A stretch of DNA of 64,000 nt from Prochlorococcus marinus str. MIT 9211. GTDB taxonomy: Bacteria; Cyanobacteriota; Cyanobacteriia; PCC-6307; Cyanobiaceae. Location of the stretch: NCBI RefSeq assembly GCF_000018585.1, contig NC_009976.1, forward strand, positions 925,982 through 989,981. The letters are read 5' to 3'. The stretch's first letter is position 1, and every line of letters starts with the position of its first letter. The translations under genes were made by a program, and so were the position numbers. A model generated the notes under the pieces. It made no database searches. It was not told where the DNA came from and saw only the letters and a program-made list of their open reading frames with translations. Shown here piece by piece: positions 1-64,000 of this stretch.

Positions 1-755
1 GCTCTTAATCTATTTGCCATGTTTACACGTGGTGGAAGATCCAGATCAATATCTCTTTTCCTAGTTAAAACGACCTTGACTCCTCTCTTGGTAAGAAAAC
101 TTGCAACATGATGAGAAACTTCTAAAACAACTTCTGACTCCCTAAGGCCACCAATCCCTATTGCTCCAGAATCAGGTCCGCCATGGCCCGGATCAATGAC
201 CACTAAAAAACGATTCTTAGGAACAGTGGGAAGATTGGAAAAATGTATATTTTTATAAGAGGAATTTGCAGGATACTTTCTAGGTTCATTAACAGCAGTC
301 CTATGAATGCTTCCCTCGCCAATATTTTTAAGACCTCTAGTAGGTAAACCTGGTAATCGCATCTCCCATTTGTCAGGAGCGATGCCTTTTAGTCTTAATT
401 GATAAGGATTCAGATCAACATAAGGGTTAAATTCAACAACGAACCTCGTAATTCCATCCATTGGTTTACCAAGTCTTATCTCCTTAATTGGTCCACTTCC
501 TAGGAGTGTTCTAGGTCGTAATAATTCTCCTGGAAAATCTACCCAAACCCTTTCTCCTCTTCCGTTACTTGAGGATTGAAAAAAAGCTTTTAACTTGGCG
601 TTTTTGGACGTACGGAATAACAAAACACCTTCATCTCTTATAAGCCATGCTGCCAATGCACTTGCAGCATTGGATGGAAGCGAAAGGAAAATAGAGCTAA
701 CAAAGACTCCAGTAAAAACAAGAAAATTAAGTGGCTTTGAATACTGAAGATTCAT
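1..755 (-). CDS. amiC: N-acetylmuramoyl-L-alanine amidase (AMIN + Amidase_3), 3' end outside window
   Basis: Zinc amidase that cleaves the bond between MurNAc and the stem peptide in the periplasm, for cell separation and wall turnover. My own translation of the minus strand from the ATG at 755 starts with a signal peptide (hydrophobic run ending near SLPSNAA). An AMIN-like beta domain follows, then the catalytic start VVIDPGHGGPDSGAIG with a zinc-ligand His, and LRESEVVLEVS with the second ligand Glu. The frame is open to base 1, so the C-terminus is missing. The ATG overlaps the stop of the upstream nitrilase gene by one base, which suggests translational coupling. Confidence 0.9.
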   Translation of the reverse strand, partial: MNLQYSKPLNFLVFTGVFVSSIFLSLPSNAASALAAWLIRDEGVLLFRTSKNAKLKAFFQSSSNGRGERVWVDFPGELLRPRTLLGSGPIKEIRLGKPMDGITRFVVEFNPYVDLNPYQLRLKGIAPDKWEMRLPGLPTRGLKNIGEGSIHRTAVNEPRKYPANSSYKNIHFSNLPTVPKNRFLVVIDPGHGGPDSGAIGIGGLRESEVVLEVSHHVASFLTKRGVKVVLTRKRDIDLDLPPRVNMANRLR

Positions 756-1579
756 CAACTAAATAATTCTTGCTTCCTGTGCTTGATACTAGGCATTTGT
801 TCACGAATACTTTTAACTCTTGAATTATCTACAGGCGCAATAGCAGCTCCTTCCTGTACTCCAGCATCTGCAAGGACTGTTCCCCAAGGATCAATAATCA
901 TAGCGTGACCATGACTTTGTCTGCGCCGATAATGTTCACCAGTTTGGGCTGGTGCTACGACATAAGCTGTATTCTCTATAGCCCTTGCCTGAAGTAATAC
1001 TTGCCAATGATCTTTTCCAGTAAATGCTGTAAATGCTGCTGGAATCATTAATAGTTCAGCACCATTATCAACAAGGTGTCTGTACAATTCTGGGAATCTA
1101 ACGTCATAGCAAATAGATAAACCTACTCGGCATAAACCAGGAACATCTATAACTGATGGAAGTAGGTTACCAGAAACAATAGTTTCTGATTCCCTGTATT
1201 TATTCCCATCTGGAAGATCAACATCAAATAGATGAATCTTGTCATATCTACCAAGTAGTTGACCATCCCGACCAACAAGCTCAGATCTGTTCAGAGTCCT
1301 CTTGCCATCTTCTGCAGGGACAGGGTATCCACCTCCTAAAAGAACAATTTGATATCTCCTCGCCATGGTTACCAAAAAACGACTGCTCTTTTCAGCTAAC
1401 TCTGATGCCATTTCAAGACGGTCTTCATCATTTCCAATAAAGGCAAAATTCTCTGGCAAACCAACTAAATCTGCTCCTCTTCGAGCCGCAATCTCTATTT
1501 GCTCCTCTGCAGCAGATAAATTTGCCTCAACATTTGAGGTGCTAGTTAATTGCAATGCAGCCGACAAAAAGTCCGTCAA
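755..1579 (-). CDS. Carbon-nitrogen hydrolase (nitrilase superfamily, Nit-type amidase)
   Basis: Cytosolic C-N hydrolase of 274 residues, the usual length for Nit1/Nit2-type enzymes. The catalytic triad is visible: Glu43 in LPENFAF, Lys in YDKIHLFDVD, Cys in SICYDVRFPELYR. This branch contains deaminated-glutathione amidases and omega-amidases. A repair role on deaminated glutathione is the best guess by family but the substrate cannot be read from sequence. The start is a TTG at 1579; no in-frame ATG lies just upstream. It is followed directly by the amidase gene and preceded 26 bp upstream by the comB-like gene, so the three probably form one minus-strand unit. Confidence 0.88.
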   Translation of the reverse strand: MTDFLSAALQLTSTSNVEANLSAAEEQIEIAARRGADLVGLPENFAFIGNDEDRLEMASELAEKSSRFLVTMARRYQIVLLGGGYPVPAEDGKRTLNRSELVGRDGQLLGRYDKIHLFDVDLPDGNKYRESETIVSGNLLPSVIDVPGLCRVGLSICYDVRFPELYRHLVDNGAELLMIPAAFTAFTGKDHWQVLLQARAIENTAYVVAPAQTGEHYRRRQSHGHAMIIDPWGTVLADAGVQEGAAIAPVDNSRVKSIREQMPSIKHRKQELFS

Positions 1580-1605
1580 AATGTTAAAACCAAATAGTTG
1601 GATCC

Positions 1606-2340
1606 TCAGAATGAACGTAGAACACCAAGTTCTTTCTGAATAGGGACAACACTCAGTTTATCGAGCGCTGAACAACAAACAAAATCATCATCATGATTTC
1701 CAAGCCCCTCAAGCCTTTTACCATGAGTTGCTTTACGTAAACAACCTACTAGGTCATCCTTCCAAAAGTGCCACAGAGCCATTGCTGAGTTCAATTCATC
1801 ATTAACAACTTGAATAGATCCTGGTTTTTTTTCCAATAAGTATGAAACAAGTGATCCTGCTGCCAATGAATCTTCTAATGAATAAGAACCTTCCCAACCA
1901 CTACCTAGGATAAAAACTTCATCTGGATGATCAACTAACAACCTATCTCCGACAGCACTGCGATTAATTAATGACATCGCGTATAAACTTTCTGCATCTT
2001 GTAAACGCGACAAAGCGCGTGTTCCGTTAGTAGTAATCATAAAAAGTCGTTTACCACGGACCACATCAGATGTCACATCAACTGGAGAATTGCCCAAATC
2101 AAATCCATTTATCTTTTCGCCTCCTCTTTCGCCTAATAGAATTCTTGAGGAAGCTGGCCATTCTGACGATTTACTCTTCAGTTCATCTATATCTGAAAAT
2201 GTTTGTACAGCCTCAGCACCATTATTTAAGGCGCTAGCAATTGTGGTTGTTGCTCTAAGAACATCGATTACAACAGCCGCCTTAGGGTTGTATCCAGTCG
2301 GAACATCTTTGGCAACATGAAAATAAAAAAGCTTCATCAT
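1606..2340 (-). CDS. comB: ComB family protein (probable 2-phosphosulfolactate phosphatase)
   Basis: 244 residues with the ComB pattern: [26 protein letters not shown] near the N-terminus, a middle [18 protein letters not shown] and a TTNGTRAL segment. In methanogens ComB dephosphorylates 2-phosphosulfolactate for coenzyme M. Cyanobacteria carry the family but do not make coenzyme M by that route as far as is known, so the physiological substrate here is open; sulfolactate production is one possibility. Two tandem ATGs mark the start. It is divergent from ubiD with 59 bp between the starts. Confidence 0.85.
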
Positions 2341-2399
2341 TACAAATAGTCGCTAGCTGCGTCAGAGTAACTAAATAACAACCTCTAGTCCTTACCAAA

Positions 2400-3965
2400 A
2401 TGAATCCTTTTAATAAAGGACCAGGTTCCCAAGACATGAGAGATTTTCTCTCTTTCCTAGAAAAAAAAGGTCAATTAAAAAGAATACATGAACCTGTAAG
2501 CCCTGATCTTGAACTTACAGCAATAAGTGATCGTGTTCTCAGCATGGGAGGTCCTGCATTACTTTTCGAAAATGTCATTGGATCATCAATTCCTGTAGTC
2601 ACAAATGTCCTTGGCACAATCGACAGAGTTGCTTGGAGTATGGGGCTAGAAAAAGTGGAGGAGCTTGAAGCTATAGGAGAAAAACTTGCCCTTTTACAAC
2701 AACCAAAACCACCAAGAGATGCCAAGGAAACCTTCGAGCTAGGAGGATTGCTATGGAACTTGATTAAAGCTCGTCCAGACTATGATTTGACTCCTGCATG
2801 TCATCAGACAATTCTTAACAACGAGGCAGTTGACTTAGATCAACTACCTTTGACTAGACCATGGCCGAATGACGCCGGTAGCGTAATTACTTTCGGGCTA
2901 GTAATTACAAAAGATCCAGAAACAAAAGTACCAAATGTAGGTATTTACCGACTACAAAAGCAATCCTGTAACACAATGACTGTCCACTGGCTTAGCGTTA
3001 GAGGAGGAGCTGGTCATCTTAGAAAAGCTGCTGCTTTAGGTCAAAAACTAGAAGTTGCAATCGCAATAGGAGTACACCCACTTATTATTATGGCGGCAGC
3101 CACTCCGATACCTATTCAATTAAGCGAATGGTTATTCGCAGGACTTTATTCTGGTAAAGGAGTAAGACTTACTCGTTGCAAAACACTAGATCTTGAGATC
3201 CCAAGTAGTGCAGAAATAGTATTAGAAGGAACAATAACACCTGGCGAAGAAATGTCAGACGGTCCTTTTGGAGACCACATGGGGTTTTACGGAGGCATAG
3301 AAAGTTCGCCTCTCATTCGCTTTCACTGTATTACCAAAAGAAAGAATCCAATATTTCATACAACCTTTAGCGGGAAGCCACCCAAAGAGGAAGCCATGCT
3401 AGCAATTGCTCTAAATAGAATTTATACACCAATTCTACGTAGACAAGTACCAGAGATCGTCGATTTCTTTCTTCCGATGGAAGCACTAAGTTATAAATTA
3501 GCTATTATTTCTATTGACAAAGCATATCCTGGGCAAGCGAAAAGAGCATCAATGGCATTTTGGAGTGCTCTCCCACAATTTACTTATACGAAGTTTATTG
3601 TTGTAGTTGATTCAAGTATCAATGTAAGAGATCCACGACAAGTAGTCTGGGCAATATCAAGCATGGTGGACCCACAAAGAGATCTCTTAATAATTGAAAA
3701 CACACCTTTCGATTCTCTTGATTTCGCCAGTGAAAAGATAGGTCTTGGAGGAAGAATGGCTATTGATGCAACAACTAAAATTGGGGCAGAGATAAATCAT
3801 CAATGGGGAGAGCAACTGCAACATTCCAAAGAAATCCAAAAGCGAGTAGATTCAAGATGGAAAGAGCTAGGTTTATCTGATATAACTAGCAACAATCCCG
3901 ACGCTACATTGTTCGGATACGTTATGGATTACTTCATCAGTAGAAAGGAAATCACAAATTCATAA
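2400..3965 (+). CDS. ubiD: UbiD family decarboxylase (4-hydroxybenzoate-derived quinone precursor decarboxylase)
   Basis: 521 residues, slightly longer than E. coli UbiD. Typical segments: MRDFLSFLEKKGQLKRI at the N-terminus, EGTITPGEEMSDGPFGDHMGFYG around the active site, and a C-terminal region with KIGLGGRMAIDATTKIG. UbiD enzymes use prenylated FMN made by UbiX. In cyanobacteria the enzyme decarboxylates the prenylated 4-hydroxybenzoate intermediate on the way to plastoquinone, so that role is inferred from the organism. The start ATG at 2400 follows a short AT-rich gap after the divergent comB-like gene. No anomalies seen. Confidence 0.93.
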   Translation: MNPFNKGPGSQDMRDFLSFLEKKGQLKRIHEPVSPDLELTAISDRVLSMGGPALLFENVIGSSIPVVTNVLGTIDRVAWSMGLEKVEELEAIGEKLALLQQPKPPRDAKETFELGGLLWNLIKARPDYDLTPACHQTILNNEAVDLDQLPLTRPWPNDAGSVITFGLVITKDPETKVPNVGIYRLQKQSCNTMTVHWLSVRGGAGHLRKAAALGQKLEVAIAIGVHPLIIMAAATPIPIQLSEWLFAGLYSGKGVRLTRCKTLDLEIPSSAEIVLEGTITPGEEMSDGPFGDHMGFYGGIESSPLIRFHCITKRKNPIFHTTFSGKPPKEEAMLAIALNRIYTPILRRQVPEIVDFFLPMEALSYKLAIISIDKAYPGQAKRASMAFWSALPQFTYTKFIVVVDSSINVRDPRQVVWAISSMVDPQRDLLIIENTPFDSLDFASEKIGLGGRMAIDATTKIGAEINHQWGEQLQHSKEIQKRVDSRWKELGLSDITSNNPDATLFGYVMDYFISRKEITNS

Positions 3966-4028
3966 ATGGAATCAAAATTAACCTAGATAAGTATTCCTTC
4001 CTAATAAAATCATCATTAATAAAGCCCA

Positions 4029-5366
4029 TTGATCAAATTGATCCCAAAACAACAAAAATTATCATTGCGGGAAGTCAAGCCTGGGGGCAAGTTAATAGGA
4101 AAACTTAAAGTACCTGGCGATAAATCTATTTCTCATCGAGCATTGCTTTTTGGGTCAATAGCAGAAGGAGAAACAATAATTAAAGGTCTTCTGCCAGCTG
4201 AAGATCCTATAAGTACGGCAAACTGCCTAAGGGCAATGGGGGTAAAAATAAGCTCAATAGAAAGCGACAAAGTCGTATCAATTCAAGGGGTGGGATTAGA
4301 TGGACTAAAAGAGCCTAGTGAAGTGCTTAATTGTGGAAATTCAGGAACAACAATGCGTCTGTTGCTTGGATTATTGGTAGGTCGTAAAGGTCGGCATTTT
4401 GTGCTTAATGGTGACAAATCATTGAATAAAAGACCAATGCAAAGAGTTAGGCAACCACTGAAATTGATGGGAGCTGAAATTAATGGTCGTTCAGATGGTG
4501 ATCTAGCGCCATTATCTATTGTTGGTCGTAACCTTCACGGAGCCGTAATAGGCACTCCAGTGGCAAGTGCCCAAGTTAAGTCTGCAATATTACTTGCTGC
4601 ACTAACAGCAGAAGGGTCAACAAAGGTAATAGAGCCAACGAGTTCTAGAGACCATAGTGAGAGAATGTTAAAGGCCTTTGGCGCCAATCTTGAAGTAAGT
4701 GGAGAAAGAGGTCGGCATATAAGTGTATGGCCAGGATCCAAACTATTAGGTCAATCAATTGTGGTCCCTGGTGATATAAGTTCAGCAGCATTCTGGTTGA
4801 TAGCAGGAACAATAATCCCAAATTCAGAGTTGACTATTGAAAATGTAGGGTTAAATCCAACTCGAACTGGGATATTAAAAGTTATGGAACAAATGGAAGC
4901 AAATATTGAATTAATTAATATCAGAGACGTTGCAGGCGAGCCTGTAGGGGATATAAAAGTAATTCACAATGACCAACTAAAACCTTTTAAAATCGATTCG
5001 AGCTTAGTACCCAGTCTTGTTGATGAGATTCCTATCCTATCCGTGGCAGCTTGTTTTTGCGATGGCACGACAAAAATCACAGGAGCAAGCGAACTTCGTG
5101 TCAAAGAAACGGATCGGCTAAAAGTTATGACTAGGCAACTCCTAAGAATGGGAGCAAACATCGAAGAGCATCCTGATGGGCTAACCATACATGGGGTCGA
5201 CCATTTAAAAGGTAACCATCTAGATAGCGAAACAGATCATAGAGTAGCAATGAGTCTCGCCATTGCATCTATAGTCGCCAAGGGAACTTCGACGATAGAA
5301 AGAAGCAATGCCGCAGCTGTTTCATATCCAGAATTCTGGAATGATCTAGAGAGACTAAGAGGTTGA
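4029..5366 (+). CDS. aroA: 3-phosphoshikimate 1-carboxyvinyltransferase (EPSP synthase)
   Basis: Sixth step of the shikimate pathway: joins PEP to shikimate-3-phosphate. 445 residues with the expected motifs: [16 protein letters not shown] near residue 30, [15 protein letters not shown] near residue 100, and [14 protein letters not shown] in the second half. The frame has only TTG candidates at the beginning (4029, 4038); 4029 gives the longest product. The last bases AAGAGGTTGA overlap the beginning of the frame of the following methyltransferase, so the two genes are probably translationally linked. Confidence 0.95.
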
Positions 5367-5370
5367 TTTT

Positions 5371-6282
5371 ATAGATAACATCCCCCCCTATGATGAACTT
5401 AGTTTCTACAAGACGTTAGATGGGAGCATTAGCCTTAAAAGTAATCACTACAATGAATCATTTCATAGTCATTATGGTGCACTTAAAGAAAGCCGAGAAA
5501 AGTTTCTCATTCCTGCAGAATTAGATCGTTTTAGCCCCAAAGAAACTGTCACTGTATTAGATGTTTGCCTAGGCCTCGGGTATAACACAGCCTTAATAAT
5601 AGAAAAGCTACAAAAGGGTAAAGCAATACTCAACTGGTGGGGGTTAGAAATCGATAAAAGGCCATTAGAGATTGCTCTTTCCGATATTAATTTTAAAGCC
5701 CTTTGGTCAGCAAGTGTATTGAAAGCACTCAATTCATTAAAAGTAAATGGCTATTGGAAGGACAATTCGAGTGAAGGGAAAGTTATTTGGGGAGATGCAA
5801 GACAAAAGTTAAAGGAAATTCCTGAGGAGATATGTTTTGACATAATTATGCTTGATGCATTCTCTCCAAAAAAATGCCCACAATTATGGAGTCAGGAATT
5901 CCTTCAAATGTTAACCAAGAAGCTTGCCAATAATGGGAGGATAATTACTTACTGCTCTGCAGCATCATTAAGGAAATCCTTAAAAGATGCAGGTCTAATA
6001 GTCATGTCTCTTTTACCTATCAATAATCCTAAAGACTGGAGCTCAGGGACCATAGGTATTAAGAGAAAGGAGATGGCACCGGAAGGAGAAAAATTAAAGA
6101 TATACACTCACCTTAGCGACATGGAAGAAGAGCATTTAAATACAAGAGCAGGAATTCCTTATAGAGATCCCAGTGGTTATTCAACTACACAAGAGATGAA
6201 AAGACGAAGAATGAAAGATCAGCTATCAAGCACTTGTAAGAGTACAAGTTCTTGGAAAAGGAAATGGAAGAATGCAAAATAG
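5371..6282 (+). CDS. MnmC-like SAM-dependent methyltransferase, non-canonical or lost start codon
   Basis: Reading frame open from 5359 (just after an in-frame stop at 5356) to 6282. It carries the MnmC N-terminal-domain pattern: TLDGSISLKSNHYNESFHS and GALKESREKFL, SAM motif I LDVCLGLGYNTAL, an acidic motif GLEIDKRPLEIA, and LDAFSPKKCPQLWSQEF. The relatives methylate the aminomethyl-uridine at the wobble position of some tRNAs. There is no ATG, GTG or TTG in frame before the TTG at 5719, which would remove SAM motif I. The start given (ATA, 5371) is a guess: AAGAGG lies 8 bases upstream. ATC 5380 or ATT 5428 are alternatives. A run of seven C at 5382-5388 lies inside the first codons. Confidence 0.7.
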   Translation: MDNIPPYDELSFYKTLDGSISLKSNHYNESFHSHYGALKESREKFLIPAELDRFSPKETVTVLDVCLGLGYNTALIIEKLQKGKAILNWWGLEIDKRPLEIALSDINFKALWSASVLKALNSLKVNGYWKDNSSEGKVIWGDARQKLKEIPEEICFDIIMLDAFSPKKCPQLWSQEFLQMLTKKLANNGRIITYCSAASLRKSLKDAGLIVMSLLPINNPKDWSSGTIGIKRKEMAPEGEKLKIYTHLSDMEEEHLNTRAGIPYRDPSGYSTTQEMKRRRMKDQLSSTCKSTSSWKRKWKNAK

Positions 6283-6321
6283 CGATAGGAGAACTAGATT
6301 TCTCCCGAAGGCTAATTTATT

Positions 6322-7683
6322 ATGTTTGCAATTGCGATACTAGCGGCTGGGAAAGGAACTCGAATGCGTAGTTCCTACCCAAAGGTACTCCAACAACTTG
6401 CAGGCAGAAGTTTAATAAAGCGTGTGATAAAGAGTTGCGAAGACTTAAAACCAGATCGATTTCTAGTAATCGTTGGTCACCAAGCAGAAGCAGTACAAGA
6501 CCATTTAAAAGAATTATCCCATCTTGAATACATAAACCAGGTGCCTCAAAAAGGGACAGGGCACGCTATTCAGCAACTCCTTCCAGTACTTGATAATTTC
6601 ATTGGTGATTTATTAGTACTTAACGGTGATGTTCCACTATTAAAGGCAGAAACATTACAAAAGTTGATAGCTAAACATAAAACATCAAAAGCTAGTGTCA
6701 CATTTCTATCTGCTCGTCTATCAAATCCCAAAGGATATGGTCGCGTCTTTTCAAATAACCAAGATGAAGTAGATCGGATTGTTGAGGATGCTGATTGTAG
6801 CAGGGAGGAGAAAAGTAACAAGCTGACAAATGCTGGTATATATCTATTTAAATGGGATTTACTAAAGAATATATTGCCAAAATTATCTAGCACGAATAAG
6901 CAGAGTGAGCTTTATTTGACTGATGCTATATCCCAATTACCTACAGCAATACACCTTGAAGTAGATAATATAGATGAGGTCAGCGGAGTTAATGACAGAG
7001 CACAATTGGCTAACTGTGAAAACTTAATACAGCAAAGCTTACGCAATCACTGGATGAGTAAAGGGGTTAGTTTTATAGACCCAGAAAGTTGCACTATCAG
7101 CGAGGAATCCCAATTTGGAATAGACATAGTAATCGAGCCACAAACACATTTGCGAGGCAATTGCTTTATAGGCAACAATTGTAGACTAGGGCCAAGCACA
7201 TATATTGAAGATTCTAGGCTAGGCGAAAATGTAAACGTAATGCAGTCGACATTAAATAACTGCCAGGTTGCTAGCCATGTAAAGATAGGGCCATTTGCTC
7301 ATTTACGGCCAGAGACTAACGTATCAAGTAATTGTCGAATAGGGAATTTTGTAGAAATAAAAAAAAGTGAGCTTGGTCAAGGAACAAAAGTGAATCATCT
7401 AAGTTATATAGGCGACTCTCATGTGGGATGCCATGTGAACATAGGAGCAGGTACTATAACAGCAAACTTTGACGGATTTAGAAAAAACGAAACGGTCATA
7501 GGAGATCACACTAAAACAGGTGCTAATTCCGTATTAATTGCTCCAATTAATATAGGCAACAGAGTGACCGTAGGTGCAGGGTCAACTCTGACTAAAAATG
7601 TTCCAGATGGTTCACTGGCTATTGAAAGGTCAAAGCAAAATATCAAAGAGAATTGGAAGACTCGAGAAGAAACTAATCAATAA
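6322..7683 (+). CDS. glmU: Bifunctional UDP-GlcNAc pyrophosphorylase / glucosamine-1-phosphate N-acetyltransferase
   Basis: Makes UDP-N-acetylglucosamine for peptidoglycan and lipopolysaccharide. 453 residues, standard length. The N-terminal uridyltransferase has [19 protein letters not shown] and VLNGDVPLL; the C-terminal half is a left-handed beta-helix of hexapeptide repeats with [30 protein letters not shown] and [16 protein letters not shown] start at 6322. It ends 11 bases inside the convergent murF gene, so both stop codons lie in an overlapped tail. Confidence 0.96.
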
Positions 7684-9061
7684 GATTTTCTAAAAAAGGT
7701 AGTAGCTTTTCCAGTCCAATCTTTCTGCTCGCTTTTAAAAGTAGGTTGTCACCAGGTTTTAATATTGATTGCAAATAAGGTAGAGCCTCTTCAGGCTGAG
7801 AGAAAATCGAAAAATTTGGCAACTGTTTACCAACAGCTACCATTGCTTCAGCCTCTTCTCCATCAGAAACAACAATAACCCCATCTAAAGAGAGGTCGAC
7901 AGCATGTTGCATAATTAATGAATGAAATTTAATGCTTTCATCTCCTAATTCGAACATGGTTCCTAAAACAGCAAAATGACGACCTGGTTTGGTTACCAAG
8001 AGGTCTAAAGATGCCTTAACAGATTCAGGAGATGAGTTATATGACTCATCAAGAACAGTCAAATTGCCATATGTAAAACAACTATTTCTACCACATGGAG
8101 TCTTTACATGGAGATTATTCATATTTGATAGAGAGATGCCTAGCTCTAACGCAACTGCTATTGCCAACATAAAATTAACCGCATTGTGCATGCCTTCCAA
8201 AGGCAAGGTGAGGGCTTCTTTGTCAACTGAGAGTGAATTGTTGTTCAGATCTAAGACTCCTAATAAGTCAACTGCATTTTTCTTTATATAAGACGCAGAA
8301 GTATGTTCTTCGCCTAAGGGCATTAGGCCGACTCGTATTATCCTACCTGGCCATTTTTCGGAAAGTATACTATCTAGCAATGGGTCTCCTGCTGGTATTA
8401 TGACTGTTCCAGAAGGATTCAGGCATGTAGTTATTTCACACTTAGCAATAGCTATATTCTTACGGCTACCAAGGCGACCAATATGTGCATTTCCTATGTT
8501 TGTAATCACAGCGATATCCGGATTTGAGCAACAAGAAAGACGGCGTATTTCTCCTAATCCCCTCATTGCCATCTCTAGTATGAGAGCGGCATCTGAGAAA
8601 TCAGCCTGAAGAATAGTTTGTGGGACTCCAATGTCATTATTGTTGTTATCTGATGTAGAGGTAATAGCTCCAAGAGTTGTTAGGCAAGCAGTTATTAACT
8701 CTCGTGTAGTAGTCTTTCCAACCGAACCCGTAACAGCAACAACAGGTATGCTAAGCCTTTGTCTATGTAATAAAGCTAATTGTTGATAAGCCTGCAATGT
8801 GTCATCTACTCTCCAACAAATAAGATTCTCTGGTATCTGAACAGTAGAATCCTTCGAAACAACCGCAGCTTTTGCTCCTCGATCGCATGCTTCTTTAAGG
8901 AACTGATGACCATCAAAGTTCTGGCCTCTTAATGGGACAAAAAAACCACCCGGCAGTACCTGACGGCTATCAGTAAAAACAGGTCCCAAAATATTGTTAG
9001 AAAGTTTCCCTTCTGCTGGATAACCCCAAAGGTTAATTAATTCACTTAATTGAATTCCCAT
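7673..9061 (-). CDS. murF: UDP-N-acetylmuramoyl-tripeptide--D-alanyl-D-alanine ligase
   Basis: Adds D-Ala-D-Ala to the UDP-MurNAc tripeptide, the last cytoplasmic step of the peptidoglycan monomer. 462 residues. The Mur ligase N-domain includes [18 protein letters not shown]; the P-loop is [16 protein letters not shown] near residue 115; the central domain has [15 protein letters not shown] and [14 protein letters not shown], and the C-domain has [18 protein letters not shown] start at 9061. A perfect inverted repeat lies 7 bases upstream of the start (9068-9085). It is downstream of glgA on the same strand with a 43-bp gap. Confidence 0.95.
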
Positions 9062-9067
9062 AAGTGC

Positions 9068-9085
9068 TATCTAAGTTCTTAGATA
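9068..9085. repeat. 18-bp inverted repeat upstream of murF
   Basis: The sequence TATCTAAGTTCTTAGATA is an 8-bp arm, a 2-base centre and a perfect complementary arm. It sits between the end of glgA and the ATG of murF, directly next to where a ribosome binding site would be. It has no following T-run on either strand, so a Rho-independent terminator is unlikely. It may be an operator, or an RNA hairpin near the murF start; the function is unknown. Confidence 0.5.
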
Positions 9086-9104
9086 ACTGAGATGTTTTAC
9101 AAAT

Positions 9105-10577
9105 TTATTTCTCACTATCACTTACTACAGCTTTTTTTAGAGAAGGATCGGCATCTTGGCCTACTGAAAACTTCTCAACCTCCTCTGCATCGGGGGAAGG
9201 TTCCTTGACACCACATACATCTTTGTACATGTTTTCATATTCATAAGCAGATCTGTCCCAGCTGTAAGTTTGGGTCATAGCTCTAATTTGTAATCTACGC
9301 CAACTTCTACGATGCCGATATGCCTCCCAAGATCTAACTAAGGCAGTATAAAAATCTATTGGCTCAAACCGATCAAAGCAAAACCCTGTTCCAGTCTGTT
9401 TACTAGGGTCATGAGGTGAAACTGTGTCTACTAACCCACCTACATTTCTCACTACAGGAATCGACCCATACCGCATTGCCAACAGTTGACTTATGCCACA
9501 AGGCTCAAACCTACTGGGCATAAGGAAAGCATCTGTCCCTGCATAAATCAGGCGTGACAGATAGTCATCGTATGTTAAGAAAACTGCGAATCGGCCTGGA
9601 TATTCAGTAGCAAGCTGCCAAAGGGCTGATTCCAAAGCGGATTCTCCAGTCCCCAGAACAACTATCTGTGAGTCGGTGTAAGCAAGTAATCTCCTGGCAA
9701 CCTGAAGAAGTAAGTCAACACCTTTCTGGTCAACAAGCCTGCCAACCATACCAAGCAAGTAACTATTCGGTTTAACATCAAGTCCCATTTGGGATTGAAG
9801 GGCAGCTTTATTTTTCCTTCGACCTAAAATATTCGAAGCGCTGAAATTAGCCGGTAAAGCTTTATCAGTTTCAGGGTTCCAATCATCTAGATCAATTCCA
9901 TTAAGAATGCCTCTTAATTTGCCAGAAATATAATTAAGTAAACCGTCTAATTTCTCTCCATATTCTGAAGTACAAATTTCTTTTGCGTAGGTAGGAGAAA
10001 CTGCATTAACTCTATCTGCATAAAGCATGGCGACAGCCATTGTGTGGTCTCCTTGCATATACCAAGGGCACCAAGTCATTCTCTCCAACTTCCAGCGCCA
10101 GGGACCTTGATATTTAAGGTTATGTATCGTAAATACAGTGCTTATCTCGGGGTCTTGATGCATCCACACAGGGATCATGCCTGTATGCCAATCATGACAA
10201 TGAAGAACTTGAGGTTTCCATGAATTCCAGGCAAATTCTGCAGTGGCACTTGCAAAGAAAGTAAATCTCCAATCTTCGTCATCTCCACCATAAATTCTCT
10301 CTGGGTCAAAAGCAGGATGACCTACAAGATATAAAGGGAGTGAAGAAATAGGATGTCTAGTTTCATAAACTGCAAAATCTGAGCCCATTGCTTGCGCTCG
10401 AAATATTGGTTCGCTTGGTATATCTAATAAGCTCCATAGCTTCCCATAGCCTGGGATAATCAATCGAACATCATGGCCAAGTTTTGCCAGTGCTGGTGGC
10501 AAAGAAGAGACAACATCTCCCATGCCGCCGACCTTAACCATCGGGGCGCATTCGGCAGCAGCGAAAAGAACGCGCAT
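9105..10577 (-). CDS. glgA: Glycogen synthase (ADP-glucose), GT5
   Basis: Extends alpha-1,4-glucan from ADP-glucose in the carbon-storage pathway. 490 residues; family hallmarks are the [16 protein letters not shown] loop near residue 15 (ADP-glucose binding), [22 protein letters not shown], and the C-terminal [18 protein letters not shown]. An extra acidic tail of about 25 residues follows the catalytic region. ATG at 10577. It lies between menB and murF rather than beside the other glycogen gene glgB (38973), so storage genes are dispersed in this genome. Confidence 0.96.
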
Positions 10578-10623
10578 TAAAATTCTTTATAACTTGAATA
10601 AGCCACCACGAAATAATAAGCCT

Positions 10624-11514
10624 TTAAGGCAACCAATCAAATTCTGAATAGTCAGGTGACCTTTTCTCCAAGAAAGCATTGCGCCCTTCTTTAGATTCTT
10701 CTGTCCTATAAAACATGTGAGTTGCATGCCCAGCAAGTTCTTGAATACCTGCCAATCCATCTGTCTCCGCATTGAAAGCTGCTTTCAAGCATCTAATTGC
10801 GGTGGGACTGTTTTTTAGTATTTCCTTTGCCCATTTAACACCTTCAGCTTCAAGCTCATGAAGTGGAACAATTGCATTAATGAGTCCCATCCTTAATGCC
10901 TCTTCAGAGCTATATCTACGACACAAAAACCATATTTCACGTGCCTTTCTTTGTCCTACCACTCTAGTTAAATAACCTGCACCAAAACCACCGTCAAAGC
11001 TTCCTACTTTTGGTCCGGTCTGGCCAAAAATTGCGTTATCAGAAGCCAAGCTTAAATCGCATAAAAGATGAAGCACTTGCCCCCCCCCAATTGCATAGCC
11101 AGCAACGAGAGCAATTACTACTTTGGGCATGCTTCTAATAATTCTTTGAAGATCTAGAACATTTAATCGAGGCACCCCTTCTTCATCCATATATCCTCCA
11201 TCACCTCGAACACCCTGGTCCCCTCCGGAACAAAAAGCATAACCTCCATCTGCAGCGGGTCCTACTCCCGTAAATAAAACAACTCCAATATTCTTATCAT
11301 CACGAACATTGGCAAATGCAGTACAAAGTTCCAAAACAGTTTGTGGTCGAAAAGCATTTCGTTTAGAAGGTCTATTAATTGCAATTCGAGCTATTCCATT
11401 TTTGCTTTTATCAAGAAAAATATCCGTAAAGTTGCCACATGGTTGCCAATCAACTGAACTAATGCCAGGCAAAACTTGTCTAGGCATATAATCAGACCCA
11501 TTTTTTTTAGTCAT
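10624..11514 (-). CDS. menB: 1,4-dihydroxy-2-naphthoyl-CoA synthase
   Basis: Crotonase-fold enzyme that closes the naphthoate ring on the way to phylloquinone, the A1 cofactor of photosystem I. 296 residues. Motifs: [67 protein letters not shown], and the C-terminal [15 protein letters not shown] start at 11514. It follows menD by 14 bp, so they are probably one transcript. The three-glycine codon stretch in GYAIGGGQ is written as nine G in a row on the coding strand (11080-11088), in frame and uninterrupted here. Confidence 0.96.
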
Positions 11515-11528
11515 TGTGATGAAAATAA

Positions 11529-13373
11529 TTAGGTAGAGTTTTTCTTAGACTCATTTACATATTCCTTCAGCCTATAGGATATATCTTTCCTTAAAGAGCT
11601 ATCACTTGATGAGTTTGTAGTGACTCTGAGTAAGACCGGCTCAGATAGATTTAAACTCCAATCCAAAGCCAATTTTAATTCGTTAAAATTCTTGACCTGC
11701 CTTGATGTAATTTTATAGGCTGAAGCAAGTTCAAGATGATTTACATGCTGAGGCATAATAAATAACTCATTAAAATCACCTTTATAAATTTGATTATTAT
11801 GAATTTGTTTAAATATGCCGCCACCACAGTTATCAATCAATATTATAATTAACGACAAAGGTTTGATTTGCGAGAATAACCAACCATTAATATCATGGAG
11901 CAATGCAAGATCTCCTGTAATTAATATCATTCTACCTTTAGCGAATGAAAGCCCCATAGCTAAAGATAAAGTACCATCAATTCCTGAAGCCCCTCTAAAA
12001 CCATAGAAAAATCTAGGACCATAGCCACCACAACCAGAGAAGGTTATCCAATCTCTAATTGGACTACTAGCAGAAAGCATTATTGGAATTTCCTCAGGTA
12101 ATAATTTTGGCAACCAATATGCCAATGATGGTTCAGTAATGTCATCATCTAATAAGAACTCTTCACCTAACCAATTCGCTATAATCTGATCATCCTTATT
12201 GATTGCTTTTAACGAAGATGTAAGAAGTTTGCTCTGCATCTTCGTTTTAAATTTATTAATCCTTAGTAATTCCTTATACCAGCTAACAAAACCTCTCGAA
12301 TATTGAAAAGCAATCTTAAGAGGATCAAGAGGTCTTGTATCCCCTTCTGTTATAAGAACCTGCAATGAAGAAATATTCTTTAACCAATTCTCAAGTATTC
12401 GACTTGAAGGCATAGGACCTAAACGAAGAATCTGTAAATTTTTCTCTTGAATTGAGATCCCAGAAGAGAGAATATGCTCCCAATATTTAATACAGCTATC
12501 AGAGTTGAGTGCTGCTAGTGAAAGTGGGTCAGCAAATACTGGCCACCCAGTTAATTCTGACCAGAGTTTAACGGTTTCTTGGAAATCATTTAAGTCTTTA
12601 AGAGCTCCTCTCCAAGGACCAATTATTAAGATTCCAGGTTTATAAGGGTCTAGCTGAGGAAAGTTGGAATTAATTTGTGGTTCTTTTAATTTGCTGGCAG
12701 TTATAGAACATTGAGTGTAATTAAATGAATCAGGCACCCAACCATCCCATACTGACTTCTGGTCTTCAAATGAAGCCAGTAATGGTTCTTCTATTGGAAG
12801 ATTTAAGTGAACTGGTCCAGGGAAATCATGAGCTAAGGCCCAAACATTAGAAGTAAGTTCATTAAGTGTTTGAGAAGTAAATTTATGTATACCAAGAGTT
12901 GGGCCTGATTTAACAGATCTAGAAACAGCCAAAAGAAACTCTTCTTGATTTACACTTTGATTGGCGCCGCAATTCTTTAATCGCTCAGGCCTATCTGCAG
13001 TAATAAAAATAATCGGATGACAGGACCTATCTGCTTCGATAGCTGCAGGCAAAAGGTTTCCAACTGCACTTCCTGAAGTTGTTATCACAATTACCCCCTT
13101 GCCAGTTGCAGCACTAAGGCCAAGAGCCATAAAACTTGCAGATCTTTCATCAACAGCTGTATAAAGCTTCAGGTCAAATGACTCGGCCAAGCCTCCAGCA
13201 GCTATTGCCAATGGTCCAGATCTACTTCCAGAACAAAGAACTAGATTTTCCATCCCATAACTTTGGAAAGCGTTTAGTAGCTTTATTGCTATGAAAAGGT
13301 TGGTGCGTGCTAAAGACAGTGAAAATGGAGTAGCTGATCCAATCCTCGGATAAAAACTCCAAATATGAAACAA
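11529..13373 (-). CDS. menD: 2-succinyl-5-enolpyruvyl-6-hydroxy-3-cyclohexene-1-carboxylate synthase
   Basis: ThDP enzyme that combines isochorismate and 2-oxoglutarate in phylloquinone synthesis. 614 residues. The N-terminal part has [15 protein letters not shown] and [15 protein letters not shown] with the catalytic Glu, then [22 protein letters not shown]; the C-terminal ThDP region has [17 protein letters not shown] and [17 protein letters not shown]. The only conventional start giving a full N-terminus is a TTG at 13373; no in-frame ATG occurs before the GMENL segment. It is divergent from lepB with just 16 bp between the two starts, so the promoters must overlap coding sequence. Confidence 0.93.
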
Positions 13374-13389
13374 CTAAAAAAATTTTTAA

Positions 13390-13980
13390 ATGACTTCTCC
13401 AAGGGAAAAAAAACCTAACCAGAAAAAAAATAGCTGGACAGGGATAATTATCTGGATTTTGATCGCCATATTTCTGAGATGGCAAGTAATTGAACCACGA
13501 TGGATTCCGTCTGGTTCAATGTTGCCCACATTGAATATTCAAGATCGTATTTTGGTCGAAAAACTAAGTCCAAAGATCAAAAAGTTTAAAAATCCATCAG
13601 CTATGCGTAACGCAATTGTAGTTTTCAATCCTCCTCAACAACTTATTGATGCAGGCTACGAGAGCAATGCAGCCTTAATTAAAAGAATTGTTGGAATTCC
13701 AGGAGATAAAATAGAGGTTAATTCTGGAAAATTAATTAGGAATGGAGAGACAGTTAAAGAAACATGGTTATCTGAGCCTATAGGTTATGAAATGAAAAAA
13801 ATAATTGTTCCACCACATTCCTTTTGGGTTTTAGGAGACAACAGAAACAACAGTCTTGACTCACATCTTTGGGGTGAATTGCCAGAAGAAAACCTAATTG
13901 GAACTGCGCTTGTAAGGTATTGGCCTATTAACAATATTGGATCTATTCGGTTCTCTCCCTCAACAAATGTAGTTAGTTAA
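13390..13980 (+). CDS. lepB: Signal peptidase I
   Basis: Membrane-anchored serine protease that removes signal peptides on the outer face of the cytoplasmic or thylakoid membrane. 196 residues with one N-terminal membrane segment (about residues 16-34). The catalytic Ser is Ser43 in IPSGSMLPTL, the Lys is in ALIKRIVGIPGDK, and the third conserved box is VLGDNRNNSLDSHLWGELP. ATG at 13390. The menD start is on the opposite strand only 16 bp away. Confidence 0.94.
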   Translation: MTSPREKKPNQKKNSWTGIIIWILIAIFLRWQVIEPRWIPSGSMLPTLNIQDRILVEKLSPKIKKFKNPSAMRNAIVVFNPPQQLIDAGYESNAALIKRIVGIPGDKIEVNSGKLIRNGETVKETWLSEPIGYEMKKIIVPPHSFWVLGDNRNNSLDSHLWGELPEENLIGTALVRYWPINNIGSIRFSPSTNVVS

Positions 13981-14025
13981 TGCCACAATGCGATAAGGTC
14001 AATGTTGAGATAGAGAGCTGAAGGA

Positions 14026-14376
14026 ATGTTCAATCCTGAGTTTCTTACTACAGATAGCAATGATGGACATGAAGGTAATGCTCTTATTGAGTACCTTCAA
14101 GACCAATCACCAGATGTTCTTCAAAGGGTAGCCAAATCTGCAAGCACAGATATTCAAGACATAATCCGCCATAATGTTCAGGGGCTTCTTGGCATGCTCC
14201 CTGGAGAGCAATTTGAAGTAAAAGTAACCTCATCAAGGGATCAATTGGCTAATCTTTTAGCATCAGCCATGATGACCGGCTACTTCCTAAGACAAATGGA
14301 GCAACGTAAAGAACTTGAAGAATCGCTTATATCTGATCAAGAAATGGCAGTAGACACAGATGACCTTAATCTCTAA
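14026..14376 (+). CDS. DUF760 family protein
   Basis: 116-residue soluble protein, conserved in cyanobacteria and plastids but without an assigned function. The family pattern is the LIEYLQDQSPDVLQRVAKSAS segment followed by IIRHNVQGLLGMLPGEQFEVKV and a helical stretch RDQLANLLASAMMTGYFLRQMEQR. AAGGA lies close upstream of the ATG at 14026. Its last 11 bases overlap the end of the convergent DUF4336 gene. Confidence 0.82.
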   Translation: MFNPEFLTTDSNDGHEGNALIEYLQDQSPDVLQRVAKSASTDIQDIIRHNVQGLLGMLPGEQFEVKVTSSRDQLANLLASAMMTGYFLRQMEQRKELEESLISDQEMAVDTDDLNL

Positions 14377-15571
14377 AAGCTCTTAAAGGATCCTGAGGTA
14401 CAACACCTTTCTTTAGAAGACTTTTATCAACTGAATCAAGGAAAATCCAATTTCCATCTGACTTAGCCCAATTAGAAAGACTTATTTTTCTCCTAAAGTC
14501 CCGACAAATCCTAGAATTAAAATCTATTGGGGCTGAGAAATGAGCTGGTATAACCCTTCTCATTCCCTTAAGTTTACTAAGAGTATCTAACCATCTTAAA
14601 AACTCATCTTTTGCTCTTGGGAAAACAAGCCTTTCCAATACAGGGGCAATTTGCAAAAGAGGTCTGTTTTTTCCTATTAATTTGGCAGTTGAAGTCTCCC
14701 AATCTTTAGCCCAGACAAATGGATAGATGCCAAAATGAGCCTTTAAATTACGTAAACCAGGTCTAAAAGAATTCTTCAAGATTATTCCAACCGGTGGGAT
14801 AGAAAGTTTGTCTGGCTTCAAAAATGAAGAGAAGAGAACCAACCTTGCCCATCCTTTTTTCCTAAGCAAAGGAGTATCTACTAGAGGCTGATCTCCAGAA
14901 TCTCGAGCATGAAATAAAATTGGAGTAGGGTCGTAATCAAATAATTCTGGGGGCTTATCCTGGATCCCAATCAAGGCATCAGTAACTATTAACGATCCAG
15001 TAGGTTTATGAAAGCAGGAGATTTCTTGGAATCTTCCAAGACCAATATCCAAAGGTCCTAAAGAAATCCATTCGCAAGATTGTGATTCAGGTAAACCATC
15101 ATTAAAAATTCTTCTAGTCCTGTTCACAGGGAAGCCAAGCAAAGCCAAAGGCATAGCCAAAGGAAAACTCCATTGACCAGGACAAACCCATAAAAGTGCT
15201 TTTGGGAAAGCTCTTGCCATAGCTGGCATAGAAATTTTATGCTCTAAGCCTGAAGCTGTTGGAAGAACTATCGAAACAACAGGACCATGCTTGTCTTCTA
15301 GAGAATGCAAAATATCAAGTAATTCATCTGTAGGAGGCAAGGGGTTAATTAACATAAGTCCGTTTAATGTTTTGATTACCGTCAAACGAACTGGTACGGC
15401 AACATAATAGAGTCCTTGTAATTGTTCAAAAGACCAAATTTGATTAGGCACTAATTCTTTAAATACAGTTTTTCGAATCCCATATGGGTAAAGAGGGAAT
15501 AGAGGCCACCAATACCACTTCTGACGACTTAATTCCTGTCTATTTACAGTATGATTTGACGTTTTTGACAC
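14366..15571 (-). CDS. DUF4336 domain-containing protein
   Basis: 401 residues. The layout resembles cyanobacterial and plant DUF4336 proteins, some of which have a degenerate metallo-beta-lactamase-like fold: PNQIWSFEQLQGLYYVAVPVRLTVIKT, then LMLINPLPPTDELLDILHSLE, IVLPTASGLEHKISMPAMARAFP, and SLIVTDALIGIQDKPP. No catalytic function is established. The start is a GTG at 15571. It follows the permease gene of the metal transporter on the same strand with a 2-bp gap, so it may share its transcript. Confidence 0.75.
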   Translation of the reverse strand: MSKTSNHTVNRQELSRQKWYWWPLFPLYPYGIRKTVFKELVPNQIWSFEQLQGLYYVAVPVRLTVIKTLNGLMLINPLPPTDELLDILHSLEDKHGPVVSIVLPTASGLEHKISMPAMARAFPKALLWVCPGQWSFPLAMPLALLGFPVNRTRRIFNDGLPESQSCEWISLGPLDIGLGRFQEISCFHKPTGSLIVTDALIGIQDKPPELFDYDPTPILFHARDSGDQPLVDTPLLRKKGWARLVLFSSFLKPDKLSIPPVGIILKNSFRPGLRNLKAHFGIYPFVWAKDWETSTAKLIGKNRPLLQIAPVLERLVFPRAKDEFLRWLDTLSKLKGMRRVIPAHFSAPIDFNSRICRDFRRKISLSNWAKSDGNWIFLDSVDKSLLKKGVVPQDPLRAFRD

Positions 15572-15573
15572 TG

Positions 15574-16443
15574 CTATCTAGAGCTTAAATTCTTATATTT
15601 GATAATTCCATACCTAGGTGCAAATAAAAAAGCTATTAAGAATATCAAAGTTTGTACAAGTACAATCGACCCTCCCGTTTCTATATCAGACCAGTAACTT
15701 ATATATACTCCTAATATACTAGATATTGAGCTACTTATAACAGCTAGAAGTGTCATGCGGTCAAACCTATCTGTCAACAAGTATGCAGTTGCACCAGGAG
15801 TAATTAGCATGGCAACAACTAAAATTATGCCAACAGTCTGGAGTCCAGCAACAGCAGCCAATGATAAAACTGATAACAATAAATAATGTAGCAAACCAGT
15901 ATTAATACCAATAGATCTAGCATGAGTTGCATCAAAACAGTACAACATTAAATCTCGTCTAAATATTAATAATATAGCGACAACTAGAAATGAAATTATG
16001 ATTGTCTGAGTCACATCTGAGTTAGATATACCTAAGGGACTACCAAACAGGATGTGCATTAAGTCAATATTACTTTTTATCTTAGAGACCAGAACAAGTC
16101 CTAAAGCAAAAAATCCTGTAAAAACAAGGCCAATAACAGTATCTTCCTTGACTCTAGACTTTTGTTTAACAAAGCCAATCAAAGCCACAGAGCCTACTCC
16201 AAAAACGAAAGCACCTAAAGAGAACGGAAGGCCTAGTGCATAAGCAACAACAACTCCAGGCATTACCGCATGAGAAACAGCATCGCCCATTAAAGCCCAG
16301 CCTTTAAGAGTCATATAGCAAGAAAGTAGCCCGCAAACACCACCAACCAAAGCGCTAACCATGAGAGCTTTCCTCATGAATTCATGGGTCAGTGGTTCTA
16401 GTAGTAAAGAAGAAGGGGAAATAGAAACAAACAATTCACTCAT
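15574..16443 (-). CDS. mntB: Metal ABC transporter permease (manganese/zinc type)
   Basis: Integral membrane subunit of an ABC-3 family importer. 289 residues with about eight hydrophobic segments. Family signatures: LEPLTHEFMRKALMVSALVGGVCGLLSCYMTLKGWALMGDA contains the coupling region, with DAVSHAVMPGVVVAYALG next. Substrate is inferred from the partner binding protein. The ATG at 16443 overlaps the stop of the ATPase gene in an ATGA arrangement, so the two are translationally coupled. Confidence 0.9.
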   Translation of the reverse strand: MSELFVSISPSSLLLEPLTHEFMRKALMVSALVGGVCGLLSCYMTLKGWALMGDAVSHAVMPGVVVAYALGLPFSLGAFVFGVGSVALIGFVKQKSRVKEDTVIGLVFTGFFALGLVLVSKIKSNIDLMHILFGSPLGISNSDVTQTIIISFLVVAILLIFRRDLMLYCFDATHARSIGINTGLLHYLLLSVLSLAAVAGLQTVGIILVVAMLITPGATAYLLTDRFDRMTLLAVISSSISSILGVYISYWSDIETGGSIVLVQTLIFLIAFLFAPRYGIIKYKNLSSR

Positions 16444-17237
16444 TGTTCATAGTCGCCTGCAGACGTGGCACCAGAGATAGGGTCGGGATGCATTCCGCCA
16501 AATGTCATAGAAAGATTTTCTGATGTGAACACTTCAGAAGTATTCCCATAAGCTAAAACAGTCTTATTGATGAGAACAACAAGGTCACAAAAATCTCTAA
16601 CATGACTTAAATCATGAGTAGAAATCAAAATGGTACGGCCGTCTTGTTTAAACTGTAAAAACAATTCAGCCATAAGCTTCTCAGTCCTAATATCTACTCC
16701 GCTAAAAGGTTCATCAAGAAGTAAAACAGAAGCTCGCTGAGCTATTGCTCTAGCTAGGAAAGCTCTCTTCCTTTGCCCACCAGAAAGTGCTCCAATAGGT
16801 TTATTCAAAAAATCAGTCAGTTCAACTCTTTCAATTGCATGCCATACAGCTTGTCTATCAGATGCTCTAGGAATGCGCATAAAATTCATCGAGCCATATC
16901 TTCCCATCATCACGACATCCCATACACTCACAGGGAAGGAACAGTCGATTCCCTCATTTTGAGGGACATATGCCACCGCCTGATCCTTTTGAGCTTTTAA
17001 AACTGAAAGTCCATTTATGCGAATTTTGCCTCTAGATGGACGAATGAATCCCATTAGGGCCTTAAAGAGAGTGGACTTACCAGCTCCATTCATTCCTACG
17101 AGACCACAAATGCACCCTGACTTCAATTTGAGACTTGCATCATAAAGAGCAAGCGTACCGTTGTAATCAACACAAACCTCTTCAGCTTCTATTCGAAGGA
17201 ATTCCCGTTCTTTTTGGTTAATAAATAAATCCGTCAT
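16440..17237 (-). CDS. mntA: Metal ABC transporter ATP-binding protein
   Basis: 265-residue ATPase of the importer. Walker A is GLVGMNGAGKSTLFK, the ABC signature is LSGGQRKRAFLARAIA, Walker B is SVLLLDEPFSGVD, and the switch His is in ISTHDLSHV. The Q-loop lies in AYVPQNEGIDCSFPVSV. ATG at 17237. It is 8 bp downstream of the binding-protein gene and overlaps the permease gene, so the order is binding protein, ATPase, permease. Confidence 0.93.
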   Translation of the reverse strand: MTDLFINQKEREFLRIEAEEVCVDYNGTLALYDASLKLKSGCICGLVGMNGAGKSTLFKALMGFIRPSRGKIRINGLSVLKAQKDQAVAYVPQNEGIDCSFPVSVWDVVMMGRYGSMNFMRIPRASDRQAVWHAIERVELTDFLNKPIGALSGGQRKRAFLARAIAQRASVLLLDEPFSGVDIRTEKLMAELFLQFKQDGRTILISTHDLSHVRDFCDLVVLINKTVLAYGNTSEVFTSENLSMTFGGMHPDPISGATSAGDYEQ

Positions 17238-17245
17238 TGAGCAAT

Positions 17246-18208
17246 TTAATTTTGTGCCAGCCCTTGGCGAATCAACTGAACGTTATGGCGCTGGAGGTCA
17301 AGAAAGGTGGATGCAGGGCCATTAGCGGGAGAAAGAGAGTCAACATAGAACGTACCACCAAACGTGGTTCCACTGATGCGAGCAACTTCACGTTGAGCTT
17401 TATCGCTTACGGTACTTTCACAAAAAATGGTGGGAATCTTCTTCTCTTTAATTTTGCGAACAAGATTGAGCATTCTTTTAGGGGTTACCTGACTTTCTGC
17501 ATTGACAGGCCATAAATATGCTTCTTCCATACCATAATCTTCAGCCAAATAACTAAATGCGCCTTCACAACTCACCAGTAATCTTTTTTCAGGGGGAATT
17601 GAGCCTAATGAGGCTATGAGTTCATTATCTAATTTCTGTAATTCTGATTTGTATTTTTCAGCATTTAGAATGAACATCTCTTTCCCATTAGGATCTATAA
17701 GAGTAAAAGCTTGTACTAATTTATCTACATAATGCTGAGCTCTTTTAGGAGACATCCAAGCATGTGGATTGGGCCTGCCATTATATAAATCTCCAGAGAT
17801 GGGTATTGGCTTCATCCCATCTGTTAGTACGACCTTAGGAACATCGCCTGCTGCTGCTATAAAGTCCTTCGCCCAAAGTTCCAATCCAAGACCATTCTCA
17901 ACAATCAAATCAGCCTTAGAGGCTTTAACTAGGTCACTAGGAGTGGGTTTATATCCATGTATCTCAACACCTTGCTTAGTAACAGACCTAACCAACAATC
18001 TATCGCCAGCAATATTTCTTGAAATATCTGCTAAAACAGTAAATGTTGTTAATACAAGAGGTTTTGAAGATTTATTGTCTTCAAGGATTTGACTTGTATT
18101 TGACTTACAAGAAAGAAGAAATCCTATGACTAAAGCAATCAGAGCAGGTATTGAGAGCCGCCTACTAAAAGTAGCAATGTAAGTCAGGTTAGATAGACGT
18201 ATAGACAT
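17246..18208 (-). CDS. mntC: Metal ABC transporter substrate-binding lipoprotein (manganese type)
   Basis: 320-residue cluster A-I periplasmic metal receptor (ZnuA/MntC family). The N-terminus has a long hydrophobic signal ending in a lipobox-like LLSC, so it is probably lipid-anchored. The four expected metal ligands are visible: His in EIHGYKPTPSD, His in NPHAWMSP, Glu in SCEGAFSYLA, and Asp in YVDSLSPANG. The His-His-Glu-Asp set is the manganese-type pattern. There is no His-rich loop, which also argues against a zinc-type ZnuA. It is the first gene of the importer operon. Confidence 0.9.
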   Translation of the reverse strand: MSIRLSNLTYIATFSRRLSIPALIALVIGFLLSCKSNTSQILEDNKSSKPLVLTTFTVLADISRNIAGDRLLVRSVTKQGVEIHGYKPTPSDLVKASKADLIVENGLGLELWAKDFIAAAGDVPKVVLTDGMKPIPISGDLYNGRPNPHAWMSPKRAQHYVDKLVQAFTLIDPNGKEMFILNAEKYKSELQKLDNELIASLGSIPPEKRLLVSCEGAFSYLAEDYGMEEAYLWPVNAESQVTPKRMLNLVRKIKEKKIPTIFCESTVSDKAQREVARISGTTFGGTFYVDSLSPANGPASTFLDLQRHNVQLIRQGLAQN

Positions 18209-18275
18209 AAGCTAAAGTCAGATCCAAAGGTGAGATTGGCTTTATAATCGAAGCAACTTAGATAAGTGATAAGAA

Positions 18276-19634
18276 TTAACCAAGCCCAAGTTGTTGTTTC
18301 GGGTCATTAATAGTGTCTTTTAACCATTCATTTGCCTGCTGTATAAAGGAATTCCAATCAACTTTTTCAGATGCTGCTGCTTTTGAAACTAACTCAGGAG
18401 CTTGATGATGCAATAATTCCAAGTCAGGTTGAGAAACTCCGTTATTCAAAGCCATCCAATCGGCCATAGAGCGACCTACAACTCTAGTTAAATATGCAGC
18501 ACTTAAAGCCTGCATAGAGCCAGCGGCGATCCAAGTACCTCCATGCAGTTTGGCAACACCCAGAAGAGCTTGCCCACTCCACTCAACAACCCCTTGAGCA
18601 AGGGCTGCAAGGGCTAATTGTCGAGCGACTGCCTTTAACAAATTAGGGTCAATATTACAAGCCCAAAGCTTACCCATCTCTTGAATCATTAAGCCATTAA
18701 CTACTGCAACAGATAGAAGATCTGTAGTCGGAACAGGGGAAGCAAATACAGCTCCCGCCACGAGCCATTGAGAGCGATTTTGAATAACTCTAAATTTTTC
18801 TCTCCTCAACAACTCCAAGTCCGACTGCCAAGATGAATGAAGTCTTGATAGCAATCTTTGCCGAGTAAGATCTAAGTTTTTGCCGGGTTGCTCCAAGTAA
18901 CGCCTAACGGGAGTTAAGACATCTTTAATCTGCTCATTCTGGCCATTCCACTGTAAAACGCGATTATTCCATCTATCAGGCAATTGGGATAGAAGGGCTT
19001 TATGGTGTTCATTCCAACTAGAAGAATCTTCCCAAGTAACCAATATCCATGAAGGTTGATCTAAAGGCACTTTTTCAAGCCAAATAAGATCAACCGCTCT
19101 TAAAGGTAAAGGTAGGTAATAAAGAATTGAATCCTTTTCAAAAAGATTAGTTGGGTATTTCCAAAAATCGTTTTGTATTGGAAGGGAAGAAGGAAGCCAT
19201 GAGAGTTTTACGGGAATAGGACCTGCAATGGCTTCTTTAAAAGTATTTATTTCTGGCAAGCCATTACTTAATGTGCTTACCAGTGCAAGTGATTGAGGAT
19301 TTGATCTCTGAGTAATTTGCTCTAGATCATTTTCTCTCTTTTGACTATTAATTGAATATTCTTCTTCTCCTTCAAGTGTTTGAAATTGAGCGAGCACTTC
19401 ATTGCATCGACTTATCCAGCCTTTTACTGTCATTGGTGCTTTAAAAGATCCCTTTGAGGATCTTGACAAAAACCAAGCTCCTGCTGTGGCGGTAATAAGA
19501 GCAACCCCCCCAGCTGGGATATGAATAAGGTCATTAACGACCCATTCTCCCAAAATCATCGAGCCAAGAACTATCCCGACCTTATTAACTGGCAAAGAAG
19601 GGATGGGGAAAGGGAATGATGTGTTTTTGTTCAC
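18276..19634 (-). CDS. DUF697 family membrane protein with degenerate GTPase-like region
   Basis: 452 residues. There is a membrane-hairpin-like N-terminus (IVLGSMILGEWVV and GVALITATAGAWFL). A long middle stretch follows in which I see no GxxxxGK[ST] P-loop. The C-terminal DUF697-like part has WLVAGAVFASPVPTTDLLSVAVVNGLMIQEMGKLW and ALAALAQGVVEWSGQALLGVAKL. DUF697 proteins often follow an Era-like GTPase domain, and cyanobacterial members can have lost it. The start is a GTG at 19634. Function is unknown; it may act at the membrane. Confidence 0.7.
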   Translation of the reverse strand: MNKNTSFPFPIPSLPVNKVGIVLGSMILGEWVVNDLIHIPAGGVALITATAGAWFLSRSSKGSFKAPMTVKGWISRCNEVLAQFQTLEGEEEYSINSQKRENDLEQITQRSNPQSLALVSTLSNGLPEINTFKEAIAGPIPVKLSWLPSSLPIQNDFWKYPTNLFEKDSILYYLPLPLRAVDLIWLEKVPLDQPSWILVTWEDSSSWNEHHKALLSQLPDRWNNRVLQWNGQNEQIKDVLTPVRRYLEQPGKNLDLTRQRLLSRLHSSWQSDLELLRREKFRVIQNRSQWLVAGAVFASPVPTTDLLSVAVVNGLMIQEMGKLWACNIDPNLLKAVARQLALAALAQGVVEWSGQALLGVAKLHGGTWIAAGSMQALSAAYLTRVVGRSMADWMALNNGVSQPDLELLHHQAPELVSKAAASEKVDWNSFIQQANEWLKDTINDPKQQLGLG

Positions 19635-19876
19635 GGATTCACCTAATCTGACTTCTTATTAACTCATTTAAAATATTAAGGCAAATCCAAACTGCTAGAA
19701 TGCAAGTCAAAACCTCCCTTTACAAAGGCAAACCTTATAAACAATAAATTGATTTTTCAGCAAAATTATTTCGGTTGGAATCTTCTCTAAGTGTGAATCT
19801 GCTAAACGAGTTCGAATAAAACTTCTCAAGAAGGCCTCGGATGCGCCAAACTTGATTTTGGTATTGGACTGAATTT

Positions 19877-20452
19877 ATGAGCGATTCCTATGGAGATCCT
19901 CAACAAAACCAAAGAAACTTTGATTCCAGAAACGGAGGCTTTAGAGGAGGGCGTAATTCTGGGCCTCGTGAAGGTGGAGGATTTAGGATCAGACTAAGTG
20001 ACAATGAGATGAAAGCAGCGAGAGCTCTTCAAGAAGCATTCAACCTTCGTTCAACTGTTGCTGTTCTTGGTTTTGCATTGAGAACCCTTGGTCAAATGCT
20101 TGAGGAAGGAAAACTCAATGACCTAATAACCCAACAACATGCTCAAGGTCACAGAAACACCAGTCACAGCAGTAAGTCAGGGATGACCGGACAAAATAGA
20201 GATTTTCAAGGGGGAAATAGAAGCAATAACAAGCCAAACCCTTTCGCGAGACCTGAAAAGCCCTCGTCACCAGAGGCCTCAACAAATAACAATCCCCTCA
20301 CTGAAGACAAAGAAGGCATTGCTCTTAATAATAAAGAAACAGATTCCGATAATGAAACACCCGAAACAGAGTCAGAACTTGAAACAAAGAAAGAAACAAC
20401 TAAAGACAAGGTAATCAGCGACGAAAGTGTAACTTCTGAATCAAAGGGTTAA
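19877..20452 (+). CDS. RGG-rich protein with a ribbon-helix-helix-like core
   Basis: 191 residues, not recognised as a named family. Three regions are visible: an N-terminal low-complexity Gly/Arg stretch (GGFRGGRNSGPREGGG, residues about 20-35); a short ordered core FRIRLSDNEMKAARAL followed by EAFNLRSTVAVLGFALRTLGQML (residues about 36-78), which reads as a beta strand and two helices like an RHH dimer unit; and a disordered tail rich in Asn, Ser and Glu, ending in a run of acidic and Lys residues. DNA or RNA binding is inference. ATG at 19877; a 242-bp gap precedes it. It is followed after 6 bp by trpS. Confidence 0.75.
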   Translation: MSDSYGDPQQNQRNFDSRNGGFRGGRNSGPREGGGFRIRLSDNEMKAARALQEAFNLRSTVAVLGFALRTLGQMLEEGKLNDLITQQHAQGHRNTSHSSKSGMTGQNRDFQGGNRSNNKPNPFARPEKPSSPEASTNNNPLTEDKEGIALNNKETDSDNETPETESELETKKETTKDKVISDESVTSESKG

Positions 20453-20458
20453 TTATCA

Positions 20459-21472
20459 GTGAAAAAGAAACGAGTTCTTTCAGGGGTTCAACCAACAGGG
20501 GCTCTTCATATTGGAAATTGGCTTGGAGCTATTCGTAACTGGGTAGACCTACAGGAAGATCATGAAACTCTTGTCTGCGTAGTTGATTTACACGCAATAA
20601 CAGTTCCTCATAACCGCGAGGACTTAGCCAAAAATACTTTATCTACCGCAGCACTATATGTCGCCTGTGGAATGGACCCAAAGATTTGTTCAATATTTGT
20701 CCAAAGCCATGTAAAAGCACACTCTGAGCTTTGTTGGCTATTGAATTGCGTAACACCATTAAATTGGATGGAGAGAATGATTCAATTCAAAGAAAAAGCT
20801 TTAAAGCAAGGAGACAATGTATCAATTGGGCTTTTAGATTATCCAGTTTTAATGGCTGCAGATATTCTGCTTTATGACACTGATCTAGTTCCAGTTGGAG
20901 AAGATCAGAAACAACATTTAGAGTTGGCAAGAGATATTGCACAGCAAAGAATAAATTCCCGTTTTGCAAAAGGAGATCAAGTAATACTTAAAGTTCCGCA
21001 GCCCTTAATAATGAAAGAGGGAGCAAAGATAATGAGTCTTTGTGATGGTAAAAGTAAAATGAGCAAGAGCGATCCAAATGAAAATAGTAGAATTTCACTG
21101 TTAGATTCAGCAGAACTTATTACAAAGAAGATTAAGAGAGCAAAAACTGATGCCCAGATAGGCTTAGAGGCAGGAAATACAAATAGGCCAGAAGCAGATA
21201 ATTTACTAGGAATATATGCTTTGGTAAGAGGGATAGGAAAAGAAAAAGCTCTAGAAGAGCTTGGAGATATGGGATGGGGTAAATTCAAACCAATTCTGAC
21301 AGAGGCCATAATTAATGCTCTCAGCCCAATACAAAATAATTATTATGAACTTATTAATGATCGCGAAGAGTTAAATAACATGCTTCAACAAGGCAAGGAA
21401 AGAGCAGATGAAATTTCCAATGCAACAATTAAAAGAGTGAAAGAAGCTCTTGGATTCTTAACTTCAATTTAA
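20459..21472 (+). CDS. trpS: Tryptophanyl-tRNA synthetase
   Basis: Class I synthetase charging tRNA-Trp. 337 residues, a usual length. The HIGH-type motif is [14 protein letters not shown] near residue 13, and KMSKSDPNE is the KMSKS loop near residue 200. [36 protein letters not shown] is the family's dimer and tryptophan pocket region. The start is a GTG at 20459, with AAAGGG 10 bases upstream. It lies 6 bp after the RGG protein gene and 4 bp before thrS. Confidence 0.97.
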
Positions 21473-21476
21473 AAAT

Positions 21477-23393
21477 ATGCCAATAATAACATTGCCAGAT
21501 GGAACAAAAAAAGAATTTTCAGGATCAATTACTATTGCAGATATAGCTAGTGACATTGGTCCTGGCCTTGCTAGCGCAGCAATCGCTGGCAAAGTCAATC
21601 AAGATCTTGTCGATATATCTATACCAATAGATTATGATGCAGAGATAAAAATAATTACCGCTAAAGATAAAGAGGGAGTTGAAATTATACGTCATTCCTT
21701 TGCTCATCTTATAGGACATGCTGTTAAACAATTATACCCTGACGCAAAAATGGCAATAGGTCCTATTATTGAAGATGGTTTTTATTATGATATCTCTTAC
21801 AGCAAAACATTTACCCCTGAGGATTTGGCCCGAATTGAAGAAAGGATTAAAGACCTTATAAAGCTTAATTATGATGTAGTAGTTGAAATTGTTTCTAGAG
21901 ATAAGGCACTAAACACATTCAAAGATAGAAACGAACCATACAAAGTAGAAATAATTAATAATATACCTGAAGGTGAAACAATAAAGCTATACAAGCATCA
22001 AGAGTATATTGATATGTGCAGAGGCCCACATGTACCTAATACTAAACATTTAAATTCATTCAAGCTTATGAGAGTCTCAGGAGCTTATTGGCGAGGGGAT
22101 TCAGATAATGAAATGCTACAAAGGATATATGGAACTGCTTGGGCAAACAAAAAAGATCTCAAAGCCTATATAAATAGGCTTGAGGAAGCTGAAAAGAGAG
22201 ACCATAGAAAAATAGGTAAAAAAATGGACCTATTTCATACCCAAGAAGAAGCACCAGGCATGGTGTTCTGGCACCCAAATGGATGGTCTATTTATCAAGT
22301 TTTAGAGAAATATATACGTGATGTACTAAATAATAATTACTACCAAGAAGTTAAAACTCCTCAAGCTGTTGACAGATCATTATGGGAAAAGTCAGGTCAT
22401 TGGGATAAGTTCAAAGATGATATGTTTACAACAACATCAGAGAACCGAGAATATGCAATAAAACCAATGAACTGCCCATGCCATATACAGATTTTTAATC
22501 AAGGACTTAAAAGTTATAGAGATCTTCCTATAAGACTAGCTGAATTTGGATCATGTCACAGAAATGAACCTTCAGGTGCGCTCCATGGACTAATGAGAGT
22601 AAGAAACTTTGTGCAAGATGATGCGCATATTTTTTGTACTGAAGCTCAAGTACAATCTGAGGTTAGTAACTTCATTGATTTAGTTTTTGAAGTATATAAG
22701 TCTTTTGGCTTCAATGAGATAATAATAAAGTTATCAACAAGGCCAAAGAAAAGAGTTGGAAGTGAATTTATTTGGGACAAATCAGAGAAGGCATTATCTG
22801 AAGCCCTTAATTCAAAAGGTCTAGATTGGTCATATCTGCCTGGAGAAGGTGCTTTTTATGGCCCCAAAATAGAGTTTTCATTGAAAGATTGTCTAAACAG
22901 AGTATGGCAATGCGGTACCATTCAGGTTGATTTCTCTATGCCATCAAGACTAGAAGCAAAATATATTGATGAAAAGGGAGAGAAGAAAGAGCCTGTAATG
23001 CTTCATAGAGCAATTCTAGGTTCATTTGAAAGATTTATTGGCATATTAATAGAAAATTACGCTGGTAATTTTCCTGTTTGGTTGGCTCCAGTTCAAATAA
23101 TTGTAATGGGCATTACTGATAGGAATTCCTCTTGTTGCGAAAGTCTAACTACTAAATTAATAAACAAAGGTTATAGGGTAAAATTAGATCTAAGAAATGA
23201 AAAAATAGGCTTTAAGATACGCGAGCATACATTAAATAGGATCCCATACTTGCTAATAATAGGAGATAAGGAAGAAAAAGAAGGTAAAATAGCTGTAAGG
23301 ACTAGAGAGGGTAATGATATGGGCTCTATCAGCCTAGAAGAGTTTTTAGTTATATTAAACAAGTCAATATCTCTTAAGGGGAGGTTTGATTAA
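21477..23393 (+). CDS. thrS: Threonyl-tRNA synthetase
   Basis: Class II synthetase with an N-terminal TGS domain (residues about 1-62, [23 protein letters not shown]) and an editing domain with the [16 protein letters not shown] zinc-site pattern and [13 protein letters not shown]. The catalytic core has [25 protein letters not shown] and [13 protein letters not shown], and the anticodon-binding end has [10 protein letters not shown]. 638 residues, standard length. ATG at 21477, four bases after the trpS stop. Confidence 0.97.
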
Positions 23394-23469
23394 TATTGTT
23401 AATTTTTTCTTATGATTAAAGCAAGCTATCAACCCACCTAAGTATTAAAGTAATTATGTATTTTAAGCA

Positions 23470-24510
23470 ATGAATCTTTTAGCAGGTGATATAGGTGGTA
23501 CAAAGACACTTCTAGGTGTTTATAAAAATGATGGAGCTGTCTGTAAATTATTTCACAAACATTATTATTCCAATCATTGGGAAAGTTTCGAACAAATACT
23601 TAAAGATTTTATAGCTAATATTCCAGAACGAATTGAGAAGCCAAAGTATGGATGCATAGCTGTTGCAGGTCAGGAAATAGATGGGTCAATCAGAATGACC
23701 AACCTGCCATGGAAATTAAATAATGAAAATTTATGCAAAATTGCTTTACTTAAGCAATTGTCCTTAATTAATGATTTCTCTGTTTTAGTTTATGGAATAC
23801 CATTCTTAAAAGAGACTCAATATATAAAACTCCAATTACCCAGGACAAAGCAAAATTGTTTTTCGAAGAAAAACTTTGCAGTTATAGGAGCAGGAACTGG
23901 TCTTGGCATCGCAAGAGGTATTACAACATCGACAGGTGTCATATCACTTCCAAGTGAAGGAGGTCATAAAGAATTTGCACCGCGAACTCAAAATGAATGG
24001 GAACTAACCAATTGGCTAAAAGAAGACCTAAAAATAAATAGAGTTTCTATAGAAAGAATAGTTAGCGGAACTGGACTAGGAAATATAGCTCGATGGAGAC
24101 TTATGAAACAAGACTCAAAATCGCACCCTTTAAGGATAAAAGCAGAGAATTACCCAATTGAAGGAGATAATGATCTTCCAGAAGAAGTAGCTAAATATGC
24201 CAAAAATAGTGATCCCATAATGAATGAAGTATTAAATATTTGGCTTAGCGCCTATGGATCAGTAATTGGGGATCTAGCTTTACAAGAACTATGCTATGGA
24301 GGCTTATGGATTGGTGGAGGAACTGCTTCAAAGCATCTGGATGGATTCTCTTCGGATACATTTAAATCTGCGATAAGAAACAAAGGGAGGTTTTCAAGAT
24401 TTATTGATGAACTTCCGATAATGGCATTAACAGATAAAGAGGTTGGCCTATTTTGCGCAGCATGCAAAGCTCATTTAATAGCCGAATCGAATGTCAAACT
24501 AGGTACATAA
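23470..24510 (+). CDS. glk: Glucokinase (Glk family)
   Basis: Phosphorylates glucose with ATP. 346 residues. The phosphate-binding loop is LLAGDIGGTKTLLGVY at residue 3, with LINDFSVLVYGIP containing the catalytic Asp, FAVIGAGTGLGIARG in the middle and the substrate-site PSEGGHKEFAPR following. LWIGGGTASKHL is the adenosine-binding end. The Glk, not ROK, family is indicated. ATG at 23470. It is followed by thrB with an 11-bp gap; a relic of a ROK-type kinase is found at 31562. Confidence 0.92.
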   Translation: MNLLAGDIGGTKTLLGVYKNDGAVCKLFHKHYYSNHWESFEQILKDFIANIPERIEKPKYGCIAVAGQEIDGSIRMTNLPWKLNNENLCKIALLKQLSLINDFSVLVYGIPFLKETQYIKLQLPRTKQNCFSKKNFAVIGAGTGLGIARGITTSTGVISLPSEGGHKEFAPRTQNEWELTNWLKEDLKINRVSIERIVSGTGLGNIARWRLMKQDSKSHPLRIKAENYPIEGDNDLPEEVAKYAKNSDPIMNEVLNIWLSAYGSVIGDLALQELCYGGLWIGGGTASKHLDGFSSDTFKSAIRNKGRFSRFIDELPIMALTDKEVGLFCAACKAHLIAESNVKLGT

Positions 24511-24521
24511 CAAACACAGAA

Positions 24522-25466
24522 ATGGTTCAGCCGGTCATAGGTAAAAAAGTATATGTGGAAGTACCCTCCACCACCGCCAATATTGGTCCTGGGTTTGATT
24601 GCTTAGGTGCAGCATTAGACCTAAAAAACATTTTTACCATTCAAAGGATTGAAGGTGATGGCGAAAGATTTGAATTAATAATGGAAAGCACAGAAGGTAA
24701 CCACCTACGTGGTGGGCCAGAGAACCTCTTTTATCGAGCAGCACACAGGGTTTGGAAAACAGCAGAGGTAGAACCATTCGCACTGGAAGCTAGGGTGAGA
24801 CTTGCAGTTCCTCCAGCGCGTGGACTAGGCAGCAGTGCCACAGCAATAGTGGCTGGACTAGTTGGTGCTAATGCTTTAATTGATTGCCCTTTAAGCAAAG
24901 AGAAACTTCTTGAACTTGCTATTGACATCGAAGGGCACCCAGACAATGTTGTTCCATCATTGCTAGGTGGTCTTTGCTTCACTGCTAAAGGGAATTCAGG
25001 GCAATGGAGAATTGTCAGATGTGAATGGGATAGTTCTATAAAAGCTGTTGTAGCAATACCTTCTTTGAGATTGAGTACTAGCGAAGCAAGACGTGTCATG
25101 CCGAAAACAGTTCCTATTGGAGATGCAGTTAGGAATCTAGGCTTACTAACACTTCTGCTAAATGGCCTAAGGACTGGTAAAGAAGACCTGATTGCAGAAG
25201 GGATGCATGATCGTTTACACGAACCATATAGATGGAAATTAATCAAAGGAGGACTTGCAGTTCGTGAGGCAGCAATAAAGGCAGGGGCTCTTGGCTGTGC
25301 AATTAGTGGCGCAGGACCAAGCATATTAGCCCTCTACAAAGAAGGGGCTGGAAAACTTATTAGTCAATCTATGGTGAAAGCCTGGGAAGCAGAAGGTGTT
25401 GCCAGTAGAGCCCCGCTGCTTAACCTCCAAACCCTAGGGAGTTCATGGACCTCCAAAGACTTATGA
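24522..25466 (+). CDS. thrB: Homoserine kinase
   Basis: GHMP-family kinase that makes O-phosphohomoserine for threonine. 314 residues from the ATG at 24522; the frame is open further upstream but inside glk. The ATG gives [20 protein letters not shown] followed by [14 protein letters not shown], matching the family N-terminus. The ATP loop is [16 protein letters not shown] near residue 95, the [12 protein letters not shown] segment follows, and [14 protein letters not shown] is the C-terminal motif. Confidence 0.95.
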
Positions 25467-25527
25467 GTACTTCTACTTATCTAAATACCCAAAGACTGAT
25501 AAGTTCATTTACGTTCGACCCCAAACT

Positions 25528-27099
25528 ATGGACTCAAACATGCTCATAACAGCAGGGTCCCACTCCACATATCACTTCTTGTCCTTAATAGTGTTATTAC
25601 CAGCACTAGGTGCTCTAATAATGCAATTGTTTAATGATAAAGAAAATACCAGACCAAATATTCATAGAAACATTGCGATAGGCTTTCTATCGGCAGATTT
25701 TTTACTAATAGTTATTGTTTTTAGTTTCTTATTTAACAAGCAAACTAGTCAACTACAATTAATCGAAAGAATTAGCTGGTTACCTGCTATAGGGCTTGAA
25801 TGGTCACTAGGAGTAGATGGCCTATCAGCCCCACTTGTAATATTAAGTGGTTTAATAACTCTTCTAGCTGCAATTGCAAGCTGGAAAATAACAAATAAAC
25901 CCAAGCTTTATTTCTCACTGATACTAATACAAGCTTCTGCCCAAGCTCTAGTATTTTTATCTCAGGATTTCTTACTTTTCTTTCTTGCTTGGGAATTAGA
26001 ACTTGTTCCTGTATATCTTTTAATCGCTATATGGGGAGGTAAAAGGAGACTTTATGCAGCTACTAAATTTATTCTCTATACAGCATTAGCCTCACTTTTA
26101 ATACTTATAAGTGGCCTTGCATTAGCTTTGTCTGGTTCAGAGTTCACACTAAACCTATCTGAGCTTACGGCAAGATCAGCTTCTGGAACATTTGCCATTT
26201 TTTGTTATTTAGGTTTTCTAGTTGGCTTTGGAGTAAAGCTACCTATATTTCCTCTTCATACTTGGCTACCTGATGCTCATGGCGAAGCCAATGCACCAGT
26301 ATCTATGCTACTTGCAGGGATTCTCTTAAAAATGGGGGGATATGCACTAATTAGATTTAATGTGCAAATGTTCCCTGAAACTCATATAAAGCTTGCACCT
26401 GCTCTTATAATAATTGGAATAGTTAATGTAATTTATGGTGCATTAAATGCATTTGCTCAAGACAATGTAAAACGAAGAATTGCTTGCAGTTCAGTTAGCC
26501 ATATGGGGTTTGTTTTATTAGGCATTGGAGCAATTAATGCATTAGGTCTAAGTGGTGCCATGTTGCAAATGATAAGTCATGGCCTTATAGCAGCTGCTAT
26601 GTTTTTTGTGACAGGTTCTTTTTATGAAAGAACTAATACACTGTCAATCCCAAATATGGGTGGCTTAGCAAAAGTACTGCCAATAACTTTTGCTCTCTTT
26701 CTGATAAGTTCTTTAGCCTCACTAGCATTACCAGGTATGAGTGGATTTGTAAGTGAGATAACTGTATTTCTTGGTATAACAAGCCAAGAAGGATTTACTT
26801 CAATCTTTAGATCTATCACAATATTGATAGCTGCTATTGGACTTGTACTTACTCCTATTTATCTTTTATCAATGTGTAGACGAGTATTCTTTGGCCCAAG
26901 GATCCCCGCATTGGCTATGGTTAAAGAAATGAATGCAAGAGAACTCTCAATAGGTTTAAGTTTATTGCTACCAACATTAATCATTGGATTCTGGCCAAGA
27001 ATTGCGACGGACATATTTGAAAACTCAACAAATGCTCTTGCGAATACCCTTGAGACACAAACCCTAATTTCAATAAGTCAAGCCCTTCAAATAAGTTGA
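25528..27099 (+). CDS. ndhD: NAD(P)H-quinone oxidoreductase subunit 4 (NdhD)
   Basis: Antiporter-like membrane subunit of NDH-1, which acts in cyclic electron flow and respiration in the thylakoid. 523 residues with about 14 hydrophobic segments. Family motifs: [21 protein letters not shown] with the conserved Glu, [23 protein letters not shown], and [20 protein letters not shown]. It belongs to the NdhD group; I cannot separate the NdhD1/D2 respiratory type from the CO2-uptake types by eye. ATG at 25528. The next gene starts two bases after its stop. Confidence 0.94.
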
Positions 27100-27100
27100 T

Positions 27101-29218
27101 ATGTCCCATTCAAAGAAAACTCCAGCAATCTTGGTCGGCAAAGGATTACCTAATTACAAAGAGATAACGCCAAAACAAATACTTAAATATATTCCTTCTC
27201 TACTAAAAGAGCTCTCTAGAAGATTTGAATCCTTAGAAAGAACAATTGAGACATCAATTGAACAAGAAGATATTTTGAGTTGGGATAGTCTGATGAGGCC
27301 ACTACAAGAAATATCTGAACAGCTTAGATGGAGTTGGGGGGTAGTAGCTCATTTGAATGCTGTGTGTAATTCTGAGGAACACCGAGATGTATACGCTTCA
27401 CTTCAACCAGATATTGTTCGGTTCTCTAATCGTATAGGCCAAAGCAAAAACTTATTCAAAGCAATTTCAATACTTGAATCTAATGAAGGTGACATATTAG
27501 ATGAAACTCAGCAGAGAATTATCCATACAGAGATACTCAGCATGAAGCAAAGAGGTGTTGGGCTGGAGAAACAGCAAAGGGAACAATTTAATATAAACAG
27601 TGAACGGTTAGCAGAGTTATCTACAAAATTTGGGAACAATGTTCTAGACGCTACCAAAAAATGGGCATTATTAATTACTGATAAATCAGAAGTAAAGGGA
27701 GTACCTCATCGAATCCTAGAGGCTTTAGCAAAGGCAGCAAAAGATTCAAAGGATATGCCCGACGACCCTCTGAATGAACCTACAGCTGAGGAAGGACCTT
27801 GGCTAATTGGATTAGACATGCCAACCTATATATCTATTATTACTTATGCAGAGAGCAGGTCACTTCGTGAGAGGGTTTACAAGGCTTATGTAAGTAGAGC
27901 AAGCAGTGGAGAAAGCAATAATAAAGGAATCATTGAAGAGATTCTCATAATAAGAAACAATCAAGCAAGGCTTTTAGGCTACAAAAACTGGGCCGAGATA
28001 AGCCTCGACAATAAAATGGCAAATAATGTAGAAGAAATACAGGCACTTCTTGAAGAGTTGCGAGCAGCCTCAATAGTTGCAGCCAAGAAAGAAATCAAAC
28101 AAATTCAAGACATTGCTTTAAGAAGTAATGCTGAGGAGGGCAATAGCCTTGCTGCATGGGATATCAGCTATTGGTCAGAGAAACTAAAGCAAGAGCAATT
28201 CAACCTAAACCAAGAATTCATCAGGCCATGGTTTCCCCTTCCACAAGTTCTCAATGGACTTTTTAAACTTTGTGGAAGACTTTTTGATATTTCAATTAAA
28301 CCCGCCAGTGAAAATTTTCCAAGATGGCATGAAGATGTAAGTTTATTTGATGTCTTAGATTCAAATGGTGCAAAGATTGCATCCTTCTATTTAGATCCAT
28401 ACTCAAGGCCTGAAAGTAAGAGAGGTGGTGCGTGGATGGATGAATGCTTAACAAGAGATATATCCGATAAGAAAAATATTATCTTGCCAGTAGCCTATTT
28501 AATTTGTAATCAAACACCACCTGTAGGCGACACCCCAAGCCTTATGAGTTTTGAAGAGGTAAAGACTCTTTTCCATGAATTTGGCCATGGACTTCAACAT
28601 ATGCTTACAACAGTTGACTATCCTCAGGCTGCAGGCATTAATAACGTCGAATGGGATGCGGTTGAATTGCCTAGTCAATTCATGGAGAATTGGTGTTTAG
28701 ATCCAACAACGATTAAAGAAATTGCAAAACACTGGGAAACAGGAGCTCCACTTCCTGAAGAAGAGTTTGAAAAGTTGAAGCTTAATCAGAAATTCAATTC
28801 AGGTCTTTCTACACTTAGACAAATTCACTTTTCAATTACGGATATTAAATTGCATAGCCAATGGCACAAAGAGATTGGCGTAACACCAGATGAAATGAGA
28901 AGGGAAATAGCGAAAACAACAACAGTCTTGCCACCAATTTCAGAAGATCAATTCTTATGTGCCTTTAATCATATCTTTGCGGGTGGATATGCTGCTGGGT
29001 ATTATTCATATAAATGGGCAGAAGTTCTTAGTGCAGATGCCTTTTCGGCCTTTGAGGAAGTTGGTTTAGATAAACTAGATGAAATAAAAAGAATAGGCAA
29101 ACGATTCCGCGAGACGGTACTAAGTCAAGGGGGGAGTAGGCATCCATCAGAAATTTACAAGCTATTCCGTGGTAGACCAGCGACTACAAAGGCACTTATT
29201 AGACATTCAGGCCTTTAA
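27101..29218 (+). CDS. prlC: Oligopeptidase A-type M3 metallopeptidase
   Basis: Zinc oligopeptidase that degrades short peptides in the cytoplasm. 705 residues, near the usual length. The zinc motif is LFHEFGHGLQHML, near residue 492, and the third ligand Glu is expected in NVEWDAVELPSQFMENW. A C-terminal AGGYAAGYYSYKWAEVLSADAFSAF is the substrate-binding signature. ATG at 27101, directly after ndhD. Its last four bases overlap the stop region of the convergent hydrolase gene. Confidence 0.94.
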   Translation: MSHSKKTPAILVGKGLPNYKEITPKQILKYIPSLLKELSRRFESLERTIETSIEQEDILSWDSLMRPLQEISEQLRWSWGVVAHLNAVCNSEEHRDVYASLQPDIVRFSNRIGQSKNLFKAISILESNEGDILDETQQRIIHTEILSMKQRGVGLEKQQREQFNINSERLAELSTKFGNNVLDATKKWALLITDKSEVKGVPHRILEALAKAAKDSKDMPDDPLNEPTAEEGPWLIGLDMPTYISIITYAESRSLRERVYKAYVSRASSGESNNKGIIEEILIIRNNQARLLGYKNWAEISLDNKMANNVEEIQALLEELRAASIVAAKKEIKQIQDIALRSNAEEGNSLAAWDISYWSEKLKQEQFNLNQEFIRPWFPLPQVLNGLFKLCGRLFDISIKPASENFPRWHEDVSLFDVLDSNGAKIASFYLDPYSRPESKRGGAWMDECLTRDISDKKNIILPVAYLICNQTPPVGDTPSLMSFEEVKTLFHEFGHGLQHMLTTVDYPQAAGINNVEWDAVELPSQFMENWCLDPTTIKEIAKHWETGAPLPEEEFEKLKLNQKFNSGLSTLRQIHFSITDIKLHSQWHKEIGVTPDEMRREIAKTTTVLPPISEDQFLCAFNHIFAGGYAAGYYSYKWAEVLSADAFSAFEEVGLDKLDEIKRIGKRFRETVLSQGGSRHPSEIYKLFRGRPATTKALIRHSGL

Positions 29219-29823
29219 TCCACAGTTAATAATTCGTCTGCTAATAAATCCAATGATATTTTATGGGATATTAAAGATTTATGAGAAATAACTGGAACAG
29301 ATTTGTGCCTCCCATAGGGAAGAACTGCTCGCCACCCTGGGAAAACCATTAAATCAGAGAAACAAAAAAAGCTAATACATTCTACGGTTCTTGACAGAGG
29401 CTTATGTTTTTCGAAAGATCTGATCAATTCACTTCCTAGCTTCATATCAGCAATTCCAGCAAGGACAGAAGAAGGTACTAACTGGGCCGTCAAAGTACCT
29501 TGTTGTGGACTGCCAATACTAAAGAAACGTTTTGTTCGTGTAGAACCACCAAACTCGTGCATCCATACTCGACTTATAAGACCACCCATTGAAAACCCAA
29601 GAAGGTCTATTGAGACATCTGAAGCAAATTGTATAGAGATTTGTTGGTGAAGCTCAAATGCCAAATTACGAATCGGTACTTTGCCGAGTTTATGTGGAAG
29701 AAATGGTAGAAATATCTTAGAAGGGGGCTGATCCAATTTATTAACTAGTGGGTTAAAGATCTCAGGACTGTCCCATAAACCATGAACCATAACAACTGGC
29801 CTGGTTAGTTCTTTCAAAGTCAA
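29215..29823 (-). CDS. Alpha/beta hydrolase, lipase-like
   Basis: 202 residues. The fold is shown by an oxyanion-hole type PVVMVHGLWDSPE at residue 9 and the nucleophile elbow LLGFSMGGLISRVWM with the catalytic Ser in GFSMG near residue 92. Later acid and His residues are less certain (PVISHKSLISH). Substrate is not predictable; esterase or lipase is a family-level call. The TTG at 29823 overlaps the folB stop, so translation is probably coupled to folB. Confidence 0.8.
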   Translation of the reverse strand: MTLKELTRPVVMVHGLWDSPEIFNPLVNKLDQPPSKIFLPFLPHKLGKVPIRNLAFELHQQISIQFASDVSIDLLGFSMGGLISRVWMHEFGGSTRTKRFFSIGSPQQGTLTAQLVPSSVLAGIADMKLGSELIRSFEKHKPLSRTVECISFFCFSDLMVFPGWRAVLPYGRHKSVPVISHKSLISHKISLDLLADELLTVD

Positions 29824-30203
29824 TTTGAGCTAAAGTTTCTTGTTCTTGAAATAGAGACACTACCTGAAAACCCAGAGATTGGAGGATGGCATTTTTTAAG
29901 TTTTATTTTTATTGGAACAAGGCCATATAAATCTTCCAGGAAGTCTAGAATATTTTCACTAAAAGATTCAATGGTTTGAGATTTACAAGCCAAAGAGAGT
30001 TGTTGCAATCCCTTAATGGCTAGGCTGTAATCTACAGTAGATGTCAGATCATCCTTAGCAACAGTTGAAGATACATCGACACAGACACTAAAGTCTAGAA
30101 TAAAGTATTGTCCCATCAGGCGTTCTCTTTCTAGAACACCTACATGTGACCAAAGATTTAAACCTTCGACATCAATTACTCCTAAAGGTAGTTGTTCTTT
30201 CAT
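29820..30203 (-). CDS. folB: Dihydroneopterin aldolase
   Basis: Folate pathway enzyme converting dihydroneopterin to hydroxymethyl-dihydropterin. 127 residues with the FolB layout: [33 protein letters not shown], then the [15 protein letters not shown] segment and [12 protein letters not shown] with the conserved Glu, and [24 protein letters not shown] at the end. ATG at 30203 overlaps the proA stop by four bases (ATGA), and its own stop overlaps the next gene. Confidence 0.92.
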
Positions 30204-31516
30204 AGCCCCAAGTCTTTATGTGAAAATGACTTGGCACCCGAAGCAAATTCAGACACAACATGTCCATCACCCTTAAGAAAATAGCGATAGGTAACCAAAC
30301 CCTCTAAGCCCACCGGACCTCTAGGAGGTAATGTCTGTGTACTTATCCCAACTTCAGCACCAAAGCCATAACGGAATCCATCTGCAAACCTTGTAGAACA
30401 ATTTAAAAAGACACCAGAGCTATCAACGGAGTGAAGAAACTTATTAGCAGTTTTAGGGTCATTCGTAACGATCGAATCAGTATGACGTGAGCCATGACGA
30501 CTTATATGATCAAGTGCTTGGTCAATGCTGGAAACAACTTTTACCGATAGGACTAAGTCTAAGTATTCAGTTGACCAGTCACTTTCCTCGGCCTTATTTT
30601 CTATACCCAACGAGTTACAAACCTGATCACCTAAAAGCTTAACACCCGATTCGTTAAAAAATGGAATTGCTTTATCCAAAAAAGAGGGTGCAATATCTTT
30701 ATGTAAAAGCAGAGTCTCAATAGCATTACAAGCTGCTGGATATTGGCATTTACTATCAATTGCAATGCGGAGAGCTTTATCTAGATCTGCTGCACTATCA
30801 ATATATAAATGGCAAATACCATCAGCATGGCCAAGGACAGGAATACGAGTGTTGTCCTGAATGAATCTAACCAAGTCATTACTCCCCCTAGGAATTATCA
30901 AATCAACCATTCCATCTAAACGAAGTAAAGATAAGCTTTCCCGTCTAGTGGTAAGTAGGCAAATGGCGTCAGAATTAATACTTGAATTACCAAGGCCATG
31001 ATCAATCGCTTTGACAATTGCCTCATTAGTAAGTTTTGCTTCACTCCCACCCTTTAAAATCGCAGCATTCCCAGAACGAAGTGCTAAAGAGGCAATTTGT
31101 ATAAGCGCATCTGGTCTAGCTTCAAAAATCACACCAATCACACCTAAAGGGACAGTGAGGCGTTCTAGGTAGAGACCCTCGTCTAATTGCCGATGTAATT
31201 GTCGTATGCCTATTGGATCAGGAAGACAAGCAACTTTCCTTACTCCTTCAATAGCAGCATCAAGTTTATTTTCATTAAGTTTCAATCTAGAAAGAAGGGA
31301 TTCTGAAAGACCATTCTCTATAGATCTCTTGAGATCTTGCTGGTTAGCAGAAACTATTTCTTTCCGGCACAAAGACAAGGCATCAGCAATAGCACCCAAA
31401 GCTTCTTTTCTTTGTATATCTGTGCTTTGTCCCAAATAAGTAGCTGCCCTCCTAACGGAAATAGCGCGCTGAACCAACTCTGTAGATGGTTCTGGAACGT
31501 TCATGGAGTCCTGCAT
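30200..31516 (-). CDS. proA: Gamma-glutamyl phosphate reductase
   Basis: NADPH-dependent reductase of proline synthesis, acting after ProB. 438 residues from the ATG at 31516. A TTG at 31528 and another ATG at 31504 are alternatives. Motifs: [39 protein letters not shown], the catalytic Cys region [16 protein letters not shown], and [29 protein letters not shown]. First gene of the proA-folB-hydrolase overlapping set. Confidence 0.95.
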
Positions 31517-31561
31517 TAGTTTGCTCAACTACTACTAACTTATCCCCTAACAAATATACAA

Positions 31562-32014
31562 TTAGATTCTGAAATGTTCCAAAGCCAAGCAAGCTACAGC
31601 TAACTCTTGCGATAATTCTGTATGAGAGATCAAGCGTTTAAAACATTTGTATCCACTATTTAGGTGAAGAGAGCCTTTAGCGTTAACAAGGAGAATGTTT
31701 TTATTAAGGCGTAACTCAAGCCAATCAACGAAAGGGACATCAACCCACTGAGGTAATTCATGTGATCCTTTTACAATTCGTCCAATAATATCTACAGGGA
31801 GAGACAAGCTGATTCCTACGGTATTAGACTTACTGTCTGGGTCCATCGATTCGACCAATTGAGACAATGCAACAGTAACTGCTCCAGGCATTAGGCTCGA
31901 ATGAGGCTCGGTATTCTTTCTAATAAAGATTTCACTATCTAAATCGAAGAGTACGGATCTGATATATGTTTCAGTGATATCAACTCCAAAAACAAGTTCT
32001 CCTTGTTTCTTCAT
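31562..32014 (-). CDS. Truncated, decayed ROK-kinase-like protein
   Basis: 150 residues. It reads as the N-terminal half of a ROK-family sugar kinase: GVDITETYIRSVLFDLDSE at the phosphate-loop position, MPGAVTVALSQLVESMDPDS, VGISLSLPVDIIGRIVKG, and LPQWVDVPFVDWLELRLNKN. The loop has lost the DxGGT glycines, and the conserved Asn-Asp near the catalytic base is replaced (NAKGSLHLNSGY). The C-terminal half (about 150 residues) is absent. It is unlikely to be a kinase. ATG at 32014; the TamB-like gene ends 3 bp upstream. Confidence 0.6.
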   Translation of the reverse strand: MKKQGELVFGVDITETYIRSVLFDLDSEIFIRKNTEPHSSLMPGAVTVALSQLVESMDPDSKSNTVGISLSLPVDIIGRIVKGSHELPQWVDVPFVDWLELRLNKNILLVNAKGSLHLNSGYKCFKRLISHTELSQELAVACLALEHFRI

Positions 32015-32017
32015 AAA

Positions 32018-35000
32018 TTAGTACCTTAGGTACATCTGTAACTCACTCTGCCAGTTACCATTATTGTCTACAGAGCCTAAAACACCAAGATTAGGATTGA
32101 ATTGATATTTAAGAGTCCCTTGAGGAGGAATATCATCTCGACTTGGAGTTGCCTGTATGGACAGATTAATTCTTTCGCTTAAATCAATACCAAACTCAGT
32201 AACCCAGGCTTGTTCTGGAGACGAGTCATCTGAATTGGTTGATTTGTTATTTGCTCCTTTATTTGAGACTTCTGGGTCACTCACAAATGCAGGATAAACA
32301 GAGAACTGGAGTCTTTCACTTACGTTCCCTGTAAGATCTCCTAAGACTGGAGACACAAAAGATCTATTTAATAAATTCACTAATTCTGTATTTGCAGCTC
32401 CACCTATCAATGTACTTAAAGAATTTCCTCCCATGAGTGGAAGCAATTGATTCTTTGTCATTGGAGGGGTGCTCCGCACTTGATAGTTATCTGCAAGACG
32501 ATCAGCCGGTCCAGTAGCTATTAATTCTATATTGACAAAGCGTGATCCTCCAATGCCTCTAGATCCAGGGCCTTTTAAGTTTAAATCAGCTGAAGGATCT
32601 GTAGAATCTTGTTGAATAGTATCTGGGACACGCGTATTTAACTTCACATCAAGGAAAGGCACAATACCCATACCACTTGAGAAGATAGCAACATTGGGAT
32701 AATTTCTATCTAAACGAAAAGTCGTTGTAAACAGTGTCGCACGGCCATTTTTCATAAAAACAACTCCTCTAATAGAAAGATCATTATCCAAAGGTCCGTT
32801 TAAAGTTAAAGTTCCATCGACATTGAAACTTCCCCTGGCGACAGCACTAGAAACAAATAAAGGAGATGCAAGCTTAAGCTTTGGTCCTAAACGTAAACGT
32901 AAAGAGTCAAAAGATACTCTAGTGAGAACATCAGGAATACCTGAAGTTAGAATTTTATTTGTAGTCGCCTCATTGTTTTGAATAAATAGTGAAAGGGGTT
33001 GCTTCCTATCCCATCGTTGTTCAGGGAGCTGTCGCGTTCTATATAAACCAAATGACCCTCCGTCAGTCCCACTTCTTGAATTTCCTTCAGAAGGATTGGC
33101 ATTAGCTTTAGGAGATATTGATCCTCGTTCTACTTTGACTTCACCACCAATGATGGGACTTACTAATGATCCAAATATATCAATCTCAGATGTGAGCTGG
33201 AAATTAGCTCCCAGAGAGTTATATTCTACGTCGCTAAGGATTAGACGAAGGGGGGTTAATGTCTGCTTTATATTATTAGAAAATCCAATAGATCCACTAC
33301 TTCGAATTTTACCTTTGGTACCTATATCTGCAGAGAGACTCATGATATCAAGTTGATTAAAATCAAAAAGAATTTCACCATTAAAGTTATTTACTTGATT
33401 GTTACTCAAAAGAAACTGACCATCCCTAAAAACTAGAAAGCCATTGGCTATTGGTTCTTCTAGTGTCCCTGTGAGGATCAATCTAAGATCAGTTTTCCCT
33501 TTTTGCCAGACAATAACCCCATTCGAAAAACCATCTAAAAAGCTTAAGATCTTTCCATGAGTTTCTACTCGTAAGTCAAAGGGTAAAGAAGGCTTCAAGG
33601 GTATATTGCCGAAAAGCGATATTGGCTCAGATGACGAATCGGCTTTTATTAATATATCTACTTTTAGAATGAAATTATCTATAAAAATCTTACCTCGTTC
33701 CAAAACAAAAGTTTGATCTGCTAGGCGGGCATCAGTCAAGACAAGGTCAGCGGTAACCTCTGGGCCTCCTTTCTTAAGCCTATAGGTACCATTAATTCCA
33801 AACATTCCGCCTAGAGAGGCTGGAGGTTGTACAAATAATGACAAGAGAGAGAAGGGTATATTTATCAGCGAAAAGTTTCCTAAATCCTCATTCAGGGGAC
33901 CCTTGAAAGATGCCGCAAATGGTTTAATCTCTTGGACACTGACATTACTTCCCTTAATCCATACTTTGCCTGACGCATTCAAATCTAAAGTGAGTTGAGA
34001 TAATTCAGGGCCTTCAAGTACGGCGACAGCATTTACATATCCATCTAATTTTCTAGTCTTAATTATATTGTCATCAATCTTGGTGTCTTGAGTATCCTTG
34101 ACTGACAAAAGAGCGAAGACCCAGTTCCTTAATTGATTATCAAGAGCTCCTGGTGGAGACTGAATAGATAGGCCCTTAAGGTCAGCTGCACTTCCAGTTG
34201 CAATTGGTTGCTTAGCTTTAAAGTCAGAGAGTTTCAGGAAATTCTCTGAAATCCAAATTGGACTAAGTTCTTCGGCTACAGCTCTTGCCCATATTTTCTT
34301 GCCGAAACGTCCTTTGGTATTTATAGAAATTTTACCTTGGCCAGCATCTGGAAAGAGTTCACCATCTAAAGAATACTGTTTATCAAAATAACTACCTTTT
34401 AGGTTTACTTGTTTTAATTTAATGCCGAGAGCACGTAAATAGCTATATGAAATCTTGCCATCTACAAACAATGGATCAAATTTAAAGGACCCTTCACCAA
34501 CCAACTCGCCAAAGACACGTTGAAATCCCTTCCTAAGAGGATTGATAATTTCTAAACGGTCTAATCTAAATTTCTCTGCTTTCCATAAATATTTTCCCCG
34601 ATCTCTTTGGACAGAGATTTGGCCATCCAATCGATCAAACATTAACTTTCTTAAGAGCCAATTTGAATTAAGTTCAGCTTTAAGGCTGCCAGCTAGTGCT
34701 GCTCCTGTTGGTGTCATATTTAACTTGGTGCCACCTCCAGGTAATCCAGCAATAGTCCCTTGCCAATTTTCTTGAAGTCTAATTGCTCCAAACCGAGGGT
34801 TATTTACTGCAATAGAGAGTTTGCTATTCGGGGAATTTGAAAAGCTTTTAAATGAGCCATTAACTGTAAGGCTCCCTCCCATAGGGATACCAAGTAATGG
34901 CTCTAATAGATTTAAATTAAACGAATCTGTATTTATTTGAGCTGCCAACTCTCCTATGCCTATACCATTAGAGTCAAAACTTATAGGAACACTTGCATCC

Positions 35001-35998
35001 AATTTTACTTGAGAGTCATTATCTTTTGATAAACTGATAATGCTGGAAATAGCAAAGCTGTTGTCTGGAGGTTTCTTAATAGGCAGCTTACCCTTAACAG
35101 ACGCAGACATTGGACCATATTTCCATTCTTTAGAGGATAGTTGAATCCCCCTATGACTACAATTTATAGATGTAAGATCAGAAAGGAAACTATTTTCGTA
35201 ATTAGGATGCTTAATCCTAACATCTCCAACTTTAAGCCTTCCTTTACAACTAACGCTTTCTTTATCAAGAGATAGGCTGAAATTACCATCAACAACTCCT
35301 TGAGTAGATAAGTTAAGTTTATTTAGAAAGATATCTTGAAGTGATTTGAGCCTAATACGTTTAGCTCGAGCATCACCTTGGAATGTAAAACGTTCCCAAT
35401 TAGAATTTCCTGATAACTGCAAAGCCCCATTCTCACCAAGGTCAAAGAAGAAGCGCCCTTTCAAATACTTTTTTCGAGGGTTAAAAGTAGCCTGAGTTTT
35501 TGCATCTATTTCCAGTGAGTACTGATCAAGAGATATTTTTGCCGGTTCACGTAGTCGAACCACTAAATCAATATTAGGAACTCGTTTTGAAATTGAATTA
35601 CCAAAGACCCAATATGAATTCTCGTTATTAGCCTTTAAATTCAATTTTGTTTGTTTAGGTGTGAAAATAGCTACCGGTCGCCTATTTATTAAGCTTGCTA
35701 AAGGAGCTAATTGAATAGTCACTCCTGAAGCACTCGCCGAAGATTTATCTTTTAATCCAACTAGGACCTTAGAAGGACCAATAGCTATTCCCCAAGGCCT
35801 AAGCCCATTGTATGATCCAATTTCTAAGGGATGACCTAACTGACTAGATAATTGCTTTTCAATTTTGGAAGCATAAGTATCTACAAATTTATCTAAAGCT
35901 TTATCGATAAAATAATATGAAAAAGAACCACCAAGAAAAATCAATCCCCCAGCGAGAAAAAATTGCTTAATTGTTGATGATCCTGTTTTTACTCCCAT
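32018..35998 (-). CDS. tamB: TamB/DUF490-type translocation and assembly module protein
   Basis: 1326 residues, the longest gene here. An N-terminal signal anchor (about residues 11-30) is followed by a long beta-rich body without hydrophobic helices, as in AsmA/TamB bridge proteins that span the periplasm. The C-terminal domain has GPGSRGIGGSRFVNIELIA, LLPLMGGNSLSTLIGG and FGIDLSERINLSIQATPSRDD. Cyanobacterial homologues are related to chloroplast TIC236. Proposed roles are lipid transfer or outer-membrane protein assembly. ATG at 35998. Divergent from ycf51. Confidence 0.85.
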   Translation of the reverse strand: MGVKTGSSTIKQFFLAGGLIFLGGSFSYYFIDKALDKFVDTYASKIEKQLSSQLGHPLEIGSYNGLRPWGIAIGPSKVLVGLKDKSSASASGVTIQLAPLASLINRRPVAIFTPKQTKLNLKANNENSYWVFGNSISKRVPNIDLVVRLREPAKISLDQYSLEIDAKTQATFNPRKKYLKGRFFFDLGENGALQLSGNSNWERFTFQGDARAKRIRLKSLQDIFLNKLNLSTQGVVDGNFSLSLDKESVSCKGRLKVGDVRIKHPNYENSFLSDLTSINCSHRGIQLSSKEWKYGPMSASVKGKLPIKKPPDNSFAISSIISLSKDNDSQVKLDASVPISFDSNGIGIGELAAQINTDSFNLNLLEPLLGIPMGGSLTVNGSFKSFSNSPNSKLSIAVNNPRFGAIRLQENWQGTIAGLPGGGTKLNMTPTGAALAGSLKAELNSNWLLRKLMFDRLDGQISVQRDRGKYLWKAEKFRLDRLEIINPLRKGFQRVFGELVGEGSFKFDPLFVDGKISYSYLRALGIKLKQVNLKGSYFDKQYSLDGELFPDAGQGKISINTKGRFGKKIWARAVAEELSPIWISENFLKLSDFKAKQPIATGSAADLKGLSIQSPPGALDNQLRNWVFALLSVKDTQDTKIDDNIIKTRKLDGYVNAVAVLEGPELSQLTLDLNASGKVWIKGSNVSVQEIKPFAASFKGPLNEDLGNFSLINIPFSLLSLFVQPPASLGGMFGINGTYRLKKGGPEVTADLVLTDARLADQTFVLERGKIFIDNFILKVDILIKADSSSEPISLFGNIPLKPSLPFDLRVETHGKILSFLDGFSNGVIVWQKGKTDLRLILTGTLEEPIANGFLVFRDGQFLLSNNQVNNFNGEILFDFNQLDIMSLSADIGTKGKIRSSGSIGFSNNIKQTLTPLRLILSDVEYNSLGANFQLTSEIDIFGSLVSPIIGGEVKVERGSISPKANANPSEGNSRSGTDGGSFGLYRTRQLPEQRWDRKQPLSLFIQNNEATTNKILTSGIPDVLTRVSFDSLRLRLGPKLKLASPLFVSSAVARGSFNVDGTLTLNGPLDNDLSIRGVVFMKNGRATLFTTTFRLDRNYPNVAIFSSGMGIVPFLDVKLNTRVPDTIQQDSTDPSADLNLKGPGSRGIGGSRFVNIELIATGPADRLADNYQVRSTPPMTKNQLLPLMGGNSLSTLIGGAANTELVNLLNRSFVSPVLGDLTGNVSERLQFSVYPAFVSDPEVSNKGANNKSTNSDDSSPEQAWVTEFGIDLSERINLSIQATPSRDDIPPQGTLKYQFNPNLGVLGSVDNNGNWQSELQMYLRY

Positions 35999-36068
35999 AA
36001 AGTTTTAAATTCCTTTTAGGGGGAGGAGCAGACGAACTATAAGGAGTGAATGTATTGTTAACCAGGTT

Positions 36069-36590
36069 ATGTCAATTTCTCAGTTCCTACATCAAGCAAC
36101 TATCTGGCTAGCTTGGTCAGCTCTTGGGCTTGGTTTAATAACATTAATTGCCTTCCTAACTAGATGGGGAGCAAAGTTTAGACTTGTTGGTGCAACTATT
36201 TTCACACTTTTACTTTCTGGCAGTTGTTGGGCCTTTGCAGAAAGTTATACCCCACCATTCGTTGTTGAAGGAGCAATTTATGCGCCTGTCGTTTATGACA
36301 ATGGATACGATCTTGTTATAGCCCAAGCACCTGATGGGTTCCCCGAAGATGCCACAGAGCCATCATTACTACAAATTGCAGGGAATTTAAAAGGAGGTGG
36401 GCGTAATGGAGCGAAGGTACATGTAAAGATAAGGAAACAAGTACCGGTGAGATCCGGTGTTAGTCATCCAATAATTCTTGGAGAAGCCATAAGAGATATC
36501 AACAAAAGTACAACAATTCTTGTGGAAGCAAAGGAAAATCCAATTGAAAACGACATATCAATAGAAATCCAAGATGAAACTATTAATTAA
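36069..36590 (+). CDS. ycf51: Ycf51 family protein (DUF2518)
   Basis: 173 residues. Two N-terminal membrane segments (about residues 9-28 and 39-56) precede a soluble domain with YTPPFVVEGAIYAPVVYDNGYDLVIAQA. Conserved in cyanobacteria and some plastid genomes, function unknown. ATG at 36069. Its last 17 bases overlap the next gene, which is in another frame, suggesting the two are co-translated. Confidence 0.8.
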   Translation: MSISQFLHQATIWLAWSALGLGLITLIAFLTRWGAKFRLVGATIFTLLLSGSCWAFAESYTPPFVVEGAIYAPVVYDNGYDLVIAQAPDGFPEDATEPSLLQIAGNLKGGGRNGAKVHVKIRKQVPVRSGVSHPIILGEAIRDINKSTTILVEAKENPIENDISIEIQDETIN

Positions 36591-36972
36591 TAAAAAGAAA
36601 ATCGCTCAAAACTTTCGTAAAGAAGAACAAGTATTGTCATCCATAGGCATTGATAATTGGGAAGCAATAATGAATTTAACGGATGAGTATATTTCTTGCC
36701 TAGTTAAGGATAAATACTGCACCTATAGGAATTTAAGACGACTACGCTGCATAGCTTTATTTATATGCGAGCTTAATGCTACTCAAGATGAGGCTGCTCT
36801 GCTAATGCATTCTGGCATCTCAACAATTGAAGCTTTAACAAACCTCAACCCTCAAGAGATAATTACAAAAACAGGTAGATTTGAAAGAATGCTTGACACT
36901 GATAGAGAGCCAGTCCTAAATCTAAGAAAAGCAAAGAAATTAATTAACAAGGCCAAAGAGAAGCTGGAATAA
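36574..36972 (+). CDS. DUF4332-like helix-hairpin-helix protein
   Basis: 132 residues, not firmly recognised. Helical pattern similar to DUF4332 or HhH-type regions: LSSIGIDNWEAIMNLTDEYISCLV, LRRLRCIALFICELNATQDEAALLMHSGISTIEAL, and a Lys-rich end. HhH-like segments usually bind nucleic acid or act in scaffold roles. Start ATG at 36574 inside the end of ycf51. No signal peptide or membrane segment. Confidence 0.6.
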   Translation: MKLLINKKKIAQNFRKEEQVLSSIGIDNWEAIMNLTDEYISCLVKDKYCTYRNLRRLRCIALFICELNATQDEAALLMHSGISTIEALTNLNPQEIITKTGRFERMLDTDREPVLNLRKAKKLINKAKEKLE

Positions 36973-37046
36973 ATCTGATTCTTTAAGCGGTCGTTTGTCA
37001 TTTGCTCAGTAATCAAATATAAATATAGTTATTCTGAGTCAATGCA

Positions 37047-37325
37047 ATGAGCAACAAAACTGCGTTGCTAATGCTAATACCTGCAAGCATCATCTCTTAT
37101 CAGCTTATTGCAAGAGCTCAATCTACTCTTCTAGAAAGTGTCAAGAGAAACCCTTTAGAGGCCAAGGCATTATGCAGAAGATTTCGAGATTACAACTCAA
37201 AAGAAATTGAAGCAACTTCAAAAGAAGTAATCACCGAGATAAGTCGAGAAAGAAAACTAAGTCCAGCTGACGCAGAGATACTTTCTATTTATGTAATTGG
37301 CATGCATTGTCCAGATGTGAGATAA
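37047..37325 (+). CDS. Small conserved secreted or anchored protein
   Basis: 92 residues of unknown family. A hydrophobic N-terminus (TALLMLIPASIISYQLIARA) could be a signal peptide or anchor. A short helical region with two Cys (ALCRRF and GMHCPDVR) follows. ATG at 37047 (another ATG lies at 37042 in a different frame). The 3' end overlaps the start of the following hydrolase frame. Compare with the small secreted protein at 62346, which has a similar architecture but no visible sequence similarity. Confidence 0.55.
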   Translation: MSNKTALLMLIPASIISYQLIARAQSTLLESVKRNPLEAKALCRRFRDYNSKEIEATSKEVITEISRERKLSPADAEILSIYVIGMHCPDVR

Positions 37326-38918
37326 ATTTCAAAACTGTGGCTTCAATTACTAATAAAGAGTCAAAACTAGTTCTAAACGATGGTGAAGTGCTTTGGTCAA
37401 GACTTTGGCATCCAAATAATTCAGGGCCCTGGCCAGCTCTTTTAATGCGCCAACCTTATGGGAAAGAAATTGCTTCAACAATCACATACGCACATCCAAC
37501 ATGGTGGGCAAGCAAAGGTTATTTAGTAGTCGTTCAAGACGTTAGAGGGCAAGGAGATTCCTCAGGTGAGTTCGGTGGTTTCTGCCAGGAGCCTTCAGAC
37601 ACATCTCAAACTCACTCCTGGGTAAGGTCTCTTCCAGAGTGCAATGGACGTCTTGGGACCTATGGATTTTCATATCAAGGGCTTACACAGTTACTAGCCA
37701 ATCAGGGGTCTCCTCCTCCTGATTGCATTGCGCCTGCTATGACTGGCCTGGAAGAATGCAACCACTGGTGCTCTGATGGGGGGGGCTTTTTGGTGGCATA
37801 TAGGGCTTGCATGGGGACTCCAATTAGCCGCTCAAAAAGCAAAGCGAAATGGTGACGAGAAAGTCTGGAAAGAGATTAGAAATAGCCTTGAAGATAAAAG
37901 TTACTTACAGGAGGGGCCTGATCTACTTAAAAAATATGATTCAAGAGGAATGGTAAATCAATGGTTTGAAGAATCAAATAAAGCAAACCCAATCTGGAAG
38001 ACTCATAAACCGCTGAAAACTTGGCTCCAACAACCTATCTTGCTAATTGGAGGATGGTGGGACCCTCACCTAAGAGGGATTCTTGATCTTTATGAAAAAT
38101 CACTCATAGTAGGTGGTCAACCAGATCTGCATATTGGACCAGCTTCTCATTTGCGATGGTGGGAAGAAGTACAGCAAATTCATTTAGATTTCTTCAACAA
38201 ATATCTTCAACCAAGCAATACTCTTAAGGTCCCATCTAGCAGACAACAAAAACTTTGGAATATTACAAGCAAAAAATGGTTTGACCTACAACCTATAGAC
38301 ACTAGAAATAGGATTTGGCATCTAAGTACTGGAGGGAATGCATGCATAGATTCAACCGATGGAGAACTTACTCAATTCGGCAAAGGGCAGGGGGAACTCT
38401 CTATTGTTCATGATCCATGGAGACCCGTTTCTTCAATAGGAGGTCACCTAAGTCCAGACCCTGGTATTGCAAATAGAGCCGAAATTGACAAGAGAAACGA
38501 TGTAGCAACTTTTACCTCAAAACCACTTGAAGAAAGAATTCAACTAAAAGGAGTTCCTAAGCTTGAAATTATTGCAATGGCTGATAGGAATGGATTTGAT
38601 CTATGCGTTGCAATTTCAATTATTCAGCAAAATTCAAAAGAAGTACTGCAGATTTCTACAGGAGTACTTCGTCTAGTTGGGAATAAAGCCAAAAGTACAC
38701 TCAAAAGAAATGTGACGCTGCAGCCATTATTCGCAGATATTCATAAAGGAGATCGCCTTAGATTGTCAATATCTGGAGCAGCTTGGCCAGCTATTGCTAT
38801 AAACCCAGGAGACCCAAGTTATAACTGTGGGTCTCCATCTCCATATTGTCTAGTAACGACAATCTCCCTAGAACTTTCTCAGGCCAAGCTAGAGATCTGT
38901 CCACTCTTCTCAAAATAA
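37307..38918 (+). pseudogene. CocE/NonD-type hydrolase, frameshifted at an 8-G run
   Basis: One gene in two frames. 37307-37855 holds the N-terminal catalytic region: GEVLWSRLWHPNNSGPWPALLM, VVVQDVRGQGDSSGEF, and the nucleophile elbow TYGFSYQGL. 37776-38918 continues the same fold: GGAFWWHIGLAWGLQLAAQ, then LLIGGWWDPHLRG, GPASHLRWW and the C-terminal jelly-roll part. The frames meet at the run of eight G (37778-37785); removing one G gives GAT GGG GGG GCT and a continuous protein of about 530 residues. Start uncertain: TTG 37307 or GTG 37337. Family members cleave esters or X-Pro peptides. Possible causes: real mutation, phase variation, transcript slippage or sequencing error. Confidence 0.8.
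37778..37785 (+). repeat. Run of eight G at the hydrolase frame break
   Basis: Homopolymer of eight G within the CocE-like gene, at the exact point where the protein changes frame. Long G runs are rare in this AT-rich sequence. In contingency loci such runs change length by slippage. Here loss of one G, or a +1 ribosomal or polymerase slip, would restore the frame. Confidence 0.7.
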
Positions 38919-38972
38919 TCTAACAAGAGTGCGCCAAATCATATAAGCTCCACTTCATCCTGAGCTTTGATT

Positions 38973-41252
38973 ATGACCACCAGTTTTGTTTCCGACTGGA
39001 TGGCTCAAGAGGGGCAAAAACTATCTGATTGCAAACATGATGATCCTTTTAGCGTATTAGGTATACAACCTTTCCAGGGAAAATGGATTGCGAGAATCTG
39101 GATGCCTGAGGCTGAGGAAGTTGAGTTATTAATAAATGGGTCATTAATACCATTAACACCCCCAAATCACCCTTGGATATTTGAAGCACTTTTGGATGAA
39201 AATCCTGGTTCAAATTATCAAGTTAAAGTTCATAGAGGTGGAATAAAACATCAACAATACGACCCCTGGTCTTTTAGAGATGAATGGATGGGTGAAATAG
39301 ATACCCATTTATTTGCAGAAGGTAATCATCACCATATTTGGCGTCGAATGGGAGCTCACCTTTCTGAAATGAATGGTGTTTGTGGTGTAATGTTCTGCTT
39401 GTGGGCTCCAAATGCTCGAAGCGTTTCTGTTATTGGTGAAGTAAATTCTTGGGATGGGCGCCACCATCCAATGCAAAAAAGAATGGGTGGTATTTGGGAG
39501 TTATTTATTCCGGGATTAAAAGAGGGAGCTTTATATAAGTACGAAATCAGAACTCAAAACGGACATTGCTATGAGAAATCAGATCCATACGGCTTTGAAC
39601 ATGAAGTCAGACCAGCTCAAAGCTCAAAAGTTTCTAGAATTGACAATTTTAAGTGGTCTGACCAAGAATGGATCACTAAAAGGGACAGCAGCAACCCATT
39701 AGATCAACCCATATCTGTATATGAAATGCATTTAGGGAGTTGGTTGCACGCTCCTTCAGATGAACCGTTCATAGAACCTAATGGCAATAAAAGAACTGCA
39801 GTCCCTGCAGCAGATCTGAAACCAGGCACAAGACTTCTTACATACCCAGAATTAAAACAAAAACTAATTAAGTATGTAAAGGAAAGAGGGTTCACTCACA
39901 TTGAATTGATGCCAATATCTGAGCATCCATTTGATGGATCCTGGGGATACCAAGCAACTGGATGGTATGCACCAACAAGTAGATATGGAACACCTAATGA
40001 GTTCAGAGCATTTGTAGATGCATGTCATTCAGAGGGTATAGGTGTAATCCTTGACTGGGTTCCAGGACATTTCCCAAAGGATTCTCATGGGCTAGCTTTT
40101 TTTGACGGCTCTCACCTTTATGAGCATTCCGACCCTCGAATAGGAGAACACAAAGAGTGGGGAACATTAATCTTTAATTACAGCAGAAACGAAGTAAGAA
40201 ATTTCCTAGTAGCAAATCTAGTTTTTTGGTTCGAGCAATTCCATATTGATGGCATTAGGGTTGATGCTGTCGCATCAATGCTTTATAAGGATTATTTGCG
40301 GCCTGAAGGGCAGTGGATACCAAATGAAGATGGAGGAAACGAAAATACAGAAGCCGTCAAGTTCCTACAACAGGCCAATCATGTTCTTTTTGAACATTTT
40401 CCTGGTGCTCTTTCAATTGCTGAAGAGTCGACAACCTGGCCTGGAGTAACCAATCCAACTGATGTTGGAGGTTTAGGTTTTAATCTCAAATGGAATATGG
40501 GGTGGATGCATGACATGCTTGATTATTTTGAGGTAGACCCATGGTTTAGGCAGTTTCACCAAAACAATGTAACTTTCTCGATTACCTACAACTACACAGA
40601 GAACTTTATGCTTGCTCTAAGTCATGACGAAGTAGTTCATGGCAAAAGCCATCTCCTGCACAAAATGCCTGGAGATGATTGGAGAAAGTATGCAAATACC
40701 CGAGCATTGCTTGCATATATGTGGACACATCCCGGTAAGAAAACAATATTTATGGGTATGGAATTTGGCCAAAGAAAAGAATGGAATGTTTGGGATGACT
40801 TAGAGTGGGATCTATTAGGTTATCAGCCACACCAAGGGATACAAAGATTAGTTGATGATTTAAATGTGCTTTATAAATCTAATCCTGCATTATGGAGAGA
40901 TGATTTTAATCAATATGGTTTCCAGTGGATAGATTGTAAAGATAACAAGAATTCTGTGATTAGTTTTATGAGAAGAGAAACTCTAAATAATGAATGGCTA
41001 ATAGTTGTCGCAAATTTCACGCCAGAGAGTCACCCTAACTACAGAGTAGGTGTTCCTCTAGAAGGTTTTTATGAGGAAATCTTTAATACTGATTCAGATA
41101 AATATGGTGGTTCCAATACAGGTAACATGGGTGGAAAAGCTTCTGAAAAATGGAGTATTCACGAATATGAAGATTCTATTGATCTATCGCTACCACCCTT
41201 GAGTGTACTTGTATTTAAGTACGCTCAGAAAAAGAGTCCAAATGAAAACTAA
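38973..41252 (+). CDS. glgB: 1,4-alpha-glucan branching enzyme
   Basis: GH13 enzyme that adds alpha-1,6 branches to glycogen. About 759 residues. An N-terminal CBM48-like domain has [15 protein letters not shown]; the barrel has [36 protein letters not shown] (nucleophile Asp), [12 protein letters not shown] (acid/base Glu) and [12 protein letters not shown] (transition-state Asp). ATG at 38973 is preferred over the TTG at 38967, which would add two residues. Preceded by the broken hydrolase. Confidence 0.95.
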
Positions 41253-41401
41253 TTTTCTGAATTCCCAGATCTCATGGAAGTTAAGACAAAGATCAAATGC
41301 AGAGAAATAAAAAAAGGTGTGACGAAGAACTGCTTAAAAAGCAATAAAAGTGTTTTTAGAGTTCCCGGTCAAGTAAGTTTTGCGATTGACGTTGAAGACG
41401 C

Positions 41402-42457
41402 ATGACTCAATCTGTACCTTTATTGCTCCGTGCTGCTCGCGGAGAAAATGTTGACAGACCACCTGTCTGGATGATGCGACAAGCAGGTAGATACATGAAG
41501 GTCTATAGAGATCTTCGAGATAAATATCCAAGTTTCAGAGAACGCTCAGAGAACCCTGATCTTTCGTACGAGATATCAATGCAACCATTTAGAGCTTTCA
41601 AGCCAGATGGGGTCATTCTTTTCTCAGATATTCTTACTCCCCTTCCTGGCATGGGGATTGATTTCGATATTGTTGAAAGCAAAGGGCCTTTAATAAAAGA
41701 TCCAATTCGTAATGAGAGTCAGATAAAGACTCTACGAGCTTTAAGCCCTAGTGAAAGCTGCCCTTTTGTAGGGGAAGTACTAAAAAGACTTAGAGATAGT
41801 GTTGGCAATGAAGCCGCAGTGCTTGGTTTTGTAGGAGCTCCTTGGACCTTGGCTGCTTATGTGGTTGAAGGTAAAAGCAGTAAGAATTATGCAGTCATAA
41901 AAGCAATGGCATTTCAAGAGCCAGAGCTACTGCATAAGCTGTTAGATCATTTTGCAGACTCCATTGCAAATTACTTGTGCTACCAAATTGATTCTGGAGC
42001 TCAAGTTGTTCAAATGTTTGATTCCTGGGCTGGGCAATTAAGTCCTATTGATTACGAAACCTTTGCAGCTCCATATCAAAAGAAGGTAATAGATCTTGTA
42101 AAAAAAACTCATCCAGAAACCCCTATGATTCTTTATATATCTGGTAGTGCTGGTGTACTCGAAAGGATGGGTAGAACTGGAGTAGACATAGTTTCCTTAG
42201 ACTGGACTGTTGATATGGCTGAGGGATGTGCTCGCTTGCCTCAAAATGTTGGAATTCAGGGGAATGTTGATCCAGGATTACTTTTTGGTTCCCCAGAATC
42301 AATACGTGCTCGTATCATTGATACAGTCAAAAAAGCCAAGGGCAGAAAGTTTATACTTAATCTTGGTCATGGGATTCTGCCTGGCACCCCTGAAGAGAAT
42401 GCAAGAGTTTTCTTTGAAGCCGGCAAAAGTGTAAATGAATTAATCTCCCAAACTTGA
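41402..42457 (+). CDS. hemE: Uroporphyrinogen decarboxylase
   Basis: Converts uroporphyrinogen III to coproporphyrinogen III, on the route to heme and chlorophyll. 351 residues. Signatures: [21 protein letters not shown] near the N-terminus, [17 protein letters not shown], and [20 protein letters not shown] with the conserved substrate-pocket residues. [20 protein letters not shown] is the C-terminal signature. ATG at 41402. Its stop overlaps the TTG of the next gene (TTGA). Confidence 0.96.
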
Positions 42458-43455
42458 AGGAACGCATTCTGATCACAGGAGCAAGTGGCTGTGTTGGTCA
42501 GTACACAGCTAATTGGTTGCTTAAAAATTCAAAAGCAGATTTATTACTTTGGTTAAGGGATCCTAGAAAGCTTAAATCAGTTGATTCTTCAAACCCAAGG
42601 ATAAAGTTATTAATAGGCGACCTAAGAGACCCTGAACCATTCTCAAATGATCTAAACGATGTAACACATTTAATACATACTGCAACTGCTTGGGGTGATC
42701 CTGAAAGAGCAAATCAAGTTAATGTATTTGCAGTAAAAAAAATGCTTTCATTAATAAATCCATTAAAAATAGAAAGAATAATATATTTCTCTACTGCTAG
42801 TATTTTAGATAAAGAACTTAATCCCTTACCAGAAGCATTGCTATACGGGACTGAGTACATTCAGACAAAAGCAAGGTGTCTCCAAGAACTTCAACAAAAC
42901 CCTTTAGCCAACAAAATAATTGCTGTTTTTCCAACACTTGTTTTTGGTGGCAAATGTAATGGCGAAAGTAATTTTCCAACAAGCTATTTAACTTCTGGTC
43001 TTAATGAAGCAATTGATTGGCTGTGGTTAGCTCGTTGGTTTAAAGCATATTCAAAATTTCATTTCATACATGCTGAAGATATTGCATATATATGTGGCAA
43101 ACTTTCTCTTAATTATAATGAATTAATTATTGATAATATTGATAATAAAGCCGCTAAAATACCAAGGCTTGTCCTAGGCCAGCCTGCAATTTCTATAGAC
43201 CAAGCAGTTGATATATTACTAGATTGGCGAGGAATGAAGCGAACACCTCGATTCCCCTTAAGGAGCTGGATAATCAAACTTTTAATAAAATTGCTACCAA
43301 TTAGAATTAGTAATTGGGATCGACTAATGATTAGACAAAGGCATTTTGTACACCAGCCAGTAATTAGGCCTGAAAACCTAGGAGGGAATAGTTATGCCAA
43401 AAACCTAAATGAAATACTTTTCTCTTCTGGCTTAAAGAAAAAGAAAAAAGCCTAA
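42454..43455 (+). CDS. NAD(P)-dependent epimerase/dehydratase-like protein (SDR)
   Basis: 333 residues with a Rossmann N-terminus: [19 protein letters not shown] (GxxGxxG), a beta-strand LLIGDLRD, and [10 protein letters not shown]. The catalytic YxxxK is YIQTKAR, with FSTAS as the Ser box. Substrate is unknown; the extended SDR class includes sugar epimerases and chlorophyll-related reductases, but nothing here selects one. The TTG start at 42454 overlaps the hemE stop; the two are probably co-transcribed. Confidence 0.8.
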
Positions 43456-43493
43456 AAAGCGGTAAGATGGTTTTAGAAATAAATAAAGTATCA

Positions 43494-43853
43494 ATGATTT
43501 CAATGTTCCGCTCTTTAATCACAGCAGTATTTGCTTTTACTCTAGTGATTGCTTTCGGTGTTTCCTCTGTTCAAGCAAAAACAGTAGAAGTCAAACTCGG
43601 AACTGATGCTGGAATGCTTGCTTTCGAACCCAGCACTGTAACAATTTCTACAGGTGACACTGTCAAATTTGTAAATAATAAGCTGCCTCCTCATAATGCT
43701 GTTTTTGAAGGTCATGACGAGCTTAGTCATCCAGATCTTGCCTTTGCACCCGGAGAATCATGGGAAGAGACCTTTTCTGCAGCAGGGACTTACGATTACT
43801 ACTGTGAGCCACATAGAGGAGCAGGAATGGTAGGTAAGGTAGTAGTCAACTAA
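43494..43853 (+). CDS. petE: Plastocyanin
   Basis: Type 1 copper protein carrying electrons from cytochrome b6f to photosystem I in the thylakoid lumen. A signal peptide (hydrophobic core to SSVQA) precedes the mature part [20 protein letters not shown]. Copper ligands visible: His in [11 protein letters not shown], Cys in [14 protein letters not shown], the second His, and Met in GAGM. The mature domain is about 98 residues. The frame is open back to an ATG at 43467; ATG 43494 or 43503 gives a more typical short signal, so the start is uncertain. A terminator follows. Confidence 0.94.
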
Positions 43854-43875
43854 AGAAAACCTCACAAATAAATCT

Positions 43876-43922
43876 AAAAAACCTAGGCTGCATCTAATAA
43901 TAAGCATGCCTAGGTTTTTTTA
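43876..43922 (+). terminator. Rho-independent terminator of petE
   Basis: The arms AAAAAACCTAGGC and GCCTAGGTTTTTT are complementary, separated by a loop of about 19 bases, with inner TGC/GCA pairs around a bulge. The 3' arm runs straight into a T-run. Located 23 bases after the petE stop. This is the clearest terminator in the window and separates petE from the following small gene. Confidence 0.85.
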
Positions 43923-43982
43923 TAGGAGTTGAACTTCTTTGAGGCAGAGATAAAGTAAAAAAAATGAGCACTAGAAGTATTA

Positions 43983-44207
43983 ATGTCAAAGGAAGAGCTC
44001 TCAAATTTCCTTTATGCAGCAGAGCATAGTTATCTACTAAGAAGAGAGCTGAAAGACTGTCAAAGCGACAGCATGATATTAGCTCTATCTAAAAAGTATG
44101 GTTATAAGTTAAGCCAAAATGATCTTATAGAGAATAAGGTGTCTGATCGTATAGAAGAGTGGTTTATCAAAAGTAGAATCAAGCCTATTAAGAGTAGTAG
44201 TAATTAA
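43983..44207 (+). CDS. Nif11-like small protein
   Basis: 74 residues. The first part, SKEELSNFLYAAEHSYLLRRELKDC followed by ILALSKKYGYKLSQNDL, has the helical pattern of the Nif11 domain, which forms the leader of some RiPP precursors in picocyanobacteria. Here there is no Gly-Gly cleavage site and no Cys-rich core; the tail is RIKPIKSSSN. It therefore looks like a stand-alone Nif11 protein of unknown function. ATG at 43983. Confidence 0.6.
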   Translation: MSKEELSNFLYAAEHSYLLRRELKDCQSDSMILALSKKYGYKLSQNDLIENKVSDRIEEWFIKSRIKPIKSSSN

Positions 44208-44320
44208 TTCTTTCTGGAATTGCCTTACATGTAGTTGTTTCTGGTCAAAAAGGATACGGATAACCTACTCAATATATTTATAGTTTAACGATAGTTTGTG
44301 TTGGTGAACGACCTGGCATT

Positions 44321-46912
44321 ATGCAAGCTTCCCCGGAAAATTTTACTGAGAATGCATGGAATTCAATCTTATTAGCCCAAAGTCATGCTCAAGAAAATAA
44401 CAATCAATACATTGAGACAGAGCACTTACTGCTTTCTTTAATAGAAAAGAGTGATTTTTGCCAGAAAGTTCTTAATAAAGCCGGCTGCGAAATAGATAAG
44501 GTTATTTCTGATTTAAATGATTTCATTAAAAATCAACCCAAAATGAAGTCTCGCCCTGAAACATTATTTGTTGGTCAAGGCTTAAATGTAATCATTTCAA
44601 AGGCCGAAGATAAGAGACTTGAATGGAAAGATGACTATATATCTGTTGAGCATCTATTGCTAACGCTTACCAATGACAAAAGATGCTGTAAAGATATTCT
44701 TTCAAGGGCGAATATAGAAGAGAAGAACCTAAATTCAAAGATAGTGTCAATGCGTGGGAGCCAAGGTGTGACCGATAAAAACCCTGAGAACAAATATGAA
44801 TCCCTAGAAAAATATGGAAGAGACTTAACCTCAGCAGCCAAAGAGGGGAAACTGGACCCTGTTATTGGAAGAGATGATGAAATTCGACGCACTATTCAAA
44901 TCCTTAGTAGACGAACCAAAAACAATCCGGTATTAATTGGTGAGCCAGGAGTCGGAAAAACGGCGATAGTGGAAGGCCTTGCTCAACGAATAATCAATGG
45001 AGATGTCCCATCGGCTTTGCAAAATCGTCAGCTAATTGCTCTGGATATGGGCGCTCTAATCGCCGGTGCTAAATATCGTGGTGAGTTTGAAGAAAGACTA
45101 AAGGCTGTACTCAAGGAAATAACTTCTTCAGATGGTCAAATAATACTTTTTATCGACGAGATACATACTGTTGTAGGCGCTGGAGCTACAGGAGGATCGA
45201 TGGATGCGAGCAACTTATTAAAACCAATGCTTGCGAGAGGTGAGCTCAGGTGCATAGGTGCTACAACACTTAATGAGCATCGCCAGCATTTCGAGAAAGA
45301 TCCTGCATTAGAAAGAAGGTTTCAACAAGTACTCATAAGCCAGCCTTCCGTAGAAGATACTGTCTCAATCTTACGAGGACTAAAAGAAAGGTATGAAGTG
45401 CATCATGGCGTAAGAATCTCAGATAATGCCTTAGTCGCAGCAGCAACATTAAGCAATAGATATATAGCTGACAGATTCCTTCCAGATAAAGCTATTGATT
45501 TAATTGATGAATCAGCTTCCAAATTAAAGATGGAAATAACCTCCAAGCCAGAGGAATTAGATGAAATTGACAGGAGGATACTTCAGCTGCAAATGGAGAA
45601 ATTTTCTCTAAAAAGAGAGTCAGATATAACAAGTAAAAACAGACTTTTGATAATAGAAGAAGAGCTAAAATCCTTTAAAAATAAGCAATCAGAACTTAAT
45701 AACCAATGGCAGAAGGAAAAGGATTCAATTAGTGAGCTTTCACTAATAAAGGAGGAGATCGAGAAAGTACAATTCCAGATAGATCAATCAAAAAGAAATT
45801 ATGACTTAAACAAAGCTGCTGAGCTTGAATTTGGTGTTATATCACAATTACAAAGTAAATTATCAGAGAAAGAAGATCTACTTAGAGAAGAAAATAGCTC
45901 CAGAGAAAAGCCTCTTTTAAGAGAGGAAGTTACCGAAGATGATATTGCTGAAGTAATCTCTAAATGGACCCATATTCCAGTTAAAAAGCTCGTAAAATCT
46001 GAAGTAGAAAAGATACTAGATCTTGAAGAGAAGTTGAACAGAAAAGTAATTGGTCAGCCAAAAGCAATTAAAAGTATCACAGAGGCGATACAACGATCCA
46101 GAACAGGCCTAAGTGATCCATACAGACCAATAGCCACCTTCCTATTCCTTGGCCCTACAGGAGTAGGAAAAACTGAATTAACTAAATCATTAGCACAAGA
46201 ATTATTTGATAGTGAAAAATCTATTATTCGAATTGACATGTCTGAGTATATGGAAAAACATTCTATTAGTAGACTAATAGGAGCCCCTCCAGGCTATATA
46301 GGGTATGAATCTGGTGGACAATTATCTGAGGCTGTTAGAAGAAGACCCTACTCTGTCATATTATTTGACGAAGTTGAAAAGGCTCACCCTGAAATATTTA
46401 ATTTAATGCTTCAGATTTTTGATGAAGGAAGAGTAACTGACAACCAAGGAAGGACTATTAACTTTACCAACACTATTATTATCCTAACAAGTAATATTGG
46501 CAGTCAATCAATAATAGAATTATGTGGGCAACACTCAAATTATGATAGGATTACAGAAGTAGTAAATAAGGAATTAAAGAATCACTTTAGGCCTGAATTT
46601 CTTAATAGAATCGATGAATCAATAATATTTAATAGCTTAACCAAGAAAGATCTAAATGAAATAATACTAATTCAACTAGAGAGAATCAAACAAAGGCTTT
46701 TAGATAAAGGCCTAGATCTAAAAATAGACCAACAAGCTATTTCATGGCTATCAGAAAAAGGTTACGACCCTAGTTATGGAGCCAGGCCTCTAAAAAGAAC
46801 AATTCAAAATGAACTAGAAACACCAATTGCACGAAAGATTCTAATGAATAATTATGCAAAAAATAAAGCTATAAATGTAGAAATAAAAGGGGGAGAACTA
46901 AATATAAGTTAG
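44321..46912 (+). CDS. clpB: ATP-dependent chaperone ClpB
   Basis: Hsp104-class disaggregase that works with DnaK. 863 residues. The N-domain is at 1-145; the first AAA module has GEPGVGKTAIVEGLAQRI and IILFIDEIHTVVGAGA. A full coiled-coil middle domain covers residues about 410-525. The second module has FLFLGPTGVGKTELTKSLAQELF and VILFDEVEKAHPEIFNLMLQIFDEGRVTD. ATG at 44321. The family often has two paralogues in picocyanobacteria; the sequence alone does not say which this is. Confidence 0.93.
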   Translation: MQASPENFTENAWNSILLAQSHAQENNNQYIETEHLLLSLIEKSDFCQKVLNKAGCEIDKVISDLNDFIKNQPKMKSRPETLFVGQGLNVIISKAEDKRLEWKDDYISVEHLLLTLTNDKRCCKDILSRANIEEKNLNSKIVSMRGSQGVTDKNPENKYESLEKYGRDLTSAAKEGKLDPVIGRDDEIRRTIQILSRRTKNNPVLIGEPGVGKTAIVEGLAQRIINGDVPSALQNRQLIALDMGALIAGAKYRGEFEERLKAVLKEITSSDGQIILFIDEIHTVVGAGATGGSMDASNLLKPMLARGELRCIGATTLNEHRQHFEKDPALERRFQQVLISQPSVEDTVSILRGLKERYEVHHGVRISDNALVAAATLSNRYIADRFLPDKAIDLIDESASKLKMEITSKPEELDEIDRRILQLQMEKFSLKRESDITSKNRLLIIEEELKSFKNKQSELNNQWQKEKDSISELSLIKEEIEKVQFQIDQSKRNYDLNKAAELEFGVISQLQSKLSEKEDLLREENSSREKPLLREEVTEDDIAEVISKWTHIPVKKLVKSEVEKILDLEEKLNRKVIGQPKAIKSITEAIQRSRTGLSDPYRPIATFLFLGPTGVGKTELTKSLAQELFDSEKSIIRIDMSEYMEKHSISRLIGAPPGYIGYESGGQLSEAVRRRPYSVILFDEVEKAHPEIFNLMLQIFDEGRVTDNQGRTINFTNTIIILTSNIGSQSIIELCGQHSNYDRITEVVNKELKNHFRPEFLNRIDESIIFNSLTKKDLNEIILIQLERIKQRLLDKGLDLKIDQQAISWLSEKGYDPSYGARPLKRTIQNELETPIARKILMNNYAKNKAINVEIKGGELNIS

Positions 46913-46933
46913 TGAGTTTTATAACTCCTTTAC

Positions 46934-47707
46934 TTAAGAAGGCAGCGAATCAAGACTAAATCTATATCCCTGTTGACGGACAGTTGTAATACCTCCTCCT
47001 TCTCCCAATCCTGCCTGCTCAAGTTTTCTTCGAAGAGTAAGAACTTGAGTATCAACAGAGCGGGGACCACCGCTAAAAGGAGGCCATGACATCCTCAGAA
47101 GTTCATGTCTACTTCTAACCATGCCAGGAGGCATTAAAAGTGCGCAGAGGAGTGCAAACTCCCTAGGGCTTAATTCCACTGGCTTCTCTCTTAAGGTGAC
47201 CTGACGCAGAAGGAGATGCACCTCTAGTGGCCCAACAGTAACTCTCTCTTGAAGTCCTACTCGACCACGTTTCAAGAGTGTTCTGCATCTAGCAGCAAGC
47301 TCTTCCAATCCGAAAGGCTTACGTAATACATCGTCAGCCCCATCATCTAAAAGGCCAACTAAAGACTCAACACCTGCACGAGCAGTAAGAACAATTACTG
47401 GACATCCAAGCTGTTGTGACAAATTTAGAGCAGAACTTTTTTCAAGTAGTTCTGCACTAACAAGAAGATCAGGAGATTGGTCCCTACAAAGGTCAACAGC
47501 ATCTTCTGGAGTGCCTACTGCTGCTGCCAAGTGTCCATCTTGCCTAAGTCGTTGGACAAGAACTGTGCGCAAAGTAGGATGAGGTTCTACCACAAGAACC
47601 TTTGATGGACTTTCTGAAGTGGACTGGATAGCAAAACTACCCGCCAAAGACTGAGCGCTTTGCTCATCTGAAAGTAGGTCTGAAGTTGAAGTCACAGGCC
47701 AGAACAA
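46934..47707 (-). CDS. Atypical OmpR-type response regulator lacking the phosphorylation Asp
   Basis: 257 residues. A short N-terminal tail, a receiver-like domain (about residues 36-155) and a winged-helix DNA-binding domain (VELSPREFALLCALLMPPGMVRSRHELL, then SVDTQVLTLRRKLE and TTVRQQGYRFSL). In the receiver the usual Asp pair is reduced to VVEPHP, and the phosphorylation Asp position (about residue 85) is Ala (DLLVSAELLE). The conserved Thr and Lys remain (VLTARAG, LRKPFG). It is probably phosphorylation-independent. The start is a TTG at 47707 or a GTG at 47695. No histidine kinase is adjacent. Confidence 0.85.
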   Translation of the reverse strand: MFWPVTSTSDLLSDEQSAQSLAGSFAIQSTSESPSKVLVVEPHPTLRTVLVQRLRQDGHLAAAVGTPEDAVDLCRDQSPDLLVSAELLEKSSALNLSQQLGCPVIVLTARAGVESLVGLLDDGADDVLRKPFGLEELAARCRTLLKRGRVGLQERVTVGPLEVHLLLRQVTLREKPVELSPREFALLCALLMPPGMVRSRHELLRMSWPPFSGGPRSVDTQVLTLRRKLEQAGLGEGGGITTVRQQGYRFSLDSLPS

Positions 47708-47771
47708 AGCTCCTTTAAGATAACCAATTCAACGGCTAGCTGTAAAAAATACCTAGCCTTTTTAGCAAGAC

Positions 47772-48047
47772 ATGACATCGCAAACTTTCGAAGACCCAGA
47801 AGCTATAAAGCATTTCCAGTCAATATGTGATGCATGCCAAGAACTTATCAGCAGATACCATAGCCCATCAGAACTCAAGCTATATGTAGATGGTTATATT
47901 CATGCACTTAGAAAAACAAATCGCCTCACTACGAAAGACCTAGAAAAACTAGAAATCCTTACTAATCGATGGATTTTGGATCCTTCAAGTTTCATTGGAC
48001 CTAACGGTGATATAAACGATTTGTTTTTCATGAGAAGCAATGACTAA
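47772..48047 (+). CDS. Small conserved cyanobacterial protein (possibly DUF6761)
   Basis: 91 residues with no signal peptide or membrane segment. The helical core SPSELKLYVDGYIHALRKTNRLT followed by LEILTNRWILDPSSF resembles a family of short cyanobacterial hypothetical proteins, possibly DUF6761, but I hold that lightly. Function unknown. ATG at 47772, divergent from the response regulator and convergent with grxD, whose end is 5 bp away. Confidence 0.6.
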   Translation: MTSQTFEDPEAIKHFQSICDACQELISRYHSPSELKLYVDGYIHALRKTNRLTTKDLEKLEILTNRWILDPSSFIGPNGDINDLFFMRSND

Positions 48048-48052
48048 AGGGG

Positions 48053-48376
48053 CTATGAGGCCAAAGCAATTTCTAACTTTTCTTTAAGTTCACCAGAGTT
48101 ATACATTTCTATCAATATGTCAGAACCACCTAAAAACTCTCCTTTCAAGTAAACCTGTGGAATAGTGGGCCAATTTGAAAATTCTTTAATTCCCTCTCTT
48201 ATATCCATGTCTGAAAGAACATCAAAAGTCTCGAAACTAATTCCTAAAGCATTAAGGATCTGAACTACATTGTTAGAAAAACCACATTGGGGCATCAGTT
48301 TGGTGCCTTTCATGAAAACCATGATTGGGTTTGAGTTAATAAGTGACTCAATCTTGGAACGTGTATCTGAATCCAT
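48053..48376 (-). CDS. grxD: Monothiol glutaredoxin (Grx4/GrxD type)
   Basis: 107 residues with the CGFS active site in KGTKLMPQCGFSNNVVQIL, then the WPTIPQVYLKGEFLGGSDIL cis-Pro and glutathione-binding segments. Members bind a [2Fe-2S] cluster at the dimer interface with glutathione and act in iron-sulfur trafficking. It follows bolA by 13 bp; GrxD-BolA complexes are known, so the pair is expected to work together. ATG at 48376. Confidence 0.95.
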   Translation of the reverse strand: MDSDTRSKIESLINSNPIMVFMKGTKLMPQCGFSNNVVQILNALGISFETFDVLSDMDIREGIKEFSNWPTIPQVYLKGEFLGGSDILIEMYNSGELKEKLEIALAS

Positions 48377-48389
48377 TTTTTGATCTCTT

Positions 48390-48623
48390 TTAATTTGGTA
48401 TAGAAGTATTTAAAGCCAAAGCATGGATTGCTTCGGATGCCAACTCCTTTTGAAGGGCACCATAAACTAGCTGATGCTGCTTTATCAGAGAAAGGCCCAT
48501 GAAGGAAGTAGAAATGACATTCACTTGAAAATGATCGCCACCACCACTTAAGTCTTCCACTGTCACTTCAGCATCTGGAAGTGCTTTTTTTATTGAAGCA
48601 ACTACTTGTGCAGGCTTAAGCAT
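48390..48623 (-). CDS. bolA: BolA family protein
   Basis: 77 residues, short and typical. The family pattern is [25 protein letters not shown] followed by [21 protein letters not shown], with the conserved His in LIKQHQ. BolA proteins form heterocomplexes with CGFS glutaredoxins, and grxD is the next gene, so an iron-sulfur-linked role is likely. ATG at 48623, 12 bp after the TPR-like gene. Confidence 0.92.
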
Positions 48624-48635
48624 AGAAAACTTTAA

Positions 48636-49169
48636 TTAATAAATATTTTTTCTTGCACCAGCATAGGGAATTTCAACGAATCCCAACTCAACCAAAGCCT
48701 GATAGGCCTCTTGTCCTTCAGATCTGGACGGAGTCATGATTCTTACAACTTCTATAAGAAGTGGAACAGCCACTTCAGGTTGATTCTTTTTTCTAAAAAG
48801 AGTTGCAAGGCGAAGATTACTTTGAGCAAGCATTCCAAGTACCTTACGTCCATTCTTATCCATCTCACGTGGTATTCGAGCGTCAAGACCTTTAAATGCA
48901 CTGCCTAGATCTCTATAAAAGCTAAGGAGTTGTTTTGAGACATCCCTGGCCTTATCAAATTCCTTTCTAGCTTTTAAAAGATCTCCTTTTAAGAAAAATT
49001 CATCACCTTTATCTAAAAAAGCTTGAACAGTTCCAAGATTTAAACCAGCCGATTGATTTGCTAAAACTTTGTACTGACGGGGTGAGGTCGTTTCTGCCAA
49101 AGAAGAAACGTTCGAGCACAGTAATCCTGCAAAAATTGCACTTGCAGCTAGATAGTGACGGCAGCTCAT
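48636..49169 (-). CDS. Secreted TPR-like protein of unknown function
   Basis: 177 residues. A signal peptide (HYLAASAIFAGLLCSNVSSLA) is followed by helical repeats: LDKGDEFFLKGDLLKARKEFDKARDV reads as one TPR-like unit, and NLRLATLFRKKNQPEVAVPLLIEVVRIM as another. Probably periplasmic. It sits with bolA and grxD on the same strand, so it may be co-transcribed with them, but there is no known link. Confidence 0.7.
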   Translation of the reverse strand: MSCRHYLAASAIFAGLLCSNVSSLAETTSPRQYKVLANQSAGLNLGTVQAFLDKGDEFFLKGDLLKARKEFDKARDVSKQLLSFYRDLGSAFKGLDARIPREMDKNGRKVLGMLAQSNLRLATLFRKKNQPEVAVPLLIEVVRIMTPSRSEGQEAYQALVELGFVEIPYAGARKNIY

Positions 49170-49201
49170 ATAAGAAAATGATTTAGTTTAACTTTAGACT
49201 T

Positions 49202-49885
49202 TTAAGAATTACGTCCAACAGAGCGTAGGGCCGCTTGCTCAGCTGCATGCATACGCTCGGTGATAATTAGATTAAATTCTTCAGCAGCTTTTTTACCAAT
49301 TCGAGAAATCTCTATAGGTTCTTGGAAGCAAATTGCTGCTTTTCCGAAAGGTTTAGGAATGACATCACTATAAGCAAGGCCAACTGGCAAAATCTTCACC
49401 TCTACCCCATTTTTATAAGCCAACTGTGCAAGTCGAACCAACCCTTTCTCAATCTTTATAGGATGTCTGTTTCGATTAATACGACCCTCCGGGAAAACAA
49501 CAAGTTGTTCCCCCGCAGCCATTAACTCAACAGAGTATCTGAGAGAAAGTAAAGAAGGCTTTATTTGATCTATTGGATAGCATCCCAAACGGTTCAAGAA
49601 CCATCCTTGTAAGCCTTGCATTTCTGAATGAGTAACCATATATCTGCAATCTCTATTAGAAATTCTCCTGCCCGCAGCCATGGTCAACATAAGAGCATCC
49701 CAGCGAGCTCTATGAGTAGGTGCAAGTAGTAATGGTCCAGTAAGAGGTAAATATTCTTGGCCTATTACAATTGTTTTTTTAAAGAAAAAGCGCAAAGCAA
49801 TATCTTGGGTAGCAAGCATTGCTAGCTTGCTCCACAAGGGATCTACGCCAAGGCACAAATTTGTTTCTCGTTTAACTAAGTTCAA
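49202..49885 (-). CDS. plsC: 1-acyl-glycerol-3-phosphate acyltransferase (PlsC family)
   Basis: 227 residues. The acyltransferase HX4D motif is APTHRARWDALML, block III is VFPEGRINRNRHPIKIEKG, and block IV lies in ILPVGLAYS. It makes phosphatidic acid from lysophosphatidate at the membrane. The start is a TTG at 49885, with no better ATG before the motifs. Its 148-bp gap to pdxJ on the other strand contains a hairpin-like inverted repeat (49935-49958). Confidence 0.88.
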   Translation of the reverse strand: MNLVKRETNLCLGVDPLWSKLAMLATQDIALRFFFKKTIVIGQEYLPLTGPLLLAPTHRARWDALMLTMAAGRRISNRDCRYMVTHSEMQGLQGWFLNRLGCYPIDQIKPSLLSLRYSVELMAAGEQLVVFPEGRINRNRHPIKIEKGLVRLAQLAYKNGVEVKILPVGLAYSDVIPKPFGKAAICFQEPIEISRIGKKAAEEFNLIITERMHAAEQAALRSVGRNS

Positions 49886-49934
49886 GAAGAGAGAAGCGAA
49901 ATTTTGCTTTCTTTGAAGTTAACTTTGAATACAT

Positions 49935-49958
49935 TGCCCAAACTCAATCTATTGGGCA
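49935..49958. promoter_or_regulatory. Inverted repeat between divergent plsC and pdxJ
   Basis: Arms TGCCCAA and TTGGGCA, 7 bp perfect, separated by 10 bases. It lies in the 148-bp region between plsC (minus) and pdxJ (plus), upstream of both. No T-run, so not a terminator. A protein-binding operator or RNA hairpin is possible; nothing confirms either. Confidence 0.4.
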
Positions 49959-50033
49959 GTTAAACCAGCGGCTAGAACTCTAAACAAAGATGGGTAAGCC
50001 AATTAATAAACTCTAAAAACATTGATTTTTCCT

Positions 50034-50765
50034 ATGGCTAGTCTTGGTGTAAACATCGACCACATAGCAAATGTCCGTCAAGCACGCCTTGCATCTGAGC
50101 CAGAGCCAGTGCAAATGGCTTTTCTTGCTGAATTAGGAGGCGCTGACGGAATAACAGTTCATCTCAGAGAAGATAGGCGCCATATTCAAGACAAAGATCT
50201 CAAACTACTTAGAGCAACAATTAATACTCGGCTGAATCTAGAAATGGCCGCCACAAAAGAGATGGTTGAAATCGCTTTGCAAGTAAAACCTGATATGGTC
50301 ACAATTGTTCCAGAAAGCAGGGAGGAAATAACAACGGAAGGAGGATTGGAAGTTGTTAATAACAAAGAAAAGCTGAGAGAAATTATTAACAACCTTCATT
50401 CAGCAAAAATACAAACCAGCATTTTTATTGACCCAATTGAAGCTCAAATCAAAGCATCTAAAGAAATAGGAGCAGGTTGGGTGGAAATTCACACAGGGTG
50501 TTATGCCAATGCATCATGGGAGAAACAAGAAATTGAACTAGCCAAAATCAAGGCTTCATGTGCTCAAGCTAGGTCCATGGGATTACATGTAAATGCAGGG
50601 CATGGTCTTACATACCTAAACGTGGAGCCAATTGCTGCAATTGAAGGCATAGAAGAACTTAATATTGGCCATACGATTGTTGCTAGGGCACTAGCAGTTG
50701 GCCTTCAAAATGCTGTAAAAGAAATGAAAAGCCTTGTAACGAATCCACGTAGAAATAACTTCTAG
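50034..50765 (+). CDS. pdxJ: Pyridoxine 5'-phosphate synthase
   Basis: Condenses deoxyxylulose 5-phosphate with aminoacetone phosphate in vitamin B6 synthesis. 243 residues from the ATG at 50034; the frame is open back to a TTG at 50022 that would add four residues. Motifs: [60 protein letters not shown], and [13 protein letters not shown]. Complete barrel. Confidence 0.94.
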
Positions 50766-50899
50766 AATATTTCGTAGGTAATAGCCATCAATACTTTCAT
50801 AATTTATTTTGCCAAATAACTAAATAACTAATATGAATAAGTTAAAACCCAAAGACAACTTAATAGCCAATCAAATTCAAAAGTAATGCCAAAAGAACC

Positions 50900-53800
50900 T
50901 TGCTAACAATTTACCGAAGCAACAGAGCTGAATGGCTTGCAAATGTTTTGGCTGAACAGCTTCGAGCAAATCCTCCAGGATTATCTGAGAACGTGGAAAT
51001 TGTTGTCAATACATGGCCAACAGGCAGATGGTTAGGAGAGGAGATCGCTAAAATCAATGGAATTAGTGCATTAGTTAGATTTCCATTTCCTGCTGCACAG
51101 CTAAAGACACTTGTTAGAAAATTTCTTGGAATAGAAGTAATAAATGACGACGACCCTTGGGAAGCCAACCAACTTATATGGCCGATACTTAACTCATTAC
51201 CTGAATTACTTCAAAAAGAGGAAGCTGGAGTATTACAGAAGTGGCTAGAAAGAGATCTAAGCCAATCCGGAAAACTCAGCAGAGATGAATGGCAACTAGC
51301 AAAAACTATTGCCTATACATTTGATGAGTACATCATGTACAGACCTGATGTTATTTCTGACTGGTGGGGTACGGAAAATGAAATAAATAACCTCAAATCA
51401 AAATTACCTAAATACATTCAATGGCAACCTATATTGATCAATCTCCTAAAACAAAGAATTACTCAGGAGCCATTTGGATTACAAGTCAGGAATGTTGCTT
51501 CAAAACTAAAGAAAGGAATCGCTCCGAAGCAAAACCTTCCTTCAGATCTTCGAATCTTTGGGATCAATAGTCTCGCTCCAGTTCAACTAGAGCTTATTCA
51601 AGCCTTGTCTTGCATAATGGAAGTGAAGGTATTCCTACTAACTCCTTGCAAGGACTTATGGAGCCGCTGCAAAACGAAGAGAGAAGAATACGGTGAAGGC
51701 TGGAAGGTAGCTAATGATAAGTTGTGGTTACTCAATAAACAACGACTTGAAGCCACTCTTGGTCGTATGGGCTCTGAGTTCGAGCAATTATTAGAAGGTA
51801 GTGGGGAATATCAATTAGGAGAGTGGGACGAAAAAGATCTTTTTGCTATGCCTGCGACTATAGCCCTAAACAAGCAAAGAAAGCCAACTCTTCTTGAACA
51901 GATTCAGCAAAGACTAGTAACCAATGAATGTATTGAACCGCTGCAGAGAAGCTTAGATGACTCTTCAATATCTTTTACTGAATGTCCTGGTCCAAAGAGG
52001 CAAATTCAAATTGTACGAGATCAAATACTTCAGCAGCTTGCATTAAACAAAAATCTAGAGCCAAAAGACATCCTAATAATGACACCACAAGTTGAAAAAT
52101 TTGCTCATTTAATACCTTCTATTTTTAATGACGTTTCAGCAACAGGGGTTACTCTTCCATGGAAAATCACTGATAGAAGTCAGTATGACCAGCCAGGTTT
52201 AACACAATGCATAATATTATTAATGGAAATTGCATGTACGCGTTTAACTGCAAGTAATTTAGATCAACTGCTGACCAACCCTGTAATAAAAGATCTATAC
52301 AAATTAGACGACAGTGAAATTGATAAAATCACAAATTGCCTACAAGAAACAGGGTTTCGGTGGGGTATAAACTCTTTAGAACGAGATGGGGAAGAAACAC
52401 ATACTTTAAACTGGTGTCTGGAGCGGTGGCTTGTAGGCATGGTAATACCTACTATCCCTGGTCTGGTGCTAGGTGGAATTGCTCCTTTCTCGAAAGGAAT
52501 ATCTATAAGCGAATTGTCAAAGTGGTGGGAAATCCTATCAAAGATATGCAATATGCTTCAGGGACTAAGACAGTCTCATAGCTGTATGAAATGGGGCTTG
52601 GTGCTAAAAGGACTCTGTGATGATCTATGCAACAATGATCGCAAGTGGTCATGGGAACGTCAACGATTTCTTCGTGCCATAGACGATTGGATAAGAGCAG
52701 CAGACTGTTTTAAAAAAGAAATAAAAATAGAAGTTGTAGCTGAAATAGTTAAAGATTTAATAGCTAAAGAAGCAGGACGTTTTGGACACAGGACCGGGAG
52801 AATAACCATTAGTGCATTGGAGCCCATGAGAGCGATTCCACACAAAATGATTGTATTAATGGGCCTAGATGAGACAATTTTTCCTCGTAAACAACAGCGT
52901 CCAGGGTTTAGCCTTTTAGATCATAAACACTTTTTAGGCGATCCAAGAATAAATGATAAGGATAGATATGTGCTTTTAGAAGCATTAATCTCTACTAGGG
53001 AAACGTTGCTTATTACTTGGGATGGTAGAGATGAAAAGACTGGAGATTCACTTGAACCTTCTAGTCCAGTTCAACAGTTTTTTGAGTACCTACAACATGA
53101 ACTTGGAGAAAAGAGCTCCATGGGACTTTTAAAAAAACCAAGCCCCAATCCTCTCAACAAGAACAATTTCCTAAGCTGTAATAATCAACCTCCCATAAGT
53201 TGTGATAAGCGTGATTTAGAGACACGGCAATGGATGAATGCAAAGCAGGGATCTCGGGGCTTAACTCTAGCTTTGCCGTTAAATTGGAATCTGAGCAAAA
53301 ATGCAGTCAACTCCTCTTCAGATAACGAATTGCTTAAGTCGTGGTTGGCTACACCACAACTAAAATGGCTTGAACAATTTCATTTACATCCTCGCGAATG
53401 GAATAAGCCTATTGAAGACCTAGACTCTCTCAGCATTCCCGAGCTCATTAAATTTAAGATCCTCAAACAAGAATTTACGGAGCTAATAACTTCCTCAAAC
53501 AACCAAATAATAAGTCCAGAAATTAATGAAAGAGAATCACCTAATTGGCAAGATAAATATTTAGGTCAAGGTGTTTTCCCTCCAAAATCAGCAGCCACTC
53601 TAGAGAGTGAAATACTTGGTAGACGTTGGACTAGCCTAATTAAATCACTCTCGAAACTAGGAGAGGTAAAAAGAGATTCATTGATGGAAGATAATGAAAC
53701 AGGGGAGATATTGATTGCGAATAATTGCACTGTTCTAGTAGAGATTGGGAGGCTTAAAGCTAAGACGATCTTAAATACCTGGCTTACTCATTTAAAGTTA

Positions 53801-54217
53801 TCCGCATATCACAAGTCTACCAAGAAAACCGTAGTAATAGCACGTAGTGATTCAAATACAAAGATAGATTCGTATGAAGTAATGCTTAGTTGGCATCCAA
53901 TGTCAAGCATCAAGGCTGAAAGCATTCTCGATGAGTTGAAGCAGCAAGCTCATAATGGTTTAAAGCAATGCTGGCCTGTCCCGCCTGAAAGTGGATGGAA
54001 ATTAGCAAAAGCACGCTATAAAAAATCTAACGACTGTAATGAGATTTTTAGAAGAGCCTGGATTGGTGACTTTAATAAAGAGGGCGAACGCAATAAACCT
54101 GAGATGCAGCTTTGTTTTGGGTACAAAGCAGCACCTGAGATCTTTCTTGAGAATGAATTATTTGATCAGTGCCTGGAGTTGTTATACAAACCATTAATAG
54201 CTCAGCTTGTCAAATAA
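50900..54217 (+). CDS. recC: Exodeoxyribonuclease V subunit RecC
   Basis: Chi-recognition subunit of RecBCD, 1105 residues. The N-terminus is like E. coli RecC (LTIYRSNRAEWLANVL), followed by IVVNTWPTGRWLGEEIA and a region of degraded helicase motifs (FGINSLAPVQLELIQAL), then PMRAIPHKMIVLMGLDETIFPRKQQRPGFSLLD, a strong RecC signature. The TTG start at 50900 is the only one that fits. 12 bp before the next gene. Whether a Chi sequence is used cannot be told from this window. Confidence 0.92.
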   Translation: MLTIYRSNRAEWLANVLAEQLRANPPGLSENVEIVVNTWPTGRWLGEEIAKINGISALVRFPFPAAQLKTLVRKFLGIEVINDDDPWEANQLIWPILNSLPELLQKEEAGVLQKWLERDLSQSGKLSRDEWQLAKTIAYTFDEYIMYRPDVISDWWGTENEINNLKSKLPKYIQWQPILINLLKQRITQEPFGLQVRNVASKLKKGIAPKQNLPSDLRIFGINSLAPVQLELIQALSCIMEVKVFLLTPCKDLWSRCKTKREEYGEGWKVANDKLWLLNKQRLEATLGRMGSEFEQLLEGSGEYQLGEWDEKDLFAMPATIALNKQRKPTLLEQIQQRLVTNECIEPLQRSLDDSSISFTECPGPKRQIQIVRDQILQQLALNKNLEPKDILIMTPQVEKFAHLIPSIFNDVSATGVTLPWKITDRSQYDQPGLTQCIILLMEIACTRLTASNLDQLLTNPVIKDLYKLDDSEIDKITNCLQETGFRWGINSLERDGEETHTLNWCLERWLVGMVIPTIPGLVLGGIAPFSKGISISELSKWWEILSKICNMLQGLRQSHSCMKWGLVLKGLCDDLCNNDRKWSWERQRFLRAIDDWIRAADCFKKEIKIEVVAEIVKDLIAKEAGRFGHRTGRITISALEPMRAIPHKMIVLMGLDETIFPRKQQRPGFSLLDHKHFLGDPRINDKDRYVLLEALISTRETLLITWDGRDEKTGDSLEPSSPVQQFFEYLQHELGEKSSMGLLKKPSPNPLNKNNFLSCNNQPPISCDKRDLETRQWMNAKQGSRGLTLALPLNWNLSKNAVNSSSDNELLKSWLATPQLKWLEQFHLHPREWNKPIEDLDSLSIPELIKFKILKQEFTELITSSNNQIISPEINERESPNWQDKYLGQGVFPPKSAATLESEILGRRWTSLIKSLSKLGEVKRDSLMEDNETGEILIANNCTVLVEIGRLKAKTILNTWLTHLKLSAYHKSTKKTVVIARSDSNTKIDSYEVMLSWHPMSSIKAESILDELKQQAHNGLKQCWPVPPESGWKLAKARYKKSNDCNEIFRRAWIGDFNKEGERNKPEMQLCFGYKAAPEIFLENELFDQCLELLYKPLIAQLVK

Positions 54218-54229
54218 CAGCCTCACATT

Positions 54230-54796
54230 ATGTCATTTCCCCTATTAAACTCTTCCAAAAGTCTAATAAGTAAAGTTCTGAGTGATTGGGGTTTTACTCG
54301 AAAAGGCCTTATGAATAATCGAAATGGAGAATGGTGGCTAGCAATTCAATTGGCTATTATAGCTGCCCACTTGGCCCCAACCCTTCCTTCACACAAAAGT
54401 CTATATGGTATGGAATGGCCAATTACACTAATAATTTTAGGAGGAGTTTTGTTCTCCATAGGAAATGCTTTGGCCATAATTACACTAATAAAGTTAGGTA
54501 AAAGCCTTTCTCCTTTACCACAACCTAAAAAAGATGCTGACTTAGTTACAAGTGGGATCTACAGGTTTAGTAGACATCCATTATACCTATCTCTAATAAT
54601 GATATCTATTGGTTATATCTTGATCATTGGGAGCTTATTTCATGTCACCTTACTTATAGGGTTATGTATAGTATTGATAAATAAAGCCAAGTTAGAAGAA
54701 GCCAAGCTCAAAGAGATACATCCACAATACAATCAATATATTTACCAGACACCAGCGATTATAAAAGGGTTACTCTTTTTTGATTGGAGGCATTAA
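54230..54796 (+). CDS. Isoprenylcysteine methyltransferase-like membrane protein
   Basis: 188 residues with about four membrane segments. The conserved C-terminal half has LVTSGIYRFSRHPLYLSLIMISIG, the NRHP-like SAM-binding signature of ICMT/PEMT proteins, then LEEAKLKEIHPQYNQYI. The substrate is unknown; the group includes protein, phospholipid and isoprenoid methyltransferases. It sits between recC and recB on the same strand with short gaps (12 and 51 bp), so it is probably in that transcript by chance or by an unexplained link. Confidence 0.78.
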   Translation: MSFPLLNSSKSLISKVLSDWGFTRKGLMNNRNGEWWLAIQLAIIAAHLAPTLPSHKSLYGMEWPITLIILGGVLFSIGNALAIITLIKLGKSLSPLPQPKKDADLVTSGIYRFSRHPLYLSLIMISIGYILIIGSLFHVTLLIGLCIVLINKAKLEEAKLKEIHPQYNQYIYQTPAIIKGLLFFDWRH

Positions 54797-54847
54797 TTTA
54801 ATGAACGTCTCAGGGCAAAGCAAACATATTGACAACTTAGAAAAACT

Positions 54848-57800
54848 ATGGGCATAGAGTCTGAATTCAACCCAAACACATTTCCCCTTGAGCCAGGGGT
54901 TCGCCTAATAGAAGCTAGTGCCGGTACTGGAAAGACATTTTCCCTCGCTCACCTTGTGCTAAGACTGCTAACAGAAAAACAACACTCAATAAATGAAATC
55001 CTTGTAGTGAGCTTTACCAGAGCTTCCGCGGCAGAGATAAAGGCAAGGATTACAAATAGACTAATATTTGCCTTGAAAGGGTTAGAGAACCCAAGCAAGG
55101 AATACAAAAACAAGCATATAGACCAAGTACTTGATGAATGGCTAAAGAAATTTATCAACGATATACAGCGAAGAATGCACTGGGTAAATCATCTACTAGA
55201 TGCATTGACAAATATTGACCAAGCTGACATCACCACAATACATGGCTTCTGTAGGCGTACCCTTCAAAGAGACGTAATAGAAAGTGGTAGTGCCATTGAA
55301 CCACATCCAATAGCTGAGGGAGAGATTAAAAAGCTCGTAAATGAAATTGCACATGAATATTGGATTCAAAACGTCCTATCTCTGGCCCCTCAACATCTAA
55401 AAGGAATAAAACAAGCAGGTATTAATGCAGAAAGTATTGCAAAGAAAGTGTTGGCTATTGATCAAGATCCAAGTCTAAAACTTTCGATTAAGCGTACAGA
55501 AGTAGACGTGTCAAAACCACTTAAAGAACAATTTAATACTAACCTTAAGACTTGCTGGGAAAGTTTTATTTCCAGTTGGGAAGAGTATGGTAGTGATTTA
55601 GACAATGAGCTTAAGAAGATAGCCAGCTCCTATCGAGAGATAGGGATCGTAGATACAAAGCCATACAGCCCAAATCCAAGAAAGAATAGATATCAAGAAT
55701 TAAATGAATGGATAAATATATTTAAGTGTTCTCAATATGGATCTAAAAAAAGCAAGCCTATTTCCTATGAAGATATTCGTACTCAGAAATTACTTAAAGA
55801 CTATTTTCATCCCTTAAAGCTTGCAGAAGTAGAAAGACGTAATCAATTAGACTACTCATCATTAATTAGGCCAAAACTTCAACAAGCAATTGCAGATTTA
55901 TTTGATAAACCAGCAGAGCTTGTATTTATTCATGCTGTAGGATCTGTATTAGAGAGCCTAAGACTTAAAAGGCTTAAATCAGGATTTATAAGTTTTTCAG
56001 ATCAACTCAAAGCATTAGATCCTGAATCAAACTGTTCAGTTAAAAATAATTTCCCAAAGTTACAAGAAAGGTTACGTCAAAGGTACAAAGTTATTTTAAT
56101 TGATGAGTTTCAAGACACTGATCCTCTTCAATGGAGAATTTTTAATACTGTTTTTGGTAAAAGCTCAAAGCATCTTTTAGTAATGGTTGGGGATCCGAAG
56201 CAAGCAATCTATAAGTTCAGAGGTGGTGACTTAAATACATATCTACTAGCTCGCAAGGAGGCAGACCGAGTTGACTCTTTACTAACTAACTTCAGAGCAT
56301 CTGCTCCTCTACTGAGTAGTCTTAATCAAATGATGTCTTGTGGCCTTAAATACTCAGCTTTAAATGTTCCGTCATTAAAGTCTGGATCAAAGAGGAAGCT
56401 ATTGCCGCTATCAACAGAGTCTCATTCATTAGAAATTCTTACACCTAAACCTAGCTCTAGCGAGAAGGTTTTAAATAGCTCAGTACCCCCTTTAAGAAAC
56501 AAAGTCGAGCAATTGATACCAAATATCGTTACCAACGCCATCTTGGAATTAATAAATAAACCTGACAGTGAATTACATCCAAATGATATTTGTATCCTTG
56601 TCAACCGTCACAGTCAAGCAAACGACATCAGATTGTCGCTAAGTAAATCTGGCATACCAAGTCGCCTAATCAACAAGGGAGATATTTTCGAAAGTGAGGC
56701 TGCAACAATCCTACAACGATTCATTGACTGCCTATCAAGCCCTAACTCTATAGACAACATTAGGCTACTTGCTTGCTCCCCTTTAATGCAATGGGATATT
56801 AACAAGTTAAAAGATGCTGAAGAGACAAAAGAGATCGATGATTTAATTATCCAATTTACTAATTGGGGGAATGAACTAAACGAGCTAGGTCTCATAGGCT
56901 GCCTTTCAAACTTCCTAGAAAGCAAGAATATTGCAAGCCTTTCAAGGAAGGGAACATTGCTAGGCGATTTATTTCAATGTGCACAGCTTGTCCAAGAAGC
57001 AGTGCACAATCAGGGACTAAATGCAAGAGGTGCCGCGAGATGGTTAAAACAACAACGCACAAAATTACTAGACCCTACACCTGAAGATCGTCAACCTAAC
57101 AGTGACATAGCAGAAGAAGCTATCAATGTTATTACGATTCATCGAAGCAAAGGACTAGAATTCAAAGTGGTGATATGTCCTTACCTATGGCAAAGTCCAA
57201 GTTCTCCAAGGGGACCTCTTTGGAGAGATGATGTGAAAAAACAATGGTTGATATCTATCAATCCAGGATGGGGAAATGGAAATCAAATTATTGACAGCGC
57301 GATAGTGGAAGCCAATCAAGAAGCAGAAAGATTAGCTTATGTAGCAATGACACGAGCACAAGATAAGTTAATTGTCATTTGGATTGCAGCCTCTAAGCAA
57401 GAAAATAATCCTTTGAAATTCTTTCTATTTGGTCCTAATTCTCTTGATGCAAAAGCCGAGGATCTAACTTTTGAAAAAATGAATACATGGGTTAAAGCCA
57501 ATAATTCAAATATAAGTATTCGCCAAGTAGATATAGGGAAGGTAAAAGGTTACTGGGATAAATTTGATGATAAATCAATACTGAAATTAGGACCTACCCC
57601 AAAACGTAAATTAGATAAAAGCTGGGGTCGTCATAGCTACTCATCTTGGATATCCAGCACATACAGACTTAATGAGCGTCCACTAAACCCAGATGCAATT
57701 GATGAGGGTAAAGATCTAGAGCAAGAAGTAGTTAATTTAGAGAATCGTAATCCTGATGTGACGACCTTTTATCAAAGAGAAAACCTAAGTGACTACAATT

Positions 57801-58645
57801 GGTCTAAGCAAGGTCCACTTCAAAATTTCCCTCGAGGGCCAATCGCAGGTGAGTGCCTTCACAAGATTCTTGAAAGAATAAACTTCCGTCATCCAATAAG
57901 CTGCAAAGACTCGGAGTTAGTAATAGTTGACGAATTGAGAAGAAGTGGAATAGATGAAAAGCATCGAGTTGACGTGCAAGTTGCCCTAGAAAGAGTTTTA
58001 AATATTAAAATGGGTAAATCACTCGGAAACCTACGTTTCAAAGACATAGATAATAGAAATAAGATCAATGAGCTTGGGTTTGACCTTTGTTTATCAAAAA
58101 ATAGGCAGCCAATCAAAACTTCTGATTTGGAAAAGACATTACATAGTTGTACAAAGAGACGTTTTGGGAAAGCCTATTCTGATCAGATTAAAGAATTGAA
58201 TATCTATAGTCGAGGTTTTCTAACTGGGTCAATTGACTTGGTGTTCAATGATCAGAATGAGTTTTCTCAAAAACGCTGGTGGGTAGCTGACTGGAAAAGC
58301 AATTGGCTAGCCAACCATCCAACGAATAATCTCACTACTTACTGCGGCCCAGCCCATTACAGTGCATCCAGAATGGAAGAAGAAATGATGCATCATCACT
58401 ATCTTCTTCAGGCAAATTTATATTTAGTAGCCTTACACAGATTCCTGAAATGGAGATTACCTGGCTACTCTCCTAATAAACATCTAGGAGGTTATGTCTA
58501 CGTGTTTCTCCGAGGTATACCGAGCCAAGATGAGATTAATAGTATCCCTAGAAACTCTAATGAGATGCCAGGACTAATAATTGAAGAGGCATCTGCTCAA
58601 ACCGTATTAGAGCTAGATAGTCTAATTGAGAACGGCGGAGAATGA
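54848..58645 (+). CDS. recB: Exodeoxyribonuclease V subunit RecB
   Basis: Helicase-nuclease subunit of RecBCD. 1265 residues. Motif I LIEASAGTGKTFSLAHLVLRLL, motif II VILIDEFQDTDPLQW, motif III VGDPKQAIYKFRGG, motif V INVITIHRSKGLEFKVVICP, motif VI RLAYVAMTRAQDKLIV. The C-terminal nuclease domain has GFLTGSIDLVFND and WWVADWKSNWL with the expected acidic and Lys residues. ATG at 54848. Its stop overlaps the recD start (ATGA). Confidence 0.95.
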   Translation: MGIESEFNPNTFPLEPGVRLIEASAGTGKTFSLAHLVLRLLTEKQHSINEILVVSFTRASAAEIKARITNRLIFALKGLENPSKEYKNKHIDQVLDEWLKKFINDIQRRMHWVNHLLDALTNIDQADITTIHGFCRRTLQRDVIESGSAIEPHPIAEGEIKKLVNEIAHEYWIQNVLSLAPQHLKGIKQAGINAESIAKKVLAIDQDPSLKLSIKRTEVDVSKPLKEQFNTNLKTCWESFISSWEEYGSDLDNELKKIASSYREIGIVDTKPYSPNPRKNRYQELNEWINIFKCSQYGSKKSKPISYEDIRTQKLLKDYFHPLKLAEVERRNQLDYSSLIRPKLQQAIADLFDKPAELVFIHAVGSVLESLRLKRLKSGFISFSDQLKALDPESNCSVKNNFPKLQERLRQRYKVILIDEFQDTDPLQWRIFNTVFGKSSKHLLVMVGDPKQAIYKFRGGDLNTYLLARKEADRVDSLLTNFRASAPLLSSLNQMMSCGLKYSALNVPSLKSGSKRKLLPLSTESHSLEILTPKPSSSEKVLNSSVPPLRNKVEQLIPNIVTNAILELINKPDSELHPNDICILVNRHSQANDIRLSLSKSGIPSRLINKGDIFESEAATILQRFIDCLSSPNSIDNIRLLACSPLMQWDINKLKDAEETKEIDDLIIQFTNWGNELNELGLIGCLSNFLESKNIASLSRKGTLLGDLFQCAQLVQEAVHNQGLNARGAARWLKQQRTKLLDPTPEDRQPNSDIAEEAINVITIHRSKGLEFKVVICPYLWQSPSSPRGPLWRDDVKKQWLISINPGWGNGNQIIDSAIVEANQEAERLAYVAMTRAQDKLIVIWIAASKQENNPLKFFLFGPNSLDAKAEDLTFEKMNTWVKANNSNISIRQVDIGKVKGYWDKFDDKSILKLGPTPKRKLDKSWGRHSYSSWISSTYRLNERPLNPDAIDEGKDLEQEVVNLENRNPDVTTFYQRENLSDYNWSKQGPLQNFPRGPIAGECLHKILERINFRHPISCKDSELVIVDELRRSGIDEKHRVDVQVALERVLNIKMGKSLGNLRFKDIDNRNKINELGFDLCLSKNRQPIKTSDLEKTLHSCTKRRFGKAYSDQIKELNIYSRGFLTGSIDLVFNDQNEFSQKRWWVADWKSNWLANHPTNNLTTYCGPAHYSASRMEEEMMHHHYLLQANLYLVALHRFLKWRLPGYSPNKHLGGYVYVFLRGIPSQDEINSIPRNSNEMPGLIIEEASAQTVLELDSLIENGGE

Positions 58646-60366
58646 ATAAAGAGAATACCCATCAGATAAAGCCAGAGTTAAAAAATGCTCTTGCAAAAGT
58701 CTTACTTGAAAGAATACCAACTAGTGCTTCTCAACCACATTTGCAAGACCTAATAAATATCCTTTTAGAGTCGTTATCCCGTGGAGAGATCTATATTTCT
58801 TTAGACGAGTCAAAGCCACCAACCGAGGTCAAGGCACCGGGATGGCCTACAGAACATTTAAGAGCCATCAAACAGAGCGGCTGGCTTGAGCAAAGCACGA
58901 GTCCCATAATCCTTGAAAACAATCGACTTGGATGGTATCGATGGGATTATGAAATGAAAGGTATAATTAAAGATCTAATAAAAAAATCTAATCAACGTCC
59001 CAAATTAGCAATTATAGAAGTTGATAAAGATGCCATCAAATCAACAGTCAAACTGAATTCCGAACAACTCCTCGCCTTAGAATCGATAACATCTCATAAT
59101 TTAGTCTTATTGAGTGGAGGCCCAGGAACAGGGAAAACAAGTACAATTGTAGAGATGCTAAGAAAATCACTATCAATAGATTTAGAATTACGAATTGGTT
59201 TAGCAGCCCCGACTGGTAAAGCAACGAGACGTCTTCAAGAATCACTTCAATCCTCTATAGAAGAATTAAACCCGCAAGTCAAAGATAAGTTCTACCGTAT
59301 TCCATGCCTAACTTTGCATAGATGGTTAAAAGCAAACGAACGTGGATTTAGTAAAAACGAAACCAATCAATTAGATTTAGATCTCCTAGTAATAGATGAG
59401 ATGTCAATGGTAGACATTAGTCTAATGAGAGGTGTTTTAAATGCATTACCAAAACAAAGTCAATTAGTACTTGTAGGTGATCCTAATCAACTGCCTCCTG
59501 TTGGTAGTGGAGCAGTCTGGAATGAGCTTCTAAAGTCTCAAAACCAAGAGATCCTTGGCTCATCAAGAATTAATTTGAGCAAGGTTTACCGAAATCGTGG
59601 TCAAATCGCTTTATTAGCAAAGATGATTAGAGAAGACAGCTTTAATGTTTTCTGGAATCAGATCCAAAATCTTCCTTTATCATCAAATGTCAAATCGCAT
59701 TCACAGAAGAAAAATAGTATGCCTTCATTTCTACTTGAAAAACTAAAGGCAAAGCAAGCTGAAATCCAAAAGATCCTAAGTAATTCATTGGAAACTTTGA
59801 ATACAGTTAATACATACCCAGCAACTATAAATAATCCTGAATTTGATAATACAATAAAAAAACTTTTAAAAACTCTAGAAGAGTTAGCAGTTTTATGCCC
59901 CAGAAGATTTGGACTATGGAGTGTAGAGCATGTTCATCAAGCACTGTTAGGGAATAGCTTAGAAGAAGGCGTGATGCACTGGCCAGAAGGAACACCTGTT
60001 ATTTGTGGTGAAAACCAGCAAGAACTTGGCTTATCAAATGGTGATATAGGAGTAATATTTGGAAGCAATAATGAAAGACGTCTCATATTTAGAGTCATTA
60101 CAGAGAAACAAACTTTAGAGCCAAAGCTTATTCATCCAAGCAGATTAAGAAAAGTGGATCCAGCTTATGCTCTAACCATACATAAATCACAAGGCAGTGA
60201 GGTTAATGACGTTGTTTTGCTTTGGCCCGATGATAGCTATATATGTGATCAGCAAATAAAACAAGATAAAAGAAATGAGAATTACGATAAAAGCTTAATG
60301 TATACAGCACTTACGCGGGCAAAAAATAAATTTGATCTTATTTTGCCTGAGGCGCAAAGCAATTGA
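58642..60366 (+). CDS. recD: Exodeoxyribonuclease V subunit RecD
   Basis: Fast 5'-3' helicase subunit of RecBCD. 574 residues. Walker A LLSGGPGTGKTSTIVEML near residue 155, then LAAPTGKATRRLQESL, motif II LLVIDEMSMVDISLM, VGDPNQLPPVGSGAV, and ALTIHKSQGSEVNDVVLLWP near the C-terminus, then LMYTALTRAKNKF. ATG at 58642 overlaps the recB stop. Together with recC and recB the full complex is encoded, with only the methyltransferase-like gene interposed. Confidence 0.95.
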   Translation: MNKENTHQIKPELKNALAKVLLERIPTSASQPHLQDLINILLESLSRGEIYISLDESKPPTEVKAPGWPTEHLRAIKQSGWLEQSTSPIILENNRLGWYRWDYEMKGIIKDLIKKSNQRPKLAIIEVDKDAIKSTVKLNSEQLLALESITSHNLVLLSGGPGTGKTSTIVEMLRKSLSIDLELRIGLAAPTGKATRRLQESLQSSIEELNPQVKDKFYRIPCLTLHRWLKANERGFSKNETNQLDLDLLVIDEMSMVDISLMRGVLNALPKQSQLVLVGDPNQLPPVGSGAVWNELLKSQNQEILGSSRINLSKVYRNRGQIALLAKMIREDSFNVFWNQIQNLPLSSNVKSHSQKKNSMPSFLLEKLKAKQAEIQKILSNSLETLNTVNTYPATINNPEFDNTIKKLLKTLEELAVLCPRRFGLWSVEHVHQALLGNSLEEGVMHWPEGTPVICGENQQELGLSNGDIGVIFGSNNERRLIFRVITEKQTLEPKLIHPSRLRKVDPAYALTIHKSQGSEVNDVVLLWPDDSYICDQQIKQDKRNENYDKSLMYTALTRAKNKFDLILPEAQSN

Positions 60367-60518
60367 AGAAATAAGCCCGATACCTCTTAATGGGAATATC
60401 ACACAATGTTAGATTAAGAGAAACCTTTAAAAAAGGCGCGTCAACAAAGCACGGTTATATACCGATTGGAGGTTGTCTGCCTGATTTTTAAGGATTATCA
60501 GGGATAAAATTAAATTAC
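60367..60518 (+). promoter_or_regulatory. Structured leader upstream of the DEAD-box helicase
   Basis: 152 bases with three inverted repeats: CTCTTAAT/ATTAAGAG at 60384-60391 and 60413-60420 (8 bp perfect, 21-base loop), CGGT/ACCG at 60452-60464, and CCTGAT/ATCAGG at 60480-60485 and 60497-60502. The last 3' arm overlaps the only AGGG near the helicase start. Cold-shock helicase genes often have long folded leaders, so post-transcriptional control is plausible, but transcription start and folding are not known. Confidence 0.4.
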
Positions 60519-62333
60519 ATGGCCACGAAAAAAACTCAGGCTGGTTCTTCATGTTTAAAAAAGACAGGAAGTTCTAAAGAATTAAGCTTAGAAAGTGAAA
60601 GCGTTTCAGAGGTAGCTTCTAAAGACCAATCAAAACTTTCCATTAATGAAAATCCTGAAGTTCATAAATCTCTAGGTTTTGAAGGTTTTGGATTTAGTGA
60701 TGATCTGATAAACACACTGGAAAGTAAGGGTTACAAAGACCCTACCCCAATTCAAAAAGCAGCCTTCCCAGAATTGATGCTCGGCCGAGATCTCCTAGGT
60801 CAAGCTCAAACAGGGACAGGAAAAACGGCTGCCTTTGCTCTACCAATACTTGAAAGGATAAAACAAGACACGCGTGCGCCTCAAGTTCTCGTCCTAGCAC
60901 CTACGCGCGAACTTGCCATGCAAGTAGCAGATTCATTTCGTGCTTATGCCCAGGGAAGGCCCGAGGTTCAAGTTCTAGCAGTATATGGAGGCTCAGACTT
61001 CAGAGCGCAGATCAATGCACTCAGGAGAGGTGTACAAATTGTTGTGGGGACGCCTGGAAGAGTCATGGATCATATTAGACAAGGGACTTTTATAAAGACT
61101 GATTTGGAAACACTTGTTCTAGATGAAGCGGACGAAATGCTAAGGATGGGCTTTATTGATGATATTGAGTGGATACTCGAACAGTTGCCTGCAAAGCGTC
61201 AGATGATATTCTTTTCAGCAACAATGCCTAGTGAGATAAGACGTTTATCAAAACAGTATCTACATGAACCAGCTGAAATTACGATTAAAGCCCAAAAGAA
61301 AGAAGCTCAATTGATTCGACAAAGGTATATTGTAATTCAAAATAGTTTCAAGCTTGAAGCATTAAAAAGGGTACTTGAAACAACTGCAGATGAAGGAGTT
61401 ATTATCTTTGCTAGGACAAAGGCCATTACCCTTAGACTTTCCGAAAGTCTAGAAGCCTTAAATCATAATGTCGCCGTTCTAAATGGAGATGTACCACAAA
61501 CCTTAAGAGAAAGAACAATTGAACGCCTACGCCAGGGAGGTATAGATATACTTGTTGCAACAGATGTTGCAGCAAGGGGACTTGACGTAGAACGAATTGG
61601 ACTTGTAATTAATTACGATATGCCTTTTGATTCAGAGGCTTATGTGCATCGCATTGGAAGAACTGGTAGGGCGGGGAGAACTGGGGAAGCAATCCTTTTC
61701 GTAAGCCCAAGAGAAAGATCTTTTATAAACAATCTAGAACGAGCGGTTGGTCAAAGTATAGAAAAGATGGAAATTCCAAATAATGAAATCATTAATCAAC
61801 ACCGAATTAACAAGCTCAAAAACAATTTGAGCCAAGCAGTTGAGACACCTAGACAACATGAAGAGGAAACAGAAATTCTGAAATGCCTGATTAAAGAAGT
61901 AGGTGAAGAATTAGAGATAGAGACTAAAGACATTGCAGTAGCCGCATTAAATCTTGCAATAGGTAGTCTCCCACTGAAAATTCAAGAGGACGAGAGTTGG
62001 TTAAGTCAACAAAACATCTCACGTAAAAACTATGACCGTCGAGACGATAGAGGCAGATCACGTCGAAAAAATAGCTTTAACTCCTCGCATCCTGATAAAG
62101 ATAAAGAGCGTTATAAATTAGATGTAGGCCATAGAGATAGAGTAAAGCCAGGAAATATTGTAGGTGCTATAGCCAATGAGAGTGGTCTAAAAGGAAACAT
62201 GATAGGCCGCATACAAATTTTTGATAATTACAGTTTAGTAGACCTACCTAAAGGTATGCCCACAAATATTTATAAAAGCTTGAAGACAGTTAAAGTAATG
62301 AATAAAGAGCTAAATATTAATCTTTATAAATAA
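60519..62333 (+). CDS. deaD: DEAD-box RNA helicase (DeaD/CsdA type)
   Basis: 604 residues. Q motif and motif I: FSDDLINTLESKGYKDPTPIQ, AQTGTGKTAAFALPIL; motif II VLDEADEML, motif III SAT (FFSATMPSEI), motif V DVAARGLDVERIG, motif VI HRIGRTGRAGRTG. The C-terminal extension has the DbpA-type RNA-binding domain (GNIVGAIANESGLKGNMIGRI, VDLPKGMP) and a preceding basic Arg/Asp stretch. Likely cold-induced, unwinding structured RNA; expression control inferred only. ATG at 60519. Confidence 0.94.
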   Translation: MATKKTQAGSSCLKKTGSSKELSLESESVSEVASKDQSKLSINENPEVHKSLGFEGFGFSDDLINTLESKGYKDPTPIQKAAFPELMLGRDLLGQAQTGTGKTAAFALPILERIKQDTRAPQVLVLAPTRELAMQVADSFRAYAQGRPEVQVLAVYGGSDFRAQINALRRGVQIVVGTPGRVMDHIRQGTFIKTDLETLVLDEADEMLRMGFIDDIEWILEQLPAKRQMIFFSATMPSEIRRLSKQYLHEPAEITIKAQKKEAQLIRQRYIVIQNSFKLEALKRVLETTADEGVIIFARTKAITLRLSESLEALNHNVAVLNGDVPQTLRERTIERLRQGGIDILVATDVAARGLDVERIGLVINYDMPFDSEAYVHRIGRTGRAGRTGEAILFVSPRERSFINNLERAVGQSIEKMEIPNNEIINQHRINKLKNNLSQAVETPRQHEEETEILKCLIKEVGEELEIETKDIAVAALNLAIGSLPLKIQEDESWLSQQNISRKNYDRRDDRGRSRRKNSFNSSHPDKDKERYKLDVGHRDRVKPGNIVGAIANESGLKGNMIGRIQIFDNYSLVDLPKGMPTNIYKSLKTVKVMNKELNINLYK

Positions 62334-62345
62334 GTAATTTTCAGA

Positions 62346-62639
62346 ATGAATCGTCCTCTAACAACGAATTTATATATTATTCTTCTAATGTATACAGGTT
62401 TATTTCTAGTAACAGGAAAAGCAAATAGTGAAGAAACAAATGACCTTGTTACTATGTTATGTATGGCAAGTTTCAAAGCACAGATGCAATTCACCAAAGA
62501 GAAACCACTAGATGAAATGGGAGACTTTGCCTGTAAATGCTTTGTGAAACAAATAAACTCCGGTCTAACAATAAATAAGGCTCGTAACTTATGCAAAGAA
62601 GAAGCTACTAAGAGATTTAATTTTTCAAAACAAAATTAA
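62346..62639 (+). CDS. Small secreted Cys-containing protein
   Basis: 97 residues of unknown family. A signal peptide (YIILLMYTGLFLVTGKANS) precedes a mature part of about 70 residues with four Cys: TMLCMASFKA, ACKCFVKQI and NLCKEEA. The spacing would allow two disulfides in the periplasm. ATG at 62346, 13 bases after the helicase stop. Confidence 0.65.
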   Translation: MNRPLTTNLYIILLMYTGLFLVTGKANSEETNDLVTMLCMASFKAQMQFTKEKPLDEMGDFACKCFVKQINSGLTINKARNLCKEEATKRFNFSKQN

Positions 62640-62657
62640 CCCTTTCTTTTTATACGA

Positions 62658-64000
62658 ATGAATCGTTCAAAAATTAAAAATAAACCTCCTCTGCAAAGGC
62701 TACTTAGAAGTCAAAAAAAACATAAGAAGTTGATATTAGCTGCCATAACCTGTTCAGTTTTAAATAAAATCTTTGATTTAGCGCCTCCTGTTCTAATAGG
62801 TATATCTGTTGATGTAGTTGTTCGAGAAGATAAATCCTGGTTGGCTGGCTTAGGCTTTGAAGCAGTTACTTCTCAACTGGCCATTCTTGCCATTTCTTCA
62901 TTCTTGATTTGGACAGCCGAATCATATTTTGAATACTTATATGGCGTTCTTTGGAGGAATCTTGCTCAAACAACGCAGCACAATCTTCGAATTCAAGCAT
63001 ATAGCCACATACAAAAGTTAGAGATGTCTTTTTTTGAGTCAGATAGTTCTGGAAGACTTCTGTCAATTTTGAATGATGATATTAATCAACTTGAAAGATT
63101 TTTAGACCACGGAGCAAACCAGATCCTTCAGTTAATTGTGACTGTGACCATAGTTGGTCTTGCTATGACTTATTTAGCACCAGGAGTTGCAATCTTTGCA
63201 TTTGTACCTATACCTTTAATACTTATCGGATCTATAAAATTTCAAAAAGGTCTTGCTCCTAGATATAAAGATGTGAGAGATAAAGCTGGAGATCTAGCAG
63301 CTCGTCTTAGTAACAACTTAGGTGGAATGTTAACAATTAAGAGCTTTGCCACAGAATCATGGGAACTAGAGAGAGTAAATAATGACAGTAATTTGTATCA
63401 AATAAGTAATCAAAAGGCAATTAAATTATCTGCTGCATTTATTCCATTAATTAGATTTGCAATTCTTTTCGCATTTCTTGCAATCCTAATTGTAGGTGGC
63501 TTACAAGCTTGGAAAGGAATAATTGAAATTGGAAGCTATAGTTTCCTTATATTTATTACTCAAAGACTTCTTTGGCCCTTAACTACACTAGGGCATGTTT
63601 TAGATGACTATCAAAGATCAATGGCATCTACAAATAGAGTCCTAGACCTAATAGATACCCCAGTAACAATATCTAGTGGAAGAATAAGGCTTGGTTTAAA
63701 AAGTTTAAAAGGTAGAATAGAGTTTAATAATGTAAGTTTCAAATATAATGATCGCCCACTACTTTTAAATAGGTTCAACCTAAATATTCATGAGGGAAGT
63801 ACTGTTGGAGTTGTAGGACCTACAGGTTCTGGGAAAAGCACATTAGTGAAATTAATACTAAGGCTTTATAAGTTAGATCAAGGCGATATTAAGATAGATG
63901 GAATTCCAATAGATCAAGTAGATCTATTGGATCTACGAAAGTGTATAGCGTTAGTTAGTCAAGAAGTTTACCTATTCCATGGCACAGTAAAAGAGAATAT
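62658..64000 (+). CDS. ABC exporter, fused membrane and ATPase domains, 3' end outside window
   Basis: My own reading from the ATG at 62658 is open to base 64000 (about 447 residues so far). Six predicted membrane segments with LAQTTQHNLRIQAYSHIQKLEMSFFES typical of the type IV exporter half, then an ATPase with Walker A GPTGSGKSTLVKLILRL and the Q-loop LVSQEVYLFHGTVKENI. This is the lipid A/multidrug exporter type (MsbA-like); substrate not predictable. C-terminal motifs lie outside the window. Confidence 0.88.
   Translation, partial: MNRSKIKNKPPLQRLLRSQKKHKKLILAAITCSVLNKIFDLAPPVLIGISVDVVVREDKSWLAGLGFEAVTSQLAILAISSFLIWTAESYFEYLYGVLWRNLAQTTQHNLRIQAYSHIQKLEMSFFESDSSGRLLSILNDDINQLERFLDHGANQILQLIVTVTIVGLAMTYLAPGVAIFAFVPIPLILIGSIKFQKGLAPRYKDVRDKAGDLAARLSNNLGGMLTIKSFATESWELERVNNDSNLYQISNQKAIKLSAAFIPLIRFAILFAFLAILIVGGLQAWKGIIEIGSYSFLIFITQRLLWPLTTLGHVLDDYQRSMASTNRVLDLIDTPVTISSGRIRLGLKSLKGRIEFNNVSFKYNDRPLLLNRFNLNIHEGSTVGVVGPTGSGKSTLVKLILRLYKLDQGDIKIDGIPIDQVDLLDLRKCIALVSQEVYLFHGTVKEN

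Follow-up and report, generated by a model that had tools for sequence, protein, structure and literature searches.

Prochlorococcus MIT9211, a free-living marine cyanobacterium, carries at 37307-38918 of the window (the whole stretch of 64,000 nucleotides analysed here) a gene for a CocE/NonD-type serine hydrolase with Peptidase_S15 and PepX_C domains, and the reading frame of this gene is broken by one base at a run of eight Gs. We propose, with a probability of roughly 0.55, that the eighth G entered the MIT9211 reference through a wrong base call or consensus at this homopolymer. The case is an ordinary one-base frameshift in an otherwise healthy hydrolase gene, and the more striking readings of it are unsupported.

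Two halves of one hydrolase meet at a G tract

As assembled, the N-terminal frame opens at a TTG codon and runs to a stop at 37855, its last ~24 residues, which lie 3′ of the G run, being out of frame (Table 1). The start codon is uncertain, and may be the TTG at 37307 or a later codon. The C-terminal frame lies one base on, has an ATG at 37776, stays open to 38918, and carries the remainder of the catalytic domain together with the PepX_C beta domain. When one G is taken out of the run by script, the joined sequence reads through 536 residues with no stop and aligns end to end with orthologues, which agrees well with the original prediction that deletion of one G would restore a protein of about 530 residues. 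The claim that the two halves lie in different frames and join exactly at the G run is likewise borne out by the sequence, the profiles and the ortholog alignments.

Profile matches divide at the same place. PF02129 covers the N-terminal part over profile positions 1-145 (E 2.3e-43) and the C-terminal part over positions 140-261, where it is followed by PF08530, so that the match is broken at profile position ~145. TIGR00976 is broken at 141/142 and scores once on each half (122.9 bits for profile positions 5-141 and 103.3 bits for 142-515), both halves exceeding its curated cut-off of 66.3 bits. Orthologues from one further genome (G012) and from two genomes of the same genus (G001 and G002) align as single ORFs across the join, following frame 3 of the window from 37779 and, before that, frame 2 as far as about 37789 (for G002, as far as 37843), and for two of the three relatives aligned the frame switch falls between 37779 and 37789. 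The region is collinear with three relatives, and a comparison of the window genes with three relatives revealed no other broken gene, the hydrolase being the only frame break. A 92-aa ORF at 37047-37325, whose end runs into the beginning of the hydrolase frame, has no Pfam or NCBIfam match.

The Ser-Asp-His triad expected of TIGR00976 members is predicted in the motifs GFSYQG, GGWWD and GPASH, which are spread over two frames; the single continuous reading frame of the family is interrupted in the MIT9211 assembly at the tract. The roles of the three residues are assigned from the family, and since the Ser lies in one fragment and the Asp and His in the other, neither fragment as sequenced would form an active site. 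The closest solved relative is cocaine esterase (1JU3/3IDA; CocE/NonD, TIGR00976), which provides the best PDB matches (E 2e-24) and resembles the MIT9211 hydrolase in the order of its domains, in its nucleophile motif and in having a beta domain at the C terminus, although similarity between the two is low and the MIT9211 gene is interrupted by one base in the assembly.

Table 1. Window coordinates of the hydrolase halves, the G tract and the predicted catalytic residues.
Feature	Position	Strand	Description
Hydrolase N-terminal part	37307..37855	+	182 aa as sequenced; PF02129, TIGR00976, ortholog alignment
Predicted nucleophile Ser (GFSYQG)	37670..37672	+	Joined-protein residue 122; N-terminal frame; motif and cocaine esterase alignment
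Hydrolase C-terminal part	37776..38918	+	380 aa from ATG; other frame; PF02129, PF08530, TIGR00976
G8 tract, where the frames part	37778..37785	+	Falls on the two Gly codons of the conserved [DE]-GGA-[FYH]-WW motif
Predicted catalytic Asp (GGWWD)	38061..38063	+	Joined-protein residue 252; C-terminal frame; motif kept in relatives shown
Predicted catalytic His (GPASH)	38148..38150	+	Joined-protein residue 281; C-terminal frame; motif kept in relatives shown

The gene is conserved across the family and shows no decay

Of the 197 family genomes with a completeness of 90% or more, 194 have the hydrolase gene, and the full-length matches among those listed are almost all in one open frame. No in-frame stops were found inside the hydrolase of L023, L027 and L080. 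Those of L016 and L075 were considered as gene damage and rejected, both lying upstream of the conserved start. A search of the MIT9211 genome found no second copy, and the gene is thus single-copy, without a paralogue to replace it.

Both halves are intact, as had been predicted. The joined MIT9211 protein deviates at none of the 120 columns that are invariant in 21 other orthologues (0/49 in the N-terminal half and 0/71 in the C-terminal half of the 22-orthologue set), and most other orthologues deviate at 1-5 invariant columns. Relative-rate comparisons of MIT9211 with its nearest relative, L008, using seven outgroups, reveal no excess of changes in either half; in the C-terminal half MIT9211 is not faster than that relative (for example, 33 vs 40, 24 vs 41 and 42 vs 40). 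The further disabling or relaxed changes that mark a pseudogene are not seen, and the earlier statement that any decay must be recent is upheld by the lack of a further lesion or rate increase. It is possible that the hydrolase is a very recent pseudogene, a status with which the absence of further lesions would be compatible.

The frame-breaking tract is private to the MIT9211 sequence

Run length at this site is set by codon choice at the Gly-Gly pair of the [DE]-GGA-[FYH]-WW motif. Most relatives have 2-6 Gs here, in frame, and in most orthologues the run is interrupted by A, C or T through synonymous codons such as GGAGGAGC. Two relatives (L010 and L027) have seven Gs in the correct frame, and in one (L032) a GAG codon just before the site keeps a run of eight in frame. 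The Cyanobiaceae orthologues (Prochlorococcus/Synechococcus), which reach 62% identity with the MIT9211 hydrolase over the full length, differ from it in being single ORFs with 2-7 Gs at the Gly-Gly pair, or eight in frame. A potential hairpin (CTTTTTGGTGGC / GCCGCTCAAAAAG, 37785-37840) directly follows the G run and could aid polymerase slippage or sequencing trouble.

A pattern search of 400 family genomes found no frame-breaking G8 at the hydrolase gene besides that of MIT9211. Pattern matches in 12 other genomes were considered as recurrences and rejected: the ten loci examined have no CocE match, and the matches in G342 and G150, judged from the pattern letters, have the same letters as the examined loci and a continuation unlike the hydrolase site. 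Given this lack of recurrence among the 400 genomes, the break is private to the MIT9211 sequence as far as the collections show; a close strain of the same species was not found in the collections searched.

We further note that G8 tracts as such are ordinary in MIT9211, as about 11 other G8-G9 tracts sit within long intact ORFs. By pattern search the genome, which is 38% GC, holds about 17 G tracts of G8 or longer; those outside the intact ORFs are intergenic or at gene ends, and only the hydrolase tract breaks a frame. The tracts L041, L052, L054, L057, L059 and L060 were considered as further broken genes and rejected, as they read as intergenic or gene-end. Two G8 tracts fall in the window, giving 3 overlapping pattern matches vs 0.58 expected, and 5 of 100 shuffled windows reach as many. 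G8 tracts are also present in the genomes of relatives. A G9 tract at 11080-11088 on the minus strand lies inside an intact ORF whose motif suggests an enoyl-CoA hydratase/MenB protein. The ~11 intact G8-G9 genes (among L037-L061), some of which presumably resemble KaiB, LipA, TypA and aspartokinase, could be natural slippage controls.

Weighing an assembly error against real frameshifts

An erroneous eighth G is supported by the combination of a near-universal, single-copy, undamaged gene with a lone frame break at a homopolymer. In a survey that covered 206,991 frame-transition genes, lone BLAST-validated frameshifts were expected to be sequencing errors and not real indels (PMC3711429). The GeneTack singletons of that survey, from finished genomes, present the same picture as MIT9211, a lone homopolymer frameshift whose two sides are validated by homologues, and nothing material differs between them (PMC3711429). 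From the frameshift and its position, the intact halves, the uniqueness of the break and the lack of decay, we infer that the extra base is absent from the living strain, which would most likely have seven Gs and make a single enzyme of 536 residues whose active site holds the Ser-Asp-His triad. The original prediction took uniform seven-G reads as evidence against itself; such reads would indeed point to a reference error, a source of frameshifts that its reasoning did not weigh. Against an error, the ~11 other G8-G9 tracts in intact frames indicate that the G runs of this assembly are generally read well, and a real, very recent mutation would give the same picture. Such a mutation, a G7 to G8 expansion that inactivated the gene in culture or just before isolation, is a tenable but clearly less probable reading, under which the product would be the 182-aa fragment with the nucleophile Ser and without the Asp or His. 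The in-frame G7 of L010 and L027 at this site means that a single slippage step would be enough, and strongly selected Prochlorococcus cultures are known to acquire, and be overtaken by, single-base deletions in homopolymers, as in the MED4 UVR mutants, the MED4 genome being otherwise reported as very stable (PMC2955971). A recent mutation would require, however, that a gene which nearly every relative has retained was lost without any other lesion.

For the two readings that had been raised before, phase variation and correction by slippage, no positive evidence emerged. A real and fixed G8 from which full-length hydrolase is nevertheless produced, through slippage of RNA polymerase or +1 ribosomal slippage on GGG-GGG, is unlikely, even though this would account for the complete lack of decay. 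A tRNA-Gly paired with GGG is able to shift its pairing by one base, and a hairpin can be drawn directly 3′ of the run. This hairpin, however, is not stronger than those of dinucleotide shuffles (z -1.2 to +0.6), has no matching counterpart in most relatives, and would have to act in the +1 direction, where a hairpin downstream of the site is not what usually stimulates a shift. Transcriptional slippage comes into consideration at roughly eight identical bases, but it is described usually at A or T runs (PMC3711429). The conserved site of a programmed frameshift or of programmed transcriptional slippage is also missing, the orthologues being in frame, and frequent slippage at G8 would harm the intact MIT9211 genes with G8-G9 tracts as well. 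A search of the literature turned up no transcriptome or proteome of MIT9211 by which the tract question could be decided. Still less probable is a phase-variable switch, in which replication slippage would toggle the tract between G7 and G8 and so produce ON and OFF cells. G8 does fall within the length range where G tracts can slip, and in mid-gene a one-base change would switch the hydrolase product off or on. Across species, however, the OFF form is seen in MIT9211 alone among the 400 family genomes, synonymous codons interrupt the run in most relatives, ~11 other MIT9211 genes have equally long tracts in frame, and nothing indicates a surface, phage-receptor or modification role for the predicted hydrolase; a search for literature on cyanobacterial phase variation via homopolymer tracts found nothing relevant. 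Least credible of all is a split enzyme whose two subunits are each translated on their own. The second ORF would begin at its ATG on the edge of the G run and retains the Asp, the His and the beta domain, but no Shine-Dalgarno-like sequence was seen upstream of this ATG, the first ORF stops 79 bases beyond it, the ATG is formed from bases that read Asp-Gly in relatives, and no relative is split at the site.

Consequences for annotation

Until the G run has been re-read, MIT9211 should be scored neither as lacking a near-universal hydrolase nor as encoding it in two separate proteins. Only if the G8 were real and the gene working would the case be relevant to how streamlined genomes tolerate frameshifts; slippage on a fixed G8, if true, would then be an instance of rescue at a G tract in a cyanobacterium with such a genome.
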